Assembly: GCF_900102745.1 (NCBI RefSeq)
Contig: NZ_FMZF01000004.1
Span: forward strand, 310,001-374,000
DNA length: 64,000 nt
Reading direction: 5' to 3'
Origin: Geodermatophilus telluris
Lineage (GTDB): Bacteria; Actinomycetota; Actinomycetes; Mycobacteriales; Geodermatophilaceae
The position numbers were made by a program, and so were the translations under genes. Below are positions 1 through 64,000 of the stretch, piece after piece; the first letter of the stretch is position 1; every line of letters starts with the position of its first letter. The notes under the pieces are model-generated. The model made no database searches, was not told the DNA's origin, and saw only the letters and a program-made list of their open reading frames with translations.

Positions 1-3000
1 CGCAACGGGTGCTCCGTCACCCAGTCCGAGAAGCGCTCCCCCAGACCGGGCGGGAAGTAGGCCCGCAGGGTCGTCCGCGCCCAGTCCTCGTCCGGCAGTC
101 CGCTGGCCAGGACGGCGGCCCCCAGCGAGATCTTGGCGTAGGAGAGCAGGACGGACAGCTCGGGCATCGTGAGCCCGGCTCCGTCCCGGGCACGCCGGTC
201 GAGCTCTGCCATCGACGGCAGGGCCTCCAGTCCCCGATCGATCTCGCCAGCCGCTTCCAGCGCCTCCAGGAAGCGTGAGTGCGCCGGCAGAAGGTCGGCA
301 GCGCCGACACCTTCCACGGACAGCACCCGGTTCTGCTCGTAGTTGTTGCGCAGCACCAACCGCGCGACGTCGTCTGTCATCTGCTGCAGCGTGCGGTTCC
401 GCTCGTCCGTGTCGAGGAGGCCGTCCGCGACGAGACCGTCGAGCAGGATCTTGATGTTGACCTCGTGGTCACTGCAGTCGACCCCGGCCGAGTTGTCGAT
501 GGCGTCGGTGTTCAGCTTCACCCCTCGCCGCGCTGCCTCCACGCGCCCGCGCTGCGTGAGGCCGAGGTTGCCGCCCTCGCCGACGACCCGGATCCGCAGG
601 TCGGCGCCGTCCAGCCGCACGGAGTCGTTCGCCTTGTCCCCGACCTGGCTGTGCGTCTCCGTGGACGCCTTGACGTAGGTGCCGATGCCGCCGTTCCAGA
701 GCAGGTCGACCGGAGCCCGCAGGATGGCGCGGATGAGTTCGTCCGTGCCTAGCGAGCGCGTGCTCTCCGGTAGTCCGAGCCGCGCCGCGACCGGCGGCGT
801 GAGCGGCACCGACTTCGCGGAGCGCGGGTGCACTCCCCCGCCGGGGCTGAGGAGGGTCGGGTCGTAGTCGGCCCACGAGGAGCGAGGCAGGGCGAACAGC
901 CGAGCCCTCTCGCCGAAGGACACCTCCGGATCCGGGTCGGGGTCGAGGAACACGTGCCGGTGGTCGAAGGCCGCGACGAGCCGGATGTGCCGCGAGAGCA
1001 GCATCCCGTTGCCGAAGACGTCCCCGCTCATGTCGCCCACGCCGATCACGGTGATGTCCTCGGTGTGGGGGTCGACCCCCAGTTCGCGGAAGTGTCTGCG
1101 GACGCTCTCCCACGCCCCCCGGGCGGTGATCCCCATCGCCTTGTGGTCGTAGCCGTTGGAGCCACCGGAGGCGAAGGCGTCCCCGAGCCAGAAGCCCCGC
1201 TCCCGCGCGATGCCGTTGGCGATGTCGGAGAACGTGGCGGTGCCCTTGTCCGCGGCGACGACGAGGTAGGGGTCGTCGCCGTCGTAGCGGACGACGTCGG
1301 CGGGCGGCACCACGACTCGACGATTGCCGTCGATGCGCAGGTCGTCGGTGACGTCGAGGAGGCCACTGATGAAGGTGCGGTAGCAGGTGACACCCTCCGC
1401 CCACCAGGCCTCCCGGTCCACGGCCGGGTCGGGCAGCCGCTTGGCGACGAACCCGCCCTTGGCGCCGGTGGGCACGATGACGGCGTTCTTCACGATCTGT
1501 GCCTTGACGAGACCGAGCACCTCCGTGCGGAAGTCCTCCGGGCGGTCCGACCAGCGCAGGCCGCCGCGCGCGACGTCTCCGAAGCGCAGGTGCACGCCCT
1601 CCATGCGGGGGCTGTACACCCAGATCTCGTATGTCGGCGTGGGCTCGGGCATGCCGGCCACCCGGGCCGGGTCGAGCTTGAAGGACAGGTGCTGCGGCGG
1701 CGCGCCGTCCGTCCCGGACTGGAAGGCGTTGGTGCGCAGCACCGCCTCGACGGTCGACAGCAGTGCGCGCAGGATCCGGTCCGCGTCGCGGCTCGGCACG
1801 GCCTCGATCGCGCTGCGGACCGCCGCCAGCGCGGCCCGGGTGGCACGTTCTCGCTCGCCGGGCGCCTGGTTGCGTCGGGGGTCGAAGCGCTCCTCGAACA
1901 GCCGAACGATGAGGCGGGTGGCCGTGCCGTCGCTGAGCAGGGTGCTGGAGAGGTAGTCGAGGCTGTAGGGCAGTCCGGTCTGGCGGAGGTAGCGCACCAG
2001 CGCCCGGACGACGGCCACCTGCCGCCAGGTCAGCCCCGCCGCCAGGACGAGTCGGCTGAGCGCATCGCTCTCCGCGCGACCGGACCAGGTCGCCGCGAAC
2101 GCGTCGCAGAACCGAGCGCGGATCCCCTCCGCCTCGTCGTTGAGCACGAGGTCGCGAGGCGGTCGCAGCCCGACGTCGTAGACCCAGACCGAGCGACCGT
2201 CGGCTCGCGCCAGGAGGTGAGGACGCTCGTCGGTGACCTCCACGCCGAGGTCCGTGAGGACGGGGAGGACCTCGGACAGCGTGGCCGGCGACGACCGGTA
2301 GAGGGTCAGGCGCCACGTCAGCGGTTGCCCATCACCGGCCTCGCGGAGTGCGAGCACGGGCGCGGGCTCCACCGGCGACCCCGGCCGGTCGGTGCGGTCC
2401 GCGGGCAACCGGCTGTCGATCGCGGCGAGGACAGCGTCCGCCCGTAGCAGGTCCTCGACCGCGCGGACCGGGGGGACGTCGGCCCGGTACGCGCTCGACA
2501 CGCCCCTCATCCACCGTCGTGCCAGAGCGGTGCCCTCGGCGGCGCCGAGCCGCTGCCGGGCTGCGTCGAGGACGTCGTCCTCCCAGGAGCGAACCGCCCG
2601 CGCGACGACGGCCTCGAGCTCCTCGAAGTCGACCTCCTCAAGGGTCTCGCCGGGACGTGGGCGGACGACCACGTGCAGACGTGCCAGCGCGGACTCGGAC
2701 ACGTGCAGGGCGGTCTCGGCCGTGGCGCCGTCCAGGGCCTGCCGCAGCAGCTCCTCCACCTTGCTGCCGACAGTGGTGGTGTACCGATCCTTCGGGAGGA
2801 ACACGAGGCACGACAGGAACCCGCCGGCCGCGTCGGAACGCACGAAGAGCCGGGTGCGACGGCGCTCCTGCAGACGCAGGACGGCGAGTGCAGTCGGGAG
2901 GATCTCCTCGGTCTCGGCCTGCAACAGCTCATCGCGTGGGAAGAACTCGAGGATGCTGACCAGGTCCCGGGCCGAGTGGCTCCCGGGGGCGAAGCCGGCC

Positions 3001-4085
3001 CGGCGCAGCACCTCGGCGACCTTCTCGGCGACGACCGGGATGCGCCGCACGCTCTCGGTGTAGGCGCTGGAGGTGAACAGGCCCAGGAACCGGTGCACAC
3101 CAGCGACCCGACCCTCCGGGTCGAACCTGGTGACGCTCACCGCGTCGTAGTACGACGACCGGTGCACGGTCGCTCGCCGGTTGGTCTTCGTCACACGGAG
3201 CACCCGTTCCCTCGCCTGCTCCGGCAGCCGGGTTACCTCACCGTTCTGACTCTCCCGCTCGCCCTTGACCACGCCCAAGGCGGTCTCCGGACACGGGACG
3301 AGGCAGAGGTCCCCGCTGACCGGCGGAACGTCGTACTCGGAGTAGCCCAGGAAGGTGAAACGGTCGTCCGCGAGCCAGCGGAGGAAGCGGGCAGTGCTGC
3401 ACAGGGCGTCCTCGGGAACTCCGACGCCGCCTGCCTCGGCCAGGTCGTCGGCCACTCGCAGCGCCTTCCCGCGCATCGAGTGCCAGTCACGGACGGCCGC
3501 GCGGACGTCTGCGAGGACTGAGGTGAGCTCGGCCACGAGCCCGTCCCGCGCTGCAGGGCCGCTCGTGCGGTCCACCTCGATGCGGATCCAGGCCTCGACG
3601 GCGTCACCGGACGTCGCGTCGTCGACCGGGTGCAGGTCGAGAAGTGTGCCCGCCTGATCCCGCCGTACGGCGAACCGCGGGTGCACGACTGTCTGTATCC
3701 CCTGCCCCAGCCTGGTCAGGGCTGAGGTCAAGCTCTCGACGAGGAAGGGCATGTCCTCGGCGACTACCTCGACCGTGGTCGCGTGGTCACCCGCGCCCGA
3801 GACGCCGCCGTCGACGGCACGCACCACGGCCTCACCGGTCGGCCGGCGGGCAGCGGTGGCGACGTGCGAGGTCACGGCCGCGACGAGGTCGCCCGGGGAG
3901 CGGTCGGCGAGGTCGGAGGACGCGCTCGCGGCGAAGTACTGCGCGCGTACGCGCGCCGCGGCAGTCGATGAGCGCAACATGACGGGCAAGGCCTGCCACC
4001 AGGGGTCGGCGACGGCCGTGGTGCCCGCAGGCTCGGACTGTCCTGCCGGTTCGGCAGGAACGGTGCGGACGGGCGACGGAGGCAT
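1..4085 (-). CDS. gdh: NAD-dependent glutamate dehydrogenase, large type (3' end outside window)
   Basis: Oxidatively deaminates glutamate to 2-oxoglutarate with NAD+, feeding carbon from amino acids into the TCA cycle. On the minus strand one frame stays open from 4085 through base 1, about 1,361 codons. The large NAD-GDH family usually has about 1,600 residues, so the C-terminus lies beyond the edge. Landmarks are GAKGGFV (substrate-lysine region, near 1450–1470) and the family signature GVGDMSGDVFGNGMLLS (1020 down to about 990). I chose the ATG at 4085, giving MPPSPVRTV, because a GGAGCCGAGG-like site precedes it. ATG 3980 is a possible alternative. It stands alone, with decayed sequence upstream. 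Confidence 0.9.
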   Translation of the reverse strand, partial: MPPSPVRTVPAEPAGQSEPAGTTAVADPWWQALPVMLRSSTAAARVRAQYFAASASSDLADRSPGDLVAAVTSHVATAARRPTGEAVVRAVDGGVSGAGDHATTVEVVAEDMPFLVESLTSALTRLGQGIQTVVHPRFAVRRDQAGTLLDLHPVDDATSGDAVEAWIRIEVDRTSGPAARDGLVAELTSVLADVRAAVRDWHSMRGKALRVADDLAEAGGVGVPEDALCSTARFLRWLADDRFTFLGYSEYDVPPVSGDLCLVPCPETALGVVKGERESQNGEVTRLPEQARERVLRVTKTNRRATVHRSSYYDAVSVTRFDPEGRVAGVHRFLGLFTSSAYTESVRRIPVVAEKVAEVLRRAGFAPGSHSARDLVSILEFFPRDELLQAETEEILPTALAVLRLQERRRTRLFVRSDAAGGFLSCLVFLPKDRYTTTVGSKVEELLRQALDGATAETALHVSESALARLHVVVRPRPGETLEEVDFEELEAVVARAVRSWEDDVLDAARQRLGAAEGTALARRWMRGVSSAYRADVPPVRAVEDLLRADAVLAAIDSRLPADRTDRPGSPVEPAPVLALREAGDGQPLTWRLTLYRSSPATLSEVLPVLTDLGVEVTDERPHLLARADGRSVWVYDVGLRPPRDLVLNDEAEGIRARFCDAFAATWSGRAESDALSRLVLAAGLTWRQVAVVRALVRYLRQTGLPYSLDYLSSTLLSDGTATRLIVRLFEERFDPRRNQAPGERERATRAALAAVRSAIEAVPSRDADRILRALLSTVEAVLRTNAFQSGTDGAPPQHLSFKLDPARVAGMPEPTPTYEIWVYSPRMEGVHLRFGDVARGGLRWSDRPEDFRTEVLGLVKAQIVKNAVIVPTGAKGGFVAKRLPDPAVDREAWWAEGVTCYRTFISGLLDVTDDLRIDGNRRVVVPPADVVRYDGDDPYLVVAADKGTATFSDIANGIARERGFWLGDAFASGGSNGYDHKAMGITARGAWESVRRHFRELGVDPHTEDITVIGVGDMSGDVFGNGMLLSRHIRLVAAFDHRHVFLDPDPDPEVSFGERARLFALPRSSWADYDPTLLSPGGGVHPRSAKSVPLTPPVAARLGLPESTRSLGTDELIRAILRAPVDLLWNGGIGTYVKASTETHSQVGDKANDSVRLDGADLRIRVVGEGGNLGLTQRGRVEAARRGVKLNTDAIDNSAGVDCSDHEVNIKILLDGLVADGLLDTDERNRTLQQMTDDVARLVLRNNYEQNRVLSVEGVGAADLLPAHSRFLEALEAAGEIDRGLEALPSMAELDRRARDGAGLTMPELSVLLSYAKISLGAAVLASGLPDEDWARTTLRAYFPPGLGERFSDWVTEHPL

Positions 4086-4584
4086 CCTCGGCTCCAGACG
4101 GTCTGTCGGGTGGCGCTCAGCAGCGATCGGTGGCTGCCCGCCGGACCGCGGGCAGGTACCGGCGGGAGGTCAGGAGGTGAGCGACGCCTCCAAGGAGGCG
4201 GCCACAGCAGCAGTCCCTGCCTCGGCGTCGCGGCGGCCACCTCCTCCTCCGGAGGGCGGAAGAGCCCGGTGAGGGTCCGAACGACGCACAGCTCCCTCGG
4301 CTGCCCGCACCCGACCACCGTGGCTTCACCGGAGGAGCGGAGACGTCGTACCCGACACAGGTCAACCGGTCGGTCCTCGACGGCGAGCCGGAGCGACGTC
4401 GGCGAGGCGGGCAGCATGCTCCGTCGACCTCCGAAGATCTATGAACGGCCGTCAGCAGTGACGGCAACGACCCGGCGCCGGGCCGAGAGCCTGCCCCGGC
4501 GCCGGACCAGGTCCTGCCGAAATTGAACTGAAGTTTCACAAGGTTAGACAGTGGAGAGCTGGCCGTCAATGGCTAGCAGCGACG
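4086..4584. other. Intergenic/decayed stretch upstream of gdh
   Basis: No convincing gene. A minus-strand frame starting at ATG 4417 reads coherently for about 60 residues (RLRSSGEATVVGCG, then VVRTLTG) before becoming proline/arginine-rich, and its stop lies inside gdh at 3872. It may be the remains of a small protein, but nothing identifies it. The AT-richer bases 4515–4555 could hold a promoter, which I cannot confirm. Confidence 0.4.
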
Positions 4585-5170
4585 TGGCCGGGACACCCAG
4601 CGGAGACTTACCTCAGGTCGCCTCGCTGACCGGCGCGCAACTGCTCGGTGTCGTACCCTCCGGGCGGATCGCGCTCGGCGACGGCCGGCCCGCCGACCGG
4701 ATCGCCGTCGTCAACCACGGCCGGCCCTGCACTTCGGGCGGTTCACCTTCACCGCCCTGCCCGCCCAGCACAGCCCCCGGCGAGATCACTCCCGGCACCA
4801 TCGAGACGCCGCCGGCCCCGCCGGCCGGATGACCGCCTACAGGACCGATGACAGCTATCCCCTGCATGTCGCGCACGGCGAGCGCGCGCTGCCGATCTAC
4901 GCAAGCGCCAGGTACCTGCCCGGCGCACTGGCCGGGCATCGCGCCGACACCGTGTCCCTCGGCATCGCCGCCCGCGGTCGGCAGCCCGAGTCCTTTCGCG
5001 ACGCCCACTGACGCGAGACAGTCACCGCCACCGGCGCGCGCCGCTTCGTCCCCATCCACTGGGACGACCTCCCCGCGCCCATGCACCGCCCGCTGCGGCC
5101 GCTGCCGGCACCCTTCGACGACGTGCCGACCAGCCTGCGCTGGTCGCAGCAACGGCATCGACGCCCTCCG
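4585..5170 (+). pseudogene. Broken MBL-fold (UlaG-like) metal-dependent hydrolase
   Basis: Pieces of one metallo-beta-lactamase-fold protein appear in order but in changing frames. First comes TGAQLLGVVPSGRIALGDG, then PADRIAVVNHGRP. A +1 shift near 4725 reads LHFGRFTFTALPAQHSP. The first frame returns with GEITPGTIET, followed by DTVSLGIAARGR. An in-frame TGA at 5009–5011 stands where a Trp codon would fit, and then comes RFVPIHWDDL, the late metal-ligand region. The N-terminal HxHxDH metal motif is absent, so the gene is 5'-truncated as well as frameshifted and stopped. It lies directly before the IS110 element. Identity of the fold is fairly secure; the substrate is unknown. Confidence 0.7.
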
Positions 5171-5395
5171 CCGCAGCGTCTACTTCGACGCCATCGACAT
5201 CGCCCCGCAATACTGGATGTCTCAAGATCACGAGCCGTCACACCTCTTGCATCTGCGGTACGAAGAGGCGCCCCGTCGCCGAGGCGAGGTGCTCGCGGGC
5301 GTCACCGGCGAGGCTCGACCTTTTGCTGCCCGCCGTGTTCTCCGTGGCCTTCGCAATGAGTGCCCGTCGGTGACGTCCGCCGGCGTCCTGGGTGG

Positions 5396-6695
5396 TTGAC
5401 GCTTGATAGGAGCATGGGGCCACCGCGGCCCGCAGATGCATGCGCTGCGCCCGGACACCGGTCTTCCGCGAGCTCGTTCCGACGCGGAAGGAGTCTGTGT
5501 GCTCGCCGGAATCGACACCCACAAGGACACCCTCGCGGTGGCCGTCATCGACTCGGCCGGCCGCCCGGTCGTGGTCACCGAGATAGCCAACACCGAGGCA
5601 GGCTTCACCGACCTCGAGCAGCTGCTGGTCGAGCACGCGGTGACCCGGGTCGGCATCGAGGGCTCGGGCAACTACGGCCGCGGTGCCGCCGTGCACCTGG
5701 TGCTCACCGGCCCGGCCGAGGTGGTGGAGGTGCCGCCCAGCCTCACCTCCCGGGAGCGTTCCGGGCGGCCGGGGGCAGGCAAGACCGATCCGGTCGACGC
5801 GGTCGCGATCGCCCGGATCACCGCCCGGGAGCCCGGCCTGCCGGCGGTGCGTCTGGCGGTCGGTCAGGCCGCGGATCTGCGGGCGCTGGCCGACTACCGC
5901 GCCCAGTTGGTTGCCGAGCGCACCGCGCTGGCCAACCGCACGCACACCGAGCTGCACGGGCTGCTGCCCGGCTACCAGGCCCAGGTTCCGCGGCTGACCG
6001 CGCCGACGTTCATCGCCGCGGCCACCGACCTGCTCGCCGACCAGACCGGCGTGCGGGCGCAGCTGACCCGCCGGCGGCTGATCCGGCTGGCGGAGCTGAC
6101 GGCAGAAATCCAGGAGGTCGCCGCACTCATCACCACCGCGGTCGCCGAGATCGACACCGGCCTGACCGGCCTCTACGGCCTCGGCCCGATCGGGGCGGCC
6201 ACCATCCTGGGCGAGGTCGCCGACGTTCGCCGCTACCGATCCCGGCACGCCTTCGCCGCGGCCAACGGCACCGCTCCGCTGCCGGCCTCCTCAGGGCGCA
6301 CCACCCGGCATCGGCTCAACCGCTCGGGCAACCGCACGCTGAACCGGGTGCTCTACACGATGGCGATCACCCAGATCCGCGCCGATACCGAGGGCCGCGC
6401 CTACTACCTGCGCAAACGCGCCGAAGGCAAGACCGGACGCGAAGCCCTGCGCTGCCTGAAACGACGACTCTCCGACGTGGTCTACAAGACCCTGCACGAA
6501 GACCTCGCATCCGGGCGGGCGCCGGCCGCGATAGGACGGTGAGTGCGGCAGCGGCAAACGGGACGCGTCTCTACGGCCGAAGCCAGCTGCGCGACAGGTT
6601 CACAGTCCCAGACCTGCTCTTCGCTGCGGCCAGTCCACCGCACCCACCGCCGGGCAAAACGCTACCGCCGGAGCCCTTGCACATAGGAGCTCATT
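5396..6695. mobile_element. IS110-family insertion sequence (limits approximate)
   Basis: One DEDD transposase gene is flanked by related non-coding ends rather than classical inverted repeats. The left side carries TTGACGCTTGATAGGAGCAT (5396–5415). The right side carries CCTTGCACATAGGAGCTCAT (about 6675–6694), giving a shared TAGGAGC–CAT core. IS110 elements lack terminal inverted repeats and insert at short cores, so exact ends cannot be set from one copy. The left end between repeat and start codon is about 85 bases and the right end about 150 bases. It sits beside the broken MBL gene. Confidence 0.65.
5499..6542 (+). CDS. IS110-family DEDD transposase
   Basis: Catalyses movement of the element; IS110 enzymes combine a RuvC-like DEDD domain with a C-terminal Tnp_20 domain carrying a catalytic serine. 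The N-terminus AGIDTHKDTLAVAV holds the first acidic residue. GIEGSGNYGRG and AGKTDPVDAVAIA are DEDD-domain blocks. LGPIGAATILGE, then the RSGNRTLNRVLYTMA block, mark the C-terminal domain. It is 347 residues, normal for the family, and appears intact. I prefer GTG 5499 to an upstream ATG at 5403 because GGAAGGAG (about 5486–5493) sits at proper spacing and conserved sequence begins there. Closest subgroup was not determined. Confidence 0.9.
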   Translation: MLAGIDTHKDTLAVAVIDSAGRPVVVTEIANTEAGFTDLEQLLVEHAVTRVGIEGSGNYGRGAAVHLVLTGPAEVVEVPPSLTSRERSGRPGAGKTDPVDAVAIARITAREPGLPAVRLAVGQAADLRALADYRAQLVAERTALANRTHTELHGLLPGYQAQVPRLTAPTFIAAATDLLADQTGVRAQLTRRRLIRLAELTAEIQEVAALITTAVAEIDTGLTGLYGLGPIGAATILGEVADVRRYRSRHAFAAANGTAPLPASSGRTTRHRLNRSGNRTLNRVLYTMAITQIRADTEGRAYYLRKRAEGKTGREALRCLKRRLSDVVYKTLHEDLASGRAPAAIGR

Positions 6696-7910
6696 CGGCG
6701 TCCCGGAACTCGTTGTAACGAGCTTCCGGAGGTCGCCTCGGACGCTGGGGACATGGGGAGAGGGAGCAGCGCCAGCTACCGGGCGCGCCGTCAGGAGCGT
6801 GAGCGTCAGCGCCGGGAGCGCTCTGTACGGGGAACGCCAAGGAGGTCCCGGCCCGGCGCGCCGCGTCCGCTGGCGGGGCGGCGAGCGGCCATGTCCGGCG
6901 GGCAACCGCCTCGTCCTGTGCCTGGTGCGGCGGTGTGACCCTGCCGCGCTCGCGAGGACCAATCCCGAGGTGGTGCTCGGTCACCTGCCGCTACCAGGCA
7001 TGGGAGCAGGCATGGGCCGCAGCGTCCGGCCGCGCAGCTCTTGAAGTCGTCAAGCGGCGGCCCGCGGTTCCGGCGCAGACCTCACCGAGCCGACGGAACT
7101 GACCTTTCATCCTGCACGAGCTCACGACGCAGCTCGATGCCGGCCGTGTCTACGACCGTGACTCGGCGCACTGTCCGTCGAGCTCGGGTTGCTACTGGAG
7201 GCAGACCGGCGCCGACCGCGCCTCCGTGGTGCTCTTCGACTTGCGCTGAGGGGAGTCCTCGTGCACTCCAGCACCCCTTCCGGGCAACTGGAGGATCGGC
7301 CGGGACGGACGCACCGCAGGTGTGTCGGCGCTGCAGGCGCCGGCTATCGGAGGTGCCCTGCAAACTCGTCCCCCACAGTCGGTAGCGCTCGCTCGTCGCC
7401 GCACGTCGGCGACTTCGCCGCGAGCACCCCGGACTGCCGTGGATCTCGACGAGCTGCGGATCAGCCGAGCTGCGATCGTGACAGTCGCGCAGGCCGCGGT
7501 CTCTCGGTGTCGACGCGCGCACGGGGAGCTGTGCCAGTGAGAACGGCGAGCTGCCGGCACCCCGCCTCGGCCGGCGTGTGCCGTCCTCTGCTTGCCCCTC
7601 GTGGCCGCGCTGAGATGAGTGTCGAGGAAGGTCAAGCCGGAGCCTTCGACGCCCGCTCCGGTGACCGGTGGGCAGCCGCCCGACCACAGGCGCTCGGCCG
7701 GTCCGCTGGTCTCTGCCCCAGCGGCGAGACACCCGACGGCCCGCCACCGTTCCTCCGCAATCAGTACGGCGGATGCTGGACGTGGGGAAGCCCGTCCCCG
7801 CCCCGTTCGCAAGCGCCCAGGCGGAGCCGAGCTCGTGATACCCACCGTGATGGTGCCGACGGCGGATCCGGTGGGATCAGGTGGAGTCTCCGCCGCGCTC
7901 GACGGTCACC
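6696..7910. other. 1.2-kb stretch without a recognisable gene
   Basis: Between the IS110 element and the TspO-like gene every open frame is Arg/Ser/Pro-rich low-complexity translation without conserved motifs, membrane segments or convincing ribosome sites. Nothing here resembles an RNA gene. It probably represents decayed accessory sequence, consistent with the broken genes on both sides. Confidence 0.5.
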
Positions 7911-8501
7911 TCAACCCACCCGCCGCGGGAGGTCCAGCGCGTGGCCGCGGTGCCGGCGTCGACCACCCGCGCCCGTCCCGGCGCAACGCCCGCGCCTCGA
8001 CGCCGTGCCGGGACCGGCCCGTCGGTCCCTGGTGCCGGAGTGCCTCGCCGGGTTCAGTCGCCACAGCCGGTAGGTCCACGGCAGGTCGTAGAGGAGGACG
8101 TAGGCCGTGTAAGGGGCCAGAACAAGCCGCGCGCGTGGGTCACCCGCGACCGACCGCTGCAGCGCCGCGAGAGGAAGCAGGAACGAGCACAGGCCGACGA
8201 AGCCGGCACGAGTGCTCCGCCGGCCGAAGAAGACACCGTTCCAGGACTCGTTGCCCACCAGCACCGCCAGGCTCCATGCGGTGCTCCTGGCGTCGCGACG
8301 GTCGATGCTCCGTGCCAGCACGTAGCCGATGACCCCGTAGTACGCCACGCCCACGCCGAGGAAGGCGGGCATCGGCAACTGCCAGCGGGGCGCGGTGAGG
8401 CCCCGGAACCAGGCCATCGCCGGCTTCCCGATGAAGGCGTTCCCGGCGACGGCGGCCCCGCCCGCGCAGGCGCTCGCCTGGAGCACGGATCGCCGCCTCA
8501 T
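7911..8501 (-). CDS. TspO/MBR-like membrane protein
   Basis: TspO-family proteins are five-helix membrane proteins that bind tetrapyrroles and similar ligands and are linked to stress signalling. Characteristic positions are visible: WFRGLTAPRWQLP near the N-terminus, a central LVGNESWNGVFFG, and the end block LLYDLPWTYRLWRLNP. Hydrophobic segments between them fit the family. The start ATG 8501 overlaps the stop of the preceding gene (ATGA), implying translational coupling. After RLWRLNP, where TspO proteins normally end, about 43 Arg/Gly-rich residues follow. These look like read-through into non-coding sequence, so the native stop may have been lost. Confidence 0.65.
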   Translation of the reverse strand: MRRRSVLQASACAGGAAVAGNAFIGKPAMAWFRGLTAPRWQLPMPAFLGVGVAYYGVIGYVLARSIDRRDARSTAWSLAVLVGNESWNGVFFGRRSTRAGFVGLCSFLLPLAALQRSVAGDPRARLVLAPYTAYVLLYDLPWTYRLWRLNPARHSGTRDRRAGPGTASRRGRCAGTGAGGRRRHRGHALDLPRRVG

Positions 8502-8980
8502 GGCGTCCCCGACCCTGTGCCGCCTGCGGCGACCGCACCGGTACGCGCGGGCTCCTCCGCCCGCCTCTTGAGCGCCTCGTTCATCGCCGCGAACGCGGGC
8601 AGGGTGCTCCGGTCCAGCGACGCGGCCACGAACGGGACGAGGATCCCCCGGAAGGTCTCCGACTGCACCAGCCGGGTGCCGCCGGCCTGCGGCTGCAGCG
8701 CGAAGGTGTGCTCGGCGTCCATCAGCCCGGGCATGACCAGCCTGCCGCGCCACCGCAGCACGCGGCCGGCGTCGACCTCGATCAGTCGGGGGCGCATGGT
8801 CATCGCCCGCCCGCCGACCGGCTGCATCGTCAGCGTCAGCCGGCGGCCCGGGCCGACGGCTCCCTCCGCCCGGACGATGAACGGGTTCCACTCCGGGTAC
8901 GCGGCGAGGTCGGTGAGCACCTCCCACACCCGCTCGGGCGTCGCTGCGATGCCGACGTGGGCGGACAGCTGCTTAGACAT
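8498..8980 (-). CDS. SRPBCC-superfamily protein (polyketide cyclase/dehydrase-like)
   Basis: A 160-residue START/Bet v1-type ligand-binding protein. The opening HVGIAATPERVWEVLTDL, followed by YPEWNPF, is the classic SRPBCC N-terminus, and the rest alternates beta strands ending in a long helix (STLPAFAAMNEALKRRAEE). Members bind hydrophobic ligands and some act as aromatase/cyclases; no substrate can be read from the sequence. The start ATG 8980 has GAAGGAG just upstream. It lies in the minus-strand operon after a broken hydrolase gene and shares an ATGA overlap with the TspO-like gene. Operon company with FAD monooxygenases suggests work on a small aromatic or polyketide-like molecule. Confidence 0.8.
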   Translation of the reverse strand: MSKQLSAHVGIAATPERVWEVLTDLAAYPEWNPFIVRAEGAVGPGRRLTLTMQPVGGRAMTMRPRLIEVDAGRVLRWRGRLVMPGLMDAEHTFALQPQAGGTRLVQSETFRGILVPFVAASLDRSTLPAFAAMNEALKRRAEEPARTGAVAAGGTGSGTP

Positions 8981-9002
8981 GACGTTCTCCTTCGAGCGGC
9001 GA

Positions 9003-9427
9003 GGGGTGTCGCGGGATGGAACCGCGAACGGTCGTGCGGGTTCCAGGTGCTCACGGAGGAAGGCGACCTGCGCGGCCACCGCCCAATCGGCCGCGGGGCC
9101 GGCGCCGGGGGTGGGGTACGCGTGCAGGGCGCCGGGCGGGCTCCTCGGGGGAGTCGACGGCCACGCCCGCGTCTCGGAGCCGCTGTCGCAGCGGGCGGAC
9201 GTCGTGGACGAGCAGGCCGCGGGTCCCCGCGGCGAGGTGCACCGGCGAGAGCCCGGCCAGGTCGCTGTACAGCGGGGACAGCCGGTCGTCACCCGGCGGG
9301 GTCCGGCCGGCGTAGCCCGCAGCCGACGGCTGCAGAGCCGGCGGCCGAGGACTGGGGCGTCCGGCGCTGTCCCGGGGATCTGGGGACTGGTGCCGGTCAG
9401 GTCGACCCACGGCGCCGTGCCGGTCAC
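9003..9427 (-). pseudogene. Frameshifted fragment of an alpha/beta hydrolase-fold-3 esterase
   Basis: Three consecutive segments of one hydrolase appear in alternating frames. VTGTAPWVDLTGTSP reads in one frame. SAAGYAGRTPP, then LSPLYSDLAGLSPVHLAAGT and LRQRLRDAGVAVD, read in a second. GALHAYPTPG, then VAFLREHLEPA, read in the first again. This is the C-terminal half of a lipase/esterase with its PLYSDL and HAYP (catalytic His region) blocks. The HGGG and GxSxG half is missing. At least two frameshifts and the N-terminal loss make it non-functional. It starts with a GTG overlapping the CPBP stop, so it was once an operon gene. Confidence 0.65.
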
Positions 9428-10332
9428 CGTCGCCCCGCCGGGACGGGGCCGGTCACGCGCACGGCGCCGGCCGGGGACGTGGGAGCCCGGCGCCCCAACC
9501 GGCCGCGGCTGGCGGCCAGGACGACCAGGCCCAGGACCGCGCTGGCCACCAGGTGCACCGGGCCCACGCCGTCGTCGGGGTAGAGCCGGGGCAGCAGGCC
9601 GGGACCGCCGAACCCGCTGCCGTCGGTCGCCGCGTTCCCCGCCGCGTGGACCAGGCCGACGACGAGCAGGCTGCCGGTCCGGTTGGCGACCCAGCCCTGC
9701 AGGAAGCGGAACGGGATCGCCGTCGCGGTGATGAACAGCAGAACGGCCACCCCGCCGAGCCAGCCGTTGCCGGCCGCGAGAGAGGCGTGCTGCAGCGCGA
9801 ACAGCGGCCCGGTGGCCAGTGCGGCCCGCACCGGCCCGTGCCGGTCCTGCAGGCGGGTCTGGAGGAAGCCCGTCCAGGCGACCTCCTCCGCCCAGTTGGT
9901 GGTGAGGAACCCCAGCAGCAGCTGGACCAGCAGTCCCGACGCCAGCGCCGAGGCGAGCACCCAGGCGGTGGCCACCGGCGGCCCGAGCAGGGCCACGGCC
10001 ACCGCCGTGGTGGCCACCGGGACGACGACCAGGGCCAGGCCGTACCAGCGCAGCGGTACCCGGACCCGGACCGCGCGCCTGAACAGCGCCCACACCCCCG
10101 CCCGCCCGTCGACGACGCGGGTGATCACCACCGCCGGCAGCAGCAGGCCGATCAGGTTGGCTCCGACGACGAATGGAGCCGTGGGCAGGTCGACGTCCCA
10201 CCACGCGCGCGCGACGACGGGCTGGACGGCGATCGCCTGCCCGACGGGGAAGGACCAGGCCAGGAAGCTCGCGACGGGGTGCCGGCGGATGACCCCGGCC
10301 AGCCGGCGCTCCGGCGCCACTGGCGCACTCAC
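9424..10332 (-). CDS. CPBP-family intramembrane glutamic protease
   Basis: A 302-residue polytopic membrane protein of the Abi/Rce1 (CAAX protease and bacteriocin-processing) family. Conserved catalytic blocks are NWAEEVAWTGFLQ (glutamate pair), FALQHASLA (second motif) and GLVHAAGN (final His). The usual EExxxR has Gly in place of Arg (EEVAWTG), a variant seen within the family, so activity is likely but not proven. About seven to eight hydrophobic segments can be counted. Its start ATG 10332 overlaps the stop of the upstream FAD gene (ATGA). Possible roles are peptide processing or self-immunity. Confidence 0.85.
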   Translation of the reverse strand: MSAPVAPERRLAGVIRRHPVASFLAWSFPVGQAIAVQPVVARAWWDVDLPTAPFVVGANLIGLLLPAVVITRVVDGRAGVWALFRRAVRVRVPLRWYGLALVVVPVATTAVAVALLGPPVATAWVLASALASGLLVQLLLGFLTTNWAEEVAWTGFLQTRLQDRHGPVRAALATGPLFALQHASLAAGNGWLGGVAVLLFITATAIPFRFLQGWVANRTGSLLVVGLVHAAGNAATDGSGFGGPGLLPRLYPDDGVGPVHLVASAVLGLVVLAASRGRLGRRAPTSPAGAVRVTGPVPAGRR

Positions 10333-11594
10333 CGTGGATTCCCGGCCGCCGCGGGCACCGCCTGCGCCGGAAGGGCCACGTGCTCGTTGCGGATCCCGAT
10401 GGCCATGAAGCGGGAGAACAGCCGCAGCATCGGTGGCACCCGCGACATGAGGCGCAATGCCACGGGGACCCCCCGCGGCGGGACCGTGCCCCCGGCGGCG
10501 CCGAACATCTGCCGCTGGACGCCACGCTGCACCAGCTGGGTGACCCGCGTGGGGAGGTCGCGGCGGCGCTGCACCCGCCGGAGGTCCTGCGGGGTCACGG
10601 CACCTCTGCGCAGGGGGCGGACCAGGGCGTTGGCGGCGGCCACCGCGTCTTGGACGGCGAGGTTAATCCCGACCCCCGCGACCGGGGACATGGCGTGGGC
10701 GGCGTCCCCGATGCACAGCAGGCCCGGCCGGTACCAGCGGCGCAGCCGGTTGACCCGGACCTCCAGGAAGCCGGTGTCCTCCCAGCTGCGGAGGGCACCG
10801 TCGAGCCGGTCGGCCAGGAACGGCATGGCGCGGGCCAGGTCCGCCCGGAGTGCCTCGATGCCCTCGGCCCGGAGCGACGCGACCGTGCCCTTCGGCATGG
10901 TGTAGGCGCCCTGCCAGTAGCTGCCCCGGTCGATCATCGGGAGCAACCGGCCGGGAACGAGCCGCGCGAAGGAGGCCGGCGGATCCCCCGGCCCCTTGGG
11001 CAGGCGGTACCAGAGCACGTCCATCGGGGCGCCGAACTCGACCGGGGACATGCCCGCCGCCCGCCGCACCGCGGAGGAGCGTCCGTCGGCAGCGACCGTG
11101 AGCAGCGCGCACAGCTTCCCCTCGGAGCCGTCCGTCCGCCGGTAGCGGACCCCGGTCACCGTGCCGTCCTCCTCCACGAGCCCCACCACCTCCACCTGCC
11201 GGTGCAGGGTGAAGGAGGACGACCGCGCGGCCTCGGTGGTGAGGAAGTCCAGCAGCTCGTACTGCGGCACCATCGACAGGCACTGGAAACGACCCGGGAG
11301 CCGGGTGAAGTCGCCGAGGGTGAGGAAGCCGTCGTCGGTCATCAGCGAGATGCTGGTCGTGCGCTGCTGGGGCAGCTCCTCGAACCCCTCGAGCAGGTCG
11401 AGCTCGGCGAGCACCTGCATCGTCGATGCGTGGACGGTGTCGCCGCGAAAGTCACGCAGGAAGTCCGCGTGCTTCTCGAGGACGACGACGTCGATGCCGG
11501 CGCGGCCGAGGAGGAGCCCGAGCACCGCCCCCGCCGGGCCACAGCCGGCGATGCAGACGGTCGTCGTCGCAGGGAGGTCCTGGGTGCTGGTCAC
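10329..11594 (-). CDS. FAD-dependent monooxygenase (PHBH fold)
   Basis: A 421-residue class A flavoprotein. The GxGxxG dinucleotide motif is VCIAGCGPAGAVLGLLLG at the N-terminus. The DG motif is TVAADGRSSAVR. The GD motif is CIGDAAHAMSPVAGVGIN, binding the FAD ribityl/pyrophosphate. These enzymes use NAD(P)H and O2 to hydroxylate aromatic or polyketide substrates. The GTG start is preceded by GGAAGG. It lies between a small membrane protein gene (40-base gap) and the CPBP gene (4-base overlap). It is one of two such monooxygenases in the regulator's neighbourhood, suggesting oxidative tailoring. The substrate is unknown. Confidence 0.88.
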   Translation of the reverse strand: MTSTQDLPATTTVCIAGCGPAGAVLGLLLGRAGIDVVVLEKHADFLRDFRGDTVHASTMQVLAELDLLEGFEELPQQRTTSISLMTDDGFLTLGDFTRLPGRFQCLSMVPQYELLDFLTTEAARSSSFTLHRQVEVVGLVEEDGTVTGVRYRRTDGSEGKLCALLTVAADGRSSAVRRAAGMSPVEFGAPMDVLWYRLPKGPGDPPASFARLVPGRLLPMIDRGSYWQGAYTMPKGTVASLRAEGIEALRADLARAMPFLADRLDGALRSWEDTGFLEVRVNRLRRWYRPGLLCIGDAAHAMSPVAGVGINLAVQDAVAAANALVRPLRRGAVTPQDLRRVQRRRDLPTRVTQLVQRGVQRQMFGAAGGTVPPRGVPVALRLMSRVPPMLRLFSRFMAIGIRNEHVALPAQAVPAAAGNPR

Positions 11595-11634
11595 GGGATC
11601 GTCCTTCCAGCGGGGGATGGGGCGGGGCGGGCGG

Positions 11635-12192
11635 TCACGACGAACTCGACGACAGGACGGGCGGGGCCGGCGGTTCCTCCGCCGGCTGCGGCCGGCCCGC
11701 CCGGTACCGCCGCACCCCCCAGAGGACGGCGGCGTCGCAGATCAGCAGTCCGACCAGCGCGGGCGCGGTCATCGCCCATCCGGTGCCGTCGCCGGCGACG
11801 ACGCCCCACAGCAGCTTCCCGCCGGCCATGGCGTTCAGGAGCACCAGGCCCCAGACCACCGACCGCTGCCAGAAGGCCAGGCAGTAGAGGGTGAGGGCGA
11901 GCGGGGCGAGCGTCGCCTGCGCGACCTTCTGCAGGTCCCAGGTCCCGGTGAGCCACTCCCGCTCGAAGTCGAGGAACTGCAGGATCTGCGGATCGGGCTG
12001 GGCCGGCGCCGGGAACCAGAAGATGCTGCTCGCCAGGGCGAGGAGGGTGCCGGCGATGCCCCAGCCGCTGCGCCGGTGGGCGAACCAGGCCAGCGGGATC
12101 AGGAACAGCGGCCGGATGTACCAGCTCAGCGGGTTGGCGTGGCGGTCGAAGGCCCAGTCGCCGAAGTCGGCGAGCAGCTGTGCGATGTCCAT
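11635..12192 (-). CDS. Multi-pass membrane protein of unknown function
   Basis: A 185-residue protein with about five hydrophobic helices, starting at ATG 12192. Visible pieces are WYIRPLFLIPLAWFAHRRSG, then FWFPAPAQPDPQILQFLDFE and a C-terminal tail of Pro/Ser. I do not recognise an enzymatic motif. It follows the next gene upstream by nine bases and precedes the FAD monooxygenase, so it is probably co-transcribed with both. Confidence 0.7.
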   Translation of the reverse strand: MDIAQLLADFGDWAFDRHANPLSWYIRPLFLIPLAWFAHRRSGWGIAGTLLALASSIFWFPAPAQPDPQILQFLDFEREWLTGTWDLQKVAQATLAPLALTLYCLAFWQRSVVWGLVLLNAMAGGKLLWGVVAGDGTGWAMTAPALVGLLICDAAVLWGVRRYRAGRPQPAEEPPAPPVLSSSSS

Positions 12193-12201
12193 GGCGGTTT
12201 C

Positions 12202-12669
12202 CTAGGAGTGGGTCGGCGCAGGGGGGCGGGCGTCGGTCCGCGGGGCGGCCGAGGTAGAGCCGGCTGGCAGCCGGAAGGCCAGGACCACCAGCGCGGCGGC
12301 GGCCAGGCTGACCGCGGCGAGCGAGATCGACTGCAGGACCTGGTCGGTGGTGGTGGGGAGCACCGACACGTGCGCCTGGTGGTAGAGCTGGTGCGGCAGG
12401 TTCGTCACGACGACGGCCAGGCCGACGGCGCGGGCGACCCACACGACCCCGGTGAGCAGCGCGACGAGCGCGGCGGTGCCGACGGCGAGGTTGCCCAGGC
12501 CGACGTCGCGGAGCAGGTGCTCGTTGTAGGGGCCGTCCGGGCTGACCCAGTGGTGTCCCATCCCGGGGAAGTCGGCGTAGAAGGAGGCCGGGAACACGGC
12601 CTGCCAGAGGCCGATCCCGAGTCCGAAGAGGGCGAACCACCCGAGCAGGACCTTGACGGCGAGTCGCAT
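12202..12669 (-). CDS. Four-helix membrane protein, first gene of the minus-strand operon
   Basis: A 155-residue protein with four predicted hydrophobic segments: VKVLLGWFALFGLGIGLWQA, LAVGTAALVALLTGVV, a central His-rich loop (NLPHQLYHQAH) and SLAAAALVVLAFRL. A conserved-looking loop holds FYADFPGMGHHW. Its topology recalls small DoxX/DUF4345-like proteins, but assignment is uncertain. The ATG at 12669 faces the regulator gene divergently across about 200 bases holding the CTTGACGG repeats, so that control region may serve both directions. Confidence 0.7.
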   Translation of the reverse strand: MRLAVKVLLGWFALFGLGIGLWQAVFPASFYADFPGMGHHWVSPDGPYNEHLLRDVGLGNLAVGTAALVALLTGVVWVARAVGLAVVVTNLPHQLYHQAHVSVLPTTTDQVLQSISLAAVSLAAAALVVLAFRLPAGSTSAAPRTDARPPAPTHS

Positions 12670-12747
12670 GCGGGCCTCCGGAGGAGTGGGGATCCGGTCG
12701 GGCGTCGGCGAGGTCCCGGCGTCCCGGGGAGACCGTCGGACCCGGCC

Positions 12748-12777
12748 CTTGACGGATCGTGGGCGTCTCCTTGACGG
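12748..12777 (+). promoter_or_regulatory. Candidate SARP box: two CTTGACGG repeats 22 bp apart
   Basis: CTTGACGG occurs at 12748–12755 and again at 12770–12777, exactly 22 bp (two helical turns) apart, upstream of the AfsR-type regulator. SARP regulators bind direct heptamer repeats spaced 11 or 22 bp. The same word recurs in the 16.6-kb control region. Autoregulation by the adjacent regulator is the inference; the repeats themselves are plain in the sequence. Confidence 0.5.
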
Positions 12778-12867
12778 GTCCGGGCGCGGGCGCTGCGCCG
12801 AGGGACGGAGATCCGGCCGTTACGGGGCAGGATGGTCCGACGGCGGGGCCGGGGAGGCGGGTGGGCG

Positions 12868-15800
12868 GTGCAGTTCGACATCCTCGGGCCGCTGCAGGTC
12901 CGCGACGCGGGACGGCCGCTGCTCCTCGGGCGGCCGAAGCAGCGCGCCGTCCTGGCGATCCTGTTGCTCGACGCGGGCCGGGTGGTCTCCCTCGACCGGC
13001 TGGTCGAGGAGCTGTGGGGCCCGCAGTCACCGCCGCAGGCCCTGGCGTCGGTGCAGGCCTACGTGTCCCACCTGCGCCGGCTGCTGGAGCCGCAGCGGGC
13101 ACCGGGGGCCCCTGCGACGGTGGTCGTGGCCCAGCCGCCGGGTTACCGCATCGTGCTGGGCTCGGGTGACCTCGACGCCGCCCGCTTCGAGACCCTCGCG
13201 CAGGCCGGACACGACCTCCTGCAGCACGGGGAGGCACCGCGGGCCGCGGAGACGCTGCAGGCGGCCCTCGGGCTGTGGCGGGGGCCGGTCCTGGCCGACC
13301 TCGCCGATGCGCCGTTCGTGCAGGCCGAGCGGACCCGGCTGGAGGATCTCCGGCTGACCGCGCTGGAGGACCGGCTCAGCGCCGACCTCGCCATCGGCCG
13401 GCACGCCCGGATCGTCGCCGAGCTCGAGCGGCTGACGGGCGAGCACCCGTTCCGCGAGCGCCTGCAGGGTCTGCGCATGACCGCCCTCTACCGCTGCGGA
13501 CGGCAGGCCGAGGCGCTGCAGAGCTACCAGCACTTCCGCGTGCAGCTGCGGGAGGAGCTCGGTCTGGACCCCGGCCAGGCGCTCCGGGACCTCCACCGCG
13601 ACGTCCTCGGCCAGGCTCCGCACCTGGACTGGAGGGCTGCTGGCGCCGAGCACCGCGGCGCGCCCGGACCAGCTGCCGCCCTGGAGCCGGACGCGTCCGG
13701 CTCTCCCGACGCGACGGCGGACGTCCAGGCTGCGGGCGCTGCGGCGCCGTCCGCTCCCGGCCGCCTGGTCGGGCGCGACGCGCAGCTGCGGGTGGTCGAC
13801 GAGGCGCTGGCCGGGACGGCGAGCGGCCGGGGGCGGATGCTCCTGGTGGCGGGCGAGCCCGGGATCGGCAAGACGCGACTCGCCGAAGAGGCGGTACGGC
13901 GTGCCCGTAGCTCCGGCGTCACCGTGGCCTGGGGCCGCAGCGACCAGGACGCCGGCGCCCCGCCGTTCTGGCCGTGGACGCAGGTGCTGCGCGACCTGCT
14001 GGGGGATGGATCGGCCCGGCCACCCGCGGCCAGGCCGGACGACGACACCGCCGACACCGACACCGACACCGCCGAGCTGGTCCGCATCCTGCCGGAACTG
14101 GCGGGCGGCGGACCGCGGGCCGCCGCCCCGGTGGTCGACCCGGAGGCGTCCCGCTTCCGCGTGTGCCAGGCGGCCACCGCGACCCTCCTGCGGCTGACCC
14201 GCGGACGGCGCCTGCTGGTGGTCCTCGACGACCTGCAGTGGGCCGACGTCGCCTCCCACCGGCTGCTGGCCCACCTCGCCACGACGCTGGCCGACGCCCC
14301 CGTGGTCGTGCTGGTGACCTACCGGGACAGGGACCTCGACGGCGGGGAGCCGCTCGCCGACACCCTTGCCGCGCTGGCCCGCACGGCGCCGGTGGACCGG
14401 CTGGAGCTGGCCGGACTGGAGGTCGCCGACGTCGCCCGGGTCATGGCGTCGCACGTCGGCACGGACCCCGACGAGAAGCTGGCGCGGCTGGTCAGCGATC
14501 GCACCGGCGGCAACCCGTTCTTCGTCCTCGAGGTGCTGCGCCTGCTCGGCAGCAGCGGCTGGCCGCAGCGGGCTCCGGGCGAGGCGGCGTCGCTGGTCGC
14601 GCAGCAGGTCCCCGCCGGCGTGCGCGACGTCCTCCGCCGACGCCTGGGCCGGCTCCCCGACCAGACCCGCACGGTGCTGCTGGTCGCGGCCGTCGTCGGT
14701 CAGCAGTTCGACCTCGACGTCCTCCGCGCCGTGACCGGGCTCGACGACGACGACGCCCTCGCCGCCGTCGAGCTCACCGTGTCCGCCGGCCTGGTCGTCG
14801 AGGACCTGGTCACGGTGGGCCGCTTCCGCTTCGCGCACGCCCTGGTCCGCGAGGCCATCTACGGCGAGATCAGCCGTGCCCGCCGGGCCCGACTGCACGC
14901 CCGCGTGGGACAGGCGCTGCTCGACCGGCGCGGCGACGACGCCGACTCCGTCCTGCAGCTGGCCCAGCACTGGTGGCTGGCCGCACCGGTGGTCGGCGCC
15001 GAGCGGGCGATCCCGCACGTGATGGCCGCGGCCGAACTGTGCCTCGACACCTTCGCCCACGAGGAGGCCGAGCGGCAGCTGCGCCGCAGCCTCGACCTGC
15101 TGGCCGCCGCGGCGCCGACCACCGGTCGCAGCTCCTCCGAGCTGGCCGTCCAGCAGCGCCTGGGCACGCTGCTCGTGCAGCTGCACGGCAGCGGCTGCGA
15201 GCACGCGTGGGCCTGCTTCGGCCGGGCCCGCGAGCTGGCCGACCAGCTCGGCGACGTCCCGGCCCTGCTGGCCGCCTGCCGCAGCCTGTACGAGGTGGCC
15301 TTCGCCCGGGCCGACCACTCGGCCGCCGCCGCCCAGGCCGAGGCCATGCTGGCCATCGCCCGGAGCAGCGACGACCCGGCCGCCATCGTGGTCAGCCACC
15401 TGTCCCTGGGCCGCACGCTGTGGTCCCAGGGCCGGCTGGCCGCCGCCAGGGAGCACCTCGAGCAGGGCCTGCACGTGGCGGGAGCACGGGACAGCCAGGA
15501 GTTCCTGCCGCCGAGGATCGTGCTGCAACTCCAGCTGGCCGCGGTGCTCACCTCGCTCGGCGAGGCGGACGCGGGGGTCGACCTGCTGGCCGGGGCCGTC
15601 GAGGCGGCGCGCGGAGGATCCCCGTTCTCGCACGCCCTCACCGTGACCGGAGCGGCTCTCGTCTCCGCCATGCGCCGCGACCCCTCCGCGGCGCGCACGT
15701 GGGCCACCGAGGCGCTGCAGCTGGCCGAGCGGTGGAACCTCCCCTGGCCGGCCGGGTACTCGGCGGTGGTGCTCAGCTGGGTGCGCGCGATCGAGGGTGA

Positions 15801-16200
15801 TCCCACGACCGCGATCCCCGACCTACGGGGCCACCTGGCACAGATCGAGGCCGGCGGCACCCAGCACCTGGTCGGCTGGGGGCTCGGCCTGCTGGCGGAG
15901 GCGCACCTGCGCGACGACCGGCCCGTCGAGGCGCTGCGCCTGCTGGACGACGCGCTGGCTCGGGTCGAGCGCACCGGTGAACGCTCCTACGAGTCCGAGC
16001 TGCACCGGCTGCGGGCACTGTGCCTGGCTGCGCTGACGCCACCGCGCGCCGAGGAGGCCCGCGACGCTCTCCGGCAGGCGGCCGCCGTCGCGCGCGAGCA
16101 GGGGTCGGTGATGCTGCTGCGGCGCGCCGTCGAGACGTGCGAAGCGGTGGGCAGCGAGCGTCACAAGGTCAGCTGCGACCACCCCGACCCGGACGGCTGA
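12868..16200 (+). CDS. AfsR/SARP-family transcriptional regulator with ATPase and TPR domains
   Basis: A large activator of about 1,110 residues. The N-terminal winged-helix SARP domain (FDILGPLQV, then LGRPKQRAVLAILLL) is followed by the bacterial transcriptional activation domain (LGLWRGPVLADL, then LREELGLDPGQAL). An AAA/NB-ARC-like ATPase follows, with Walker A GEPGIGKT and Walker B LLVVLDDLQWAD. The rest is helical TPR-like repeats. Such proteins switch on secondary-metabolite or stress genes in response to nucleotide or partner signals. I prefer GTG 12868, with GGGGAGG ten bases upstream, where the SARP domain begins; ATG 12832 is an alternative. It faces two operons and overlaps the GNAT gene tail-to-tail by 40 bases. 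Confidence 0.85.
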   Translation: MQFDILGPLQVRDAGRPLLLGRPKQRAVLAILLLDAGRVVSLDRLVEELWGPQSPPQALASVQAYVSHLRRLLEPQRAPGAPATVVVAQPPGYRIVLGSGDLDAARFETLAQAGHDLLQHGEAPRAAETLQAALGLWRGPVLADLADAPFVQAERTRLEDLRLTALEDRLSADLAIGRHARIVAELERLTGEHPFRERLQGLRMTALYRCGRQAEALQSYQHFRVQLREELGLDPGQALRDLHRDVLGQAPHLDWRAAGAEHRGAPGPAAALEPDASGSPDATADVQAAGAAAPSAPGRLVGRDAQLRVVDEALAGTASGRGRMLLVAGEPGIGKTRLAEEAVRRARSSGVTVAWGRSDQDAGAPPFWPWTQVLRDLLGDGSARPPAARPDDDTADTDTDTAELVRILPELAGGGPRAAAPVVDPEASRFRVCQAATATLLRLTRGRRLLVVLDDLQWADVASHRLLAHLATTLADAPVVVLVTYRDRDLDGGEPLADTLAALARTAPVDRLELAGLEVADVARVMASHVGTDPDEKLARLVSDRTGGNPFFVLEVLRLLGSSGWPQRAPGEAASLVAQQVPAGVRDVLRRRLGRLPDQTRTVLLVAAVVGQQFDLDVLRAVTGLDDDDALAAVELTVSAGLVVEDLVTVGRFRFAHALVREAIYGEISRARRARLHARVGQALLDRRGDDADSVLQLAQHWWLAAPVVGAERAIPHVMAAAELCLDTFAHEEAERQLRRSLDLLAAAAPTTGRSSSELAVQQRLGTLLVQLHGSGCEHAWACFGRARELADQLGDVPALLAACRSLYEVAFARADHSAAAAQAEAMLAIARSSDDPAAIVVSHLSLGRTLWSQGRLAAAREHLEQGLHVAGARDSQEFLPPRIVLQLQLAAVLTSLGEADAGVDLLAGAVEAARGGSPFSHALTVTGAALVSAMRRDPSAARTWATEALQLAERWNLPWPAGYSAVVLSWVRAIEGDPTTAIPDLRGHLAQIEAGGTQHLVGWGLGLLAEAHLRDDRPVEALRLLDDALARVERTGERSYESELHRLRALCLAALTPPRAEEARDALRQAAAVAREQGSVMLLRRAVETCEAVGSERHKVSCDHPDPDG

Positions 16201-16595
16201 TCCTGCTCGCACGGGACGAAACCGGTCCGGACGAGCAGCGCGGCGACCCGGCGCTCGGGGACCGGCGGGGCGGTGAGCTCCTCGACGCCCGACGCCCGGA
16301 GCGCGTCGGCGACCTCGCCCACCAGCCGGCGTCCGAGGGAGGGGTCTCGGTAGGGCGCCGCCACGGCCAGACCGCACAGCCGGGCCGTGGCGCCTCCGAT
16401 GGAGACCACCGCCACTGCCGCGAGGCAGGCGTCCTCCCTCGCGGTCAGGTCGCACAGGCCGTACCACACGCAGGTCGAGTCGTGGTCGTCGAGACCGCAG
16501 TCCGGTAACAGCCGGGCGGCCCGTCGCCGCTCCGGGCCCGCGTCGAGCCGCCGGAAGACGATCCCGGCCGGTGAGCCGCGTGGTGTCGCCGTCAT
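16161..16595 (-). CDS. GNAT-family N-acetyltransferase-like protein
   Basis: A 144-residue protein starting at ATG 16595 with GGGAGG upstream. The centre has ACLAAVAVVSIGGATARLCG followed by VAAPYRDPSLGRRLVGEVA. The latter fits the acetyl-CoA pyrophosphate-binding motif A of GNAT enzymes in a degenerate form (R/D-PSLGRRL for Q/RxxGxG/A). The C-terminal ALLVRTGFVP matches the usual Y/F-x-x-x-GF ending. Substrate unknown. Its last 40 bases overlap the end of the convergent regulator gene. It is divergent from the SDR gene across the second repeat-bearing control region. Confidence 0.7.
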   Translation of the reverse strand: MTATPRGSPAGIVFRRLDAGPERRRAARLLPDCGLDDHDSTCVWYGLCDLTAREDACLAAVAVVSIGGATARLCGLAVAAPYRDPSLGRRLVGEVADALRASGVEELTAPPVPERRVAALLVRTGFVPCEQDQPSGSGWSQLTL

Positions 16596-16643
16596 CGCCC
16601 CTCCCGGTCCCTTCGACTGTCGGCCGAGGGTGCCCAGGCCCGC

Positions 16644-16695
16644 CTTGACGCCTGCTTGACGCCACGCGCCTCCGCCGGGGCAACCGACCGTCAAG
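16644..16695. promoter_or_regulatory. Candidate divergent SARP boxes between GNAT and SDR genes
   Basis: CTTGACG occurs on the plus strand at 16644–16650 and 16655–16661, exactly 11 bp apart. CTTGACGG occurs on the minus strand at 16688–16695. The 152-base gap lies between two divergent start codons (16595 and 16748). The 11-bp spacing is the classical SARP arrangement, and the word matches that in front of the regulator gene. TTGAC also resembles a -35 box, so a simple promoter reading is possible. Confidence 0.5.
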
Positions 16696-16747
16696 GCGCG
16701 ACGGCGACGCTTCCGCTGACCACCAGCCCTGACGAAGGGGATGTGCG

Positions 16748-17536
16748 ATGACCAGCGTGCTCGTCACCGGCGGCACCGGACAGCTCGGGCGCCGCGTGGT
16801 CCGCGCCCTGGCTGCCGACGGCCACACGGTGCGGATCCTGAGCCGGAGCCCGGCCGCACCGCCGGTGCCCGGCGCCGGCGTGTTCGTGGCGGACCTGCGC
16901 ACCGGGACCGGCCTCGCCGAGGCGGTGGCCGGGACGACCGCGATCGTGCACTGCGCCACGGACCCGCGCAGGTCCCGGGCGGTCGACGTGGAGGGGACGG
17001 CCCGGCTGCTGGAGGCCGCCCGCGACGCCGGCCGACCGCACGTCGTCTACGTCTCGATCGCCGGGATCGACCGCGTCCCGACGGAGTACTACCGGTCCAA
17101 GCTGGCCGCCGAGCAGGCGGTCACCCGCTCCGGGCTGCCGTCGACCATCCTGCGCACCACGCAGTTCCACCCGTTTGTGCTGCAGCTGCTCGACCGCCTG
17201 ACCGCTCTGCCGATCGTCCCCGTGCCCCGCGGGTGGCGGGTCCAGCCCATCGACGTCGACGAGGTCGCTCGGCGACTGGCCGGCGGCGTGGCGTCGGGGC
17301 CGGCGGGCAGGCTGCCCGACCTGGGCGGACCGGAGGTGTTTGCCGTGGTCGATCTCGTCCGGGACCGCCTCCGCGGGACACCGCGTCGACGGCCGGTCCT
17401 GGAGCTCCCCGTGCCGGGCGCGTCCGCCGCCGCTCTGCGCGCCGGTGCGAACCTCGTCCCCGGCAACCCCGCCGGTGGCCGCACCTGGCGGGAGTTCCTC
17501 GACAGCCGGCCCTCGCACCGGCTCCAGGCCCGGTGA
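16748..17536 (+). CDS. Atypical SDR / NmrA-like NAD(P)-binding protein
   Basis: A 262-residue Rossmann protein. The glycine motif VLVTGGTGQLGRRVVRALA starts at residue 4, and HVVYVSIAGIDRV lies where SDR catalytic residues would sit. The following YYRSKLAAEQAV retains a YxxxK-like pair in the extended/atypical style. Such proteins act as epimerase/reductase relatives or as NADPH-sensing regulators. The ATG at 16748 has GACGAAGGGG upstream. Its stop overlaps the GTG of the FAD monooxygenase, indicating a two-gene operon under the proposed SARP boxes. Confidence 0.85.
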   Translation: MTSVLVTGGTGQLGRRVVRALAADGHTVRILSRSPAAPPVPGAGVFVADLRTGTGLAEAVAGTTAIVHCATDPRRSRAVDVEGTARLLEAARDAGRPHVVYVSIAGIDRVPTEYYRSKLAAEQAVTRSGLPSTILRTTQFHPFVLQLLDRLTALPIVPVPRGWRVQPIDVDEVARRLAGGVASGPAGRLPDLGGPEVFAVVDLVRDRLRGTPRRRPVLELPVPGASAAALRAGANLVPGNPAGGRTWREFLDSRPSHRLQAR

Positions 17537-19242
17537 CACCCGTGACCACCGACACGGACGTCCTCGTCGTCGGCGCCGGCCCGACCGGGCTCACGCTGGC
17601 CTGCGACCTGCACCGGCGCGGCGTCGACTGCCGGGTCCTCGACCGGGCCGTGACACCTCACGTCCGGTCCCGGGGCAAGGGCCTCCAGCCGCGCAGCCTC
17701 GAGGTCTTCGACGACCTCGGGATCGCCGGGGCCGCCCTCGCCGCCGGCCGGACCCACCACCACCTGCGCCTGTACTCGGGCGGGCGGCCCGCCCTGGACC
17801 TGGACCTCCCCGCACGGCCGCCGCAGCCCGGGGTTCCGTACCCGAACCTGGTCGTGCTGCCGCAGTGGCGGACCGAGCAGGTGCTCAGGGATGGGCTGGC
17901 GGCCCTCGGCGGCACCGTCGAGTACGGGCGGGAGCTGACCGACCTCTCCCAGGACGACGACGGGGTCACCGCCACGGTCGTCGACCCGGGCACCGGCGCG
18001 ACCGAAGCGCTCCGGGCCGCCTTCGTGGTCGGCTGCGACGGCGGCAGCAGCCGGGTGCGGACACTGACCGGCATCGCGATGCGCGGCGCGAGCCACGACG
18101 AGCACTTCGTCCTCGGCGACGTCCTGATCGAGGGCCTGCCGGCCGACGGCTCGTCCTTCGCCTGGTTCGACGACGACGGGTACCTCGCCGCCGACCCGCT
18201 CGACGGGAGCGGGACCTGGCAGGTGCAGGCCAGCGTCCGGCCCGACACCTCCGGGAAGCTCGAGACAGCGTCCCTGGAGCTGTTCCGGCGCCTGTTCGCC
18301 GAACGCGGCTTCGGGCACGTGCGGCTGCACGACGCCACGTGGCTGTCCGACTTCAGTCCCCGCGTCGCCATCGTCGACCGCTACCGGGCCGGCCGGGTGC
18401 TGCTGGCCGGCGATGCCGCCCACGTGCACAGCCCCGCCGGCGGGCAGGGCATGAACACCGGCATCCAGGACGCCTACAACCTCGGTTGGAAGCTCGACGC
18501 CGTCCTCCGGGGACGGGCCGCCCATGCCCTCCTCGACACCTACCAGGAGGAGCGGAGGCCGGTCGCCCGCGCGGTCCTCACCAGCAGCGACCTCGGCCAC
18601 AGCGCCTTCTTCTCCCCCCACCCCGCCATGACCCTCCTGCGCAACCGGGTCCTCGTGCCGGCCCTGCGGCTGGCGGTCATCCGGAACCGGCTCCTCGACG
18701 GCGTGGCCGAACTCGACGTGGGCTACCGGGACAGCTCCCTGGTCGACGAGGCGGCCACCGGAGAGCACACCGGCGACGGGGAGGCGGCCGGTCTGGTCGA
18801 CGCCGTCCGGTTCCGGCGCGGCCCGCACGCCGGTGACCGCGCACCGGACGCCGAGGTGCGTGCCGGCGACAACGGCGCGCCGACGCGCCTCTTCGACCTC
18901 TTCCGAGGCACGCACTCCACCCTGCTGGTGTTCGACGGCCCCGCCGCGACCGACGCCGGATACCGGCGGATGACCGCGACCGCCCGGCGTGTGCGCGCCG
19001 CCCTCGGCGACGACGTCCGCGCCTGGATCGTGGTCCCCGGCGACCGGAGGCCCGAGCACCTGGACGACGTCGACGTGGTCCTCGACCCCGACCGCGACGC
19101 CCACCACCGCTACGCCGCCGCGGCCGAGTCGCTGTACCTGGTCCGGCCCGACGGCTACATCGCCTACCGCAGCCGGCCCGCTACCGCCGGACCCGTGCTC
19201 GGCCACCTCGGCTCCGTGTTCAGGCTGCAGGCACCCGCGTGA
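17533..19242 (+). CDS. FAD-dependent aromatic/polyketide hydroxylase with C-terminal thioredoxin-like domain
   Basis: About 569 residues, class A monooxygenase of the phenol-hydroxylase/PgaE-like group. The N-terminal VLVVGAGPTGLTLA binds FAD. GCDGGSSRVRTL is the DG motif. GDAAHVHSPAGGQGMNTG is the GD motif of this subgroup. The last ~170 residues (LFDLFRGTHSTLLVF onward) match the thioredoxin-like C-terminal domain found in these hydroxylases. I chose GTG 17533 because it overlaps the SDR stop (GTGA); GTG 17542 is equally possible. With the SDR and the upstream monooxygenase it suggests oxidative tailoring of an aromatic compound. Confidence 0.88.
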   Translation: MTPVTTDTDVLVVGAGPTGLTLACDLHRRGVDCRVLDRAVTPHVRSRGKGLQPRSLEVFDDLGIAGAALAAGRTHHHLRLYSGGRPALDLDLPARPPQPGVPYPNLVVLPQWRTEQVLRDGLAALGGTVEYGRELTDLSQDDDGVTATVVDPGTGATEALRAAFVVGCDGGSSRVRTLTGIAMRGASHDEHFVLGDVLIEGLPADGSSFAWFDDDGYLAADPLDGSGTWQVQASVRPDTSGKLETASLELFRRLFAERGFGHVRLHDATWLSDFSPRVAIVDRYRAGRVLLAGDAAHVHSPAGGQGMNTGIQDAYNLGWKLDAVLRGRAAHALLDTYQEERRPVARAVLTSSDLGHSAFFSPHPAMTLLRNRVLVPALRLAVIRNRLLDGVAELDVGYRDSSLVDEAATGEHTGDGEAAGLVDAVRFRRGPHAGDRAPDAEVRAGDNGAPTRLFDLFRGTHSTLLVFDGPAATDAGYRRMTATARRVRAALGDDVRAWIVVPGDRRPEHLDDVDVVLDPDRDAHHRYAAAAESLYLVRPDGYIAYRSRPATAGPVLGHLGSVFRLQAPA

Positions 19243-19535
19243 GCCCCCCGGCGTGGCCTCCGGCGCCGACGAGGACCCTCATCGCCGCCACGACCTGTTC
19301 GTGCACGGCTGCACGCCGACCGTGGTGCGAGGGTGTGGCCGATCCCATCGGGTGACCGGTGCCGCCATGCCGGTCGCGGCTGCGCCGCGCGGAGGATCGA
19401 CCGGTCCGCCGGTCACGGCCGGCGAACGTCCCCCGGCGCCATCCGCCGGGGCGGGGTCGGCCGCGGGGTACCGGAGGATGGCTGGAGACGTTCCCCACGG
19501 GAACTGGAGGGCGGCTTCCTACGGTCCGCGCGGTG
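19243..19535. other. Control region upstream of the relaxase (possible oriT)
   Basis: There is no gene in these 293 bases. They hold several inverted repeats, including TTCCC-CAC-GGGAA (about 19491–19503) and GACCGGTCCGCCGGTC (about 19399–19414). MobF relaxases usually nick an oriT close to their own gene, so this is the natural place for a nick site. No nic sequence can be recognised by eye. Confidence 0.3.
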
Positions 19536-22500
19536 ATGTCGCTGCACAAGCTGACCGCGGGCGACGGGTACACGTACCTCACCCGCCAGGTGGCCGCCTT
19601 CGACGCCACCGAGCGAGGCTACGGCGGGCTCGGTGACTACTACTCCCAGCGCGGGGAGTCCCCGGGCGTCTGGACCGGCGGCGGCCTGCACGGCCTGGAC
19701 GGAATCGACGCCGGTCAGCCGGTCGGCGAGGAGCAGATGAGGGCGCTGTTCGGCGAGGGCCGCCATCCCGACGCCGCCCGGCTGCAGCGGCAGGCCCTGG
19801 CCGCCGGCGCCGACCGGCAGCAGGCGTGGCTGGCGGGGGCCTTGGGCCGGCCCTTCTACGTCTTCGCCGCGCGTGCCGACGGATTCCAGGCCCGCTGCGC
19901 CCGAGCGTGCGCGGCGCTCACCCGCGCCCGCGGACACCCCCGCGACTCCCCGATCACCGACGAGGAGCGGGCAGGCATCCGCAGCGACACCGGCCGCGAC
20001 ATGTTCACCGATGTCTACGGCCGCGCGCCGCGGGATGCCCGCGAGTTGTCGGGGTTCATCGCCCGGCTGTCGCGATCGGCGACCACCGCGGTCACCGGGT
20101 ACGACCTGACCTTCTCCCCGGTCAAGTCCGTCTCCGCCCTCTGGGCGCTGGCACCCCGGGACGTCGCCGAGCGGATCGAGGCCGCCCACGCCGCCGCCGT
20201 CGCCGTCGCCGACACCCTCTCCTGGCTGCAGGGACATGCCTGCCTCACCCGCACCGGCGCCGACGGCGTGCGCCAGGTGGAGACCACCGGGCTGGTCGCG
20301 GCGGTGTTCACCCATCGCGACTCCCGCGCCGGCGACCCCGACCTACACAGCCATGTCGCCGTCAGCAACAAGGTGCAGACCCGCGACGGCCGCTGGCTGG
20401 CCCTGGACGGGCGGGTGCTGCACAAGGCGGCGGTGAGCGCCTCCGAGCGGTACAACACCCGGCTGGAGGCCCACCTGGCCGACCGGGTCGGCGTCCGATT
20501 CGCCGACCGTCCCGGCCAGACCGCAGGCACGCGGCCGGTGCGCGAGGTCGTCGGCGTGGACGACCGCCTGCTGGCCACCTGGTCCTCGCGCCGGCAGGTG
20601 ATCGACGTCCGCCGCGGCGAGCTGGCCGCCGCGTTCCAGCAGCGGCACGGCCGCACACCGACCGCGATCGAGGCGATCGCCCTGGCACAGCAGGCCACCC
20701 TGGAGACACGGCAGGCCAAGCACGAGCCGCGCTCCCTCGCCGAACAGCGGGTGACCTGGCGGCGGCAGGCGCTGGCCGTACTCGGAGGCCCGGCCGGCCT
20801 CAGCGGCATGCTCGACCGGGTCCTAACCCGCGAGCGGACACCGGCTCTGCCGGTCACCGAACGCTGGATCCGATCAGCGGCCCTGCGGGTGCTGGAGACG
20901 GTGAGCGGGCAGCGGGCGACCTGGCAGGTGTGGCACGTGCGCGCCGAGGCCGAGCGGCTGGTACGCGCTGCTGCGCTCACCTCCGACGAGGTGGACCGCG
21001 CGGTCGATCGGCTGACGGCGGCGGTCCTCTCCCCCGACCTGTCCATCCCGTTGGGCGATCCGGACCCGGTGGTCGAGCCGCCGCCGCTGTGCCGTTCGGA
21101 CGGCTCCAGCGTCTACACCGTCGCCGGTGCGCGCCGCTACAGCAGCCGCGCGGTGCTCGACGCCGAGGCGCTGCTGCTCGCCGCGGCCGGCCGAGGCGAC
21201 GGCCGCCGCGTCGATCCGGCCGTCGTCGAGCTGGCCCTGCTGGAAACCACCGCGAACGGCAGGGAACTCAACCCCGGCCAGGCTCAGCTGGTCCGCGACC
21301 TGGCCGGCAGCCGGGCCCGGGTGCAGCTAGCCGTCGCCCCGGCCGGGGCGGGCAAGACCACCGCGCTGGCCGCCTTGTCCCGCGCCTGGGAAGCCAGCGG
21401 CGGCGACGTGCTGGGGCTGGCGCCCTCGGCGGTGGCCACGGCCGGTCTGCGCGAGGCCGTCGGGGCACCGTGCGACACCGTCGCCAAGCTGACCTGGTCG
21501 CTCGACACCGGGAACCTGCCCGACTGGGTCACGGCTATCGGCCCGGGCACGCTGGTCATCGTCGACGAAGCCGGCATGGCCGGCACCCGCGACCTGGCCC
21601 GGGTCGTGGCGCACGTGCTGGGCCGGGGCGGGTCGGTGCGGCTGGTCGGGGACGACCGGCAGCTCACCTCCGTCGCCGCCGGCGGCGTGCTGACCGAGAT
21701 CGCCGCCCGCCACGGGGCGGCGACCCTGACGCAGCTGGTGCGCTTCACCGACCCCGCCGAGGCCGCAGCCACCGTCGCTCTGCGCGACGGCGACACCACC
21801 GCCGTCGGCTTCTACCTCGACGCCGGGCGGGTGCACGTCGGCGACCTGACCACCTGCGCGGAGCAGGCCTACACACGGTGGGCCGCCGACCGCGCCCGCG
21901 GCCTCGACGCGCTCCTGCTGGCCGCCACCCGCGACGTCGTGCAGCAACTCAACGACCGCGCCCGCGCCCACCGCCTCGCCTCCTCCGGTGTCCCGCCGGG
22001 CCGCGAGGTGACGCTGGCCGACGGCACCCGGGCCGGCGCCGGGGACCCGGTCATCACCCGCGCCAACGACCGGCGGCTGCTCCTCACCGGCGCCGACTGG
22101 GTGAAGAACGGTGACCGCTGGACCGTCACCGCCGTCCGCGCCGACGGCGCCCTGCGGGTCGCGCACACCGGCACCGGTGGACGGCTCACCCTGCCCGCGG
22201 CCTACGTCGCCGAGCACGTGCAGCTGGGCTACGCCAGCACCGTGCACGGCGCGCAGGGCGTCACCGCCGACACCTGCCACGCCGTGCTCACCGGCGCGGA
22301 GTCCCGACAGCTGCTGTACGTGGCGCTCTCCCGCGGACGGACGGCCAACCACGTCTACCTGCCCACCGTGGGCGACGGCGACCCGCACAGCCTCGTCACG
22401 CCCGCAGCGGTGTCCCCGCCGACCGCCACCGACCTGCTCATCGCCGTGCTCGGCCGCGACGACGCCCAGACCTCGGCCACCGGCGACCGCCGGGCGCTGA

Positions 22501-25457
22501 CCGACCCGGCCGGGCAGCTGCACTCCGCCGCCACCCGGTACGCCGACGCCCTGCGCGTCGCCGCCGAGCACCACCTCGCCGGCCCCACCGTCGAAGCCCT
22601 GCAGGACGCCGCCGAGCGGCTGCACCCGCACCTCACCGCCGCCACGACATGGCCGACGCTGCGCGGGCACCTGGCACTGCTCGCCCTCCTCGGCGCCGAC
22701 CCCGTCGCCGCGCTGCGGACCGCGGCCCCGGTCCGCGAACTCGACACCGCGCACGACTCGGCGGCCGTCCTGCAGTGGCGACTGCCCGAGCCCGGCCCGG
22801 CCGGTCCGCTGCCCTGGCTGCCCGGCGTGCCGGCCGCGCTCGCCGACGATCCGCGCTGGGGCCCCTACCTCGCCGCCCGCACCGACCACGTCACCGCCTG
22901 CGCGGCCCGCGTCGCCGACACCGCCGCCACGTGGACGCCGGCCACCGTCCCCGCGTGGGCCCGACAGCTGATCGATCCGGCCCTCGCGCAGCTGCGCTCC
23001 GACGTGACCGTCTGGCGCGCCGCCCTCGCCGTGCCCGACAGCGACCGGCGACCCACCGGGCCCCCGCGCCCTGCAGCCGCCGAGCGCCGGCACCAGCGGC
23101 GGCTCGAGGAGGACCTCGCCGCAACCGCTCCGGCCCGGAGCAGCTCGGTGTGGGCGGCGCTGGCCGACGGCATCGACCCCCGCATCCGCCACGACCCGCA
23201 CTGGCCCGCGCTCGCCGCACGGCTGGCGGCCGCCGACCGCGCCGGCCTCGACGCCGCCGGCCTGCTCGCCGCGGTCGCGGCGCACCGGCCGCTGCCCGAC
23301 GACCTGCCCGCCGCCGCGCTGTGGTGGCGGCTGACCCCCCACCTCGCCCCGGCCACCATCCCCGCCGCTCCGGGCACCGCCGGACCGCGCCCGGACTGGT
23401 GCGCCACCCTCCGGCGACTGCTCCCCGACGCCGACGGCGTGCTGGCCGATCCCGCATGGCCGGCCCTGGTCGCGGCCGTCACCGCCGGCAGCCGCACCGG
23501 CTGGTCCCCCGCCGACTTGCTCGCCGCCGCGGTCATCGGCCTGCCGGCCGCGGCCGTCGGCGACCGCACCGGCCGCGCACGCACCGAGGCGCTGGTCTTC
23601 CGGATCACCGCCCTCACCGACACCCCGCCCGTCGATGCACCCGAACCGCTGCCGGCCGACCTGCAGCCCCCCGATGACGCCGACCAGCTCGCGTCCATCG
23701 AGGACCCGGCCGCCGTCGGCGCCGCGGGTCCGGCCGACCCGCCGCCCGGTGACCAGGACGCGCCGTTCGACCCGGAGTGGGATGCCCCGCCGCCGACGGC
23801 CGAGCCGCGCAACCTCACTCCCGACCCGTTCACCTGGACCGGTCGACCCGTGGCCGACGAGGCGGACTACCTGCTCGAGCAGCACTTCTGGGCCACGGCC
23901 GCCGTCGGGCGCGACCGGCTGATCGAGCTCACCACCCAGGCCGCCGCCTTCTACGCCGACTCCTACCCCGGCTCCTGGGCACCCGGCTACCTGCGCCGTC
24001 GCCTGGGCACCGACCTCACCGCCGATCCGCGCTTCGACCCCGGCTACGCGCCCGGTGGCTGGACGACGCTCGTCGACCACCTGCGCTCCCGGGGCGCCAC
24101 CGACGACGAGCTGCTGGCCGCCGGCCTCGCTCAGCGCGCCCGCACCGGGGCCCTGATCGACCGCTTCCGCGACCGGCTCACCTTCCCCATCCGCGACGTC
24201 GACGGCGCGATCCGCGGCTTCGTCGCTCGCCGCAACCCCGCAGTCGCCGAGGACGGCCGCACCGGACCCAAGTACCTCAACACCCCCGGCACCGACCTCT
24301 ACCGAGAAGGCGAGCACCTCCTCGGGCTGCACGAGAACCGAGCGGCGCTGGCCGCCATTGTTGAATACTATTCCGCTCGACCTGCCCAACTGTATTTCGA
24401 CCAACTGTGGGTGAACCGCCGGGAGCGCCACGTCCATTCGGGCGATAGGGAAGGGCCGCCCACGGTTCTTCAACTTGAGTTCAATGTCCCTTGCGGCGGA
24501 GCGGCTCAAGCAGTACATGGCCCCGTGCATGGCGGCGGGACGATCGACCCAAGGCCACCGGCGGGTCAGCCTCACTGGCGTCTGATGTTTTCTATCTCGC
24601 TCGCAGAGGAGGGTTGGGACGCGGGCCAGCTCGAAACGGCCCTCCGAGACTTCCGCGCGAAATGGAAGTTGGAGTTAGTGGCCGCCGTTCGGCAAGCGAA
24701 CGTAGAAATTGCCGAGCGGCGTAGCCAAATGACCGAGCAGGTGGGAGCCGAAGTTGGCCGACGGCGGAACCCCCTCGTCGCCGTTCAGCGTGCAACGAGA
24801 AACCTGTCGATTCCCCTGTCGCGAACGACCGCCGATGTCGCGGTGATTCCCGTATCGCCACGTCATCTGTCGCTTGCTGCTGCCGAGTCTGCTGTTGCGT
24901 CCGGTAGGGAACCGTTCTCGTTGGCTGATGACATCGCCGAGGGCCTCCTCCAGACCATCGCTTCCTTCTCGCGCGCGCTTGAGCGATTGCCGGTGACCGC
25001 GGACAAGCTGTTGGGCGAGGACGAGGAAACCTTGCGCGACGTCCTTCTGTTCGTCCTGAACGCGAACTGGGCTGGCCAGGTGACCGGTGAAACGTTCATC
25101 GGCCTCGGTAAGACAGACATCTCCCTGCGCTGGCGGGATCTCGATGCCTTCATCGCGGAGTGCAAGTTCTGGCATGGCGCACGCCACTTCTCTGACGCGG
25201 TCGAGCAGCTCTTGGGTCGCTACGTAGTCTGGCGGGACACGCGCGTCGCCCTCATCCTCTTCGTTCGAGACCGGAAGGACGTCTCTCGCGTGCTTCAAAG
25301 CGCATCCGAGGTTCTAGAAGCTCATGAGCGCCTCCTGTCAGCCGCCGAGTGGGATGCGGACAAGACAAGAAGGGACTTCTCGTTGCAGTCCAAGACCGAT
25401 GAGGGAAGGGTGATTCGCCTCAGCTTGCTTCCGGTAGTCGTTCCAACATCCGCTTGA
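19536..25457 (+). CDS. Chimeric ORF: MobF relaxase–helicase–primase fragment joined to a PD-(D/E)XK nuclease
   Basis: The 1,973-codon frame holds two unrelated proteins. Residues 1–350 are a MobF (TrwC/TraI) relaxase: tandem tyrosines Y35–Y36 in GDYYSQRGESPG and the HUH pair H271/H273 in DPDLHSHVAVSN. A RecD/TraI-like helicase follows, with Walker A around K607 (APAGAGKTTAL) and Walker B VIVDEAGMAG. Residues about 1480–1605 match the DnaG catalytic N-core (LIDRFRDRLTFPIRDVDG, then GPKYLNTPGTDLY). Near codon 1607 (24354) the composition falls and an unrelated protein begins. It ends in a nuclease core with D1861 (GKTDI) and E1875-C-K1877 (FIAECKFW). ATG 19536 and GTG 19533 both fit the start; the expected Toprim domain is missing. 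Confidence 0.85.
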   Translation: MSLHKLTAGDGYTYLTRQVAAFDATERGYGGLGDYYSQRGESPGVWTGGGLHGLDGIDAGQPVGEEQMRALFGEGRHPDAARLQRQALAAGADRQQAWLAGALGRPFYVFAARADGFQARCARACAALTRARGHPRDSPITDEERAGIRSDTGRDMFTDVYGRAPRDARELSGFIARLSRSATTAVTGYDLTFSPVKSVSALWALAPRDVAERIEAAHAAAVAVADTLSWLQGHACLTRTGADGVRQVETTGLVAAVFTHRDSRAGDPDLHSHVAVSNKVQTRDGRWLALDGRVLHKAAVSASERYNTRLEAHLADRVGVRFADRPGQTAGTRPVREVVGVDDRLLATWSSRRQVIDVRRGELAAAFQQRHGRTPTAIEAIALAQQATLETRQAKHEPRSLAEQRVTWRRQALAVLGGPAGLSGMLDRVLTRERTPALPVTERWIRSAALRVLETVSGQRATWQVWHVRAEAERLVRAAALTSDEVDRAVDRLTAAVLSPDLSIPLGDPDPVVEPPPLCRSDGSSVYTVAGARRYSSRAVLDAEALLLAAAGRGDGRRVDPAVVELALLETTANGRELNPGQAQLVRDLAGSRARVQLAVAPAGAGKTTALAALSRAWEASGGDVLGLAPSAVATAGLREAVGAPCDTVAKLTWSLDTGNLPDWVTAIGPGTLVIVDEAGMAGTRDLARVVAHVLGRGGSVRLVGDDRQLTSVAAGGVLTEIAARHGAATLTQLVRFTDPAEAAATVALRDGDTTAVGFYLDAGRVHVGDLTTCAEQAYTRWAADRARGLDALLLAATRDVVQQLNDRARAHRLASSGVPPGREVTLADGTRAGAGDPVITRANDRRLLLTGADWVKNGDRWTVTAVRADGALRVAHTGTGGRLTLPAAYVAEHVQLGYASTVHGAQGVTADTCHAVLTGAESRQLLYVALSRGRTANHVYLPTVGDGDPHSLVTPAAVSPPTATDLLIAVLGRDDAQTSATGDRRALTDPAGQLHSAATRYADALRVAAEHHLAGPTVEALQDAAERLHPHLTAATTWPTLRGHLALLALLGADPVAALRTAAPVRELDTAHDSAAVLQWRLPEPGPAGPLPWLPGVPAALADDPRWGPYLAARTDHVTACAARVADTAATWTPATVPAWARQLIDPALAQLRSDVTVWRAALAVPDSDRRPTGPPRPAAAERRHQRRLEEDLAATAPARSSSVWAALADGIDPRIRHDPHWPALAARLAAADRAGLDAAGLLAAVAAHRPLPDDLPAAALWWRLTPHLAPATIPAAPGTAGPRPDWCATLRRLLPDADGVLADPAWPALVAAVTAGSRTGWSPADLLAAAVIGLPAAAVGDRTGRARTEALVFRITALTDTPPVDAPEPLPADLQPPDDADQLASIEDPAAVGAAGPADPPPGDQDAPFDPEWDAPPPTAEPRNLTPDPFTWTGRPVADEADYLLEQHFWATAAVGRDRLIELTTQAAAFYADSYPGSWAPGYLRRRLGTDLTADPRFDPGYAPGGWTTLVDHLRSRGATDDELLAAGLAQRARTGALIDRFRDRLTFPIRDVDGAIRGFVARRNPAVAEDGRTGPKYLNTPGTDLYREGEHLLGLHENRAALAAIVEYYSARPAQLYFDQLWVNRRERHVHSGDREGPPTVLQLEFNVPCGGAAQAVHGPVHGGGTIDPRPPAGQPHWRLMFSISLAEEGWDAGQLETALRDFRAKWKLELVAAVRQANVEIAERRSQMTEQVGAEVGRRRNPLVAVQRATRNLSIPLSRTTADVAVIPVSPRHLSLAAAESAVASGREPFSLADDIAEGLLQTIASFSRALERLPVTADKLLGEDEETLRDVLLFVLNANWAGQVTGETFIGLGKTDISLRWRDLDAFIAECKFWHGARHFSDAVEQLLGRYVVWRDTRVALILFVRDRKDVSRVLQSASEVLEAHERLLSAAEWDADKTRRDFSLQSKTDEGRVIRLSLLPVVVPTSA

Positions 25458-25496
25458 GCCGCGCGGCGGCCAGGCCGTCCTGACGGGGGAGCTGAA

Positions 25497-26855
25497 GTGA
25501 CGACCTTCCCGAAGCTAGACGTAGAGACGGGGTCCTACCCGTGCACGGTGATCTATCCGAACGGTGACCGGCAGGCTGGGCAACTCGAACTCGAACCATC
25601 TAAGAGTCCCCATGGCGAGGTGTTCGGGACGCCACCCGGCCTGGAGAAGGCCACATCCTTCCCGCAGCCTCCGCAGCACTTCTCCGTCCTGGCGTGCGAC
25701 TTGCGCGTTGGTTATCAGCCCCTTCTCCTGAACGCGTCTGTGGAGATGTGGTTCCCAGGTCGCTCACTCGTACGGGCCGAGGCTGCGGTCGTGGGGCACG
25801 GGCTGGAGCAGGACCCTGAATCAACGTTCCCAGAGGTAAGTCTGCAGATCACCGGCGGGCACCGGATCTTCGGTGCTACGCCGGTCAAAGAGACCTCCGG
25901 GCCTAGGTCGCTGCCTCCACAGGGGACGGTTGAATACAAAGCAACGATCGACGTGGATGCGAACAGGTCCTACCAGCGGGACGATGTTGAACTCCGATGC
26001 CGCTATTGGCTGTCAGCGCACAATCTCGACTACTACAGATTCGGTGTGCGCACTGCTCCTGTGTTCGAAATCCGGGACGCAAGCCGGCCGACTGCTCTGG
26101 GTTGGATCGCAGATCATGTCCTTCCCCTGCGCGAACTCGTCACACTCGGGACTCTAGAACAGCAGACCGTCAGTTGGTTGGAGCTCGATCACGAAGATGA
26201 CGGCACGAAGTTCGGTAGCGTCCAGGTTTTCTCCCGAGAGATCGCACAGTCGCCGTATGCGCCGACCATCGACCGCGATAAGGACGGTCGGTCGCTCTTT
26301 GTATTCAGCGCACTGCCCTATAGTCCCTTGGAGCTGGTAGAGCGTTGGGAGAAGCTGCGAGCCGCGCATCCCAACTTCATCGAACCGTTGATTCGAGGTG
26401 TTACGGAGCCGACCGACTCTCGATCCGGGTTCCTGCTGACAGTCCAGGCCTTAGAGGGTCTCCACACCGAGACATACGGGGAAGGGTCACAGTATTCCGC
26501 GAAGCACAAAGAAGAGCGGGACAGCATTCTAAAAGACGTGAAACAGCTCGGACTCAGCAAGAAGCGACGCGCGTTCCTGCACCGATGGCTGGACATGAAC
26601 GGCCGCTACAGCTTGCGCGATCGTCTGAAAGAGCTGCGCGATGACGTCGCGGACGATGTGTTGAGCATAGTGAACCTCGACCTGATTCCCGGTGACGTTC
26701 CTCTGTATCGCAATCAGATCTCACACGGCGCGGGCAACGTTCCGGCTACGACCCTGCGACCCGTCGGTCGAGCTCTGGCCGCGCTCGGTGTTGCGCATGT
26801 CTTGCGTCTGCTCGATCTACCGCGCGACCGAATGTCGCACCTCTTCACTAGGTGA
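25497..26855 (+). CDS. ApeA-like anti-phage protein with HEPN ribonuclease domain
   Basis: A 452-residue protein beginning at GTG 25497, with GGGGGAG just upstream and 39 bases after the nuclease stop. Residues 1–270 look like the beta-rich ApeA N-terminal domain (LGWIADHVLPLRELVTLGT near its end). Residues about 300–445 are the helical Apea-type HEPN domain: LLTVQALEGLHTE, YSLRDRLKELRDD, and the catalytic R405-x4-H410 in YRNQISHGAG. HEPN domains of this class cleave RNA, and ApeA proteins abort phage infection. Codon use and GC are lower than in the chromosome around it, as in the preceding nuclease, pointing to joint acquisition. Function is inferred from family only. Confidence 0.75.
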   Translation: MTTFPKLDVETGSYPCTVIYPNGDRQAGQLELEPSKSPHGEVFGTPPGLEKATSFPQPPQHFSVLACDLRVGYQPLLLNASVEMWFPGRSLVRAEAAVVGHGLEQDPESTFPEVSLQITGGHRIFGATPVKETSGPRSLPPQGTVEYKATIDVDANRSYQRDDVELRCRYWLSAHNLDYYRFGVRTAPVFEIRDASRPTALGWIADHVLPLRELVTLGTLEQQTVSWLELDHEDDGTKFGSVQVFSREIAQSPYAPTIDRDKDGRSLFVFSALPYSPLELVERWEKLRAAHPNFIEPLIRGVTEPTDSRSGFLLTVQALEGLHTETYGEGSQYSAKHKEERDSILKDVKQLGLSKKRRAFLHRWLDMNGRYSLRDRLKELRDDVADDVLSIVNLDLIPGDVPLYRNQISHGAGNVPATTLRPVGRALAALGVAHVLRLLDLPRDRMSHLFTR

Positions 26856-26886
26856 CCCGCTGTGCTCGGCCGCCCGTGTCTCTCAT

Positions 26887-26998
26887 CTACACGCCGCGTG
26901 CGCGACGCGTCCGTTCGATGGCGGCGGTGTGGTCGGGCTCCTTGGCGACGTGGGCGTAGACGGCGTCTGTGAAGGCGATGGAGTGGTAGCCCAGCCAC
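26887..26998 (-). pseudogene. C-terminal remnant of a tyrosine recombinase (integrase)
   Basis: Reading the minus strand from 26998 gives WLGYHSIAFTDAVYAHV and a short charged tail ending at a TAG (26887–26889). This is the end of a phage/ICE-type integrase, where LGH-x-S-I-x-x-T...Y carries the nucleophilic tyrosine; here the usual His is Tyr. The rest of the gene is gone, cut exactly where the IS3-type end begins. It is the likely integrase of the element carrying the relaxase. Confidence 0.6.
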
Positions 26999-27211
26999 AG
27001 GACTGCCCAGACTTCAGTTGACTCTGGTGGGTAGGGGCGGTCAGGCCGCGAGAGCGGTCTGGGTCAGTGTCTCCAACTCGATGGGGGTCATGCGGCCGAG
27101 GGCGTCTTGGCGCTGGCGGCGGTGGTCGGTCTTCCCGATCCAGATGACGATTGCCAGCCGTAGTTGCTCGCGGGTGGTCCAACGGTGGCGGTCGAGGACG
27201 TTCCGCCTCGG
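26999..27211 (-). mobile_element. 3' remnant of an IS3-family insertion sequence
   Basis: The C-terminal end of an IS3 ORF-B transposase is visible from about 27211 to the stop at 27041. NVLDRHRWTTREQLRLAIV is followed by the HRRQRQDALGRMTPIELE block. This corresponds to the final RRRxxALGxxTPxEFE region of the DDE integrase. Outside it, 26999–27023 (GGACTGCCC–GTTGACT) resembles an IS150-type terminal repeat. The catalytic DDE residues and the other end are absent, so it cannot move by itself. Confidence 0.65.
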
Positions 27212-27409
27212 TGTCCCTGAAGCCGCCCTTAGTGACATCGTCAAGGCGCCAGCGATAGCCGGTGGGCGACCCCGGCTAGCTCCACGAAGACCGGCCAGCG
27301 ACACCGACGAGTGAAGGGGGCGCGGAACAGCTCAGCGCCGAGCTGCGGATCGTGGCGCCGTGCGACGGTTGGGCCGTCTGCCTAGGGTGACCCGCCTTCA
27401 GCCGCAAGA

Positions 27410-27640
27410 TCAAGCGCGCAGCGGGCGGGTCGTCACCGAGGCGGTCCAGGTGAACTAGGGCCGGCCGTGCTCGTCGGCGGCAATTTCGGGGCCGGTCACG
27501 GCCAGTGTCGACCAGTCCGGCAAGCCCGGGTCGCCGGCGTCGAGCACACGATGGCGGAGTTCGGCCCGCAGCCCCGCGGTCGCCCGCTCGAGGTTGTCGT
27601 GGGGCAGCGACGTCGACGCCTGGTAGGCCACGGTGCGCAT
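27410..27640 (-). pseudogene. Small hypothetical protein gene stopped by an in-frame TAG
   Basis: From ATG 27640 the minus strand reads MRTVAYQASTSLPHDNLERA and continues to DEHGRP. It then meets a TAG at 27455–27457, followed in the same frame by FTWTASVTTRPLRA and a TGA at 27410. The sequence around the stop, GRP-[TAG]-FTWTA, suggests a Trp codon (TGG) became TAG. The protein would be about 76 residues. Function is unknown; its place beside the integrase remnant suggests cargo of the decayed element. Confidence 0.45.
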
Positions 27641-27741
27641 CGTCCCCGTGCCGCGGTCCGGCCGGCACGGTTCGGTCACGTGATGTCACACCAGGGGGTC
27701 GGTGGGCGTGGCGGGTCCGCGGCGGCGGCTACACCGTCCGA

Positions 27742-27969
27742 GTGACGATCCTTGTCCGCCTGCTGGACGAGCGCCGCTTCGACCCGCCGCGGGACGTCGA
27801 GGTGGAGAACGACGGCCGGTGGTGGTCCGGGGAGCAGACGGCGTGGGGCTTGTGTGATGACGGGTTCGGCTGGCGCGCCGCGGTCACCTGGCGGCAGCTG
27901 CACGACTACGGCTGGGGCCGTCACCTCACGAGTGTGCCGCCCGAGCGCGTCCGCCTCAGGGCGCGGTGA
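27742..27969 (+). CDS. Small hypothetical protein
   Basis: A 75-residue frame from GTG 27742 to TGA 27967–27969. The sequence VTILVRLLDERRFDPPRDVE, followed by GRWWSGEQTAWGLCDDG and HDYGWGRHLTSVPPERVR, has an even composition, several Trp residues and an acidic/basic balance unlike the surrounding junk frames. This makes it a likely real gene. No domain is recognised. A longer in-frame upstream start (27505) is possible but lies in low-complexity sequence. It sits between the degraded element and tRNA-Asn. Confidence 0.5.
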   Translation: MTILVRLLDERRFDPPRDVEVENDGRWWSGEQTAWGLCDDGFGWRAAVTWRQLHDYGWGRHLTSVPPERVRLRAR

Positions 27970-28168
27970 GGCGCTCCGCGCCCGATGCACAGTTCGGGGA
28001 TGTCGATCGCCGCGGCGCCGGCACGTCCTCGTCGCCGACCCGCTCGACGATCCCCGCCCGCACAGAGGATGCCCTCACCGGAGGTGGGCGGTCCGCTCGT
28101 TTGTTGGTCGTAAATTGGTCGTGGGGCCCGGGTTCACGACCGCGTCAGGCCGCTGACCTGGAGTGTTG

Positions 28169-28241
28169 CTCCCCCGATTGGACTCGAACCAATAACCCTG
28201 CGATTAACAGTCGCATGCTCTGCCAATTGAGCTACGGGGGA
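28169..28241 (-). tRNA. tRNA-Asn (anticodon GTT)
   Basis: On the minus strand a 73-base cloverleaf begins TCCCCCGTAGCTC and ends CGGGGGA plus discriminator G. The anticodon loop is CTGTTAA, giving GTT (Asn). The T-arm is GGTTCGAGTCC. CCA is not encoded. Its 3' end points toward the integrase remnant and the mobile-element genes, the usual position of an ICE attachment site. Confidence 0.95.
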
Positions 28242-28383
28242 CGGGCGGCTGCGAGCCGCGCGCCCGTCGAGAGTACCCCACGGCTCCGGGCGCCCCACGG
28301 AGGCTCTCGCGTCGCGGACGGTCCGGTGCCGCCGTAGCGTGATCACCCGGTCGGTGTCCGCTTCGAACCCCCGGAGGTCCCCC

Positions 28384-28716
28384 GTGGCCAAGTTCTCCTT
28401 CCTCGTCGGCCTCGGCGCCGGCTACGTGCTCGGCGCGCGGGCCGGCCGCGAGCGCTACGAGCAGATCCGCGGACTGTGGTCCGACGCCAAGGACAACCCG
28501 CAGCTGCAGGGCCTGGCCGGCATGGCCCAGGCGCGCGCCGACGACGTCGTCAGCTCGGTCAAGGCCAAGATGGGCCGCGATGCCGAGCCCACGGGCAGCG
28601 CCACCGCGGGCAGCGCCACCGGCCGCAGCACCGGCACCACCACGACGCCGCCCGCCACGGCCACCAGCTCGCCCGACGTCACCGCACTGCCGGTCGACCC
28701 GCCGCCGGTCGCCTGA
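28384..28716 (+). CDS. Small membrane-anchored protein, YtxH-like
   Basis: A 110-residue protein starting at GTG 28384, with GGAGG upstream. The N-terminus FSFLVGLGAGYVLGARAGRE is a glycine-zipper transmembrane segment followed by RYEQI and a helical stretch. The C-terminal 45 residues are Thr/Ser/Pro-rich and probably disordered. Such short proteins are common in actinobacteria with unknown role. It stands alone, convergent with the next gene. Confidence 0.75.
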   Translation: MAKFSFLVGLGAGYVLGARAGRERYEQIRGLWSDAKDNPQLQGLAGMAQARADDVVSSVKAKMGRDAEPTGSATAGSATGRSTGTTTTPPATATSSPDVTALPVDPPPVA

Positions 28717-28739
28717 CCCCCTGACCGCTGCCGGACCGG

Positions 28740-28755
28740 GGCCGCCGGGGCGGCC
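28740..28755. terminator. GC-rich hairpin between convergent genes
   Basis: GGCCGCC and GGCGGCC form a seven-base arm pair with two central G, abutting the stop at 28756 and 24 bases after the stop at 28716. It may end transcription in both directions. No U-tract follows, as is usual in high-GC actinobacteria. Confidence 0.4.
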
Positions 28756-29349
28756 TCAGTCAGGCTGGTCGGCCGAGACCGCCTCGGCGAGCTTGCGGCG
28801 GGCCACCTCGCGCGCCTCCGGGTCGCTGCGGTGGGCGTCGTCGTCGAAGACGACCGTCCACTCCCGCGCCGCCTGCCCGGGCACCCGGCGCGCCACGAGC
28901 AGCACCCCGCCACCGTTGGGTAGTGGCGAGCGCTGGCTGGCGACCACCGTGTCGTCGACCCGGCGGCGCACCACCGCGGGCAGGTCACCGGCGTCGGCGA
29001 GGGCGTGCCGCTGCACCGGCTCGCGGGCCTGCACGCCCGGCTCGACCTCGGCCAGCGCGGTCACCGCGAAGCTGCCGCCGCCGTCGTGGGTGGCCGTCCA
29101 GCGCGCCGCCCCGACCTCGTGCCAGCGCAGCACGCCGACCTCCCCCGCCTCGGCAAGCGGGAGGTCGGCGGGCACCACGCGCAGCCCGCGGCTGGTGGCC
29201 ACCAGCCAACCCTGCCCCCGCACCAGCTCGCCCCAGGCCAGCACCCGCTCGTCGGGGTCGGTACCCGAGCGCTGCGCGGCGTCGACGACGGCGCGCACCG
29301 GCTCCGGCGGGCGGGTGAACCGGCGGCGCAGCGCCGCGGCGAGGTTCAC
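28756..29349 (-). CDS. Hypothetical protein downstream of dnaG
   Basis: A 197-residue soluble protein whose GTG (29349) overlaps the dnaG stop as GTGA. It begins VNLAAALRRRFTRPPEP and contains VLAWGELVRGQGWLVATSRG and LRWHEVGAARWTA, a PH-like beta pattern. It ends in a helix (AREVARRKLAEAVSADQPD). It is probably translationally coupled to the primase. I see no catalytic motif. Confidence 0.75.
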   Translation of the reverse strand: MNLAAALRRRFTRPPEPVRAVVDAAQRSGTDPDERVLAWGELVRGQGWLVATSRGLRVVPADLPLAEAGEVGVLRWHEVGAARWTATHDGGGSFAVTALAEVEPGVQAREPVQRHALADAGDLPAVVRRRVDDTVVASQRSPLPNGGGVLLVARRVPGQAAREWTVVFDDDAHRSDPEAREVARRKLAEAVSADQPD

Positions 29350-32174
29350 TCGGCCAGCCCGCCGATCGCCCGCTTGCGCAGCGAGATGGCCCGCTGCTCG
29401 AGCTCCATCAGCCGGGTGAAGAGGCGCATGTACTCGTCGCCCTGCTCGACCGGGTTCATCCGCTGCAACTTGCCCTTGATGCCCGCCACCTGGCGGTTGG
29501 TGTGCATCTCCTCCAGCCGGGCCAGCACCGCCGTCACGTAGCCGGCGTCGGCCTCGCCCACCGAGCGCAGCGGCTCGACGGCGAGCGCGGTCAGCATCGC
29601 CCGCGCCGTCTCCCGCTCGCAGTGCGCGGCCACCTGGTCGAGCCACTCCGGCCCGGTGACGGTCGCCGCCGCCGCTCCCCCGGCGCCGGCCACCGCCGCG
29701 GCGACCGCCGCGTAGTCGGCATCGGTGTAGGCCTCCGGCGGGACGGCGTCGAACGACGGCCCGGCGACCTCGGGCACCTGCAGCGCGGCCTTGACCGCCT
29801 CCCGCTCCACGGCCACCGCGGCGTCGTCCGGCGTCCGCTTCGGCACCCGCGGCCGCGAGCGGGACGAGGCCACCTCCCCGCCGGTGATCCGCCGGATCCG
29901 CTCGAGCACCTCGCCCTCGTCGGTGTCGCCGATCAGGCCGGCCAGCCGGCGGGCGTACGCGGGGACCAGCGCGTGGTCCTTGACCTGCGCCAGCAGCGGC
30001 GCCGTCCGGTCCAGCGCGGCCACCCGGCCCTCGACGGTGTCGAGGTCGTACTCGGCCAGGGTCGTGCGCAGGACGAACTCGATCAGCGGCGTCCGCCGGG
30101 CCACCAGGTCGCGGACGGCGGCGTCGCCGTGCGCCTGCCGCAGCTCGCAGGGGTCGCGGCCGTCGGGCTCGACCGCGACGAACGTCTGCGCGACGAAGCG
30201 CTGGTCCTCCTTGAACGTCTTCATCGCGGCGGCCTGCCCCGCGGCGTCGCCGTCGAAGGTGTAGACGACCTCCCCGCGGAACTCGTCCTGGTCCATGAGC
30301 AGCCGCCGCAGTACGCCGATGTGCTCGGGGCCGAACGCGGTGCCGCAGGAGGCGACCGCCGTGGTCACCCCGGCGAGGTGGCAGGCCATGACGTCGGTGT
30401 AGCCCTCGACGACGACGGCCTGGTGGCGCCGGGCGATGTCCCGCTTGGCCCGCTCGATGCCGTAGAGGACGCTGCTCTTCTTGTACAGCGGCGTCTCGGG
30501 GGTGTTGAGGTACTTCGGGCCGGGGTCGTCGTCCGCCAGCTTGCGGGCGCCGAAGCCGATGACGTCGCCGGTGATGTCGCGGATCGGCCAGACCAGCCGG
30601 CGGTGGAAACGGTCGATGAGCGTGCCGCGCGAGGACTCCTTGGCCAGCCCCGCCGTCACCAGCTCCTGCTGGCTGTAGCCCCTGCCGCGCAGGTGGCGGG
30701 TCAGCCCGTCCCAGCCGCCGGGGGCGAACCCGCAGCCGAAGTCGACGGCGACCTGCCGGTCGAACCCCCGGTCGGCGAGGAACTGCCGCGCGGGCGCCGC
30801 CTCGGGACTGCGCAGCTGCTCGGCGTAGAACTCCGCGGCCGCGGTGTTGGCCGCGACCAGCCGGGCGCGCTGCCCGGCCTGCGCGCGGTCGGGCGCCCCG
30901 GTGGGCCGGCCGCCGTCGTCCTCGTACTTCAGGTCGATGTTGGCGCGCCCGGCCAGCCGCTCGACGGCCTCGGTGAAGCTCAGGTGGTCGATCTGCTGCA
31001 CGAAGCTGATGACGTCGCCGCCCGCCCCGCAACCGAAGCAGTTGCCGGTGAGGACGTTGTCCTCGAGCGTGAAGGCGTGCGTGCCGGGCACCTCGGCGCA
31101 GTAGACCTCCTCGACGCGGTCGCTCCACTCGACCGATCGGACCACCCAGCGCTTGCGCTCGTACTTCTTCCGGTTGCTCAGGATCCGGTCGCGGTGGTGC
31201 GCGAGGAGGAAGAACGAGTCGGGCAGGCCCTTGGTCATGAAGCGGACGTTGAAGACGTCGCTCATGACGCCGTCGATGCCGAGCCGGGTCTGCTTGGCGA
31301 CGCCGTAGGTCCCGATGCCGAGTCGGGTGCACAGCGTCCGGACGTACTCGAGGTCGTCGACACGCGCGGAGTTCAGGACGGCATCACCGTCGTCGGCCAC
31401 GCAGCCGTCGGCCGCGAAGTAGCCGGCCAGCCAACCGAGCAGGTAGGACGTGTCCTCGTCGAGGTGCGGGCGCTCGTCCTTGAAGTAGGCCGGCAGGCCG
31501 TAGTAGCGCGTCCCCCGCTCCTCGGACCAGCTGCGGCACCCATCGAAGAAGCCGGCCAGCTCGGCGTCCTTCTCCCCGAAGAGGACCGCGATCGAGCCTG
31601 CTCCGGAGCGGGTGCCGTCGCCGTAGACCAGTCCGCGTGCGATGCCGAAGGGAGACGGCCGGGTGGCCGGGTTGAGCACCCGGCTCATCGGGAACGAGGC
31701 CGACAGCTGGTCACCGGGCCGCAGGTCCCTGGTCAGCTTCTCGCGGCGGTCCTGCCGCAGTTTCCCCGACGGGACGAACCACCGGTGCTCGTCGGTGGCG
31801 AAGAGCACCTTCTCCCGGCCGTTGCGGGACAGGACGACCCGCATGAGCCGCTGGACGCCGTAGGAGCGGAAGGGGGCCTCCACCCAGCCGCCGTCGCCGT
31901 TCAGCACCCGGACGGTCCGTCCCGCCAGCTCGGCGATCGGGACCACACCGTCCTCCGTCAGGACGCCGGTCTCCCCCGCCAGGCAGTGGAAGAGGTTCCG
32001 CGCCGGGGTGACGTGGAACGACGGCGACTTCTCGTCGTGGAACGGGCACAGGCCCTTGAGGCTGCCGCCCCCGGCGCGCTTGAGCTGCAGGTGCTCGCCG
32101 ACCACCTCGTCGATCCGGCTGCGCTCGCGCACCAGCGCGATGTCCGCCGCTCGGATGCGTCCCCGGCCGGCCAT
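29346..32174 (-). CDS. dnaG: DNA primase DnaG, interrupted by an intein
   Basis: Synthesises RNA primers at the replication fork with DnaB. The 942-codon gene encodes a 627-residue primase plus a 315-residue intein. The CHC2 zinc domain has C43/H46 (GLCPFHDEKSPSFH). Its second half is split by the intein, and splicing restores NLFH–CFGCGAGGD. After that come LIDRFHRRLVWPIRDITGDV (catalytic N-core), VVEGYTDVMACHLAG (Toprim glutamate), YTFDGDAAGQAA (Toprim DGD) and a C-terminal helicase-binding region. The ATG at 32174 is preceded by GGAGGGG. Correct function depends on protein splicing, because the intein separates zinc ligands. Confidence 0.95.
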   Translation of the reverse strand: MAGRGRIRAADIALVRERSRIDEVVGEHLQLKRAGGGSLKGLCPFHDEKSPSFHVTPARNLFHCLAGETGVLTEDGVVPIAELAGRTVRVLNGDGGWVEAPFRSYGVQRLMRVVLSRNGREKVLFATDEHRWFVPSGKLRQDRREKLTRDLRPGDQLSASFPMSRVLNPATRPSPFGIARGLVYGDGTRSGAGSIAVLFGEKDAELAGFFDGCRSWSEERGTRYYGLPAYFKDERPHLDEDTSYLLGWLAGYFAADGCVADDGDAVLNSARVDDLEYVRTLCTRLGIGTYGVAKQTRLGIDGVMSDVFNVRFMTKGLPDSFFLLAHHRDRILSNRKKYERKRWVVRSVEWSDRVEEVYCAEVPGTHAFTLEDNVLTGNCFGCGAGGDVISFVQQIDHLSFTEAVERLAGRANIDLKYEDDGGRPTGAPDRAQAGQRARLVAANTAAAEFYAEQLRSPEAAPARQFLADRGFDRQVAVDFGCGFAPGGWDGLTRHLRGRGYSQQELVTAGLAKESSRGTLIDRFHRRLVWPIRDITGDVIGFGARKLADDDPGPKYLNTPETPLYKKSSVLYGIERAKRDIARRHQAVVVEGYTDVMACHLAGVTTAVASCGTAFGPEHIGVLRRLLMDQDEFRGEVVYTFDGDAAGQAAAMKTFKEDQRFVAQTFVAVEPDGRDPCELRQAHGDAAVRDLVARRTPLIEFVLRTTLAEYDLDTVEGRVAALDRTAPLLAQVKDHALVPAYARRLAGLIGDTDEGEVLERIRRITGGEVASSRSRPRVPKRTPDDAAVAVEREAVKAALQVPEVAGPSFDAVPPEAYTDADYAAVAAAVAGAGGAAAATVTGPEWLDQVAAHCERETARAMLTALAVEPLRSVGEADAGYVTAVLARLEEMHTNRQVAGIKGKLQRMNPVEQGDEYMRLFTRLMELEQRAISLRKRAIGGLAE
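31041..31985 (-). other. Intein with LAGLIDADG-type homing endonuclease inside dnaG
   Basis: It starts at DnaG codon 64 (Cys, 31983–31985) and ends with Asn (31041–31043), followed by Cys +1. Block A is CLAGETGVLTEDG. Block B has intein T64–H67 in FATDEHRWF. The end blocks are VYCAEVPGTHAFTLEDN and VLTGN. The penultimate residue is Gly rather than the usual His. The centre has two endonuclease-like motifs, GIARGLVYGDGT (intein residues 114–125) and LGWLAGYFAADG (183–194). Length (315) is right for a full intein with endonuclease. Confidence 0.93.
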
Positions 32175-32283
32175 GGGCCCCCTCCGTCGTGCTGCTGCTC
32201 AGGACGCCGGTGCGCGTCCCGCCCCGATCATCCCCCGCGGGGTGGACGCGGGCGGCGGCCGTCCCCACCCGGGTGCCCGCCGT

Positions 32284-32343
32284 CCTCGCGGTGCGGTGCC
32301 CGACCTCGCGCTGCGCGGTGAGGTCGGGCACTGCACCGCGAGG
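32284..32343. repeat. Long imperfect hairpin upstream of dnaG
   Basis: Arms 32284–32306 and 32321–32343 are 23 bases each with one mismatch, around a 14-base loop; each contains the core GTGCCCGACCT. It lies between the stop of the YdcF-like gene's strand-mate region and dnaG (start 32174). It may end transcription or be a dispersed palindromic repeat. Confidence 0.7.
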
Positions 32344-32357
32344 TGCGGGCGGGCGGG

Positions 32358-32984
32358 TCAGCCGATCCCGGGGGCACCCGCCACGCTCTCGCCGGTCGCG
32401 CGGTAGAGCAGGTAGGCCGCGGTCTCCCGCAGGATGTAGCGGAACTGCGTGGTGCGCGTCTGCACGGCCGGCCCCTGGCGGGTGGGCGAGCTGGTCACCT
32501 CCATGCCGGCGTCCTCGGCCATCCGCTCGGCGCGCATGGCGTGCCAGGGGTCGGTGACCAGGACGGCGGTGGTCCAGCCCCGCTCGGCGTAGGCCGTGCC
32601 CACCGCCCGCATGCTCTCCAGCGTGTCCACGCCCTCGGGCACGGCGAGCAGCGAGTCGGCCGGGATGCCGGCGTCCTCCAGGTAGGCGCGGCCGGCGTCG
32701 GCCTCGGTGAACTGGTCGCCGGCCGCCTTGCCGCCGACGGTCACCACCACGGGGGCGACGCCGTCCTCCCACAGCGACAGCGCGTGCTCCAGCCGCGCCG
32801 CGAAGATCGACGACGGGACGCCGTTGTACTGCGCCGACCCGAGCACCACGATCGCGTCGGACTGCGGCCGGGCGTCGTGCCGCGCGGTCCACCAGATGGC
32901 CGCGGCGGTCGAGGTCACCAGCAGCAGCACGGCGAGGACGACGGCACCGAACACCCGAGTCACCAGCGCCCCCGCCCACGTCAC
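32358..32984 (-). CDS. YdcF/SanA-family membrane-anchored protein (DUF218)
   Basis: A 208-residue protein with an N-terminal signal anchor (VFGAVVLAVLLLVTSTAAAI) followed by a DUF218 domain outside the membrane. Conserved blocks are DAIVVLGSAQYNG, VVVTVGGKAAGDQ, DTLESMRAV and AVLVTDPWHAMRA. Family members (ElyC, SanA, YdcF) are tied to envelope integrity, though the reaction is not settled. Start GTG 32984. It has no close operon partner and is separated from ppdK by a hairpin. Confidence 0.85.
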   Translation of the reverse strand: MTWAGALVTRVFGAVVLAVLLLVTSTAAAIWWTARHDARPQSDAIVVLGSAQYNGVPSSIFAARLEHALSLWEDGVAPVVVTVGGKAAGDQFTEADAGRAYLEDAGIPADSLLAVPEGVDTLESMRAVGTAYAERGWTTAVLVTDPWHAMRAERMAEDAGMEVTSSPTRQGPAVQTRTTQFRYILRETAAYLLYRATGESVAGAPGIG

Positions 32985-33043
32985 CGATCGAGGATGACAC
33001 GGGGCCGGCGCCGTCCGTGGTTGGCGGGACGGGCGTGGCGCGT

Positions 33044-33070
33044 GGGGCTCCCCGGCGGGCGGGGAGCCCC
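33044..33070. terminator. Hairpin terminator after ppdK
   Basis: GGGGCTCCCC (33044–33053) and GGGGAGCCCC (33061–33070) form a perfect ten-base stem with a seven-base loop directly after the ppdK stop (33075). It probably ends ppdK transcription before the YdcF-like gene. Confidence 0.6.
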
Positions 33071-33074
33071 GTGC

Positions 33075-35777
<2,703 letters not shown>

Positions 35778-35896
35778 CGTGCACCTCCGCGCTCGTCCGT
35801 CGGGGCTCCGATCACGACGGTGTGCACAGACGTCTCAGACGTCCGCTCGGAGCAGGACTGTGATGGTGGCCCACGGGCGGAGGACACGCCAGCCCG

Positions 35897-38398
35897 TCAC
35901 GCGTCCGGGGCGGCGGCGCGCAGCAGCGCCCGGACCTCCGCCGCGCCGGTCGCGGCCAGGCACCGCCGCGCCAGCTCGGCGCACGCGCCGGTGTCCAGCT
36001 GCCGGACGGCGGCCTTGACGCCGGCGACCGCCGACGGCGCGACGCTGAGCTCCCGCACGCCGAGGCCGACCAGCACCGGGACGGCCGCGGGGTCGGCGGC
36101 CACCTCCCCGCACACCGACACCGCGGCCCGGCCGGCCGCGCGGGACGCCGTCTCCCCGACCAGGCGCAGCACGGCCGGGTGGAGGGGGTCGGCGAGGGCG
36201 GCGAGGGCCGGGTGGCCGCGGGCGGCGGCGAGCGTGTACTGGGTGAGGTCGTTGGTGCCGATGCTCAGGACGTCGACGTGCGGCAGGAACGCCTCGACGT
36301 CCAGCGCGACCGCCGGCACCTCCACCATGACGCCGACCTGCAGCCCGGCCGGCACCGGGCCGGGGGCGGCGGCCTCGGCGAGCAGCCGGCGCACCGCGAG
36401 GACCTCCTCGACCACGGTGACCATCGGGACCAGCAGCCGCACCGGCCCGTGCCGCGCGGCCCGGCAGACGGCGGCGAGCTGGGTGCGCAGCAGGTCCGGC
36501 CGGGTGAGCGACAGGCGCACGCCGCGGACGCCGAGGAAGGGGTCGGTCTCCGCCGGCTGCGGCCAGTAGCGCAGCGGCTTGTCCCCGCCGACGTCGAGCG
36601 TGCGGATGGCCACCGGGCGTCCGGCGAGCGCGTCGAGCACCGCCCGGTACTCCTGCTCCTGCTCCTCGGCGGTGGGGGGCCGGTCGCGGTCGAGGAAGAG
36701 GACCTCGGTGCGCAGGAGGCCCACGCCGTCGGCGCCGGTCGCGGCGGCGGCCCGGGCGTCGGCCACCGACCCGACGTTCGCGCTCACCGTCACGCGCCGG
36801 CCGTCGCGGGTGAGTGCCTCGCGGGCTGCCTCGGCGGTGTCCCGGGCGTGCCGGTCGGCCAGCTCCCGCCGGCGGGCGCGGTACTCCGCCACGACGGCGG
36901 CCGGCGGGTCGACGAGCACGCGGCCCTCCGTGCCGTCGACCACCAGCGGGGTGCCGTCGGCGACGTCGAGGAGGCCGGCCCCGGCGGCGACGACGGCGGG
37001 GATGCCGAGCGCGCGCACCAGGATCGCGGCGTGCGACGTGGGGCTGCCGCCGGCCAGCGCGACGCCGGCCACCCGCCGCGGGTCGAGCGCGCCGGCCCGG
37101 GCGGGGGTGAGGTCGTCGGCGACCAGCACGCCGTCGACGTCGACGCCCGGCTCCGGGGCCTCGCCGGCGAGGGCGCGGAGCACCTGGTCCCCCACGGCGC
37201 GCACGTCGGCGGCCCGTGCCCGCAGGTAGGGGTCGGGCAGCGCCGCCCACGTCGCCTCCAGGTCGGCCACCGCCCGCGCCCACGCGCCGGCGGCCGGCGC
37301 CCCGGCCCCGGTCCCCGCCCGGGCCGCGCCGGTCAGCTCGGCGTCGTCGAGCAGCAGCAGGTGCGCCGCGAAGACGCCGGCCTGCCCGGGGCCGGCGCGG
37401 TCGCGGGCCCGCGCGACGTCCCGGCGCACCGCGGCGAGGGCGTCGGCCAGCCGGCGCTCCTCGTGCTCCGGTGGCCCGGCGGGGCGCTCGTCGACCGGGA
37501 CGGGGACCGCCGGCAGGTGGACGGCGGGGCCGACCGCGATGCCGGGCGAGGCCGGCAGCGGTCCGGGCGACGGCGCCGTCCCGGCCGGGCCCGGCTGCTC
37601 CTCCACAGCGCCGGGCGCCTCGTCGTCGTCGTCGTCGTCGAAGGAGCGGGCCGCCAGCGCCAGCACCCGGTCCACGGCCTCGCGGGCCGCCGGGCCGCGC
37701 GCGGCGACCTCGACCTCGTGGCCGCGCAGCGCGCCGAGGGTGGCCACCCGGCTCAGGCTGCCGGCCGGCACGGGGCCGGTGCCGGTGGTCAGGTCGCGCA
37801 CCGTGACGTCGGCGTCGAGCCGGCGCACCTCGGCGACCAGCCGGGCCGCGGGGCGGGCGTGCAGGCCGTGCGCGTTGGCCACCACGAAGGACCCGGTCAG
37901 GAACCCGTCCGCGGCGGGCCCCGGCTCCCCGGCGGGCGCGGTGACCGGCGCGGTGGCCGGCGCGCTGCCCAGGTGCGACTCCTTCGCGAGCAGCGCGGCC
38001 CGGGCCTCCGCGGCGACCTCCGCGCGGTCGGCGCCGCCGGCCGCGGTGACCGTGGCCACCAGCAGCCCCTCCACCAGCGGCGCCGGCGAGAGGACGACGC
38101 GCTCGCGCACGTCGTCGGCCACCATCTCCAGCGCCATCTCCGCGCTGAGCAGGGCGCTGCCCACGTCGAGGAGGACCACGACGCCGTCGCCGTCGTCCAC
38201 CTCCTCCACCGCGGCGGCGATCCGGACGGCGTCGGTGCCGAACGTCGTCTCGTCCAGCCCGGCGGCCACCGCGACGCGCACCGCCTGCCCGGGGACCATC
38301 TCCGCGGCCAGCCCGACCGCGGCCTCGGCCAGCGCCCGGCTGTGCGACACCACGACGATCCCCACGCGGGACCGGCCGGCGGCGCCCGGTGCGCTCAC
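35897..38398 (-). CDS. dhaM: PTS-dependent dihydroxyacetone phosphotransferase DhaM with HPr and complete Enzyme I domains
   Basis: Passes phosphate from PEP to the ADP held by DhaL. An EIIA-Dha domain comes first (IVVVSHSRALAEA, His as phosphate carrier), then HPr (VVANAHGLHARPAARLV), then Enzyme I. The EI part has the phospho-His loop GGSPTSHAAILVRALG and the PEP-binding barrel (VGLLRTEVLF, LSIGTNDLTQYTLA, VCGEVAADP). At 833 residues it is far longer than E. coli DhaM, which has a truncated EI, so it may work without separate PTS proteins. GTG 38398 overlaps the dhaL stop (GTGA). Confidence 0.92.
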   Translation of the reverse strand: MSAPGAAGRSRVGIVVVSHSRALAEAAVGLAAEMVPGQAVRVAVAAGLDETTFGTDAVRIAAAVEEVDDGDGVVVLLDVGSALLSAEMALEMVADDVRERVVLSPAPLVEGLLVATVTAAGGADRAEVAAEARAALLAKESHLGSAPATAPVTAPAGEPGPAADGFLTGSFVVANAHGLHARPAARLVAEVRRLDADVTVRDLTTGTGPVPAGSLSRVATLGALRGHEVEVAARGPAAREAVDRVLALAARSFDDDDDDEAPGAVEEQPGPAGTAPSPGPLPASPGIAVGPAVHLPAVPVPVDERPAGPPEHEERRLADALAAVRRDVARARDRAGPGQAGVFAAHLLLLDDAELTGAARAGTGAGAPAAGAWARAVADLEATWAALPDPYLRARAADVRAVGDQVLRALAGEAPEPGVDVDGVLVADDLTPARAGALDPRRVAGVALAGGSPTSHAAILVRALGIPAVVAAGAGLLDVADGTPLVVDGTEGRVLVDPPAAVVAEYRARRRELADRHARDTAEAAREALTRDGRRVTVSANVGSVADARAAAATGADGVGLLRTEVLFLDRDRPPTAEEQEQEYRAVLDALAGRPVAIRTLDVGGDKPLRYWPQPAETDPFLGVRGVRLSLTRPDLLRTQLAAVCRAARHGPVRLLVPMVTVVEEVLAVRRLLAEAAAPGPVPAGLQVGVMVEVPAVALDVEAFLPHVDVLSIGTNDLTQYTLAAARGHPALAALADPLHPAVLRLVGETASRAAGRAAVSVCGEVAADPAAVPVLVGLGVRELSVAPSAVAGVKAAVRQLDTGACAELARRCLAATGAAEVRALLRAAAPDA

Positions 38399-39039
38399 CG
38401 GCTCCCGCCGGCGAGGGTCCCCGCGGCCGCGGCCAGGAGGAGGGCGGCGCTCGTGGCACCGGGGTCCGGGTGGCCGGCGCTGCGCTCGCCGAGGTAGCTG
38501 GCCCGGCCCTTGCGGGCGACCATCGGCGTGGTGGCGTCCCGGCCCGCGGCGGCCGCCTCCGCGGCCGCCGCGAGGGCCTCCGCCCACGTCCGGCCCGCGG
38601 CCAGCGCCTCCTCGCAGGCGGTGACCGCCGGGAGCAGGGCGTCGACCATCGTCTTGTCCCCCGCCTCGGCGCGCCCGCGGGCGACGACGCCCTCCACGCC
38701 GGCGCGCAGCGCGGCGGCGACGTCGGCGGGGGACGCGGTCGCCGCGTCCCCGAGTGCCGTGCCGAGGCGGAGGAAGAAGGTGCCGTAGAGCGGCCCGCTG
38801 GCTCCGCCGACCGTGGAGACCAGGGTCGTGCCGACCTTCTTCACCAGCGCCCCGGGCGCGGCGGGGGCGGCACCGTCGACGGCGGCGAGGACCGCCGTCG
38901 TGCCGCGGTGCATGTTGGCGCCGTGGTCGCCGTCGCCGATGGCCGCGTCGAGCTCGGTGAGCGCGTCCCGGTTCTCCGCCACCAGCCGGGCGAACTCCCG
39001 GATCCAGGCGAGGAGGTCGTCGGCCGACACCTGCTCCAC
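38395..39039 (-). CDS. dhaL: Dihydroxyacetone kinase ADP-binding subunit DhaL
   Basis: Holds the ADP/ATP coenzyme that carries phosphate from DhaM to DHA bound on DhaK. It is 214 residues, the standard size. The metal/nucleotide-binding signature LDAAIGDGDHGANMHRG is near residue 45, followed by a GGASGPLYGTFF block and DKTMVDALLPA. It ends overlapping dhaM and begins three bases after dhaK stops, so dhaKLM is one tight operon. Confidence 0.93.
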   Translation of the reverse strand: MEQVSADDLLAWIREFARLVAENRDALTELDAAIGDGDHGANMHRGTTAVLAAVDGAAPAAPGALVKKVGTTLVSTVGGASGPLYGTFFLRLGTALGDAATASPADVAAALRAGVEGVVARGRAEAGDKTMVDALLPAVTACEEALAAGRTWAEALAAAAEAAAAGRDATTPMVARKGRASYLGERSAGHPDPGATSAALLLAAAAGTLAGGSR

Positions 39040-39042
39040 GGC

Positions 39043-40044
39043 TCAGACCCCCCACCGCAGCGCGGGCGTGCGCACGGGGGCGTCCCACAGCGACAGGAGC
39101 TCGTCGTCGACCCGCAGCAGCGTCACGGAGGTGCCGGCCATGTCCAGCGAGGTCATGTAGGACCCCACGAGAGACCGGGCGACGTCGAGACCGGAGCCGG
39201 TGAGGATGCGGTGCACCTCGTTGTAGAGCACGTACAGCTCGATGAGCGGGGTGCCGCCGAGCCCGTTGAGGAAGCAGAGCACCCGGTCGCCGCGGTCGAA
39301 GGGCAGGTCGGACAGGACCGGCTCGACGAGCATCGCCGCGATGTCGCGCGCGGGCGCCAGCGGCACGCGCTCGCGTCCCGGCTCGCCGTGGATGCCGACG
39401 CCGAGCTCCATCTCGCCCTCGCCCAGCTCGAACGTCGGGTGGCCCACGGCCGGCACCGTGCAGCTGGTCAGCGCCAGGCCCATGCTGCGCCCGCCGGCGT
39501 TCACCCGGCGCGCCACGTCGGCGACCTCGTCGAGGGACCGGCCCTGCTCGGCGGCCGCGCCGGCGATCTTCTCCAGCAGCACGGTCACGCCCACCCCGCG
39601 GCGGCCGGCCGTCCAGGTGCTGTCCTGCACGGCGACGTCGTCGTCGGTCACCACCGACACCACGCGCGCGCCGGTCTCGGCCTCCGCGAGCTCGGCGGCC
39701 ATCTCGAAGTTCATCACGTCGCCGGTGTAGTTCTTCACCACGTGCAGGACGCCGGCACCGCCGTCGACGAGCCGGGTCGCGGCCAGCACCTGGTCGGGCA
39801 CGGGCGAGGTGAACACCTCGCCGGCGCACGCCGCGTCGAGCATGCCGAGGCCGACGAAGCCGCCGTGCATCGGCTCGTGCCCCGAGCCGCCGCCGGACAC
39901 CAGGCCGACCTTGCCCGACCGGGGCGCGTCCGCCCGGTACACGACCTTGTTCGCGTGGTCCACCCGCAGGTCGGGGTGCGCGGCCTCGATGCCGGCGAGC
40001 GCCTCGGGCACGACGTCCGCGGGGTCGTTGATCAGCTTCTTCAT
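39043..40044 (-). CDS. dhaK: Dihydroxyacetone kinase substrate-binding subunit DhaK
   Basis: Binds dihydroxyacetone covalently through a histidine (hemiaminal) and receives phosphate from DhaL. It is 333 residues from ATG 40044, which has GAGGAG upstream; a longer in-frame start at 40119 adds unconserved sequence. Visible blocks are [45 protein letters not shown] and [10 protein letters not shown] (substrate His). It is the first gene of dhaKLM. About 110 bases upstream separate it from a small membrane protein gene; no operator is obvious. Confidence 0.95.
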
Positions 40045-40153
40045 GGCTGCGGCTCCTCGCCGGGTCGGGGTCGGGGACGTGCTGGTGGCAGTGGACACCA
40101 GCACGCCCGCTCCGCGCACCCGTCCCGGCGCCGGCTCCCGGCCCCGGGCCCGC

Positions 40154-40483
40154 TCAGGCGACGAGGGCGAACCCGACGACGGCGAAGAGGATCGTCAGCA
40201 GGCAGACCAGGGTGCCGACGTAGAGGCCGGTGCGGTTGACCGGCGAGGGCGCCGGGGAGCGGTAGTCCGGGAACCCGCTGGCCAGCGCGCCCGGCGGTGC
40301 GTACCGCGGCTGCGGCGGCAGCTGGACCTGGCCGGGGTAGCCGACCTGGGTGGGTGCGGCGGGCGGCGGCACGGCGGGACCGGCGGCCGCGGGGCGGGGC
40401 GCGGGCGGGGCCGGCACCGACGGGAGGGGGGCGTACGGCCCGGGCGGGGCGTACGGCGCGGGCTGGTAGGGCGGCTGCGACAA
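40154..40483 (-). CDS. Proline-rich single-span membrane protein
   Basis: A 109-residue protein beginning at TTG 40483 with AGAGG upstream. The first 70 residues are Pro/Ala/Tyr-rich ([15 protein letters not shown]) and the end is one helix ([20 protein letters not shown]). Function unknown; the plan resembles the kinase-associated and DUF4352-type proteins nearby. Confidence 0.7.
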
Positions 40484-40597
40484 GGTGGTTCCTCTCGGGC
40501 TGGCCCCGCTGGACCTCCGGGCGGGCGGCGCACATGGTGGCAGCCGCCTCCCGGGCCGGGAAGGGATCCCGTCGCGCCGCGGGAGGGAGCCCCGCGC

Positions 40598-41068
40598 TCA
40601 GCCCGCGGGCGAGCTCCCGCAGACGCGCGGGCCGTCCTCGAGGACGACGGTCAGCGTCGTCTCGGCACGGTCGGCGCCGTCGTCCCAACGCACCCGCACC
40701 TCCTGCGCGTCCTGCCCGTCGAGCTCGCCGGGCCGCACGCCGACCACCTCGCCGGTGCCGAACGGCACGTACTCCCGCGCCCGCTCGCCGGCCGCCAGCC
40801 CCTGCTCGGTGGCGCGGTCGCGCTCGGCCTCGCACAGCAGCTCGCCGGCGGTCTCGGTGTCCCCGGCCTCGAGGGCGGCCAGGTAGACGCCGACCACCTC
40901 TCGGGCCTGCTCCTCGGCGGAGCCCTTGACCAGCGGCAGGGCCACCACGGCGGCCACCGCGACGGCCGCCGTCCCGCCCAGGAGGGCGACGATGAACCCG
41001 TTGCGGGAGCGCGGCCGGCCGGTGTGCAGCGCCTCGGGGCCGTCGTCGTAGAGGTAGGGGCCGCTCAT
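40598..41068 (-). CDS. Membrane-anchored protein with extracytoplasmic lumazine-like/NTF2-type domain
   Basis: A 156-residue protein starting at ATG 41068, overlapping the dusB stop (ATGA). A helix GFIVALLGGTAAVAVAAVVA follows 28 cytoplasmic residues. The outside part (YLAALEAGDTETAGELLCEA) has the helix-turn-strand look of DUF4878/NTF2-like domains, ending VVLEDGPRVCG with a cysteine pair to LLC. Role unknown; coupling with dusB is probably positional only. Confidence 0.7.
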   Translation of the reverse strand: MSGPYLYDDGPEALHTGRPRSRNGFIVALLGGTAAVAVAAVVALPLVKGSAEEQAREVVGVYLAALEAGDTETAGELLCEAERDRATEQGLAAGERAREYVPFGTGEVVGVRPGELDGQDAQEVRVRWDDGADRAETTLTVVLEDGPRVCGSSPAG

Positions 41069-42252
41069 CCGCCGCTCGTCTCCAGCTCCGCGCCGGCCGG
41101 CGGGCGGGGGTCGTCGCGGTCGTCGAGCCAGCCCTCGGGCAGCGCCACCGGCCGGGGGCTGCTCGTCCGCCCGCGCGGGCCGCCGAGGACCGCCGTCGGG
41201 TAGGGCTGGTCGGGGATGCGCTCGAGCAGGCCGGCCAGCTCGTCGAGCGAGGAGACCATCGCCAGCGCCCGGCGGACGTCGGAGCCGACCGCGAAGCCCT
41301 TGAGGTACCAGGCGACGTGCTTGCGGAAGTCGGTGCAGCCGTGCAGCTCGCCCTGCTCGGCCGACAGCAGCTGCGCGTGCCGGTGCATGACCGCGGCCAC
41401 CTCGCGCAGCGTCGGCAGCGCCCGCCGCGACTCCCCGGCGAAGGCGGCGGCCAGGTCGCCGAACAGCCACGGCCGGCCCAGGCAGCCGCGGCCGATGACG
41501 ACGCCGGCGCACCCGGTCTCGCGGACGAGGCGCAGCGCGTCGTCGGCCTCCCAGACGTCGCCGTTGCCGAGCACCGGGAGGTCGACGGCTTCCACCAGCC
41601 GGGCTATCGGCGCCCAGTCGGCGGTGCCGCTGTACAGCTGGTCGGCGGTGCGCCCGTGCAGGGTGATCGCGGCGGCGCCCTCGTCCCGGGCGATCCGGCC
41701 GGCGTCGAGGTAGGTGACGTGGTCGGCGTCGATGCCGATGCGGGTCTTGACGGTGACCGGCACGTCCCGCGCCGCGCGCACGGCGGCGCGCACGATGTCG
41801 CGGAAGAGCACCCGCCGCCACGGCAGGGCCGAGCCGCCGCCCTTGCGGGTCACCTTGGGCACCGGGCAGCCGAAGTTGAGGTCGACGTGCGCGGGCCGCA
41901 CGCCGGCGACCTCCTCGTCGACGAGCATCTCCACGGCCCGCCCGACGGTGGCCGGGTCGACGCCGTAGAGCTGCACGGAGAAGCCGGCCGCCGCCTCCTC
42001 GGGCGTGGCCCGGATCATCCGCAGCGTCTTCTCGTTGCGCTCGACCAGCGCCCGCGTGGTGATCATCTCGCAGACGTAGAGGCCGGCGCCGAACTCGCGG
42101 CACAGCGTCCGGAACGCGGGGTTGGTGATGCCGGCCATCGGCGCGAGCACCACCGCGGGGTCCACCGTCAGCGGCCCGAGCCGCAGCGGCGGCAGCGCCG
42201 TCGTCGTCGGCTCGAGGGTCGCGGTCACGACGTCCAGGGTAGGTCGCGGCAC
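41065..42252 (-). CDS. dusB: tRNA-dihydrouridine synthase B
   Basis: FMN enzyme reducing uridine to dihydrouridine in the tRNA D-loop. It is 395 residues. The TIM barrel starts with LAPMAGITNPAFRTLC. DLNFGCPVPKVTRKGGGSA contains the catalytic cysteine. TVKTRIGI, ITLHGRTADQLYSG and VLGNGDVWEADDA bind FMN. VVIGRGCLGRPWLF is the family signature. Start GTG 42252 gives a 20-residue lead; GTG near 42229 is an alternative. Confidence 0.95.
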   Translation of the reverse strand: MPRPTLDVVTATLEPTTTALPPLRLGPLTVDPAVVLAPMAGITNPAFRTLCREFGAGLYVCEMITTRALVERNEKTLRMIRATPEEAAAGFSVQLYGVDPATVGRAVEMLVDEEVAGVRPAHVDLNFGCPVPKVTRKGGGSALPWRRVLFRDIVRAAVRAARDVPVTVKTRIGIDADHVTYLDAGRIARDEGAAAITLHGRTADQLYSGTADWAPIARLVEAVDLPVLGNGDVWEADDALRLVRETGCAGVVIGRGCLGRPWLFGDLAAAFAGESRRALPTLREVAAVMHRHAQLLSAEQGELHGCTDFRKHVAWYLKGFAVGSDVRRALAMVSSLDELAGLLERIPDQPYPTAVLGGPRGRTSSPRPVALPEGWLDDRDDPRPPAGAELETSGG

Positions 42253-42356
42253 CTCGTGGCCGGGGTCACCCGTGGGGGCGGCAGGAGGCCCCCGGGCATG
42301 GGTCGCGCCCGGAGTGGGCAGTGCGGTTCTCCGCCCACCCGAGCCCAGGAGGTCGT

Positions 42357-43475
42357 GTGCCGAGGTCGTTCCCCCCGCCGCCGGCGGCCACCGGGGCGCT
42401 CGTCCGGGAGGTCGAGCGGATCGCCGTGCTGCGGGCCAACTTCCTCGGCGACCTGGTGCTGACGCTGCCCGCGCTGGCCGCGCTGCGGGCGGCCTACCCC
42501 GACGCGGAGGTCACCTACCTGGGCGCCCCGTGGCATCCGCAGCTCCTGGAGGGGCGGCCGGGGCCGTGGGACCGGGTGGTCGTCGTCCCGCCGTGGCCGG
42601 GCGTGCGGGACGAGCCGGGCGCCGCGCGCGACGGCGCCGAGGTGCGGCGCTTCCTCGCCGCTCAGCGGCGGGAGGGCTACGACCTGGCGCTGCAGCTGCA
42701 CGGCGGGGGCGGCAACTCCAACCCGCTGGTGGCCGCGCTCGGCGCCCGGGTGACCGCCGGCGCCCGGGACACCGGCGCACCGGCGCTGGACCGCTGGCTG
42801 CCCTACGCCCACGACCAGCACGAGGTGCTGCGCTGTCTGGAGGTGGCCGGACTGGTCGGCGCCGTCCCGGTGGGGCTCGAGCCCCGGTTGGCCCTCACGC
42901 CGGCCGACGTCGCGGCCGCCGACGCCGTCCTGCCCGCCGGGACCGGACCGCTCGTCGCGCTGCACCCCGGCGCCCAGGACCCGCGGCGCCGGTGGCCGCC
43001 GGCGTGCTTCGCCGCGGTCACCGACGCGCTGGCCGCCGACGGCGCGCAGGTGGTGCTGGTCGGCTCGGGCGCCGACGACCGGCGGGCGGCCGACGCGATC
43101 CGCGCCGCGTCGTCGGCGCCGCTGCTGGACCTCGTCGGCCGGCTGACCCTGGGCGGGCTGGCCGGCGTGCTGGCCCGCTGCCGGCTGGTGGTCGCCGACG
43201 ACTCGGGGCCGCGGCACCTCGCCGGGGCGGTGGGGACGGCGACGGTCGGCGTCTTCCTGGAGCGCAACCTGCTCAACGCCGGGCCGCTCACCCGACGGCG
43301 GCACCGGGTGGCCGTCTCCTCGCGCACCGACTGCCCCGTCTGCGGCACCGACCAGCGCCGGTCGCGGTGCGGGCACGACGCCTCGCTGGTCGCCGACGTG
43401 CCGGTGGAGACGGTGCTGGCCGCCGCCCTCGACCTGCTCGAGGACGGCGGCCCCGCCGTCTCCCCGGCCGCCTGA
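42357..43475 (+). CDS. Glycosyltransferase family 9 (heptosyltransferase-like)
   Basis: A 372-residue GT-B enzyme related to LPS heptosyltransferases, which in actinobacteria probably acts on other cell-surface glycans. IAVLRANFLGDLVLTLPALA is the N-terminal signature. LVALHPGAQDPRRRWPP is the nucleotide-sugar-binding block. VADDSGPRHLAGAVG is the C-terminal signature. GTG 42357 follows AGGAGG. It is divergent from dusB and convergent with glyS. A CPVCGTDQRRSRCGHD cysteine cluster near the end is unusual and may bind a metal. Confidence 0.88.
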   Translation: MPRSFPPPPAATGALVREVERIAVLRANFLGDLVLTLPALAALRAAYPDAEVTYLGAPWHPQLLEGRPGPWDRVVVVPPWPGVRDEPGAARDGAEVRRFLAAQRREGYDLALQLHGGGGNSNPLVAALGARVTAGARDTGAPALDRWLPYAHDQHEVLRCLEVAGLVGAVPVGLEPRLALTPADVAAADAVLPAGTGPLVALHPGAQDPRRRWPPACFAAVTDALAADGAQVVLVGSGADDRRAADAIRAASSAPLLDLVGRLTLGGLAGVLARCRLVVADDSGPRHLAGAVGTATVGVFLERNLLNAGPLTRRRHRVAVSSRTDCPVCGTDQRRSRCGHDASLVADVPVETVLAAALDLLEDGGPAVSPAA

Positions 43476-43488
43476 CCCGGCACCGCCC

Positions 43489-43536
43489 CCGGGCACCTCC
43501 GCGGGTGTGCACCGGGCACTTCCGCGGATGTGCCCC
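43489..43536. repeat. 23-bp palindromic tandem repeat between convergent genes
   Basis: CCGGGCAC-(C/T)-TCCGCGG-(G/A)-TGTGC occurs at 43489–43511 and 43512–43534, followed by a further CCGGG. Each unit can fold on the central CCGCGG with GGGCAC/GTGCCC arms. Position between two convergent stops (43475 and 43540) suggests a bidirectional terminator. Confidence 0.6.
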
Positions 43537-43539
43537 GGG

Positions 43540-44958
<1,419 letters not shown>

Positions 44959-45037
44959 GGGCTGGGGGCTCCATCCGGCTGGCGGTCGGCGAGTGGACCC
45001 GCCCACGGTAGTCGCCGGGCCCGGGCGGGCCGCCCGG

Positions 45038-46096
45038 TCAGGGCTCGGTGAACCCGCACACGGCCGGTCGGCCGCCCTCCTCCACCACGGTGACGACGAA
45101 GGAGCGGGCCGTGCCGGTGTCGAGCGTGACGTCGAAGGTGACCTGGTCGACGTCGCCCTGCGCGACCGCGTCGCTGGTCGAGCCCTGGTCGATGCGGCCG
45201 CCGAGGAACGCCTCGAAGTCGCCCTGCAGCGCGGCGGGGTCGGCGAAGCGGTCCTGCCCGGCGGTGCACAGGTCGGCGTAGGCGGCCCCGGCGTCGCCGT
45301 CGACGAGGGCTTGCACCCACCCGGCGGCGAACTGGGGGCTGTCGGGGAAGTTGAGCGTGTCGCTGGTCCCGCCGCCGTCGGGGTTGCCGGCCCCGCCGCC
45401 GAACCCGCCCCCGCCGGAGGACGTGGTCGGCGCTCCGGTGGTCGGGCTCGTCGAGGTCGACGACGGGCTCGCCGAGGTCGACGGGCTCGCCGATGTCGAC
45501 GCCGAGGCGGACGGGGACGCGGCCACCTCGGTCCCGCCGCTCCCGTCGCGGGTGAGCAGCACGGTGACCAGCACCCCGGCGCCGACGAGGACGACGACCA
45601 GCGCCACCAGCAGCGCCACCAGGGGCCCGCGGCGCCGGCGCTGCGGGGCCGGCGGCCCACCGTGACCGCCGCCGTGACCGACGCCGTAGCCGCCGCCGTA
45701 CCCGGGTCCGCCGTATCCGGGTCCGCCCGGGGGCCCGTAGCCCGGGGCGCCGGAGCCGCCGGGCGGCCCGTACGGGCCGGACGCGCCCCACGAGCCCCAC
45801 CCCTGACCGCCCTGGCCCGGGGGACCCCAGCCCTGCGGCTGCCCGGGCGCCTGACCCGGCTGCGCCCACGCCGGGTTCGGCACGGCCGGCTGCCCGCCGG
45901 TCGCCGTGGGCACCCCGCCGGGCCGCGGCCCGCCGCCGCCCATCCGCAGCGTCGGGTCGCGCTGGCCCAGCGGCGGCCCGGGCAGCTCGTCGGTCGGCGG
46001 GTCGGGCAGCGGCGAGCGCGGCGGCACCGGGGGCAGGCGCACCTCGCGCGTGCGGTCGGCCGACGGGGTCCCGTCGTCCTGCGGCGGCTGGCTCAT
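45038..46096 (-). CDS. Proline/glycine-rich membrane-anchored protein with extracytoplasmic NTF2-like domain
   Basis: A 352-residue protein from ATG 46096 (GGAGG upstream). The first 165 residues are a disordered Pro/Gly-rich cytoplasmic region ([16 protein letters not shown]). Then comes one helix ([20 protein letters not shown]), a Ser/Thr linker and a C-terminal domain ([20 protein letters not shown] ... PAVCGFTEP) resembling DUF4878/NTF2-like folds. Proteins like this often accompany Ser/Thr kinases, one of which is nearby on the other strand. Confidence 0.75.
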
Positions 46097-46177
46097 CGCG
46101 CCCGTCCTCCCCGGCTGCGGTGCTGTCCGCCGCAGGCTACGCACCCGGGGCGGCCCGCCCGGTGCCGCGCGGCGCGG

Positions 46178-46456
46178 TCAGTCGAGGGGCAGGTAGGCGC
46201 CGGGCTCGTCGACCGCGTGCACCCACACCGGCGCCCCCGCCACCTTCACCTCGGCCGCCGACAGCGCCCGGCGGTAGGCGCCGACGCCGTCCCAGCGGGT
46301 CACCAGCGCCCACAGCGAGGGGTCGTCGGCGGCGCGGCCCGCCTCCCCACCGCGCCAGCCCGGCCGGTCGGCCAGCGCGGCCAGCAGCCGGTCGACGACG
46401 GCGGGGAACTCGGCGGCGCCGTCCGGGGGGACGCGCAGGCGGGTGACCGCGAACAC
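46178..46456 (-). CDS. Antibiotic biosynthesis monooxygenase (ABM)-like small protein
   Basis: A 92-residue ferredoxin-like alpha/beta barrel protein. It starts FAVTRLRVPPDGAAEFPAV, has the mid-segment RPGWRGGEAGRAADDPSLWA and then ALVTRWDGVGAYRRALSAAEVK, the usual ABM order of strand-helix-strand-W-x-x-x-x-A/Y-R. Start GTG 46456 overlaps nothing. It may be a cofactor-free oxygenase or a haem/quinone-binding relative. Confidence 0.75.
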   Translation of the reverse strand: MFAVTRLRVPPDGAAEFPAVVDRLLAALADRPGWRGGEAGRAADDPSLWALVTRWDGVGAYRRALSAAEVKVAGAPVWVHAVDEPGAYLPLD

Positions 46457-46577
46457 CGGCCCATCGTGCCGCACCGCGGGCGCTGGTCGCGGCCGGTCGC
46501 CGTCCCTAGACTCCGCCGACGACCCGCACCCCGGCGCCGATCCGGCTCCGGGGCTGCGGCACACGGAGGACGCACCG

Positions 46578-48413
46578 GTGGAGTTGCAACAGTTCGGCCC
46601 CTACCGCCTCGAGGCGCTGCTCGGCCGCGGGGGGATGGGCGAGGTCTGGCGCGCCTTCGACACCGAGCACGACCGCACGGTGGCGCTCAAGGTGCTCGCC
46701 GAGCACCTGGCCGCCGACGCCGGGTACCGCGAGCGCTTCCGCCGCGAGGCGCACCTGGCCGCCCGGCTCAACGAGCCGCACATCGTGCCCATCCACCGCT
46801 ACGGCGAGATCGAGGGCCGGCTCTTCCTCGACATGCGCCTGGTGCCCGGCCGCGACGTCGCCGCGGTGCTGGCCGAGGGGGGGCCGATGAGCCCCGAGCG
46901 GGCGGTGTCGGTGGTCAGCCAGACCGCGCGGGCGCTGGACGCCGCGCACGCCGACGGCCTGGTGCACCGCGACGTCAAGCCGTCCAACGTGCTGCTGACC
47001 GGCACCGGCGACGACGAGTTCGTCTACCTCGTCGACTTCGGCATCGCCCGGTCGACGACGGACGCGCAGGGCCCGGCGCTGACCCAGACCGGCGCCGCGC
47101 TCGGGTCGTTCGACTACATGGCCCCCGAGCGCTTCCTCGAGAAGCCGATCGACCGGCGGGTCGACGTCTACGCCCTGGCCTGCGTGCTCTTCGAGTGCCT
47201 CACCGCCCGCCGGCCGTTCACCGGCGACGGGCTGGCCACGCTGATGTACGCCCACCTCAACACGACGCCGCCGCCGCCGTCGGCGCTGCGCCCGGAGCTG
47301 CCGCGGGCGCTCGACGACGTCGTCCGCCGGGGGCTGGCCAAGGAACCCGACGAGCGGTACGCGACCTGCGGGGAGCTGGCCGCGGCGGCACGGGCGGCGC
47401 TGGCCTCGGTGGGCGTGGCGGCCCGGCCCGAGGCGGCCCCGCCGACGTCGGTCACGCCGCTGCTGACCCGGCCGCAGACCGTGGGCTTCCCCGACTCCGG
47501 CGGGTACGGCTCCCCCTCCTCCCCCGGGCTGCCCGCGGCCGGCTACGGCCCGCCGTCGGCCCCCGGCGTGTCCACCGGGTACCGCCCGCCCTCGTACCCG
47601 GGCGCGCCCGTCGCCTACGGCCCGCCGTCGCACCCGGGGCCGCCCGCCGGCTACGGGCCGCCGTCCGACCCGGGGCCGCCCACGGGCTACCCGCCCACCG
47701 GCTACCCGCCGACCGGCCCCGGCTTCCCGCCCGCGGCTCCCGGCTTCCCGCCCGGCGGCGCCACGGCGCCGGGGCCGCGGCGGAGCAGCCGGTTGCCGCT
47801 GGTCCTGGCCGGGGTCGCGGCCGTGGTCGTCCTCGCCGTCGTGGCCGTCATCGCGCTGATGGGACGCTCCGACGACAGCACCGACCCCCCGCAGGCCGGC
47901 GGCAGCAGCGGGCCGGCCGGCACCTCCGGCGGCGCGGGCACCAGCAGCGGGCCCGACCCGGAGGAGCAGCTGCGCGCCGTCCTGCCCGCCGGCTTCGACG
48001 GCTCGTCGTGCACGACGGAGGGCGCCGCGGGCGACGGCGACCTCGCGGCCCTGCAGTGCGGCGCCGCCGCGCAGCAGCCCGGCCCGCAGGTGGCCTTCTT
48101 CTACCTCTACGAGGACGGCGACGCGGTCGACGCGGTGTTCGTCTCCGACGTGACCGGCGTCGGGCTCTCCCCACTGACCGACACCGACTGCCCCGACGCC
48201 CAGGGCTACCGCGGGTACCGCGACGCCGACGAGCAGCCCGCCGGGCGGGTGGCCTGCTGGGTCGACGCCGAGGGGGACGCCAACCTGGCCTGGACCCAGG
48301 AGGACGTCGCCGCCGAGGGGCACGTGGTGGCCCCGGGCGGCGGGCAGTCCGGCCTGGCCGACCTGTGGGCCTGGTGGAACGACGCTGACCAGAGCGACTT
48401 CCGGGCCGGCTGA
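46578..48413 (+). CDS. PknB-like membrane Ser/Thr protein kinase
   Basis: A 611-residue receptor kinase. The kinase domain (1–275) has the G-loop LGRGGMGEVW, lysine VALKVL, catalytic loop HRDVKPSNVLL, DFGIA and the APE-equivalent YMAPERF. A long tandem Tyr-Gly-Pro-Pro-Ser/Pro-Gly-rich linker (about 345–440) precedes one helix (LPLVLAGVAAVVVLAVVAVI) and a Cys-containing extracytoplasmic sensor domain. All catalytic residues are present, so it should be active. GTG 46578 follows GGAGG. The linker repeats may vary between strains. Confidence 0.92.
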   Translation: MELQQFGPYRLEALLGRGGMGEVWRAFDTEHDRTVALKVLAEHLAADAGYRERFRREAHLAARLNEPHIVPIHRYGEIEGRLFLDMRLVPGRDVAAVLAEGGPMSPERAVSVVSQTARALDAAHADGLVHRDVKPSNVLLTGTGDDEFVYLVDFGIARSTTDAQGPALTQTGAALGSFDYMAPERFLEKPIDRRVDVYALACVLFECLTARRPFTGDGLATLMYAHLNTTPPPPSALRPELPRALDDVVRRGLAKEPDERYATCGELAAAARAALASVGVAARPEAAPPTSVTPLLTRPQTVGFPDSGGYGSPSSPGLPAAGYGPPSAPGVSTGYRPPSYPGAPVAYGPPSHPGPPAGYGPPSDPGPPTGYPPTGYPPTGPGFPPAAPGFPPGGATAPGPRRSSRLPLVLAGVAAVVVLAVVAVIALMGRSDDSTDPPQAGGSSGPAGTSGGAGTSSGPDPEEQLRAVLPAGFDGSSCTTEGAAGDGDLAALQCGAAAQQPGPQVAFFYLYEDGDAVDAVFVSDVTGVGLSPLTDTDCPDAQGYRGYRDADEQPAGRVACWVDAEGDANLAWTQEDVAAEGHVVAPGGGQSGLADLWAWWNDADQSDFRAG

Positions 48414-48425
48414 GCGGTCGCACGA

Positions 48426-48473
48426 CGACGAGGGCCCCGTCCCCACCGGCCGGTGGGGACGGGGCCCTCGTCG
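48426..48473. terminator. Perfect 24-bp palindromic terminator between convergent kinase genes
   Basis: Bases 48426–48449 and 48450–48473 are exact reverse complements (core GGGGCCCTCG). The gap between the stops at 48413 and 48483 contains little else, so it should stop transcription from both sides. Confidence 0.8.
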
Positions 48474-48482
48474 CGCACGGGC

Positions 48483-49328
48483 TCAGGCGCGGACGCCGCC
48501 CAGGGCCGCCGCGGCCAGCTGGTCGAGCCGCGCGGCCACCTGCTCGGCGGTCGCCGGGCGCTGCCCCACCGGGGCCAGGCACGCCGACACCAGCGCCGCC
48601 TCCTCGTCGGTGAGCCCCGGGCTGATCGCGGGCTCGGCGCTCATCACCCGGCGGATGGCCAGCAGCGGCTCGGCGTCGGGCAGCTCGCCGTAGAGGCCAG
48701 TGCCGGTCAGCGCCCGGTTGAGGGTGGCGCCGAGGGCGAACACCTCGGTGGCGCGCGAGGGGCGGTCACCCCGCAGCAGCGCCGGGTCGAGGTACTCCAC
48801 GGAGGCGGCGCTGGCCATGCCGGTCAGCGTCACGCCCGGCGCCAGGTAGCGCGCCAGGCCGAGGTCGGAGAGCTTGCCGCCGTCGTCGGTGAGCAGGATG
48901 TTGGCCGGCTTGATGTCGCCGTGGGTGAGGCCGGCCTCGTGCAGCGCGTGCGCGGCGTGCGCGGCGTGCGCCACCGCCCGCAGCACCTCCCCGCGGCTCA
49001 GCGGCCGGGCCGGCGCGGCCAGCGAGCCGAGCGGGCAGTACTCCATGGCGTACAGGAAGCTGTCCTGCAGCACCGCGTCGTAGACCCGCACCAGGTAGGG
49101 CGAGGCCACCTGGGCGAAGGCCCGCAGCTCCCGCACCCCGCGCTCGTAGGCCTGCTCGCTGTGCGTGCCGGTGAAGACCTTGACCGCGACGTAGTCGTCG
49201 GGCAGGCCCAGGCGGGCCGGCGGGCGGGCCAGGTAGAAGCGGCCGTTGTTGCCCTCCCCCAGCACGCGGACCACCTGGTAGTCCGCGATGTTGGCGGGCG
49301 CCGCGCCCACCAGGCCGACGGCATCCAT
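48483..49328 (-). CDS. Atypical Ser/Thr protein kinase-fold protein
   Basis: A 281-residue soluble kinase-fold protein starting ATG 49328 (GAGG upstream). The G-loop is LGEGNNGRFYLA and the lysine lies in YVAVKVF. The catalytic loop is HGDIKPANILL (Gly for Arg of HRD). The metal loop is SDLGLARY (DLG for DFG). The Asp and Asn needed for chemistry remain, so activity is plausible but regulation must differ from RD kinases. It lacks a membrane segment. It is divergent from the antiporter gene. Confidence 0.85.
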   Translation of the reverse strand: MDAVGLVGAAPANIADYQVVRVLGEGNNGRFYLARPPARLGLPDDYVAVKVFTGTHSEQAYERGVRELRAFAQVASPYLVRVYDAVLQDSFLYAMEYCPLGSLAAPARPLSRGEVLRAVAHAAHAAHALHEAGLTHGDIKPANILLTDDGGKLSDLGLARYLAPGVTLTGMASAASVEYLDPALLRGDRPSRATEVFALGATLNRALTGTGLYGELPDAEPLLAIRRVMSAEPAISPGLTDEEAALVSACLAPVGQRPATAEQVAARLDQLAAAALGGVRA

Positions 49329-49546
49329 CCACGTCCTCCTGACTCGGTGCTCCCGGCCGGGCCGGGACGCCGCGGGGGCGCGGCAGCGCGTCAGTGTGCC
49401 GCCCTCCCGCCGGTGCCGGAACCCGTTCGCGCCCGCCGCCGTCCCGCGTCCGCGAACCCCCTGCACGGCGCCGGGCGCGGCTAGCATCCGCGCCCGCACG
49501 CACCCGGGCACCGCGACCCGGACACCTCGACACCCCCGGAGCAGCC

Positions 49547-51673
49547 GTGGAGCCGCGCCCCGTCGCAGAGATCATCGCCTACGTCTTCCTCGACCTGGCG
49601 GTGATCATGGTGATCGCCCGGCTCATGGGCCGGCTGGCGGTCAGGGTGGGCCAGCCCGCCGTCGTCGGCGAGATCGTCGCCGGCATCCTGCTCGGCCCGA
49701 CCCTGCTGGGCGCCCTGCCCGGCGACCTGGACACCCTGCTGTTCCCGCCCGACATCCGGCCGTTCCTCAACGTGCTGGCGCAGCTGGGCCTGGTCCTGTT
49801 CATGTTCCTCATCGGCCTCGAGGTCGACCTGTCGTTCATCCGCGGGCGGGAGCGGGTCGCCGTCTCGGTGTCGCTGGCCTCGATCCTGCTGCCCTTCGCG
49901 CTCGGTGTGCTGCTGGCCACCTACCTGCACACCCGCCACGACGTCTTCACCGCGGAGGACGGCGACACGTCGGCGATCCCGTTCCTCGGCTTCGCGCTGT
50001 TCCTCGGCGTGGCCATGTCGATCACGGCGTTCCCGGTGCTGGCGCGGATCCTGGCCGAGCGGCAGATGCACCGGATCCCCACCGGCGTGCTGGCGCTGGC
50101 CTGCGCCGCCGTGGACGACGTCCTGGCCTGGTGCCTGCTGGCCGTCGTGGTGGCGATCGTGGCGGCGACGTCGTTCACCGGCGTGGTGCTGATCCTCGGC
50201 CTGTCGACCGTCTTCGCGCTGGTGATGTTCCTGGTGGTCAAGCCGCTGCTGCGGGTGCTGGTGGCCCGCTACGAGCGGCTGGGCCGGCTGACCCCGGAGA
50301 TGCTCGCGGGGGTCCTCGTCGGCATCCTCGCCAGCGCCTGGGTGGCCGAGGAGATCGGCATCCACTTCATCTTCGGCGCGTTCCTGTTCGGCGTCGTCAT
50401 GCCGCGCAAGGGCGCCGCCCGGCTCAACCACGAGATCATCGACCGGCTCGAGCAGGTGAGCGTGCTGCTCCTGCTGCCGGTCTTCTTCGTGGTCACCGGC
50501 CTCAACGTCGACGTCGGTGCCATCGACCTGGCCGGGGTCGGCGAGCTGGCCCTGATCCTGCTGGTCGCGATCTCCGGCAAGTTCGTCGGCGCCTTCGCCG
50601 CCGCCCGGGTGCAGCGGGTCCCGCGGCGGCAGGCCACCGCCCTGGCGACGCTGATGAACACCCGCGGCCTCACCGAGCTGGTCATCCTCACCATCGGCGT
50701 GCAGCAGGGCGTCCTCGACGGCGAGATGTTCACGCTGATGGTGATCATGGCCGTGGTGACGACGGTGATGGCCTCGCCGCTGCTCAACGTCATCTACCCG
50801 AAGCGGGTCCTCGAGCGCGACATCGCGGCGGCCGAGCGGGCCGAGATGGGGCTGACCGACGCCTACACCGTCGTGGTGGTGGTCGACGACCTCGACCGCG
50901 ACGCCGGCCTGGTGGACCTCGCCTGCGACCTCGTCGGGCGGGAGCGCCCGGCGCAGGTCGTGCTCACCCGGGTGGTGCGCCGGTCGCGGCCCAAGCCGGA
51001 GGTGTCCAGCGGCCTGGGCGCCGACCTCGAGCTCATGGCGACCGTCGCCGGCGAGCTGCGCACGCTGGCCCGACGCGTCGAGGAACGCGGCCTGCGGGCC
51101 TCGGTGGCCTCCCGCTTCAGCGAGGACCCGTGGGCCGAGGTCACCGACCTGGCCGGCAGCAGCACCGCCGACGTGGTGCTCGTCCGCAGCGGGTGGGGCA
51201 TCGCCGAGGGCGCGCTGACCGCCGCGACGGGGCACCCGTGGCCGCCGTCGCTGCACGGGTCGGTGGTCGTGGTGTCCGGCGAGCTCGGCGAGGCGGGGCT
51301 GCAGCCGGGCGGGCCGGTGGCCGTCGTCCAGGACACCGACGCCGACGGCCGCGCCGCCCTGCGGGTGGCCGCCCACGCCGCGGTCGGGAGGTCGGCGCCG
51401 CTGCAGCTGCGGACGGGGGGTCGGCGCGGGGTGCGGCGGACGGTGGCCGACTCGCTGCGCCGGGCGGGTGTGCAGGTCGCCGCGGACACCGAGGCGCTGC
51501 CGGCGCTGCTGGTGGCCCCGGCGGGCGCGGCGCCGCTGCCGGCCGCCGACGACCTGACGCCGATCCTGCTGGTGCACGCCGGCACCGCCGACGCCGACCG
51601 CGACATGGACGAGACGCTGGCCGCCCTCGCGGCGGTCGCCGGTCCGGAGACGCCGCGCGCCGAGTCCGTCTGA
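49547..51673 (+). CDS. CPA2-family cation:proton antiporter
   Basis: A 708-residue KefB/NapA-like membrane exchanger. Twelve or so helices fill residues 1–400. Landmarks are QPAVVGEIVAGILLGPTLLG (conserved Na+/H+ exchanger start), MFLIGLEVDLSFI and the paired acidic residues in ALACAAVDDVLAWCL. LMNTRGLTELVILTIG is the last conserved helix. The soluble C-terminal half (DAYTVVVVVDDLDRDAGLVD) looks like UspA/TrkA-like regulatory folds rather than a full RCK domain. GTG 49547 has GGAG upstream. Confidence 0.9.
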   Translation: MEPRPVAEIIAYVFLDLAVIMVIARLMGRLAVRVGQPAVVGEIVAGILLGPTLLGALPGDLDTLLFPPDIRPFLNVLAQLGLVLFMFLIGLEVDLSFIRGRERVAVSVSLASILLPFALGVLLATYLHTRHDVFTAEDGDTSAIPFLGFALFLGVAMSITAFPVLARILAERQMHRIPTGVLALACAAVDDVLAWCLLAVVVAIVAATSFTGVVLILGLSTVFALVMFLVVKPLLRVLVARYERLGRLTPEMLAGVLVGILASAWVAEEIGIHFIFGAFLFGVVMPRKGAARLNHEIIDRLEQVSVLLLLPVFFVVTGLNVDVGAIDLAGVGELALILLVAISGKFVGAFAAARVQRVPRRQATALATLMNTRGLTELVILTIGVQQGVLDGEMFTLMVIMAVVTTVMASPLLNVIYPKRVLERDIAAAERAEMGLTDAYTVVVVVDDLDRDAGLVDLACDLVGRERPAQVVLTRVVRRSRPKPEVSSGLGADLELMATVAGELRTLARRVEERGLRASVASRFSEDPWAEVTDLAGSSTADVVLVRSGWGIAEGALTAATGHPWPPSLHGSVVVVSGELGEAGLQPGGPVAVVQDTDADGRAALRVAAHAAVGRSAPLQLRTGGRRGVRRTVADSLRRAGVQVAADTEALPALLVAPAGAAPLPAADDLTPILLVHAGTADADRDMDETLAALAAVAGPETPRAESV

Positions 51674-51769
51674 ACCCCCGCCCCCGGAGCCCGTGTCCCC
51701 GCCAGGGGCGCGGGCTCCGTCGCGTCCGGACGGTGCCCGTGCCGGCCACCTGCTCCCCTGGCGCCGGTC

Positions 51770-51930
51770 GTGCTCTGCCCCGCCACCGTGGGCAGAGCAC
51801 AACCCGCCGCAGGCCCCCTCCCGGTCCCTCCTTCGTGCTCTGCCCCGCCACCGTGGGCAGAGCACGACCCGCCGCAGGACCCCTCCCGGTCCCTCCTTCG
51901 TGCTCTGCCCCGCCACCGTGGGCAGTGCAC
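51770..51930. repeat. Three 65-bp tandem repeats, each with an 11-bp-stem hairpin
   Basis: GTGCTCTGCCC–(CGCCACCGT)–GGGCAGAGCAC begins at 51770, 51835 and 51900, exactly 65 bp apart. Copies 1 and 2 have perfect stems; copy 3 ends GGGCAGTGCAC. Spacers (about 34 bases, CCTCCCGGTCCCTCCTTC at the end) are nearly identical. They lie in the 343-base gap between the convergent antiporter and FHA genes. Confidence 0.85.
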
Positions 51931-51968
51931 GACCGGGCGCGGGAGGTACCCGGGCCCCCGAGACGCGG

Positions 51969-52004
51969 CGGCGCCCGCCTCCCCGGGTGGGGAGGCGGGC
52001 GCCG
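51969..52004. terminator. Hairpin terminator downstream of the FHA operon
   Basis: A perfect 16-bp stem (51969–51984 with 51989–52004; GCCCGCCTCCCC arm) and GGGT loop lie just past the FHA stop at 52017. Confidence 0.7.
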
Positions 52005-52016
52005 GGGCGGGTGCGG

Positions 52017-53537
52017 TCAGAAGCCGCCGTGCGGTGACTCGAAGGCGAACTGGCGGCCGCCCATGCGCACGGCCATCCCCGGGGTCAGCCGGACCGGCTG
52101 GCCGGGCACCAGCGACGACCAGCCGGGCGCGCCGCGCGGGGCGACGAGGGTGCCGTTGGCCGAGCCGGTGTCCACCAGCAGCACGTCCCAGCCCTCCAGG
52201 CGGATCTCGGCGTGGTGCCGGCTCACGCCGCCGGTGGTGTCGACGACGAGCAGCGGCCGCAGTTGGCCGGAGGCGACCCGCTCGTCGGTCTCCGGCTCCC
52301 GGCCCAGCAGGTAGTCCATGTCCAGGCTCACCGTCGCGCCGTCGTCGAAGACGAGCAGCCCCAGCGGCGGGCGGGGGCCCTCCACGAGGACGGCGGTCTG
52401 CTGCGTCGTGCGGATGCCGCACAGCGCGCAGAAGCCGGCCCGCGGGTCGTTGAGGTGACCGTTCTTGCAGAGGATGCCCTTGACCTGGGGGCGCTCGTCC
52501 TCGGGCTCGGCGGCCGGGGCGCCCGCGGCGGGTGCGGCACCCGGCGTGGGCAGCGGCTCGCGCGGCGGCTCCGGCTCGCCGGTCCCGCCGAACAGCAGCG
52601 TCGACTTCTTCGGCGCGGGCAGCTCCACCGGCGGGGGCGGCACGGGCGCCGGCGGGGCGGCGTGGTCGTGCCCGGCGTGGTCCCCGTGGTCGTGGTCCGC
52701 GTGGTCGCCGTGGCCGTGTCCCGCGTGGTCGTGCGGTGGCGCGGGCGGTGCCAGGACCTCGGGCGCCCGCGGCGTCGGGGCCGGTGCGGCCGGTCGCGGG
52801 GGCGGCGGGGGCAGCGGCGGCGTCACGACGTGCGGCGCCGGCAGCCGCAGCTGCGTCGTCCCCGTGGGGACGGGACCGGCCGCGGTGGGCGCCGGGGCCG
52901 GGGACAGGACCGCGGCGGCTCCCGGGACGGCCCCGGCCTCGAGGTCGGCCAGCGGGTGCGGGGCGGTGCCGGCCGGTGCGCCGGCCGACAGCTGCAGCGC
53001 CGCGGGCGGCCAGGTGACGAAGCGGTCGAGCACCAGCGTCCCGTTGTCCAGCTTCTCGCCCTCGGCCGGGGTCAGGCGCAGGCCGAGGTCGGGCACCTCG
53101 GCGGTGCCGCCGCCCACGAGGACCAGCGCCAGCCCGTCCTCGGTCGCGGCGGCCACCGCGAACGACGGCGGGTCGGTCACCGTGAGCAGCCAGCCGTGCA
53201 GCTCCTCGTGCAGCCGCCGTCCGGGGGCACGACTGCCCGCGGCCGACACCCGGCGGCACAGGCCGACCAGCTCGCCGACGTGGACGTCGCCGGTCGGAGC
53301 GGCGACCGGTGCGGGCGGCACGGGGGCCGGGCCCCAGCCGACCAGCGCCGGCCGGGCCGGCGCGGTGGCCGGCCCGGCGGCGGCGGTGGTCACCGCGACC
53401 ACCAGGAGCACGCCGGGCAGCCGCACGACGAGGTCCTGCCCCGGGGCGACCCGGACGGCGACCTGGTCGAAGGGCGGCACCGTCGCCGGTGCGCCGGTCG
53501 TCCCGGTCAGCGGGACCGGCGGGGGGGACGCCGACAT
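52017..53537 (-). CDS. FHA-domain protein with zinc ribbon and His-rich linker
   Basis: A 506-residue protein. The C-terminal FHA domain (phosphothreonine reader) has LLGREPETD, GVSRHHAEIRL and DTGSANGTLV. Before it is a four-Cys zinc ribbon (CKNGHLNDPRAGFCALCG). The middle is Pro-rich with an HDHAGHGHGDHADHDHG tract likely to bind metal. The N-terminal 180 residues are a beta-rich unknown domain. ATG 53537 overlaps the stop of the membrane protein gene (ATGA). It probably reads phosphorylation by a Ser/Thr kinase. Confidence 0.88.
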   Translation of the reverse strand: MSASPPPVPLTGTTGAPATVPPFDQVAVRVAPGQDLVVRLPGVLLVVAVTTAAAGPATAPARPALVGWGPAPVPPAPVAAPTGDVHVGELVGLCRRVSAAGSRAPGRRLHEELHGWLLTVTDPPSFAVAAATEDGLALVLVGGGTAEVPDLGLRLTPAEGEKLDNGTLVLDRFVTWPPAALQLSAGAPAGTAPHPLADLEAGAVPGAAAVLSPAPAPTAAGPVPTGTTQLRLPAPHVVTPPLPPPPPRPAAPAPTPRAPEVLAPPAPPHDHAGHGHGDHADHDHGDHAGHDHAAPPAPVPPPPVELPAPKKSTLLFGGTGEPEPPREPLPTPGAAPAAGAPAAEPEDERPQVKGILCKNGHLNDPRAGFCALCGIRTTQQTAVLVEGPRPPLGLLVFDDGATVSLDMDYLLGREPETDERVASGQLRPLLVVDTTGGVSRHHAEIRLEGWDVLLVDTGSANGTLVAPRGAPGWSSLVPGQPVRLTPGMAVRMGGRQFAFESPHGGF

Positions 53538-53971
53538 CAGATGAGCCTCCCGCCGTTGATCCGCCAGTGGATGAAGGGCACGCGCATCGGGCCGTTGGCC
53601 ACCAGCCACACGATCAGCCACACGCTGGCGAAGTGGATGAGGAAGGCCGGCCCGGGCAGCGAGTCCACCCACGGGACGGCGCCACCGGCGAACAGGAACC
53701 ACACCAGCAGGCCCTCGGGGATCCCGGTGAGCAGGCCGAAGAGCGTGGGCCAGTCCTTCTCCCACCGGAACTGCTGGATGCCGTGGTAGACGAGCTCCCA
53801 CAGCACCCCCAGCACGGTCACCACCAGCAGCACGGAGAAGGTGGCCCGGTAGGACGCGCCCAGCGAGGTCCCGGTGGGCAGCACGGGGGTGATGAGCAGG
53901 GTCCAGATCGATCCGACCACGGCCAGCAGGAAGACCCTGGTCTGGATGCGGCCGTTGAGGGTGGGCAGCAC
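53537..53971 (-). CDS. Four-helix membrane protein in FHA operon
   Basis: A 144-residue integral membrane protein: VFLLAVVGSIWTLLITPVLP, FSVLLVVTVLGVLWELVYHG, LFGLLTGIPEGLLVWFLFAG and FASVWLIVWLVANG. Conserved-looking loop residues are QQFRWEKDWP and the tail MRVPFIHWRINGGRLI. Function unknown. It lies 39 bases after the oxidoreductase-like gene and overlaps the FHA gene, so the three form one transcription unit. Confidence 0.8.
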   Translation of the reverse strand: MLPTLNGRIQTRVFLLAVVGSIWTLLITPVLPTGTSLGASYRATFSVLLVVTVLGVLWELVYHGIQQFRWEKDWPTLFGLLTGIPEGLLVWFLFAGGAVPWVDSLPGPAFLIHFASVWLIVWLVANGPMRVPFIHWRINGGRLI

Positions 53972-54010
53972 GGTTGTCTCTCTCGGTCGTCGCGGACGTC
54001 GGTGTCGGGG

Positions 54011-55558
54011 TCAGATCTGCACGTTCCGGACCCACTTCCACCACTGGCTGGTGGAGCGCCCCGGTCCGAGCTTCCGCGCGAAGCCCTGCGCGATGAGGTC
54101 GTCGGCGATCTCCTGCGCGGCGATCTGCAGGCCGAAGAAGGTGTCGACGCCGGGGAACGGGCCGCCGAGCGTCGCGCTGCCGGAGGCGTAGACCTTGCCG
54201 CCGTTGGCGGTCCCGGTGACCTCGAAGTTGCGCTGCACGTCCAGCCGGCCCACGGGGTTGCGCCCGGCACCGGAGTGGTCGAGCAGGTCGGCGAGCACCC
54301 GGTGCTCGCGGATGTCGGCCTCGAGCCCGGTGCAGTCGATGACGGCGTCGAAGGTGCCCACGTGCTCGCCCTGGTCGGGGGTGCTCGCGCGCACCTCGAC
54401 CAGGTCGCCGACCGGCCGCATGTCCTCGATCGAGCCGATCATCACGCGGTACCAGCCCTCGGCGCGGCCGCGCTTGAGCTGCTCCTGCCAGTCCCGGCGG
54501 ACCGGGGTGTTGGTGCCGCCCATCTCCTCGTAGAGCCGCTTGCGCTCGGCGCCCTCGCTGGTGCGGACCTGCTGCTTGAGCTGGCCGCCCCACACCGACT
54601 TCGGGTAGTTGAAGCCCTGGTAGGCCCAGCCGTCGGCGCCCTTGCGGCGCTTGAGGATGCCGGTGCCGTGCGGCTTGTCCACGTAGGTGCGGAACAGGTG
54701 CACGATGCGGGTCTGCAGGCCGCGCTGGTCGCGGTCGTCGATGAGCCGCTGCAGCACGCGGGAGGCGACGATGCCGCCGCCGCGGATGAGCACGGTGCCC
54801 GGGCGCTGGTGCAGCCGCTCGTAGACGTGCTCGTGCCGCTCGTAGGCGTTGACGACCTTCGAGTAGTCGTTGTGCTCGCTGCGGTAGCGCTGCAGGTCGG
54901 GCAGGAACTTCAGGCCGGGGTAGCCGACGGCCACGTGCACCCACTGGCTGCGGTAGGCGATCCGCTTGGTCGGCGTCGCCCCCTCCGGCGGGGTGAGGAT
55001 GGTGAAGTACCCGCCGCCCACGCGGCGCCGGACCATCCGGACCTGGCCGTGCACGACCATCTCCGGGTACCGGATCCGGTGCATCTCCTTCTCCATCGAC
55101 TCGAACGCGTGCCCCGCCCGGGGGGTGTAGTAGTTCGCGAAGATCGGCTCGACCAGCACGTTCCAGGCCTGCTTGAGGTCGCCCTGCAGCGCCTCGCGGA
55201 TGGCGTAGCTCGGGAAGCCCCAGATGTTGTCGGGGCAGGACGACGAGTCCGACCGCAGCCGCTCGCCGCGGGGGATCTGCGAGACGGTCGTCAGGTACTC
55301 GTAGCTCTCCCAGGGCGTCTTGAGCGGGGTCAGCACCCGCATCGCGCTGGTCGGGACGCCGCAGATGCGCAGGTAGTCCACGGTCACGAACGACCCGATG
55401 CCGCCGCCGAAGGTGACGAACGGGACGTCGATGATCGGGATGCCCGCCTCGGCCAGCATCTGGTCGGTCCAGAAGTCGCTGGCGATCAACTGGTCGGTGA
55501 GGTCACCGGGCTGCGCCGGGGTCCGGGCGTGCTGGGGCGCGATCGTGCTCTCGCTCAC
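54011..55558 (-). CDS. Dinucleotide-binding (FAD/NAD(P)) oxidoreductase-like protein
   Basis: About 515 residues. FVTFGGGIGSFVTVDYL is a Rossmann glycine motif close to the N-terminus and VLIRGGGIVASRVLQRLI a second in the middle. VIDCTGLEADIREH and VYASGSATLGGPFPG are typical of flavoprotein monooxygenase/disulfide-oxidoreductase folds. No redox Cys pair is seen and the substrate is unknown. Start GTG 55558 is preferred; TTG 55621 would add 21 unconserved residues. It is the first gene of the FHA operon. Confidence 0.75.
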   Translation of the reverse strand: MSESTIAPQHARTPAQPGDLTDQLIASDFWTDQMLAEAGIPIIDVPFVTFGGGIGSFVTVDYLRICGVPTSAMRVLTPLKTPWESYEYLTTVSQIPRGERLRSDSSSCPDNIWGFPSYAIREALQGDLKQAWNVLVEPIFANYYTPRAGHAFESMEKEMHRIRYPEMVVHGQVRMVRRRVGGGYFTILTPPEGATPTKRIAYRSQWVHVAVGYPGLKFLPDLQRYRSEHNDYSKVVNAYERHEHVYERLHQRPGTVLIRGGGIVASRVLQRLIDDRDQRGLQTRIVHLFRTYVDKPHGTGILKRRKGADGWAYQGFNYPKSVWGGQLKQQVRTSEGAERKRLYEEMGGTNTPVRRDWQEQLKRGRAEGWYRVMIGSIEDMRPVGDLVEVRASTPDQGEHVGTFDAVIDCTGLEADIREHRVLADLLDHSGAGRNPVGRLDVQRNFEVTGTANGGKVYASGSATLGGPFPGVDTFFGLQIAAQEIADDLIAQGFARKLGPGRSTSQWWKWVRNVQI

Positions 55559-55712
55559 GGTGGGGGGTCCGTCCTCTGTCGGGGAGGCGCCACTGTCGGG
55601 TCGGTGCCGTGGGCGTGTCAACGGATCCCGGCGCGGCTGTCCGATCCGCCCGAGCAGGACGCGTGGGCGCCGTCCGGACCGCGTGCGGAGCCCCGCCCAC
55701 GGGGCCCGGGGA

Positions 55713-56465
55713 CTAGGCGGAGCCGAAGCGGCGCTGGCGGGAGGCGTACTCCTCGCACGCCGCCCACAGGTGCCGGCGGTCGAAGTCCGGCCAGAGGGTG
55801 TCGAGGAAGACGAACTCGGCGTAGGCCGACTGCCAGAGCAGGAAGTTGCTCGTCCGGTTCTCGCCCGAGCTGCGCACGAACAGGTCGACGTCGGGCATGT
55901 CGGGCTCGTCGAGGAAGCGGGCGACGGTGTCCTCGGTGACCTTGCCCGGGTCCAGCCGCCCGGCGGCGACCTCGCGGGCGATCGCAGCGGCGGCGTCGGC
56001 GATCTCGGCCCGGCCGCCGTAGTTGACGCACATGGTCAGCGTCAGGACGTCGTTGTCCCGCGTGAGCTCCTCGGCGACCTCGAGCTCCTTGATCACGCTG
56101 CGCCACAGCCGCGGGCGGCGACCGGCCCAGCGCACCCGCACGCCGAGCGCGTGCATCTCGTCGCGGCGGCGGCGGATGACGTCGCGGTTGAAGCCCATGA
56201 GGAAGCGGACCTCGTCGGGGCTGCGCCGCCAGTTCTCGGTGGAGAAGGCGTAGGCGCTGATCGCCCCGATGCCCAGCTCGATGGCGCCCTCGACGCAGTC
56301 GAACAGCGAGGACTCCCCCGCCTCGTGGCCCGCCGTCCGGGGCAGGCCGCGCTGCTTGGCCCAGCGCCCGTTGCCGTCCATGACGATCGCCACGTGCCGC
56401 GGCACCTTGTCGGCCGGGATCGACGGCGGCCGCGCGCCCGACGGGTGCGGGTTCGGCTGCCCCAC
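55713..56465 (-). CDS. uppS: Isoprenyl transferase (undecaprenyl diphosphate synthase)
   Basis: Cis-prenyltransferase making the polyprenyl diphosphate carrier for peptidoglycan and wall polymers. It is 250 residues. [20 protein letters not shown] contains the catalytic Asp and phosphate-binding loop. [16 protein letters not shown] and [20 protein letters not shown] are the other signatures. GTG 56465 lies one base past the recO stop, continuing the minus-strand operon. Confidence 0.95.
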
Positions 56466-56466
56466 C

Positions 56467-57255
56467 TCACGCCTCACGCAGCAGGCCCGCTTCCCGCCGC
56501 GGGGCGACGTCGGAGCGGTCGACCAGCGGCAGCGACCGCAGCCCGCGCTCGAGGTGCCACTGCAGCAGCGCGGCCACCAGCCCGCTGCCCTCGCGCCGCT
56601 GGGCGTTCCCGCTGGCCTCGGCGGTGTCCCAGTCGCCGGACAGCAGCGCCTCCAGGTGGCCGATGGTGACCGGGTTGGGCATCGCCGAGCCGGTGGGCCG
56701 GCACTCGCGGCAGACCGTGCCGCCGGCCGGGACGGAGAAGTGCCGGTGCGGGCCCTCGACGCCGCAGCGGGCGCAGTCGCCGAGCGCCGGCTCCCACCCG
56801 GCCACCGACATCGCGCGCAGCAGGAACGCGTCGAGCACCAGGCCTGCGGGGTGGGCACGATCGGACAGGGCCCGCAGCGCGCCGATGACGAGGAGGAACA
56901 GCCGCAGCGAGGGCTCCTTCTCCTCCGCCGTCAGCCGGTCGGCGGTCTCGAGGACCGCGGTGCCGGCGGTGTAGGCCGGGTAGTCGCCGGCGATCACCGA
57001 GCCGTAGGAGCGGATGGACTCCGCCTGGCTGACGATGTCGAGGCTGCGGCCGGTGTAGAGCTGCAGGTCGACGTGGGTGAACGGCTCGAGCCGGGCGCCG
57101 AACTTGCTCTTGGTGCGGCGCACGCCCTTGGCCACCGCCCGCACCTTGCCGTGCCGGCGGGTGAGGACCGTGACGATCCGGTCGGCCTCCCCCAGCTTCT
57201 GGGTGCGCAGGACGACGCCCTCGTCGCGGTACAGCGCCTTCGGTGTGGTGCTCAA
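56467..57255 (-). CDS. recO: DNA repair protein RecO
   Basis: Mediates RecA loading and strand annealing in RecFOR repair. It is 262 residues. The N-terminal OB fold begins [20 protein letters not shown], with [21 protein letters not shown] following. The zinc-finger cysteines are [10 protein letters not shown] and VCRECRP. The TTG start at 57255 overlaps the era stop (TTGA), and no ATG/GTG start gives the full OB fold. Confidence 0.93.
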
Positions 57256-58166
57256 TACCCCAGCCTGTTCAGCTTCTTCGGGTCGTCCTGCCACTCGCCG
57301 AGGACGGTGACGTGCAGGTCGAGGTGGACGCGGGCGCCGAGCAGCCGCTCCAGCCCGGTGCGCGCCTCGGTGCCGATGGCCTTGATGACCGACCCGCCCT
57401 TGCCGAGCAGCATCGGCTTCTGGCTGGGCCGCTCGCAGTGCAGCAGCGCGTGCACCTCCACCAGCTCGGCGCCCGCCCGCTTCGGGTCGGGCCGGCGGGT
57501 GAGCTCCTCGACGGTGACCGCGAGCGAGTGCGGCACCTCCTGGAACACCTTCTCCAGCGCCGCCTCGCGGATCAGCTCGGCGATCTGGCGGTCGGTGTCC
57601 TCGTCGGTGGTCTGCTCCTCCGGGTAGAGCGGCGGGCCCTCCGGGAGCAGGCCGACGAGCAGGTCCTCGAGCAGCTCGACCTGGTCGCCCGCGACCGCGC
57701 TCACCGGCACGACCTCGGCGGCCTCGACCAGCTGGCTGGCCGCCACGAGCTGCTCGGCGACCTGCTTCCTCGACGCGGCGTCGGTCTTGGTGACGACGAC
57801 GACCACCGGCGCCGTCGTCCCCTGCAGCTGGCGGGCGATGAACCGGTCGCCGGTGCCCACGGGCTGGTCGGCCGGGATGCAGAACACCACGACGTCGACC
57901 TCGGAGAGGGTGTCGCGGACGACGTCGTTGAGCCGACGGCCGAGCAGGCTCTTCGGCTTGTGCAGGCCCGGGGTGTCGACGAGCACGAGCTGGCCGCCGG
58001 GCCGGTGGACGACGCCGCGGATGGCGTGCCGGGTGGTCTGCGGCCGGTTGCTGACGATGCCGACCTTCTCGCCGACGAGGGCGTTGGTCAGCGTCGTCTT
58101 GCCGGCGTTGGGGCGGCCCACCAGGCAGGCGAAGCCGCTGCGGTACGGCTGCTCCGGCGTGCTCAC
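57252..58166 (-). CDS. era: GTPase Era
   Basis: Ribosome-associated GTPase needed for 16S rRNA processing and 30S assembly. It is 304 residues. G1 is [15 protein letters not shown] (Ala for Ser is common), G3 is [18 protein letters not shown] and G4 is VVTKTDAAS. The C-terminal KH domain has [14 protein letters not shown]. It is coupled to recO by the stop-start overlap. Confidence 0.96.
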
Positions 58167-58215
58167 CGGACCAGTCTCCCACCGCGGGGTGACACCGACG
58201 CGGAGGCGGCGACGG

Positions 58216-58554
58216 TCAGGCGGTCGAGCGCACCACGCCGTCGGGGCCGGCGAGGTGCACGGGCGCGGACGGCGTCAGGTCGTGCACGGCGGCCAGCCCG
58301 GCGGTCTCCACGGTGCCGGCGTCGGAGACCACCGCGGCGGCCTCCAGGCCCTCGACCCCGCTGGAGACGGCGGCGGCGACCGCGGCCTGCAGCGCCGACA
58401 GCGTCAGCGAGGGCAGCGCCACGCTCGCCGCGACGTAGGTGCGCCCGTCGGTGTCGCGCACCGCCGCGCCCTCCGGTGCCCCGGTGCGGCCGCGCGCGGA
58501 GCGGGCGAGGGTGACGAGCTTGGCGTCCTCGGGCTGCAGGTCAGGTGCCGACAC
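58216..58554 (-). CDS. Cytidine deaminase-fold protein lacking zinc ligands
   Basis: A 112-residue protein with the CDA fold outline (VTLARSARGRTGAPEGAAV, then YVAASVALPSLTLSALQAAVAA). In true CDAs the (H/C)AE and PCxxC zinc motifs follow. Here the first reads SALQAAV and the second is absent, so no catalytic zinc can be held. Position between corC and era matches the actinobacterial order, where this gene is often labelled cytidine deaminase. It is likely a non-catalytic relative. Confidence 0.8.
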   Translation of the reverse strand: MSAPDLQPEDAKLVTLARSARGRTGAPEGAAVRDTDGRTYVAASVALPSLTLSALQAAVAAAVSSGVEGLEAAAVVSDAGTVETAGLAAVHDLTPSAPVHLAGPDGVVRSTA

Positions 58555-58560
58555 GGGTGC

Positions 58561-59892
58561 TCAGCCTTCCACGCCCGCCGCGACGTCGGCCCGGGTGGCC
58601 CCGGACTGGTGCTCGGGGTCGGCGTCGGGCAGCCGCCGGACGAGGATGGTGTCGATCCGGTTGCGCCGGCCACCGGTGCTCTCGGCCACCAGCACCAGCC
58701 CGGCCACCTCGGCCTGCGAGCCCTCGATCGGCACCAGGCCCAGCTCGCGGGCGAGCAGCCCGCCGACGGTCTCGACGTCGTCGTCGCGGGGCAGCTCGAC
58801 GTCGAAGAGCTCGGCGAGGTCCTCGACCGGCAGCCGGGCGGTGATCCGCACCGAGCCGTCGTCGAGGTGCTCGACCGGCGGGCGCTGCACGGCGTCGTGC
58901 TCGTCGGCGATCTCCCCGACGATCTCCTCGAGGATGTCCTCGATGGTGAGCAGCCCGGCGAAGCCGCCGTACTCGTCGACCACGATCGCGATGTGCGTGC
59001 GGCGGGCCTGCATGTCGCGCAGCAGCTCGTCGACCGGCTTGGACTCCGGCACGAACGCCGCCGGGCGCATGAGCTCCTCGACCCGCGGCCCGCGGGAGTC
59101 GCCGAGGTTCTGCGACCGGCGGACGAGGTCCTTGAGGTAGACGACCCCGACGACGTCGTCGACGTTCTCGCCGATCACCGGGATGCGGCTGAACCCGCTG
59201 CGCAGCGCGAGGGCCAGCGCCTGGCGGACGGTCTTGGTGCGCTCGATCCAGACGACGTCGGTGCGCGGCACCATGACCTCGCGGGCGATGGTGTCGCCCA
59301 GCTCGAACACCGAGTGGATCATGTTGCGCTCGCCGGACTCGACCACGCCGCGCTCCTCGGCCAGGTCGACCAGCTCGCGCAGCTCCACCTCGGTGGCGAA
59401 CGGGCCGTCCCGGTAGCCGCGGCCGGGGGTGATCGCGTTGCCGACCAGGATGAGCAGCCGGGTCACCGGGCCCAGCACGCGGCCGAGCAGCCGCACCACC
59501 CCGGCGGTGCGCAGCGCGATGGGGTAGGCGTGCTGGCGGCCCAGCGTCCGCGGGCCGACGCCGACCAGCACGTAGCTGACCACCGTCATCACCGCCGCGG
59601 CGGTGAGCACCGTCTGCCAGCCGGCGCCCCACAGCCCGGCCAGGACGACGGCGAGCAGCACCGCGGCGACCATCTCGCAGCCGATCCGCAGCAGCAGGAG
59701 CAGCGAGACGTGCCGCGCCCGGTCGGTGAGGACCTCCTCGAGGGTGGCCGCCCGCCGGACGCCGTCGCGCCGCAGCTCCTCGACCCGCGCCTGGGACACC
59801 CGCTGCAGGGCGGCGTCCAGCGCGCCGAAGAGCCCCGCGAGGGGCACCAGGCAGATCGCGACGACCAGCAGGACGACCGCGCCGGCGCTCAC
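58561..59892 (-). CDS. CorC/HlyC-type membrane protein with CBS domains
   Basis: A 443-residue CNNM/CorC-like protein. The N-terminal DUF21 membrane domain has about three to four helices ([20 protein letters not shown] onward). The CBS pair is marked by [20 protein letters not shown] and [20 protein letters not shown]. The C-terminal CorC-HlyC domain starts near [20 protein letters not shown]. Family members move or sense Mg2+/divalent ions. GTG 59892 overlaps the ybeY stop (GTGA). Confidence 0.93.
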
Positions 59893-60392
59893 CGCGACCC
59901 GGGGCCCCGTTCGGCCGGCTCGCCGGTCACCGGCTGCCGCGGCGCGGACCGCCAGCCCTCGAGCAGCCGGGTCTGCAGGCCGAACATCTCCCGCTCCTCC
60001 TCCGGCTCCATGTGGTCGTAGCCGAGCAGGTGCAGCACGCCGTGGGTGGCCAGCAGCAGCAGCTCGTCGTCCATGGAGTGGCCGGCGGCGCGGGCCTGCC
60101 GGACGGCGACCGACGGGCACAGCACGACGTCGCCGAGCAGCGCCGGGCCGGGCTCGGGGTCGTCGGGCCGGGCGGTGTCGAGCTCGTCCATGGGGAAGGC
60201 CAGGACGTCGGTCGGCCCCTTCTCCCCCATCCAGCGCTCGTGCAGCACCGACATGTGGTCCGGGTCGACGCACAGCACCGACAGCTCGGCCATCGGGTTG
60301 ACGCCCAGCTCGGCGAGCACGTACCGGCAGAGGCCGGTCAGCTCCGCCTCGTCGACGGCGATCTCGGACTCGTTGGCGACCTCGACGGGCAC
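59889..60392 (-). CDS. ybeY: Endoribonuclease YbeY
   Basis: Zinc endoribonuclease in 16S rRNA maturation and ribosome quality control. It is 167 residues. The metal motif [11 protein letters not shown] is complete; [12 protein letters not shown] is the usual substrate-side block. It sits six bases after phoH and overlaps corC, the standard phoH–ybeY–corC–era order. Confidence 0.96.
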
Positions 60393-60398
60393 CCTCGC

Positions 60399-61541
<1,143 letters not shown>

Positions 61542-61633
61542 GTGCCCTCGACCCTGCCTTCCTGGCACAGAGGCTGCTGACCGGTCGAGTCTACCCGCGC
61601 GCGGGAGCCCGGAACCGCCGTCGCGGGCGGCCC

Positions 61634-62461
61634 TCACCGCCCGGTGTAGGTCGCCCGGCCGGGTCCCTCCTCGAGGAAGGAGGCCACCGCGCCGCGCAGG
61701 TCGGCGGTCGCGAACAGCGGTCCCGACACCTGCGGGGTGATCTCGTCGGCGGCCCGCACCCCGTGCCGGACGGCGGTGGTGACCAGCCGCTTGGTGGCCG
61801 CGTGCGCCACCGTCGGCCCCGCCGCCAGCCGGCGGGCGAGATCGCGGGCGGCCTCGGCGAAGCCGTCGTCGGGCAGCACCCGGTTGACCACGTCCCACCG
61901 CTCGAGGACGGCGGCCGGGAAGCGCTCGCCGGTGAGGATGAGCTCCTTGGCCCGCGCCGGCCCGGCCCGCTCGGTCAGCCGCTGCGGCCCGCCCATGGAC
62001 GGGGTGAGCCCGACGACGACCTCGACCAGCCCGAAGGAGGCCCGCTCGGCGGCCACCAGCAGGTCGCAGGCCAGCGCGATCTCGAACGCCGCGGTGAGGG
62101 TGAGCCCGTGCGCGGCGAAGACCGTGGGCACCGGGAGGTCCTCGACCGTCTGGGCGATGCGCAGCAGGCGGGCCCACAGCGCCGCACCGCGCTGCGCGGG
62201 CTCGGGCCCCTCGGCGATCTCCCGGAAGCCGTGCACGTCGACCCCGCCGGAGACCACCTTCCCGCGGGCCTCGAGCAGCACCGCGCGGGCGCGGTCGGGC
62301 CGGCCGGGCTCGGTCAGCGCCACCAGCTCGGCCACCACCTGCTCGAAGCCGGCGAACACCGGCTCGTCGAACAGGTTCAGCGGTGGCTTGTCCAGCACGA
62401 CGACGGCGACGTCGCCGTCGCGCTCGAGCCGGACGGGGGCGGCGCCGGGTGCGTCGGTCAT
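61634..62461 (-). CDS. Enoyl-CoA hydratase/isomerase family protein
   Basis: A crotonase-fold protein of about 275 residues. VAVVVLDKPPLNLFD begins the domain. KVVSGGVDVHGF is the oxyanion-hole block. FAAHGLTLTAAFEIALACDL is the second. The usual catalytic glutamate positions around FGLVEVVVGLTPSMGG retain one Glu. The specific substrate cannot be told. ATG 62461 is preferred over GTG 62470. It is inserted between phoH and the HIT gene, separately spaced. Confidence 0.88.
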   Translation of the reverse strand: MTDAPGAAPVRLERDGDVAVVVLDKPPLNLFDEPVFAGFEQVVAELVALTEPGRPDRARAVLLEARGKVVSGGVDVHGFREIAEGPEPAQRGAALWARLLRIAQTVEDLPVPTVFAAHGLTLTAAFEIALACDLLVAAERASFGLVEVVVGLTPSMGGPQRLTERAGPARAKELILTGERFPAAVLERWDVVNRVLPDDGFAEAARDLARRLAAGPTVAHAATKRLVTTAVRHGVRAADEITPQVSGPLFATADLRGAVASFLEEGPGRATYTGR

Positions 62462-62498
62462 GCCGGTCACCCTGCCACGCGGGTTCAGCCGGGCGGGC

Positions 62499-62858
62499 TC
62501 AGCCGGGCGGCCAGGTCATCGGGCGGCCGCCGAGGACGTGCAGGTGCAGGTGGTGCACGGTCTGGCCGGCCTGCGGGCCGGTGTTGGCCACCAGCCGGTA
62601 GCCCGGCTCGGCGCCGTCCCCGGTGACCAGCCCCTCCTGGACGGCGACCGCGTGCGCGGCGGCCACGACCTCGGCCAGCAGCTGCGGGTCGGCGCCCACG
62701 AGCAGGCCCGCGGTGGCGTGGTGGTCCTTGGGGATGACCAGCACGTGGGTGGGGGCCTGCGGGTTGATGTCGCGGAAGGCCAGCGTCCGGTCGGTCTCGT
62801 GCACGACGTCGGCCGGGATCTCGCCCGCGACCATGCGGCAGAACAGGCAGTCGCTCAC
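62499..62858 (-). CDS. HIT-family nucleotide-binding protein (HINT-like)
   Basis: A 119-residue histidine-triad protein, probably a nucleoside phosphoramidase/AMP-lysine hydrolase. CLFCRMVAGEIPADVVHE opens it with the zinc-type CxxC, HVLVIPKDHHATAG follows, and QTVHHLHLHVLGGRPM carries the catalytic HxHxH. GTG 62858 begins at the conserved N-terminus. Confidence 0.92.
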   Translation of the reverse strand: MSDCLFCRMVAGEIPADVVHETDRTLAFRDINPQAPTHVLVIPKDHHATAGLLVGADPQLLAEVVAAAHAVAVQEGLVTGDGAEPGYRLVANTGPQAGQTVHHLHLHVLGGRPMTWPPG

Positions 62859-62937
62859 GGCGCCGACCCTAGGAGGACCGGCCCGTGCCCACACCTCGCG
62901 GACCCGGCCCGGGCGGCGTCCCACCGCACCGCAGCGC

Positions 62938-62999
62938 GTCCCACCCGACCGCCCACCGTCGGGTGGGACACGCGATGATCAGGTCACCTGATCATCGCG
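62938..62999. repeat. Two adjacent perfect hairpins upstream of the HIT gene
   Basis: Hairpin 1 has GTCCCACCCGAC (62938–62949) pairing with 62958–62969 across eight bases. Hairpin 2, CGCGATGATCAGGT (62971–62984), one base, then its reverse complement (62986–62999), is almost loop-free. They lie between the rsmE stop (63010) and the HIT start (62858). The first looks like a terminator; the second resembles an operator or cruciform. Confidence 0.8.
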
Positions 63000-63009
63000 C
63001 GGCACCGCC

Positions 63010-63777
63010 CTACCGCCAGCGGGTGGCGACCGAGAGGGCGGCCAGCGCGGCGGCGCCCGCGGTCGAGGTCCGCAGCACCTCCGGGCCGAGTCGCACCACC
63101 TGGGCGCCGGCGGCCCGCAGCGCCACGACCTCGCCGTCGGTGAGCCCGCCTTCGGGTCCCACGACGACGGCGACCGTGCCGCTCGCGGGCACCTCGACGC
63201 GCGCCAGCGGACGGCGGGCCTGCTCGTGCAGCACCAGCGCGAGGTCGACGTCCTCCAGCTCGCCGCAGACCTGCCGGGTGGTCATCAGCTCCGCGACCTC
63301 CGGCACCCGCGGCCGCCGGGACTGCTTGCTCGCCGCCCGCGCCGCGGCCCGCCACCGGGCCAGGCCCTTCTCGACGCGGTCGTCCCGCCAGCGGGTCACG
63401 CAGCGCGAGGCCGCCCAGGGCACGATCCGGTCCACGCCGAGCTCGGTGGCCAGCTCCACGGCCAGCGGGCCGCGGTCGCCCTTGGGCAGCGCCTGCACCA
63501 GCCACAGCTCCGGCTCGGCGGGCGGCACCTCCAGCCGGGCGGCCACCTGCACCCGCAGGCCGGCCGGTCCGGCGTGGAGGACCGTGCCCTCGGCCACCGT
63601 GCCGCGGCCGTCGGCGACCCGCACCGGCTCGCCGGCGGCCAGCCGCAGCACCTCGACGGCGTGCCGGCCCTCGGCGCCCTCGACCAGCAGCTCCGGGGCG
63701 TCGGGCACCTCGTCGAGCAGGAACAGCGGGGCGCCGTCGAGGGCGGGCCGCGCGCCGCCGGCGGCCGGGTCGCTCAC
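63010..63777 (-). CDS. rsmE: 16S rRNA (uracil1498-N3)-methyltransferase RsmE
   Basis: SPOUT methyltransferase methylating U1498 of 16S rRNA. It is 255 residues. An N-terminal PUA-like part (GRHAVEVLRLAAGEPVRVAD) precedes the knotted domain: LVQALPKGDRG, RIVPWAASRCVTRW, VAVVVGPEGGLTDGEVVAL and LGPEVLRTSTAGAAALAAL, the SAM-binding knot. GTG 63777 overlaps the dnaJ stop (GTGA). Confidence 0.95.
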   Translation of the reverse strand: MSDPAAGGARPALDGAPLFLLDEVPDAPELLVEGAEGRHAVEVLRLAAGEPVRVADGRGTVAEGTVLHAGPAGLRVQVAARLEVPPAEPELWLVQALPKGDRGPLAVELATELGVDRIVPWAASRCVTRWRDDRVEKGLARWRAAARAASKQSRRPRVPEVAELMTTRQVCGELEDVDLALVLHEQARRPLARVEVPASGTVAVVVGPEGGLTDGEVVALRAAGAQVVRLGPEVLRTSTAGAAALAALSVATRWR

Positions 63778-64000
63778 TTGAACGGGTTCCGCACCCGCGA
63801 GAACAGCCCGCCGTGCCCCTCGCCGGACGCCGACGCCGGCCGGTCCTCGCCGCGCAGCACGGCCAGCTCGCGCAGCAGCTTCTCCTGCTCGGCGTCGAGC
63901 CGCGTCGGCGTCTGGACGTCGACGTGCACCAGCAGGTTGCCGCGGCCGGTGGCCCGCAGCCGCGGCGCGCCCTGCCCACGCAGGGTGAGCACGGTGCCCG
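63774..64000 (-). CDS. dnaJ: Molecular chaperone DnaJ, C-terminal end (5' part outside window)
   Basis: The last ~75 residues of DnaJ: the second C-terminal substrate-binding subdomain ending LRATGRGNLLVHVDVQTPTR and the dimerisation tail EQEKLLRELAVLRGED. It is followed by a short Gly/Ser linker and FSRVRNPFK. The zinc fingers and J domain lie beyond the right edge. The dnaJ–rsmE overlap is the usual actinobacterial arrangement (the dnaJ2 locus downstream of hrcA). Confidence 0.92.
   Translation of the reverse strand, partial: GTVLTLRGQGAPRLRATGRGNLLVHVDVQTPTRLDAEQEKLLRELAVLRGEDRPASASGEGHGGLFSRVRNPFK

Follow-up and report, generated by a model that had tools for sequence, protein, structure and literature searches.

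A MobF relaxase frame continues into a nuclease

What does a conjugation gene that ends as a nuclease represent, a working chimeric enzyme or the scar of a lost transfer module? The question is raised by an ORF at 19359–25457 (+), free of internal stops, in the window, the 64,000-nucleotide stretch of the Geodermatophilus telluris genome (G000) that was analysed. The fused frame comprises the following features (window coordinates):

19536..25457 (+), frame of the fusion, open for 1973 codons if counted from ATG 19536 and for 2032 if counted from GTG 19359, the first GTG
19557..20774 (+), TrwC (MobF) relaxase domain (Pfam PF08751, E 7.3e-83, 278.9 bits; NCBIfam MobF 244.8 bits, above the cut-off)
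21264..21845 (+), AAA_30 helicase-type domain behind the relaxase domain (Pfam PF13604, E 6.3e-60)
23982..24338 (+), DNAG_N, which forms the N-terminal portion of the catalytic core of DnaG (Pfam PF08275, E 2.4e-22)
24354..24359 (+), junction from homology comparison, with the last relaxase codon GCC at 24354–24356 and the nuclease from 24357
24357..25457 (+), nuclease tail, 366 codons, a headless member of PADLOC PDC-S54 (E 1.8e-63)
25023..25319 (+), predicted PD-(D/E)XK core with tail residues D254, E268 and K270 (conservation and predicted structure)

The ATG at 19536 opens the sequence M(S/T)LHKLTAG, a start shared by four of the six relatives printed (the printed sequences of the other two end before it), and counting from this ATG the last relaxase codon is codon 1607. 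The initial annotation had the relaxase frame open past codon 1607 into unrelated, AT-richer sequence, which was confirmed to the base: there is no stop, the homology of the relaxase relatives ends at 24356, that of the nuclease begins at 24357, and third-codon-position GC drops at the join, from 0.925 over the preceding 600 nt to 0.691 downstream. Alignment to intact actinobacterial MobF relaxases and to stand-alone nucleases revealed that the two partners are cut at one and the same base, Toprim being missing on one side and ~49 residues on the other, and a 3-bp identity (GCC) common to both parent types lies exactly at the join. Because a same-strand join keeps the frame with odds of about 1 in 3, the in-frame state is not remarkable in itself.

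Among 15 relatives carrying this kind of relaxase, 14 have an open frame (1842–1935 aa). Six actinobacterial MobF (TrwC-type) relaxases compared in full were 73–76% identical to the fused protein over ~1600 residues, and the order TrwC, AAA_30, DNAG_N in relative G009 is the order found here; the fused protein differs from them in that the nuclease replaces Toprim and everything past residue 1607. The lack of a Toprim domain, already proposed from the sequence, was borne out: Pfam gave no Toprim match in the fused frame at E ≤ 0.01, unlike in the relatives, where Toprim follows DNAG_N, with Toprim_2 matched in G009 (the one relative tested with Pfam) and a stretch EG(P/L)xDA, which we take to be a Toprim motif, read in all 11 printed sequences of the 15 relatives. 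The missing relaxase tail was also absent from the rest of the genome, where the chromosomal dnaG was the sole match. The dN/dS of the relaxase part ranged from 0.325 to 0.385 in six pairs with G000 and from 0.26 to 0.43 in 15 other pairs, suggesting no excess of amino-acid change, which fits a recent event and also continued function.

The tail belongs to a family of stand-alone nucleases

Residues 2–363 of the tail match positions 49–407 of the 410 in the PADLOC profile PDC-S54, a phage-defence candidate, and the tail is 47% and 45% identical to stand-alone proteins of 410 and 411 aa, which carry ~49 extra N-terminal residues. It covers most of the profile. Unlike the rest of the family, it lacks profile positions 1–48 as well as a start of its own, and it stands behind a relaxase rather than as a separate gene of ~410 aa. 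Modelling of an intact relative places two helices and over half of a third in the lost ~49 residues.

Neither Pfam, NCBIfam nor the PDB sequence entries gave a match to the tail, and a Foldseek search of its model against the PDB returned 0 matches at E ≤ 0.001 (a repair endonuclease (2vld) and EndoMS (5gke) appeared only at E 0.12 and 0.22, among unrelated proteins). For this reason, the assignment of the tail as a PD-(D/E)XK-type nuclease is made on its motif, its conservation and its predicted topology. The PD-(D/E)XK superfamily is defined by an alpha-beta-beta-beta-alpha-beta core in which D and ExK occupy adjacent strands. The D-x13-E-C-K geometry recognised initially at D1861, E1875 and K1877 (tail residues 254, 268 and 270) held up, these residues being invariant across 69 aligned family members and the predicted fold around them being helix-strand-strand-strand-helix-strand (pTM 0.57). 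In this model D254 lies in strand 251–259, E268 and K270 lie in strand 262–271, and helices 223–237 and 275–289 flank them, in agreement with the core layout. Alignment A1 comprised six sequences; A2 and A3 comprised 68 of the 80 nuclease loci examined (ORFs of 370–460 aa) plus the window tail, which has all 20 columns that are invariant in A2. Thirty-seven of the 42 positions conserved at ≥90% are kept in the tail, and four of the five exceptions are at positions where one or more of its five closest relatives also deviate. The undecayed look of the nuclease core and of the relaxase would fit a fusion that arose recently and also a chimera that works.

The fusion in other genomes

The nuclease was found in 1 of 26 genomes of the genus (G000 itself) and in 6 of 298 genomes of the order, its own included, with the long frame in G000 only. 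A contig scan confirmed 374 relatives of the nuclease, of which the best 80 loci were examined. Among these the median nuclease ORF was 413 aa; seven fell outside 330–520 aa, three of them long (552, 553 and 648 aa) and four short (73–285 aa, some apparently broken). Because the longest stop-to-stop frame was 658 codons, no fusion to a whole relaxase exists among the best 80 of the 374 loci. Four nuclease loci on viral contigs had frames of 308–433, the exact junction 30-mer was absent from viral contigs, and 20 plasmid records carry a relative of the nuclease. A nuclease near a MobF relaxase was seen at two of the best 80 loci (L090 and L075); as the two genes are convergent at both, these loci were rejected as tandem precursors. 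Relatives with the same full-length fusion, which would have marked it as an old architecture, were found neither in the 25 other genomes of the genus nor at the best 80 of the 374 loci, and the fusion looks private to G000 in the sequences searched.

The element at tRNA-Asn

The right side of the fused frame leads to a tRNA gene:

25497..26855 (+), downstream gene with ApeA_NTD1 and ApeA-like HEPN domains (Pfam), third-position GC low as in the nuclease tail
27434..28299 (+), right end of the element and tRNA, common to the sibling element of G001 (83% over 871 columns)
28166..28203 (+), 38-bp repeat of the 3' part of the tRNA (contig position 338166–338203), with copies at C7:246650 (38 bp) and 237825 (37 bp)
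28168..28241 (-), tRNA-Asn (GTT) gene, likely attachment site

Direct repeats of 38 bp at the tRNA gene (C7:246650 and 338166–338203) are present, and tRNA-Asn is likely the attachment site of the element. Immediately before the tRNA, 0.7 kb of sequence match the right end of the G001 element, in the part that lies just beyond the G001 integrase. No such right-end integrase was detected in the window (tblastn of the G001 integrase, best E 0.49), and a 73% relative of it lies at C7:245147–246478, in the neighbouring stretch. Two short pieces at ~26886–27200 (-), which seem to resemble the C-termini of an integrase and of an IS3 transposase, had no Pfam match and are left unassigned.

The ApeA/HEPN protein occurs in 3 of 298 genomes of the order (its own included) and in three plasmid records. 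None of its relatives was found at the best 80 of the 374 nuclease loci or at five loci of the order (L034 ends 33 bp and L035 ~0.7 kb past the nuclease, so that these two could hardly show one), and a conserved nuclease–HEPN pair was rejected. The corresponding interval of the G009 element also holds an ApeA/HEPN gene, but a different one.

The sibling elements encode a VirD4-like coupling protein. TraG-D_C was matched in each of the 14 genomes whose relaxase frame is open, in none of four chosen from the genomes without such a frame, and also not in G014, whose relaxase is frameshifted; in G000 neither PF12696 nor PF10412 was matched at E ≤ 0.001. Of the 14 relatives whose frame is open, no more than 5 have a comparable relaxase–tRNA-Asn layout. 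In these 5, TraG lies between the codon homologous to the break and tRNA-Asn, a distance of 34.4 (G001), 37.5 (G009), 48.8 (G008), 45.8 (G004) and 54.2 kb (G020), compared with 3.8 kb in G000. The T4SS-type integrative conjugative elements of Actinobacteria, in the part of their description available (PMC3218068), are likewise tRNA-anchored with a MobF relaxase; the present element differs in that neither a coupling protein nor a right-end integrase was found. As far as the available part of PMC5512222 describes them, polyvalent proteins of mobile elements form a pervasive class with recurring domains; the fused protein resembles them as a many-domain protein of a conjugative element with a DnaG-like part and differs from them in having been found once.

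Origin of the fusion

We consider it probable (about 80%) that illegitimate recombination caused a large deletion, by which the relaxase became joined to a nuclease carried as cargo and the element stopped transferring itself. The starting point would have been a conjugative element integrated at tRNA-Asn, with a MobF relaxase gene and, near its right end, a defence-type nuclease gene; the stretch from relaxase codon 1607 to about codon 49 of the nuclease gene would then have been lost by recombination over ~3 bp (GCC), the frame being kept by chance. Toprim of the relaxase and the coupling protein would have gone with it, and probably also the right-end integrase and the remainder of the transfer module, leaving an element unable to transfer itself, although another element could in principle mobilise it. 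If translated, the product would be a relaxase–helicase–DnaG_N protein ending in a nuclease with a complete catalytic core and without its N-terminal helices.

Judged against the sibling elements, the integrated element is more likely to have lost some 30–50 kb by deletion than to have gained the nuclease by insertion. Of the original proposal that a nuclease gene recombined into the relaxase gene, the recombination therefore stands (both partners are cut, intact relatives exist and the fusion looks private), and deletion is favoured over insertion. An intact precursor, with a complete relaxase followed by the nuclease in the same element, was found in none of the genomes searched, so that one deletion looks the same as several steps. 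What was observed are the join, both truncations and the lack of any coupling-protein match in G000; that there was a single deletion, when it took place and that transfer was lost, we infer. Of the two outcomes first suggested, disabled transfer is better supported than a chimeric nuclease because no coupling protein was found in G000.

Alternative explanations

In a working chimera, the relaxase–helicase would guide the nuclease to single-stranded DNA or to invading DNA, or lend it a promoter and a DNA-binding head, and the frame would be under selection. The frame open over 1973 codons, the dN/dS of the relaxase, which is not raised, the intact catalytic residues in a core predicted to be complete, and the loss of the nuclease family's own start are all in line with this, but it is made unlikely by the restriction to 1 of 26 genomes, the coupling protein not found, the ~49 residues lost and the ease with which a frame is kept by chance. 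It is distinctly unlikely that the fusion is expressed and selected such that the DNA-translocating relaxase–helicase delivers the C-terminal defence nuclease to its substrate; if true, a conjugation enzyme would have become a means of attacking DNA that is incoming or stalled.

Separate production of the nuclease from an internal start, the relaxase frame being read through on paper only, appears quite improbable. In-frame starts are available at 24411, 24525, 24585, 24669, 24678 and beyond, and GTG 24678 (tail residue 108), with GGAG three bases upstream, would retain the catalytic core; however, the family's own start, ~49 codons before the join, is gone, and use of 24678 would cost 107 more residues. 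A simple promoter scan of 23900–25600 gave no promoter-like site, which says little about an internal start because shuffles averaged only 0.1 and the scan covered one promoter type.

An assembly chimera of two unrelated places would fit the sharp change of composition at the join, and a single assembly of the species was available; it is nevertheless very improbable given the position of the join within a contig of 545,568 bp in a 12-contig assembly (100% completeness, 0.39 contamination) and given that sibling elements at the same tRNA have relaxase and right end in the same order. The reading of the fusion as an old and stable architecture among actinobacterial MobF relaxases has practically no chance of being correct. 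Nothing was found in its favour, and it was rejected within the searched set because the fusion is absent from the best 80 of the 374 nuclease loci and the other 25 genomes of the genus.

Meaning of the fusion

At this locus a gene fusion can be followed to the base pair, and relatives of either parent as well as sibling elements at the same tRNA are there to compare it with. It suggests that a defence nuclease carried as cargo can come to be expressed from a relaxase gene when a conjugation module is lost. A functional chimera would amount to a natural nuclease coupled to a DNA motor; a non-functional one would make the locus a clean example of a conjugative element becoming a fixed island.

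The relaxase and nuclease share one open frame

The plus strand is open without an internal stop from 19359 to 25457 and provides 1973 codons counted from the ATG at 19536, confirming the in-frame fusion of a MobF relaxase to a nuclease that was proposed in the initial annotation. The frame contains the following:

within the fused frame, + strand: TrwC, AAA_30 and DNAG_N domains (Pfam)
24357–25457, + strand: nuclease tail, last 366 codons (PADLOC family PDC-S54, E = 1.8e-63, profile positions 49–407 of 410)

NCBIfam assigns the fused frame to MobF, and the nuclease tail showed no sequence match in Pfam, NCBIfam or PDB. As initially noted, Toprim is missing behind the DnaG-type part: the Pfam search found none in the fused frame, and in a relative (G009) Toprim_2 lies directly behind DNAG_N.

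The proposed motif residues D1861, E1875 and K1877 (D254, E268 and K270 of the tail) are among the 20 columns that are invariant in 69 aligned nuclease members, comprising 68 loci and the tail itself. In an AlphaFold2 model of the tail (mean pLDDT 85.3, pTM 0.57), helix 223–237, strands 242–248, 251–259 and 262–271, helix 275–289 and strand 296–304 follow one another as is characteristic of a PD-(D/E)XK core; Foldseek returned no PDB match to this model at E ≤ 0.001. Judged by a model of the intact relative L063 (mean pLDDT 81.9, pTM 0.52), the segment missing from the tail corresponds to a low-confidence start, helices 19–31 and 35–40 and more than half of helix 43–54, all far from the core in sequence. 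Among the 42 positions conserved at ≥90%, 37 are retained. Of the five departures, three affect positions where each of the five nearest relatives likewise deviates from the family letter, one recurs in L067, and the last, S for L, is unique to the tail, which ranks fifth from the bottom of the 69 (tied), next to its nearest relatives. It is possible that the nuclease is translated from an internal start, as the GTG at 24678 is preceded closely by GGAG, but initiation there would cost 107 more residues.

Both parental genes are cut at the same base

A query of 485 residues spanning the join was searched against 61 genomes. For the 15 best relaxase-side matches outside G. telluris, the alignment ended no more than 3 residues from query residue 119, which corresponds to window base 24356, and never extended into the nuclease tail; weaker matches were mostly to DnaG-like frames. 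These fifteen (L003–L017) are relaxases of the same kind, with open frames of 1842–1935 aa in 14 of them, the remaining one (G014) being frameshifted. In all 11 of these relaxases that were inspected an EG(P/L)xDA stretch, which we read as Toprim, continues past the break. Conversely, the stand-alone nucleases of G190 and G235 (410 and 411 aa) align from tail codon 1, with 47% and 45% identity. The window reads GCTGGCCGCC up to the join and ATTGTTGAA after it, the closest relaxases read GGCCGCC|GGCGCC or similar at the homologous site, and the nucleases GATGCC|ATCGTT(or ATCGTC)GAC. Thus, GCC is common to both parents at the join, the break falls on the same base in each, and the reading frame is preserved; together with the intact relatives of each gene, this supports the suggested recombination between them.

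The fusion is private to G. telluris among the sequences searched

Including G. telluris itself, the nuclease is present in 1 of 26 genus, 6 of 298 order and 7 of 396 phylum genomes (the last queried with a stand-alone relative), and only G. telluris among those with the nuclease has a frame near 2000 aa. GTDB contigs yielded 374 confirmed nuclease relatives; in the best 80 of these the median ORF was 413 aa, the longest stop-to-stop frame was 658 codons and no frame was open at a contig end. Four viral-contig loci had frames of 308–433. Relatives with the same fusion, which would have pointed to an old architecture, were therefore found neither in the other 25 genus genomes nor among the best 80 of the 374 loci, and by these sequence comparisons the fusion is a private event of this genome within the genomes and loci searched. 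No report of a relaxase–nuclease fusion was found in the literature searched, including passages of PMC5512222 and PMC3218068, nor any mention of PDC-S54. In Mycobacterium terramassiliense (L090) and Acrocarpospora corrugata (L075), a PDC-S54-type nuclease gene is convergent with a MobF relaxase gene.

Over 1597 shared codons, relaxase dN/dS was 0.325–0.385 for G. telluris versus six relatives and 0.26–0.43 among the relatives, with no sign of prolonged decay; being simple Nei-Gojobori counts averaged over the whole divergence, these values suggest either a recent event or continued constraint and do not separate the two.

Sibling elements and the route to the fusion

The surroundings of the join contain:

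25497–26855: ApeA/HEPN gene
28168–28241: intact tRNA-Asn
window 28166–28203, C7:246650 (38 bp) and C7:237825 (37 bp): copies of the tRNA-Asn 3' part

Five of the 14 open-frame relatives (G001, G009, G008, G004, G020) carry an intact tRNA-Asn on the relaxase contig, with the relaxase oriented as in the window. In these, 34.4–54.2 kb, including TraG-D_C, separate the break-homologous codon from the tRNA, compared with 3.8 kb in the window. The layout in G005 is similar, except that ARAGORN predicted no tRNA there; the tRNA pattern is on the relaxase contig in a different arrangement in G012, G024 and G026, on another contig in G007 and G031, and was not found in G013, G028 and G036. Window 27434–28299 is 83% identical to the right end of the G001 element, starting about 70 bp beyond its integrase frame end. 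Within 24357–27433, nothing was recognised apart from the nuclease tail and the ApeA/HEPN gene; their near-equal third-position GC (0.69 and 0.695; relaxase, 0.93) makes them look alike in origin. A deletion inside a tRNA-Asn-anchored conjugative element, joining the relaxase to a cargo nuclease, is the likeliest route to the fusion, ahead of an insertion.

The G009 element carries a second, dissimilar ApeA_NTD1/HEPN gene (L154:12588–14450) between coupling protein and tRNA-Asn, with no significant BLAST similarity to that of the window (best E 0.93). Two short minus-strand pieces at 26886–27200, without Pfam match, resemble the C-termini of an integrase and an IS3 transposase. The tandem att-like tRNA-Asn copies, at two of which (C7:246650 and C7:237825) ARAGORN found no tRNA, bound stretches of 8.8 and 91.5 kb. 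The former has a tyrosine integrase at its right end (C7:245147–246478), which shares 73% identity with the integrase at the right end of the G001 element; the neighbouring 91.5-kb stretch, a putative single element, terminates at the tRNA-Asn. Among the selection of its predicted ORFs that was scanned, those with a match mostly had transport, metabolic or regulatory functions.

Consequences for transfer

TraG-D_C, a marker of the type IV coupling protein, was matched in 14 of 20 genomes, namely every one with an open relaxase frame, and was not found in G. telluris, in G014 or in four genus genomes that lack this relaxase. A second marker, TrwB_AAD_bind, was matched in 18 of the 20 and absent only from G. 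telluris and G014; in the four relaxase-less genomes the match covers just ~50 residues (E about 1e-5) and is probably to an unrelated ATPase. G014, with its frameshifted relaxase of the same kind (L156) and no coupling protein found, represents parallel decay. Because G. telluris has no match to either domain, self-transfer of its element is very unlikely. Of the two outcomes initially offered for the fusion, disabled transfer or a DNA-targeted nuclease chimera, loss of transfer is accordingly judged the likeliest.
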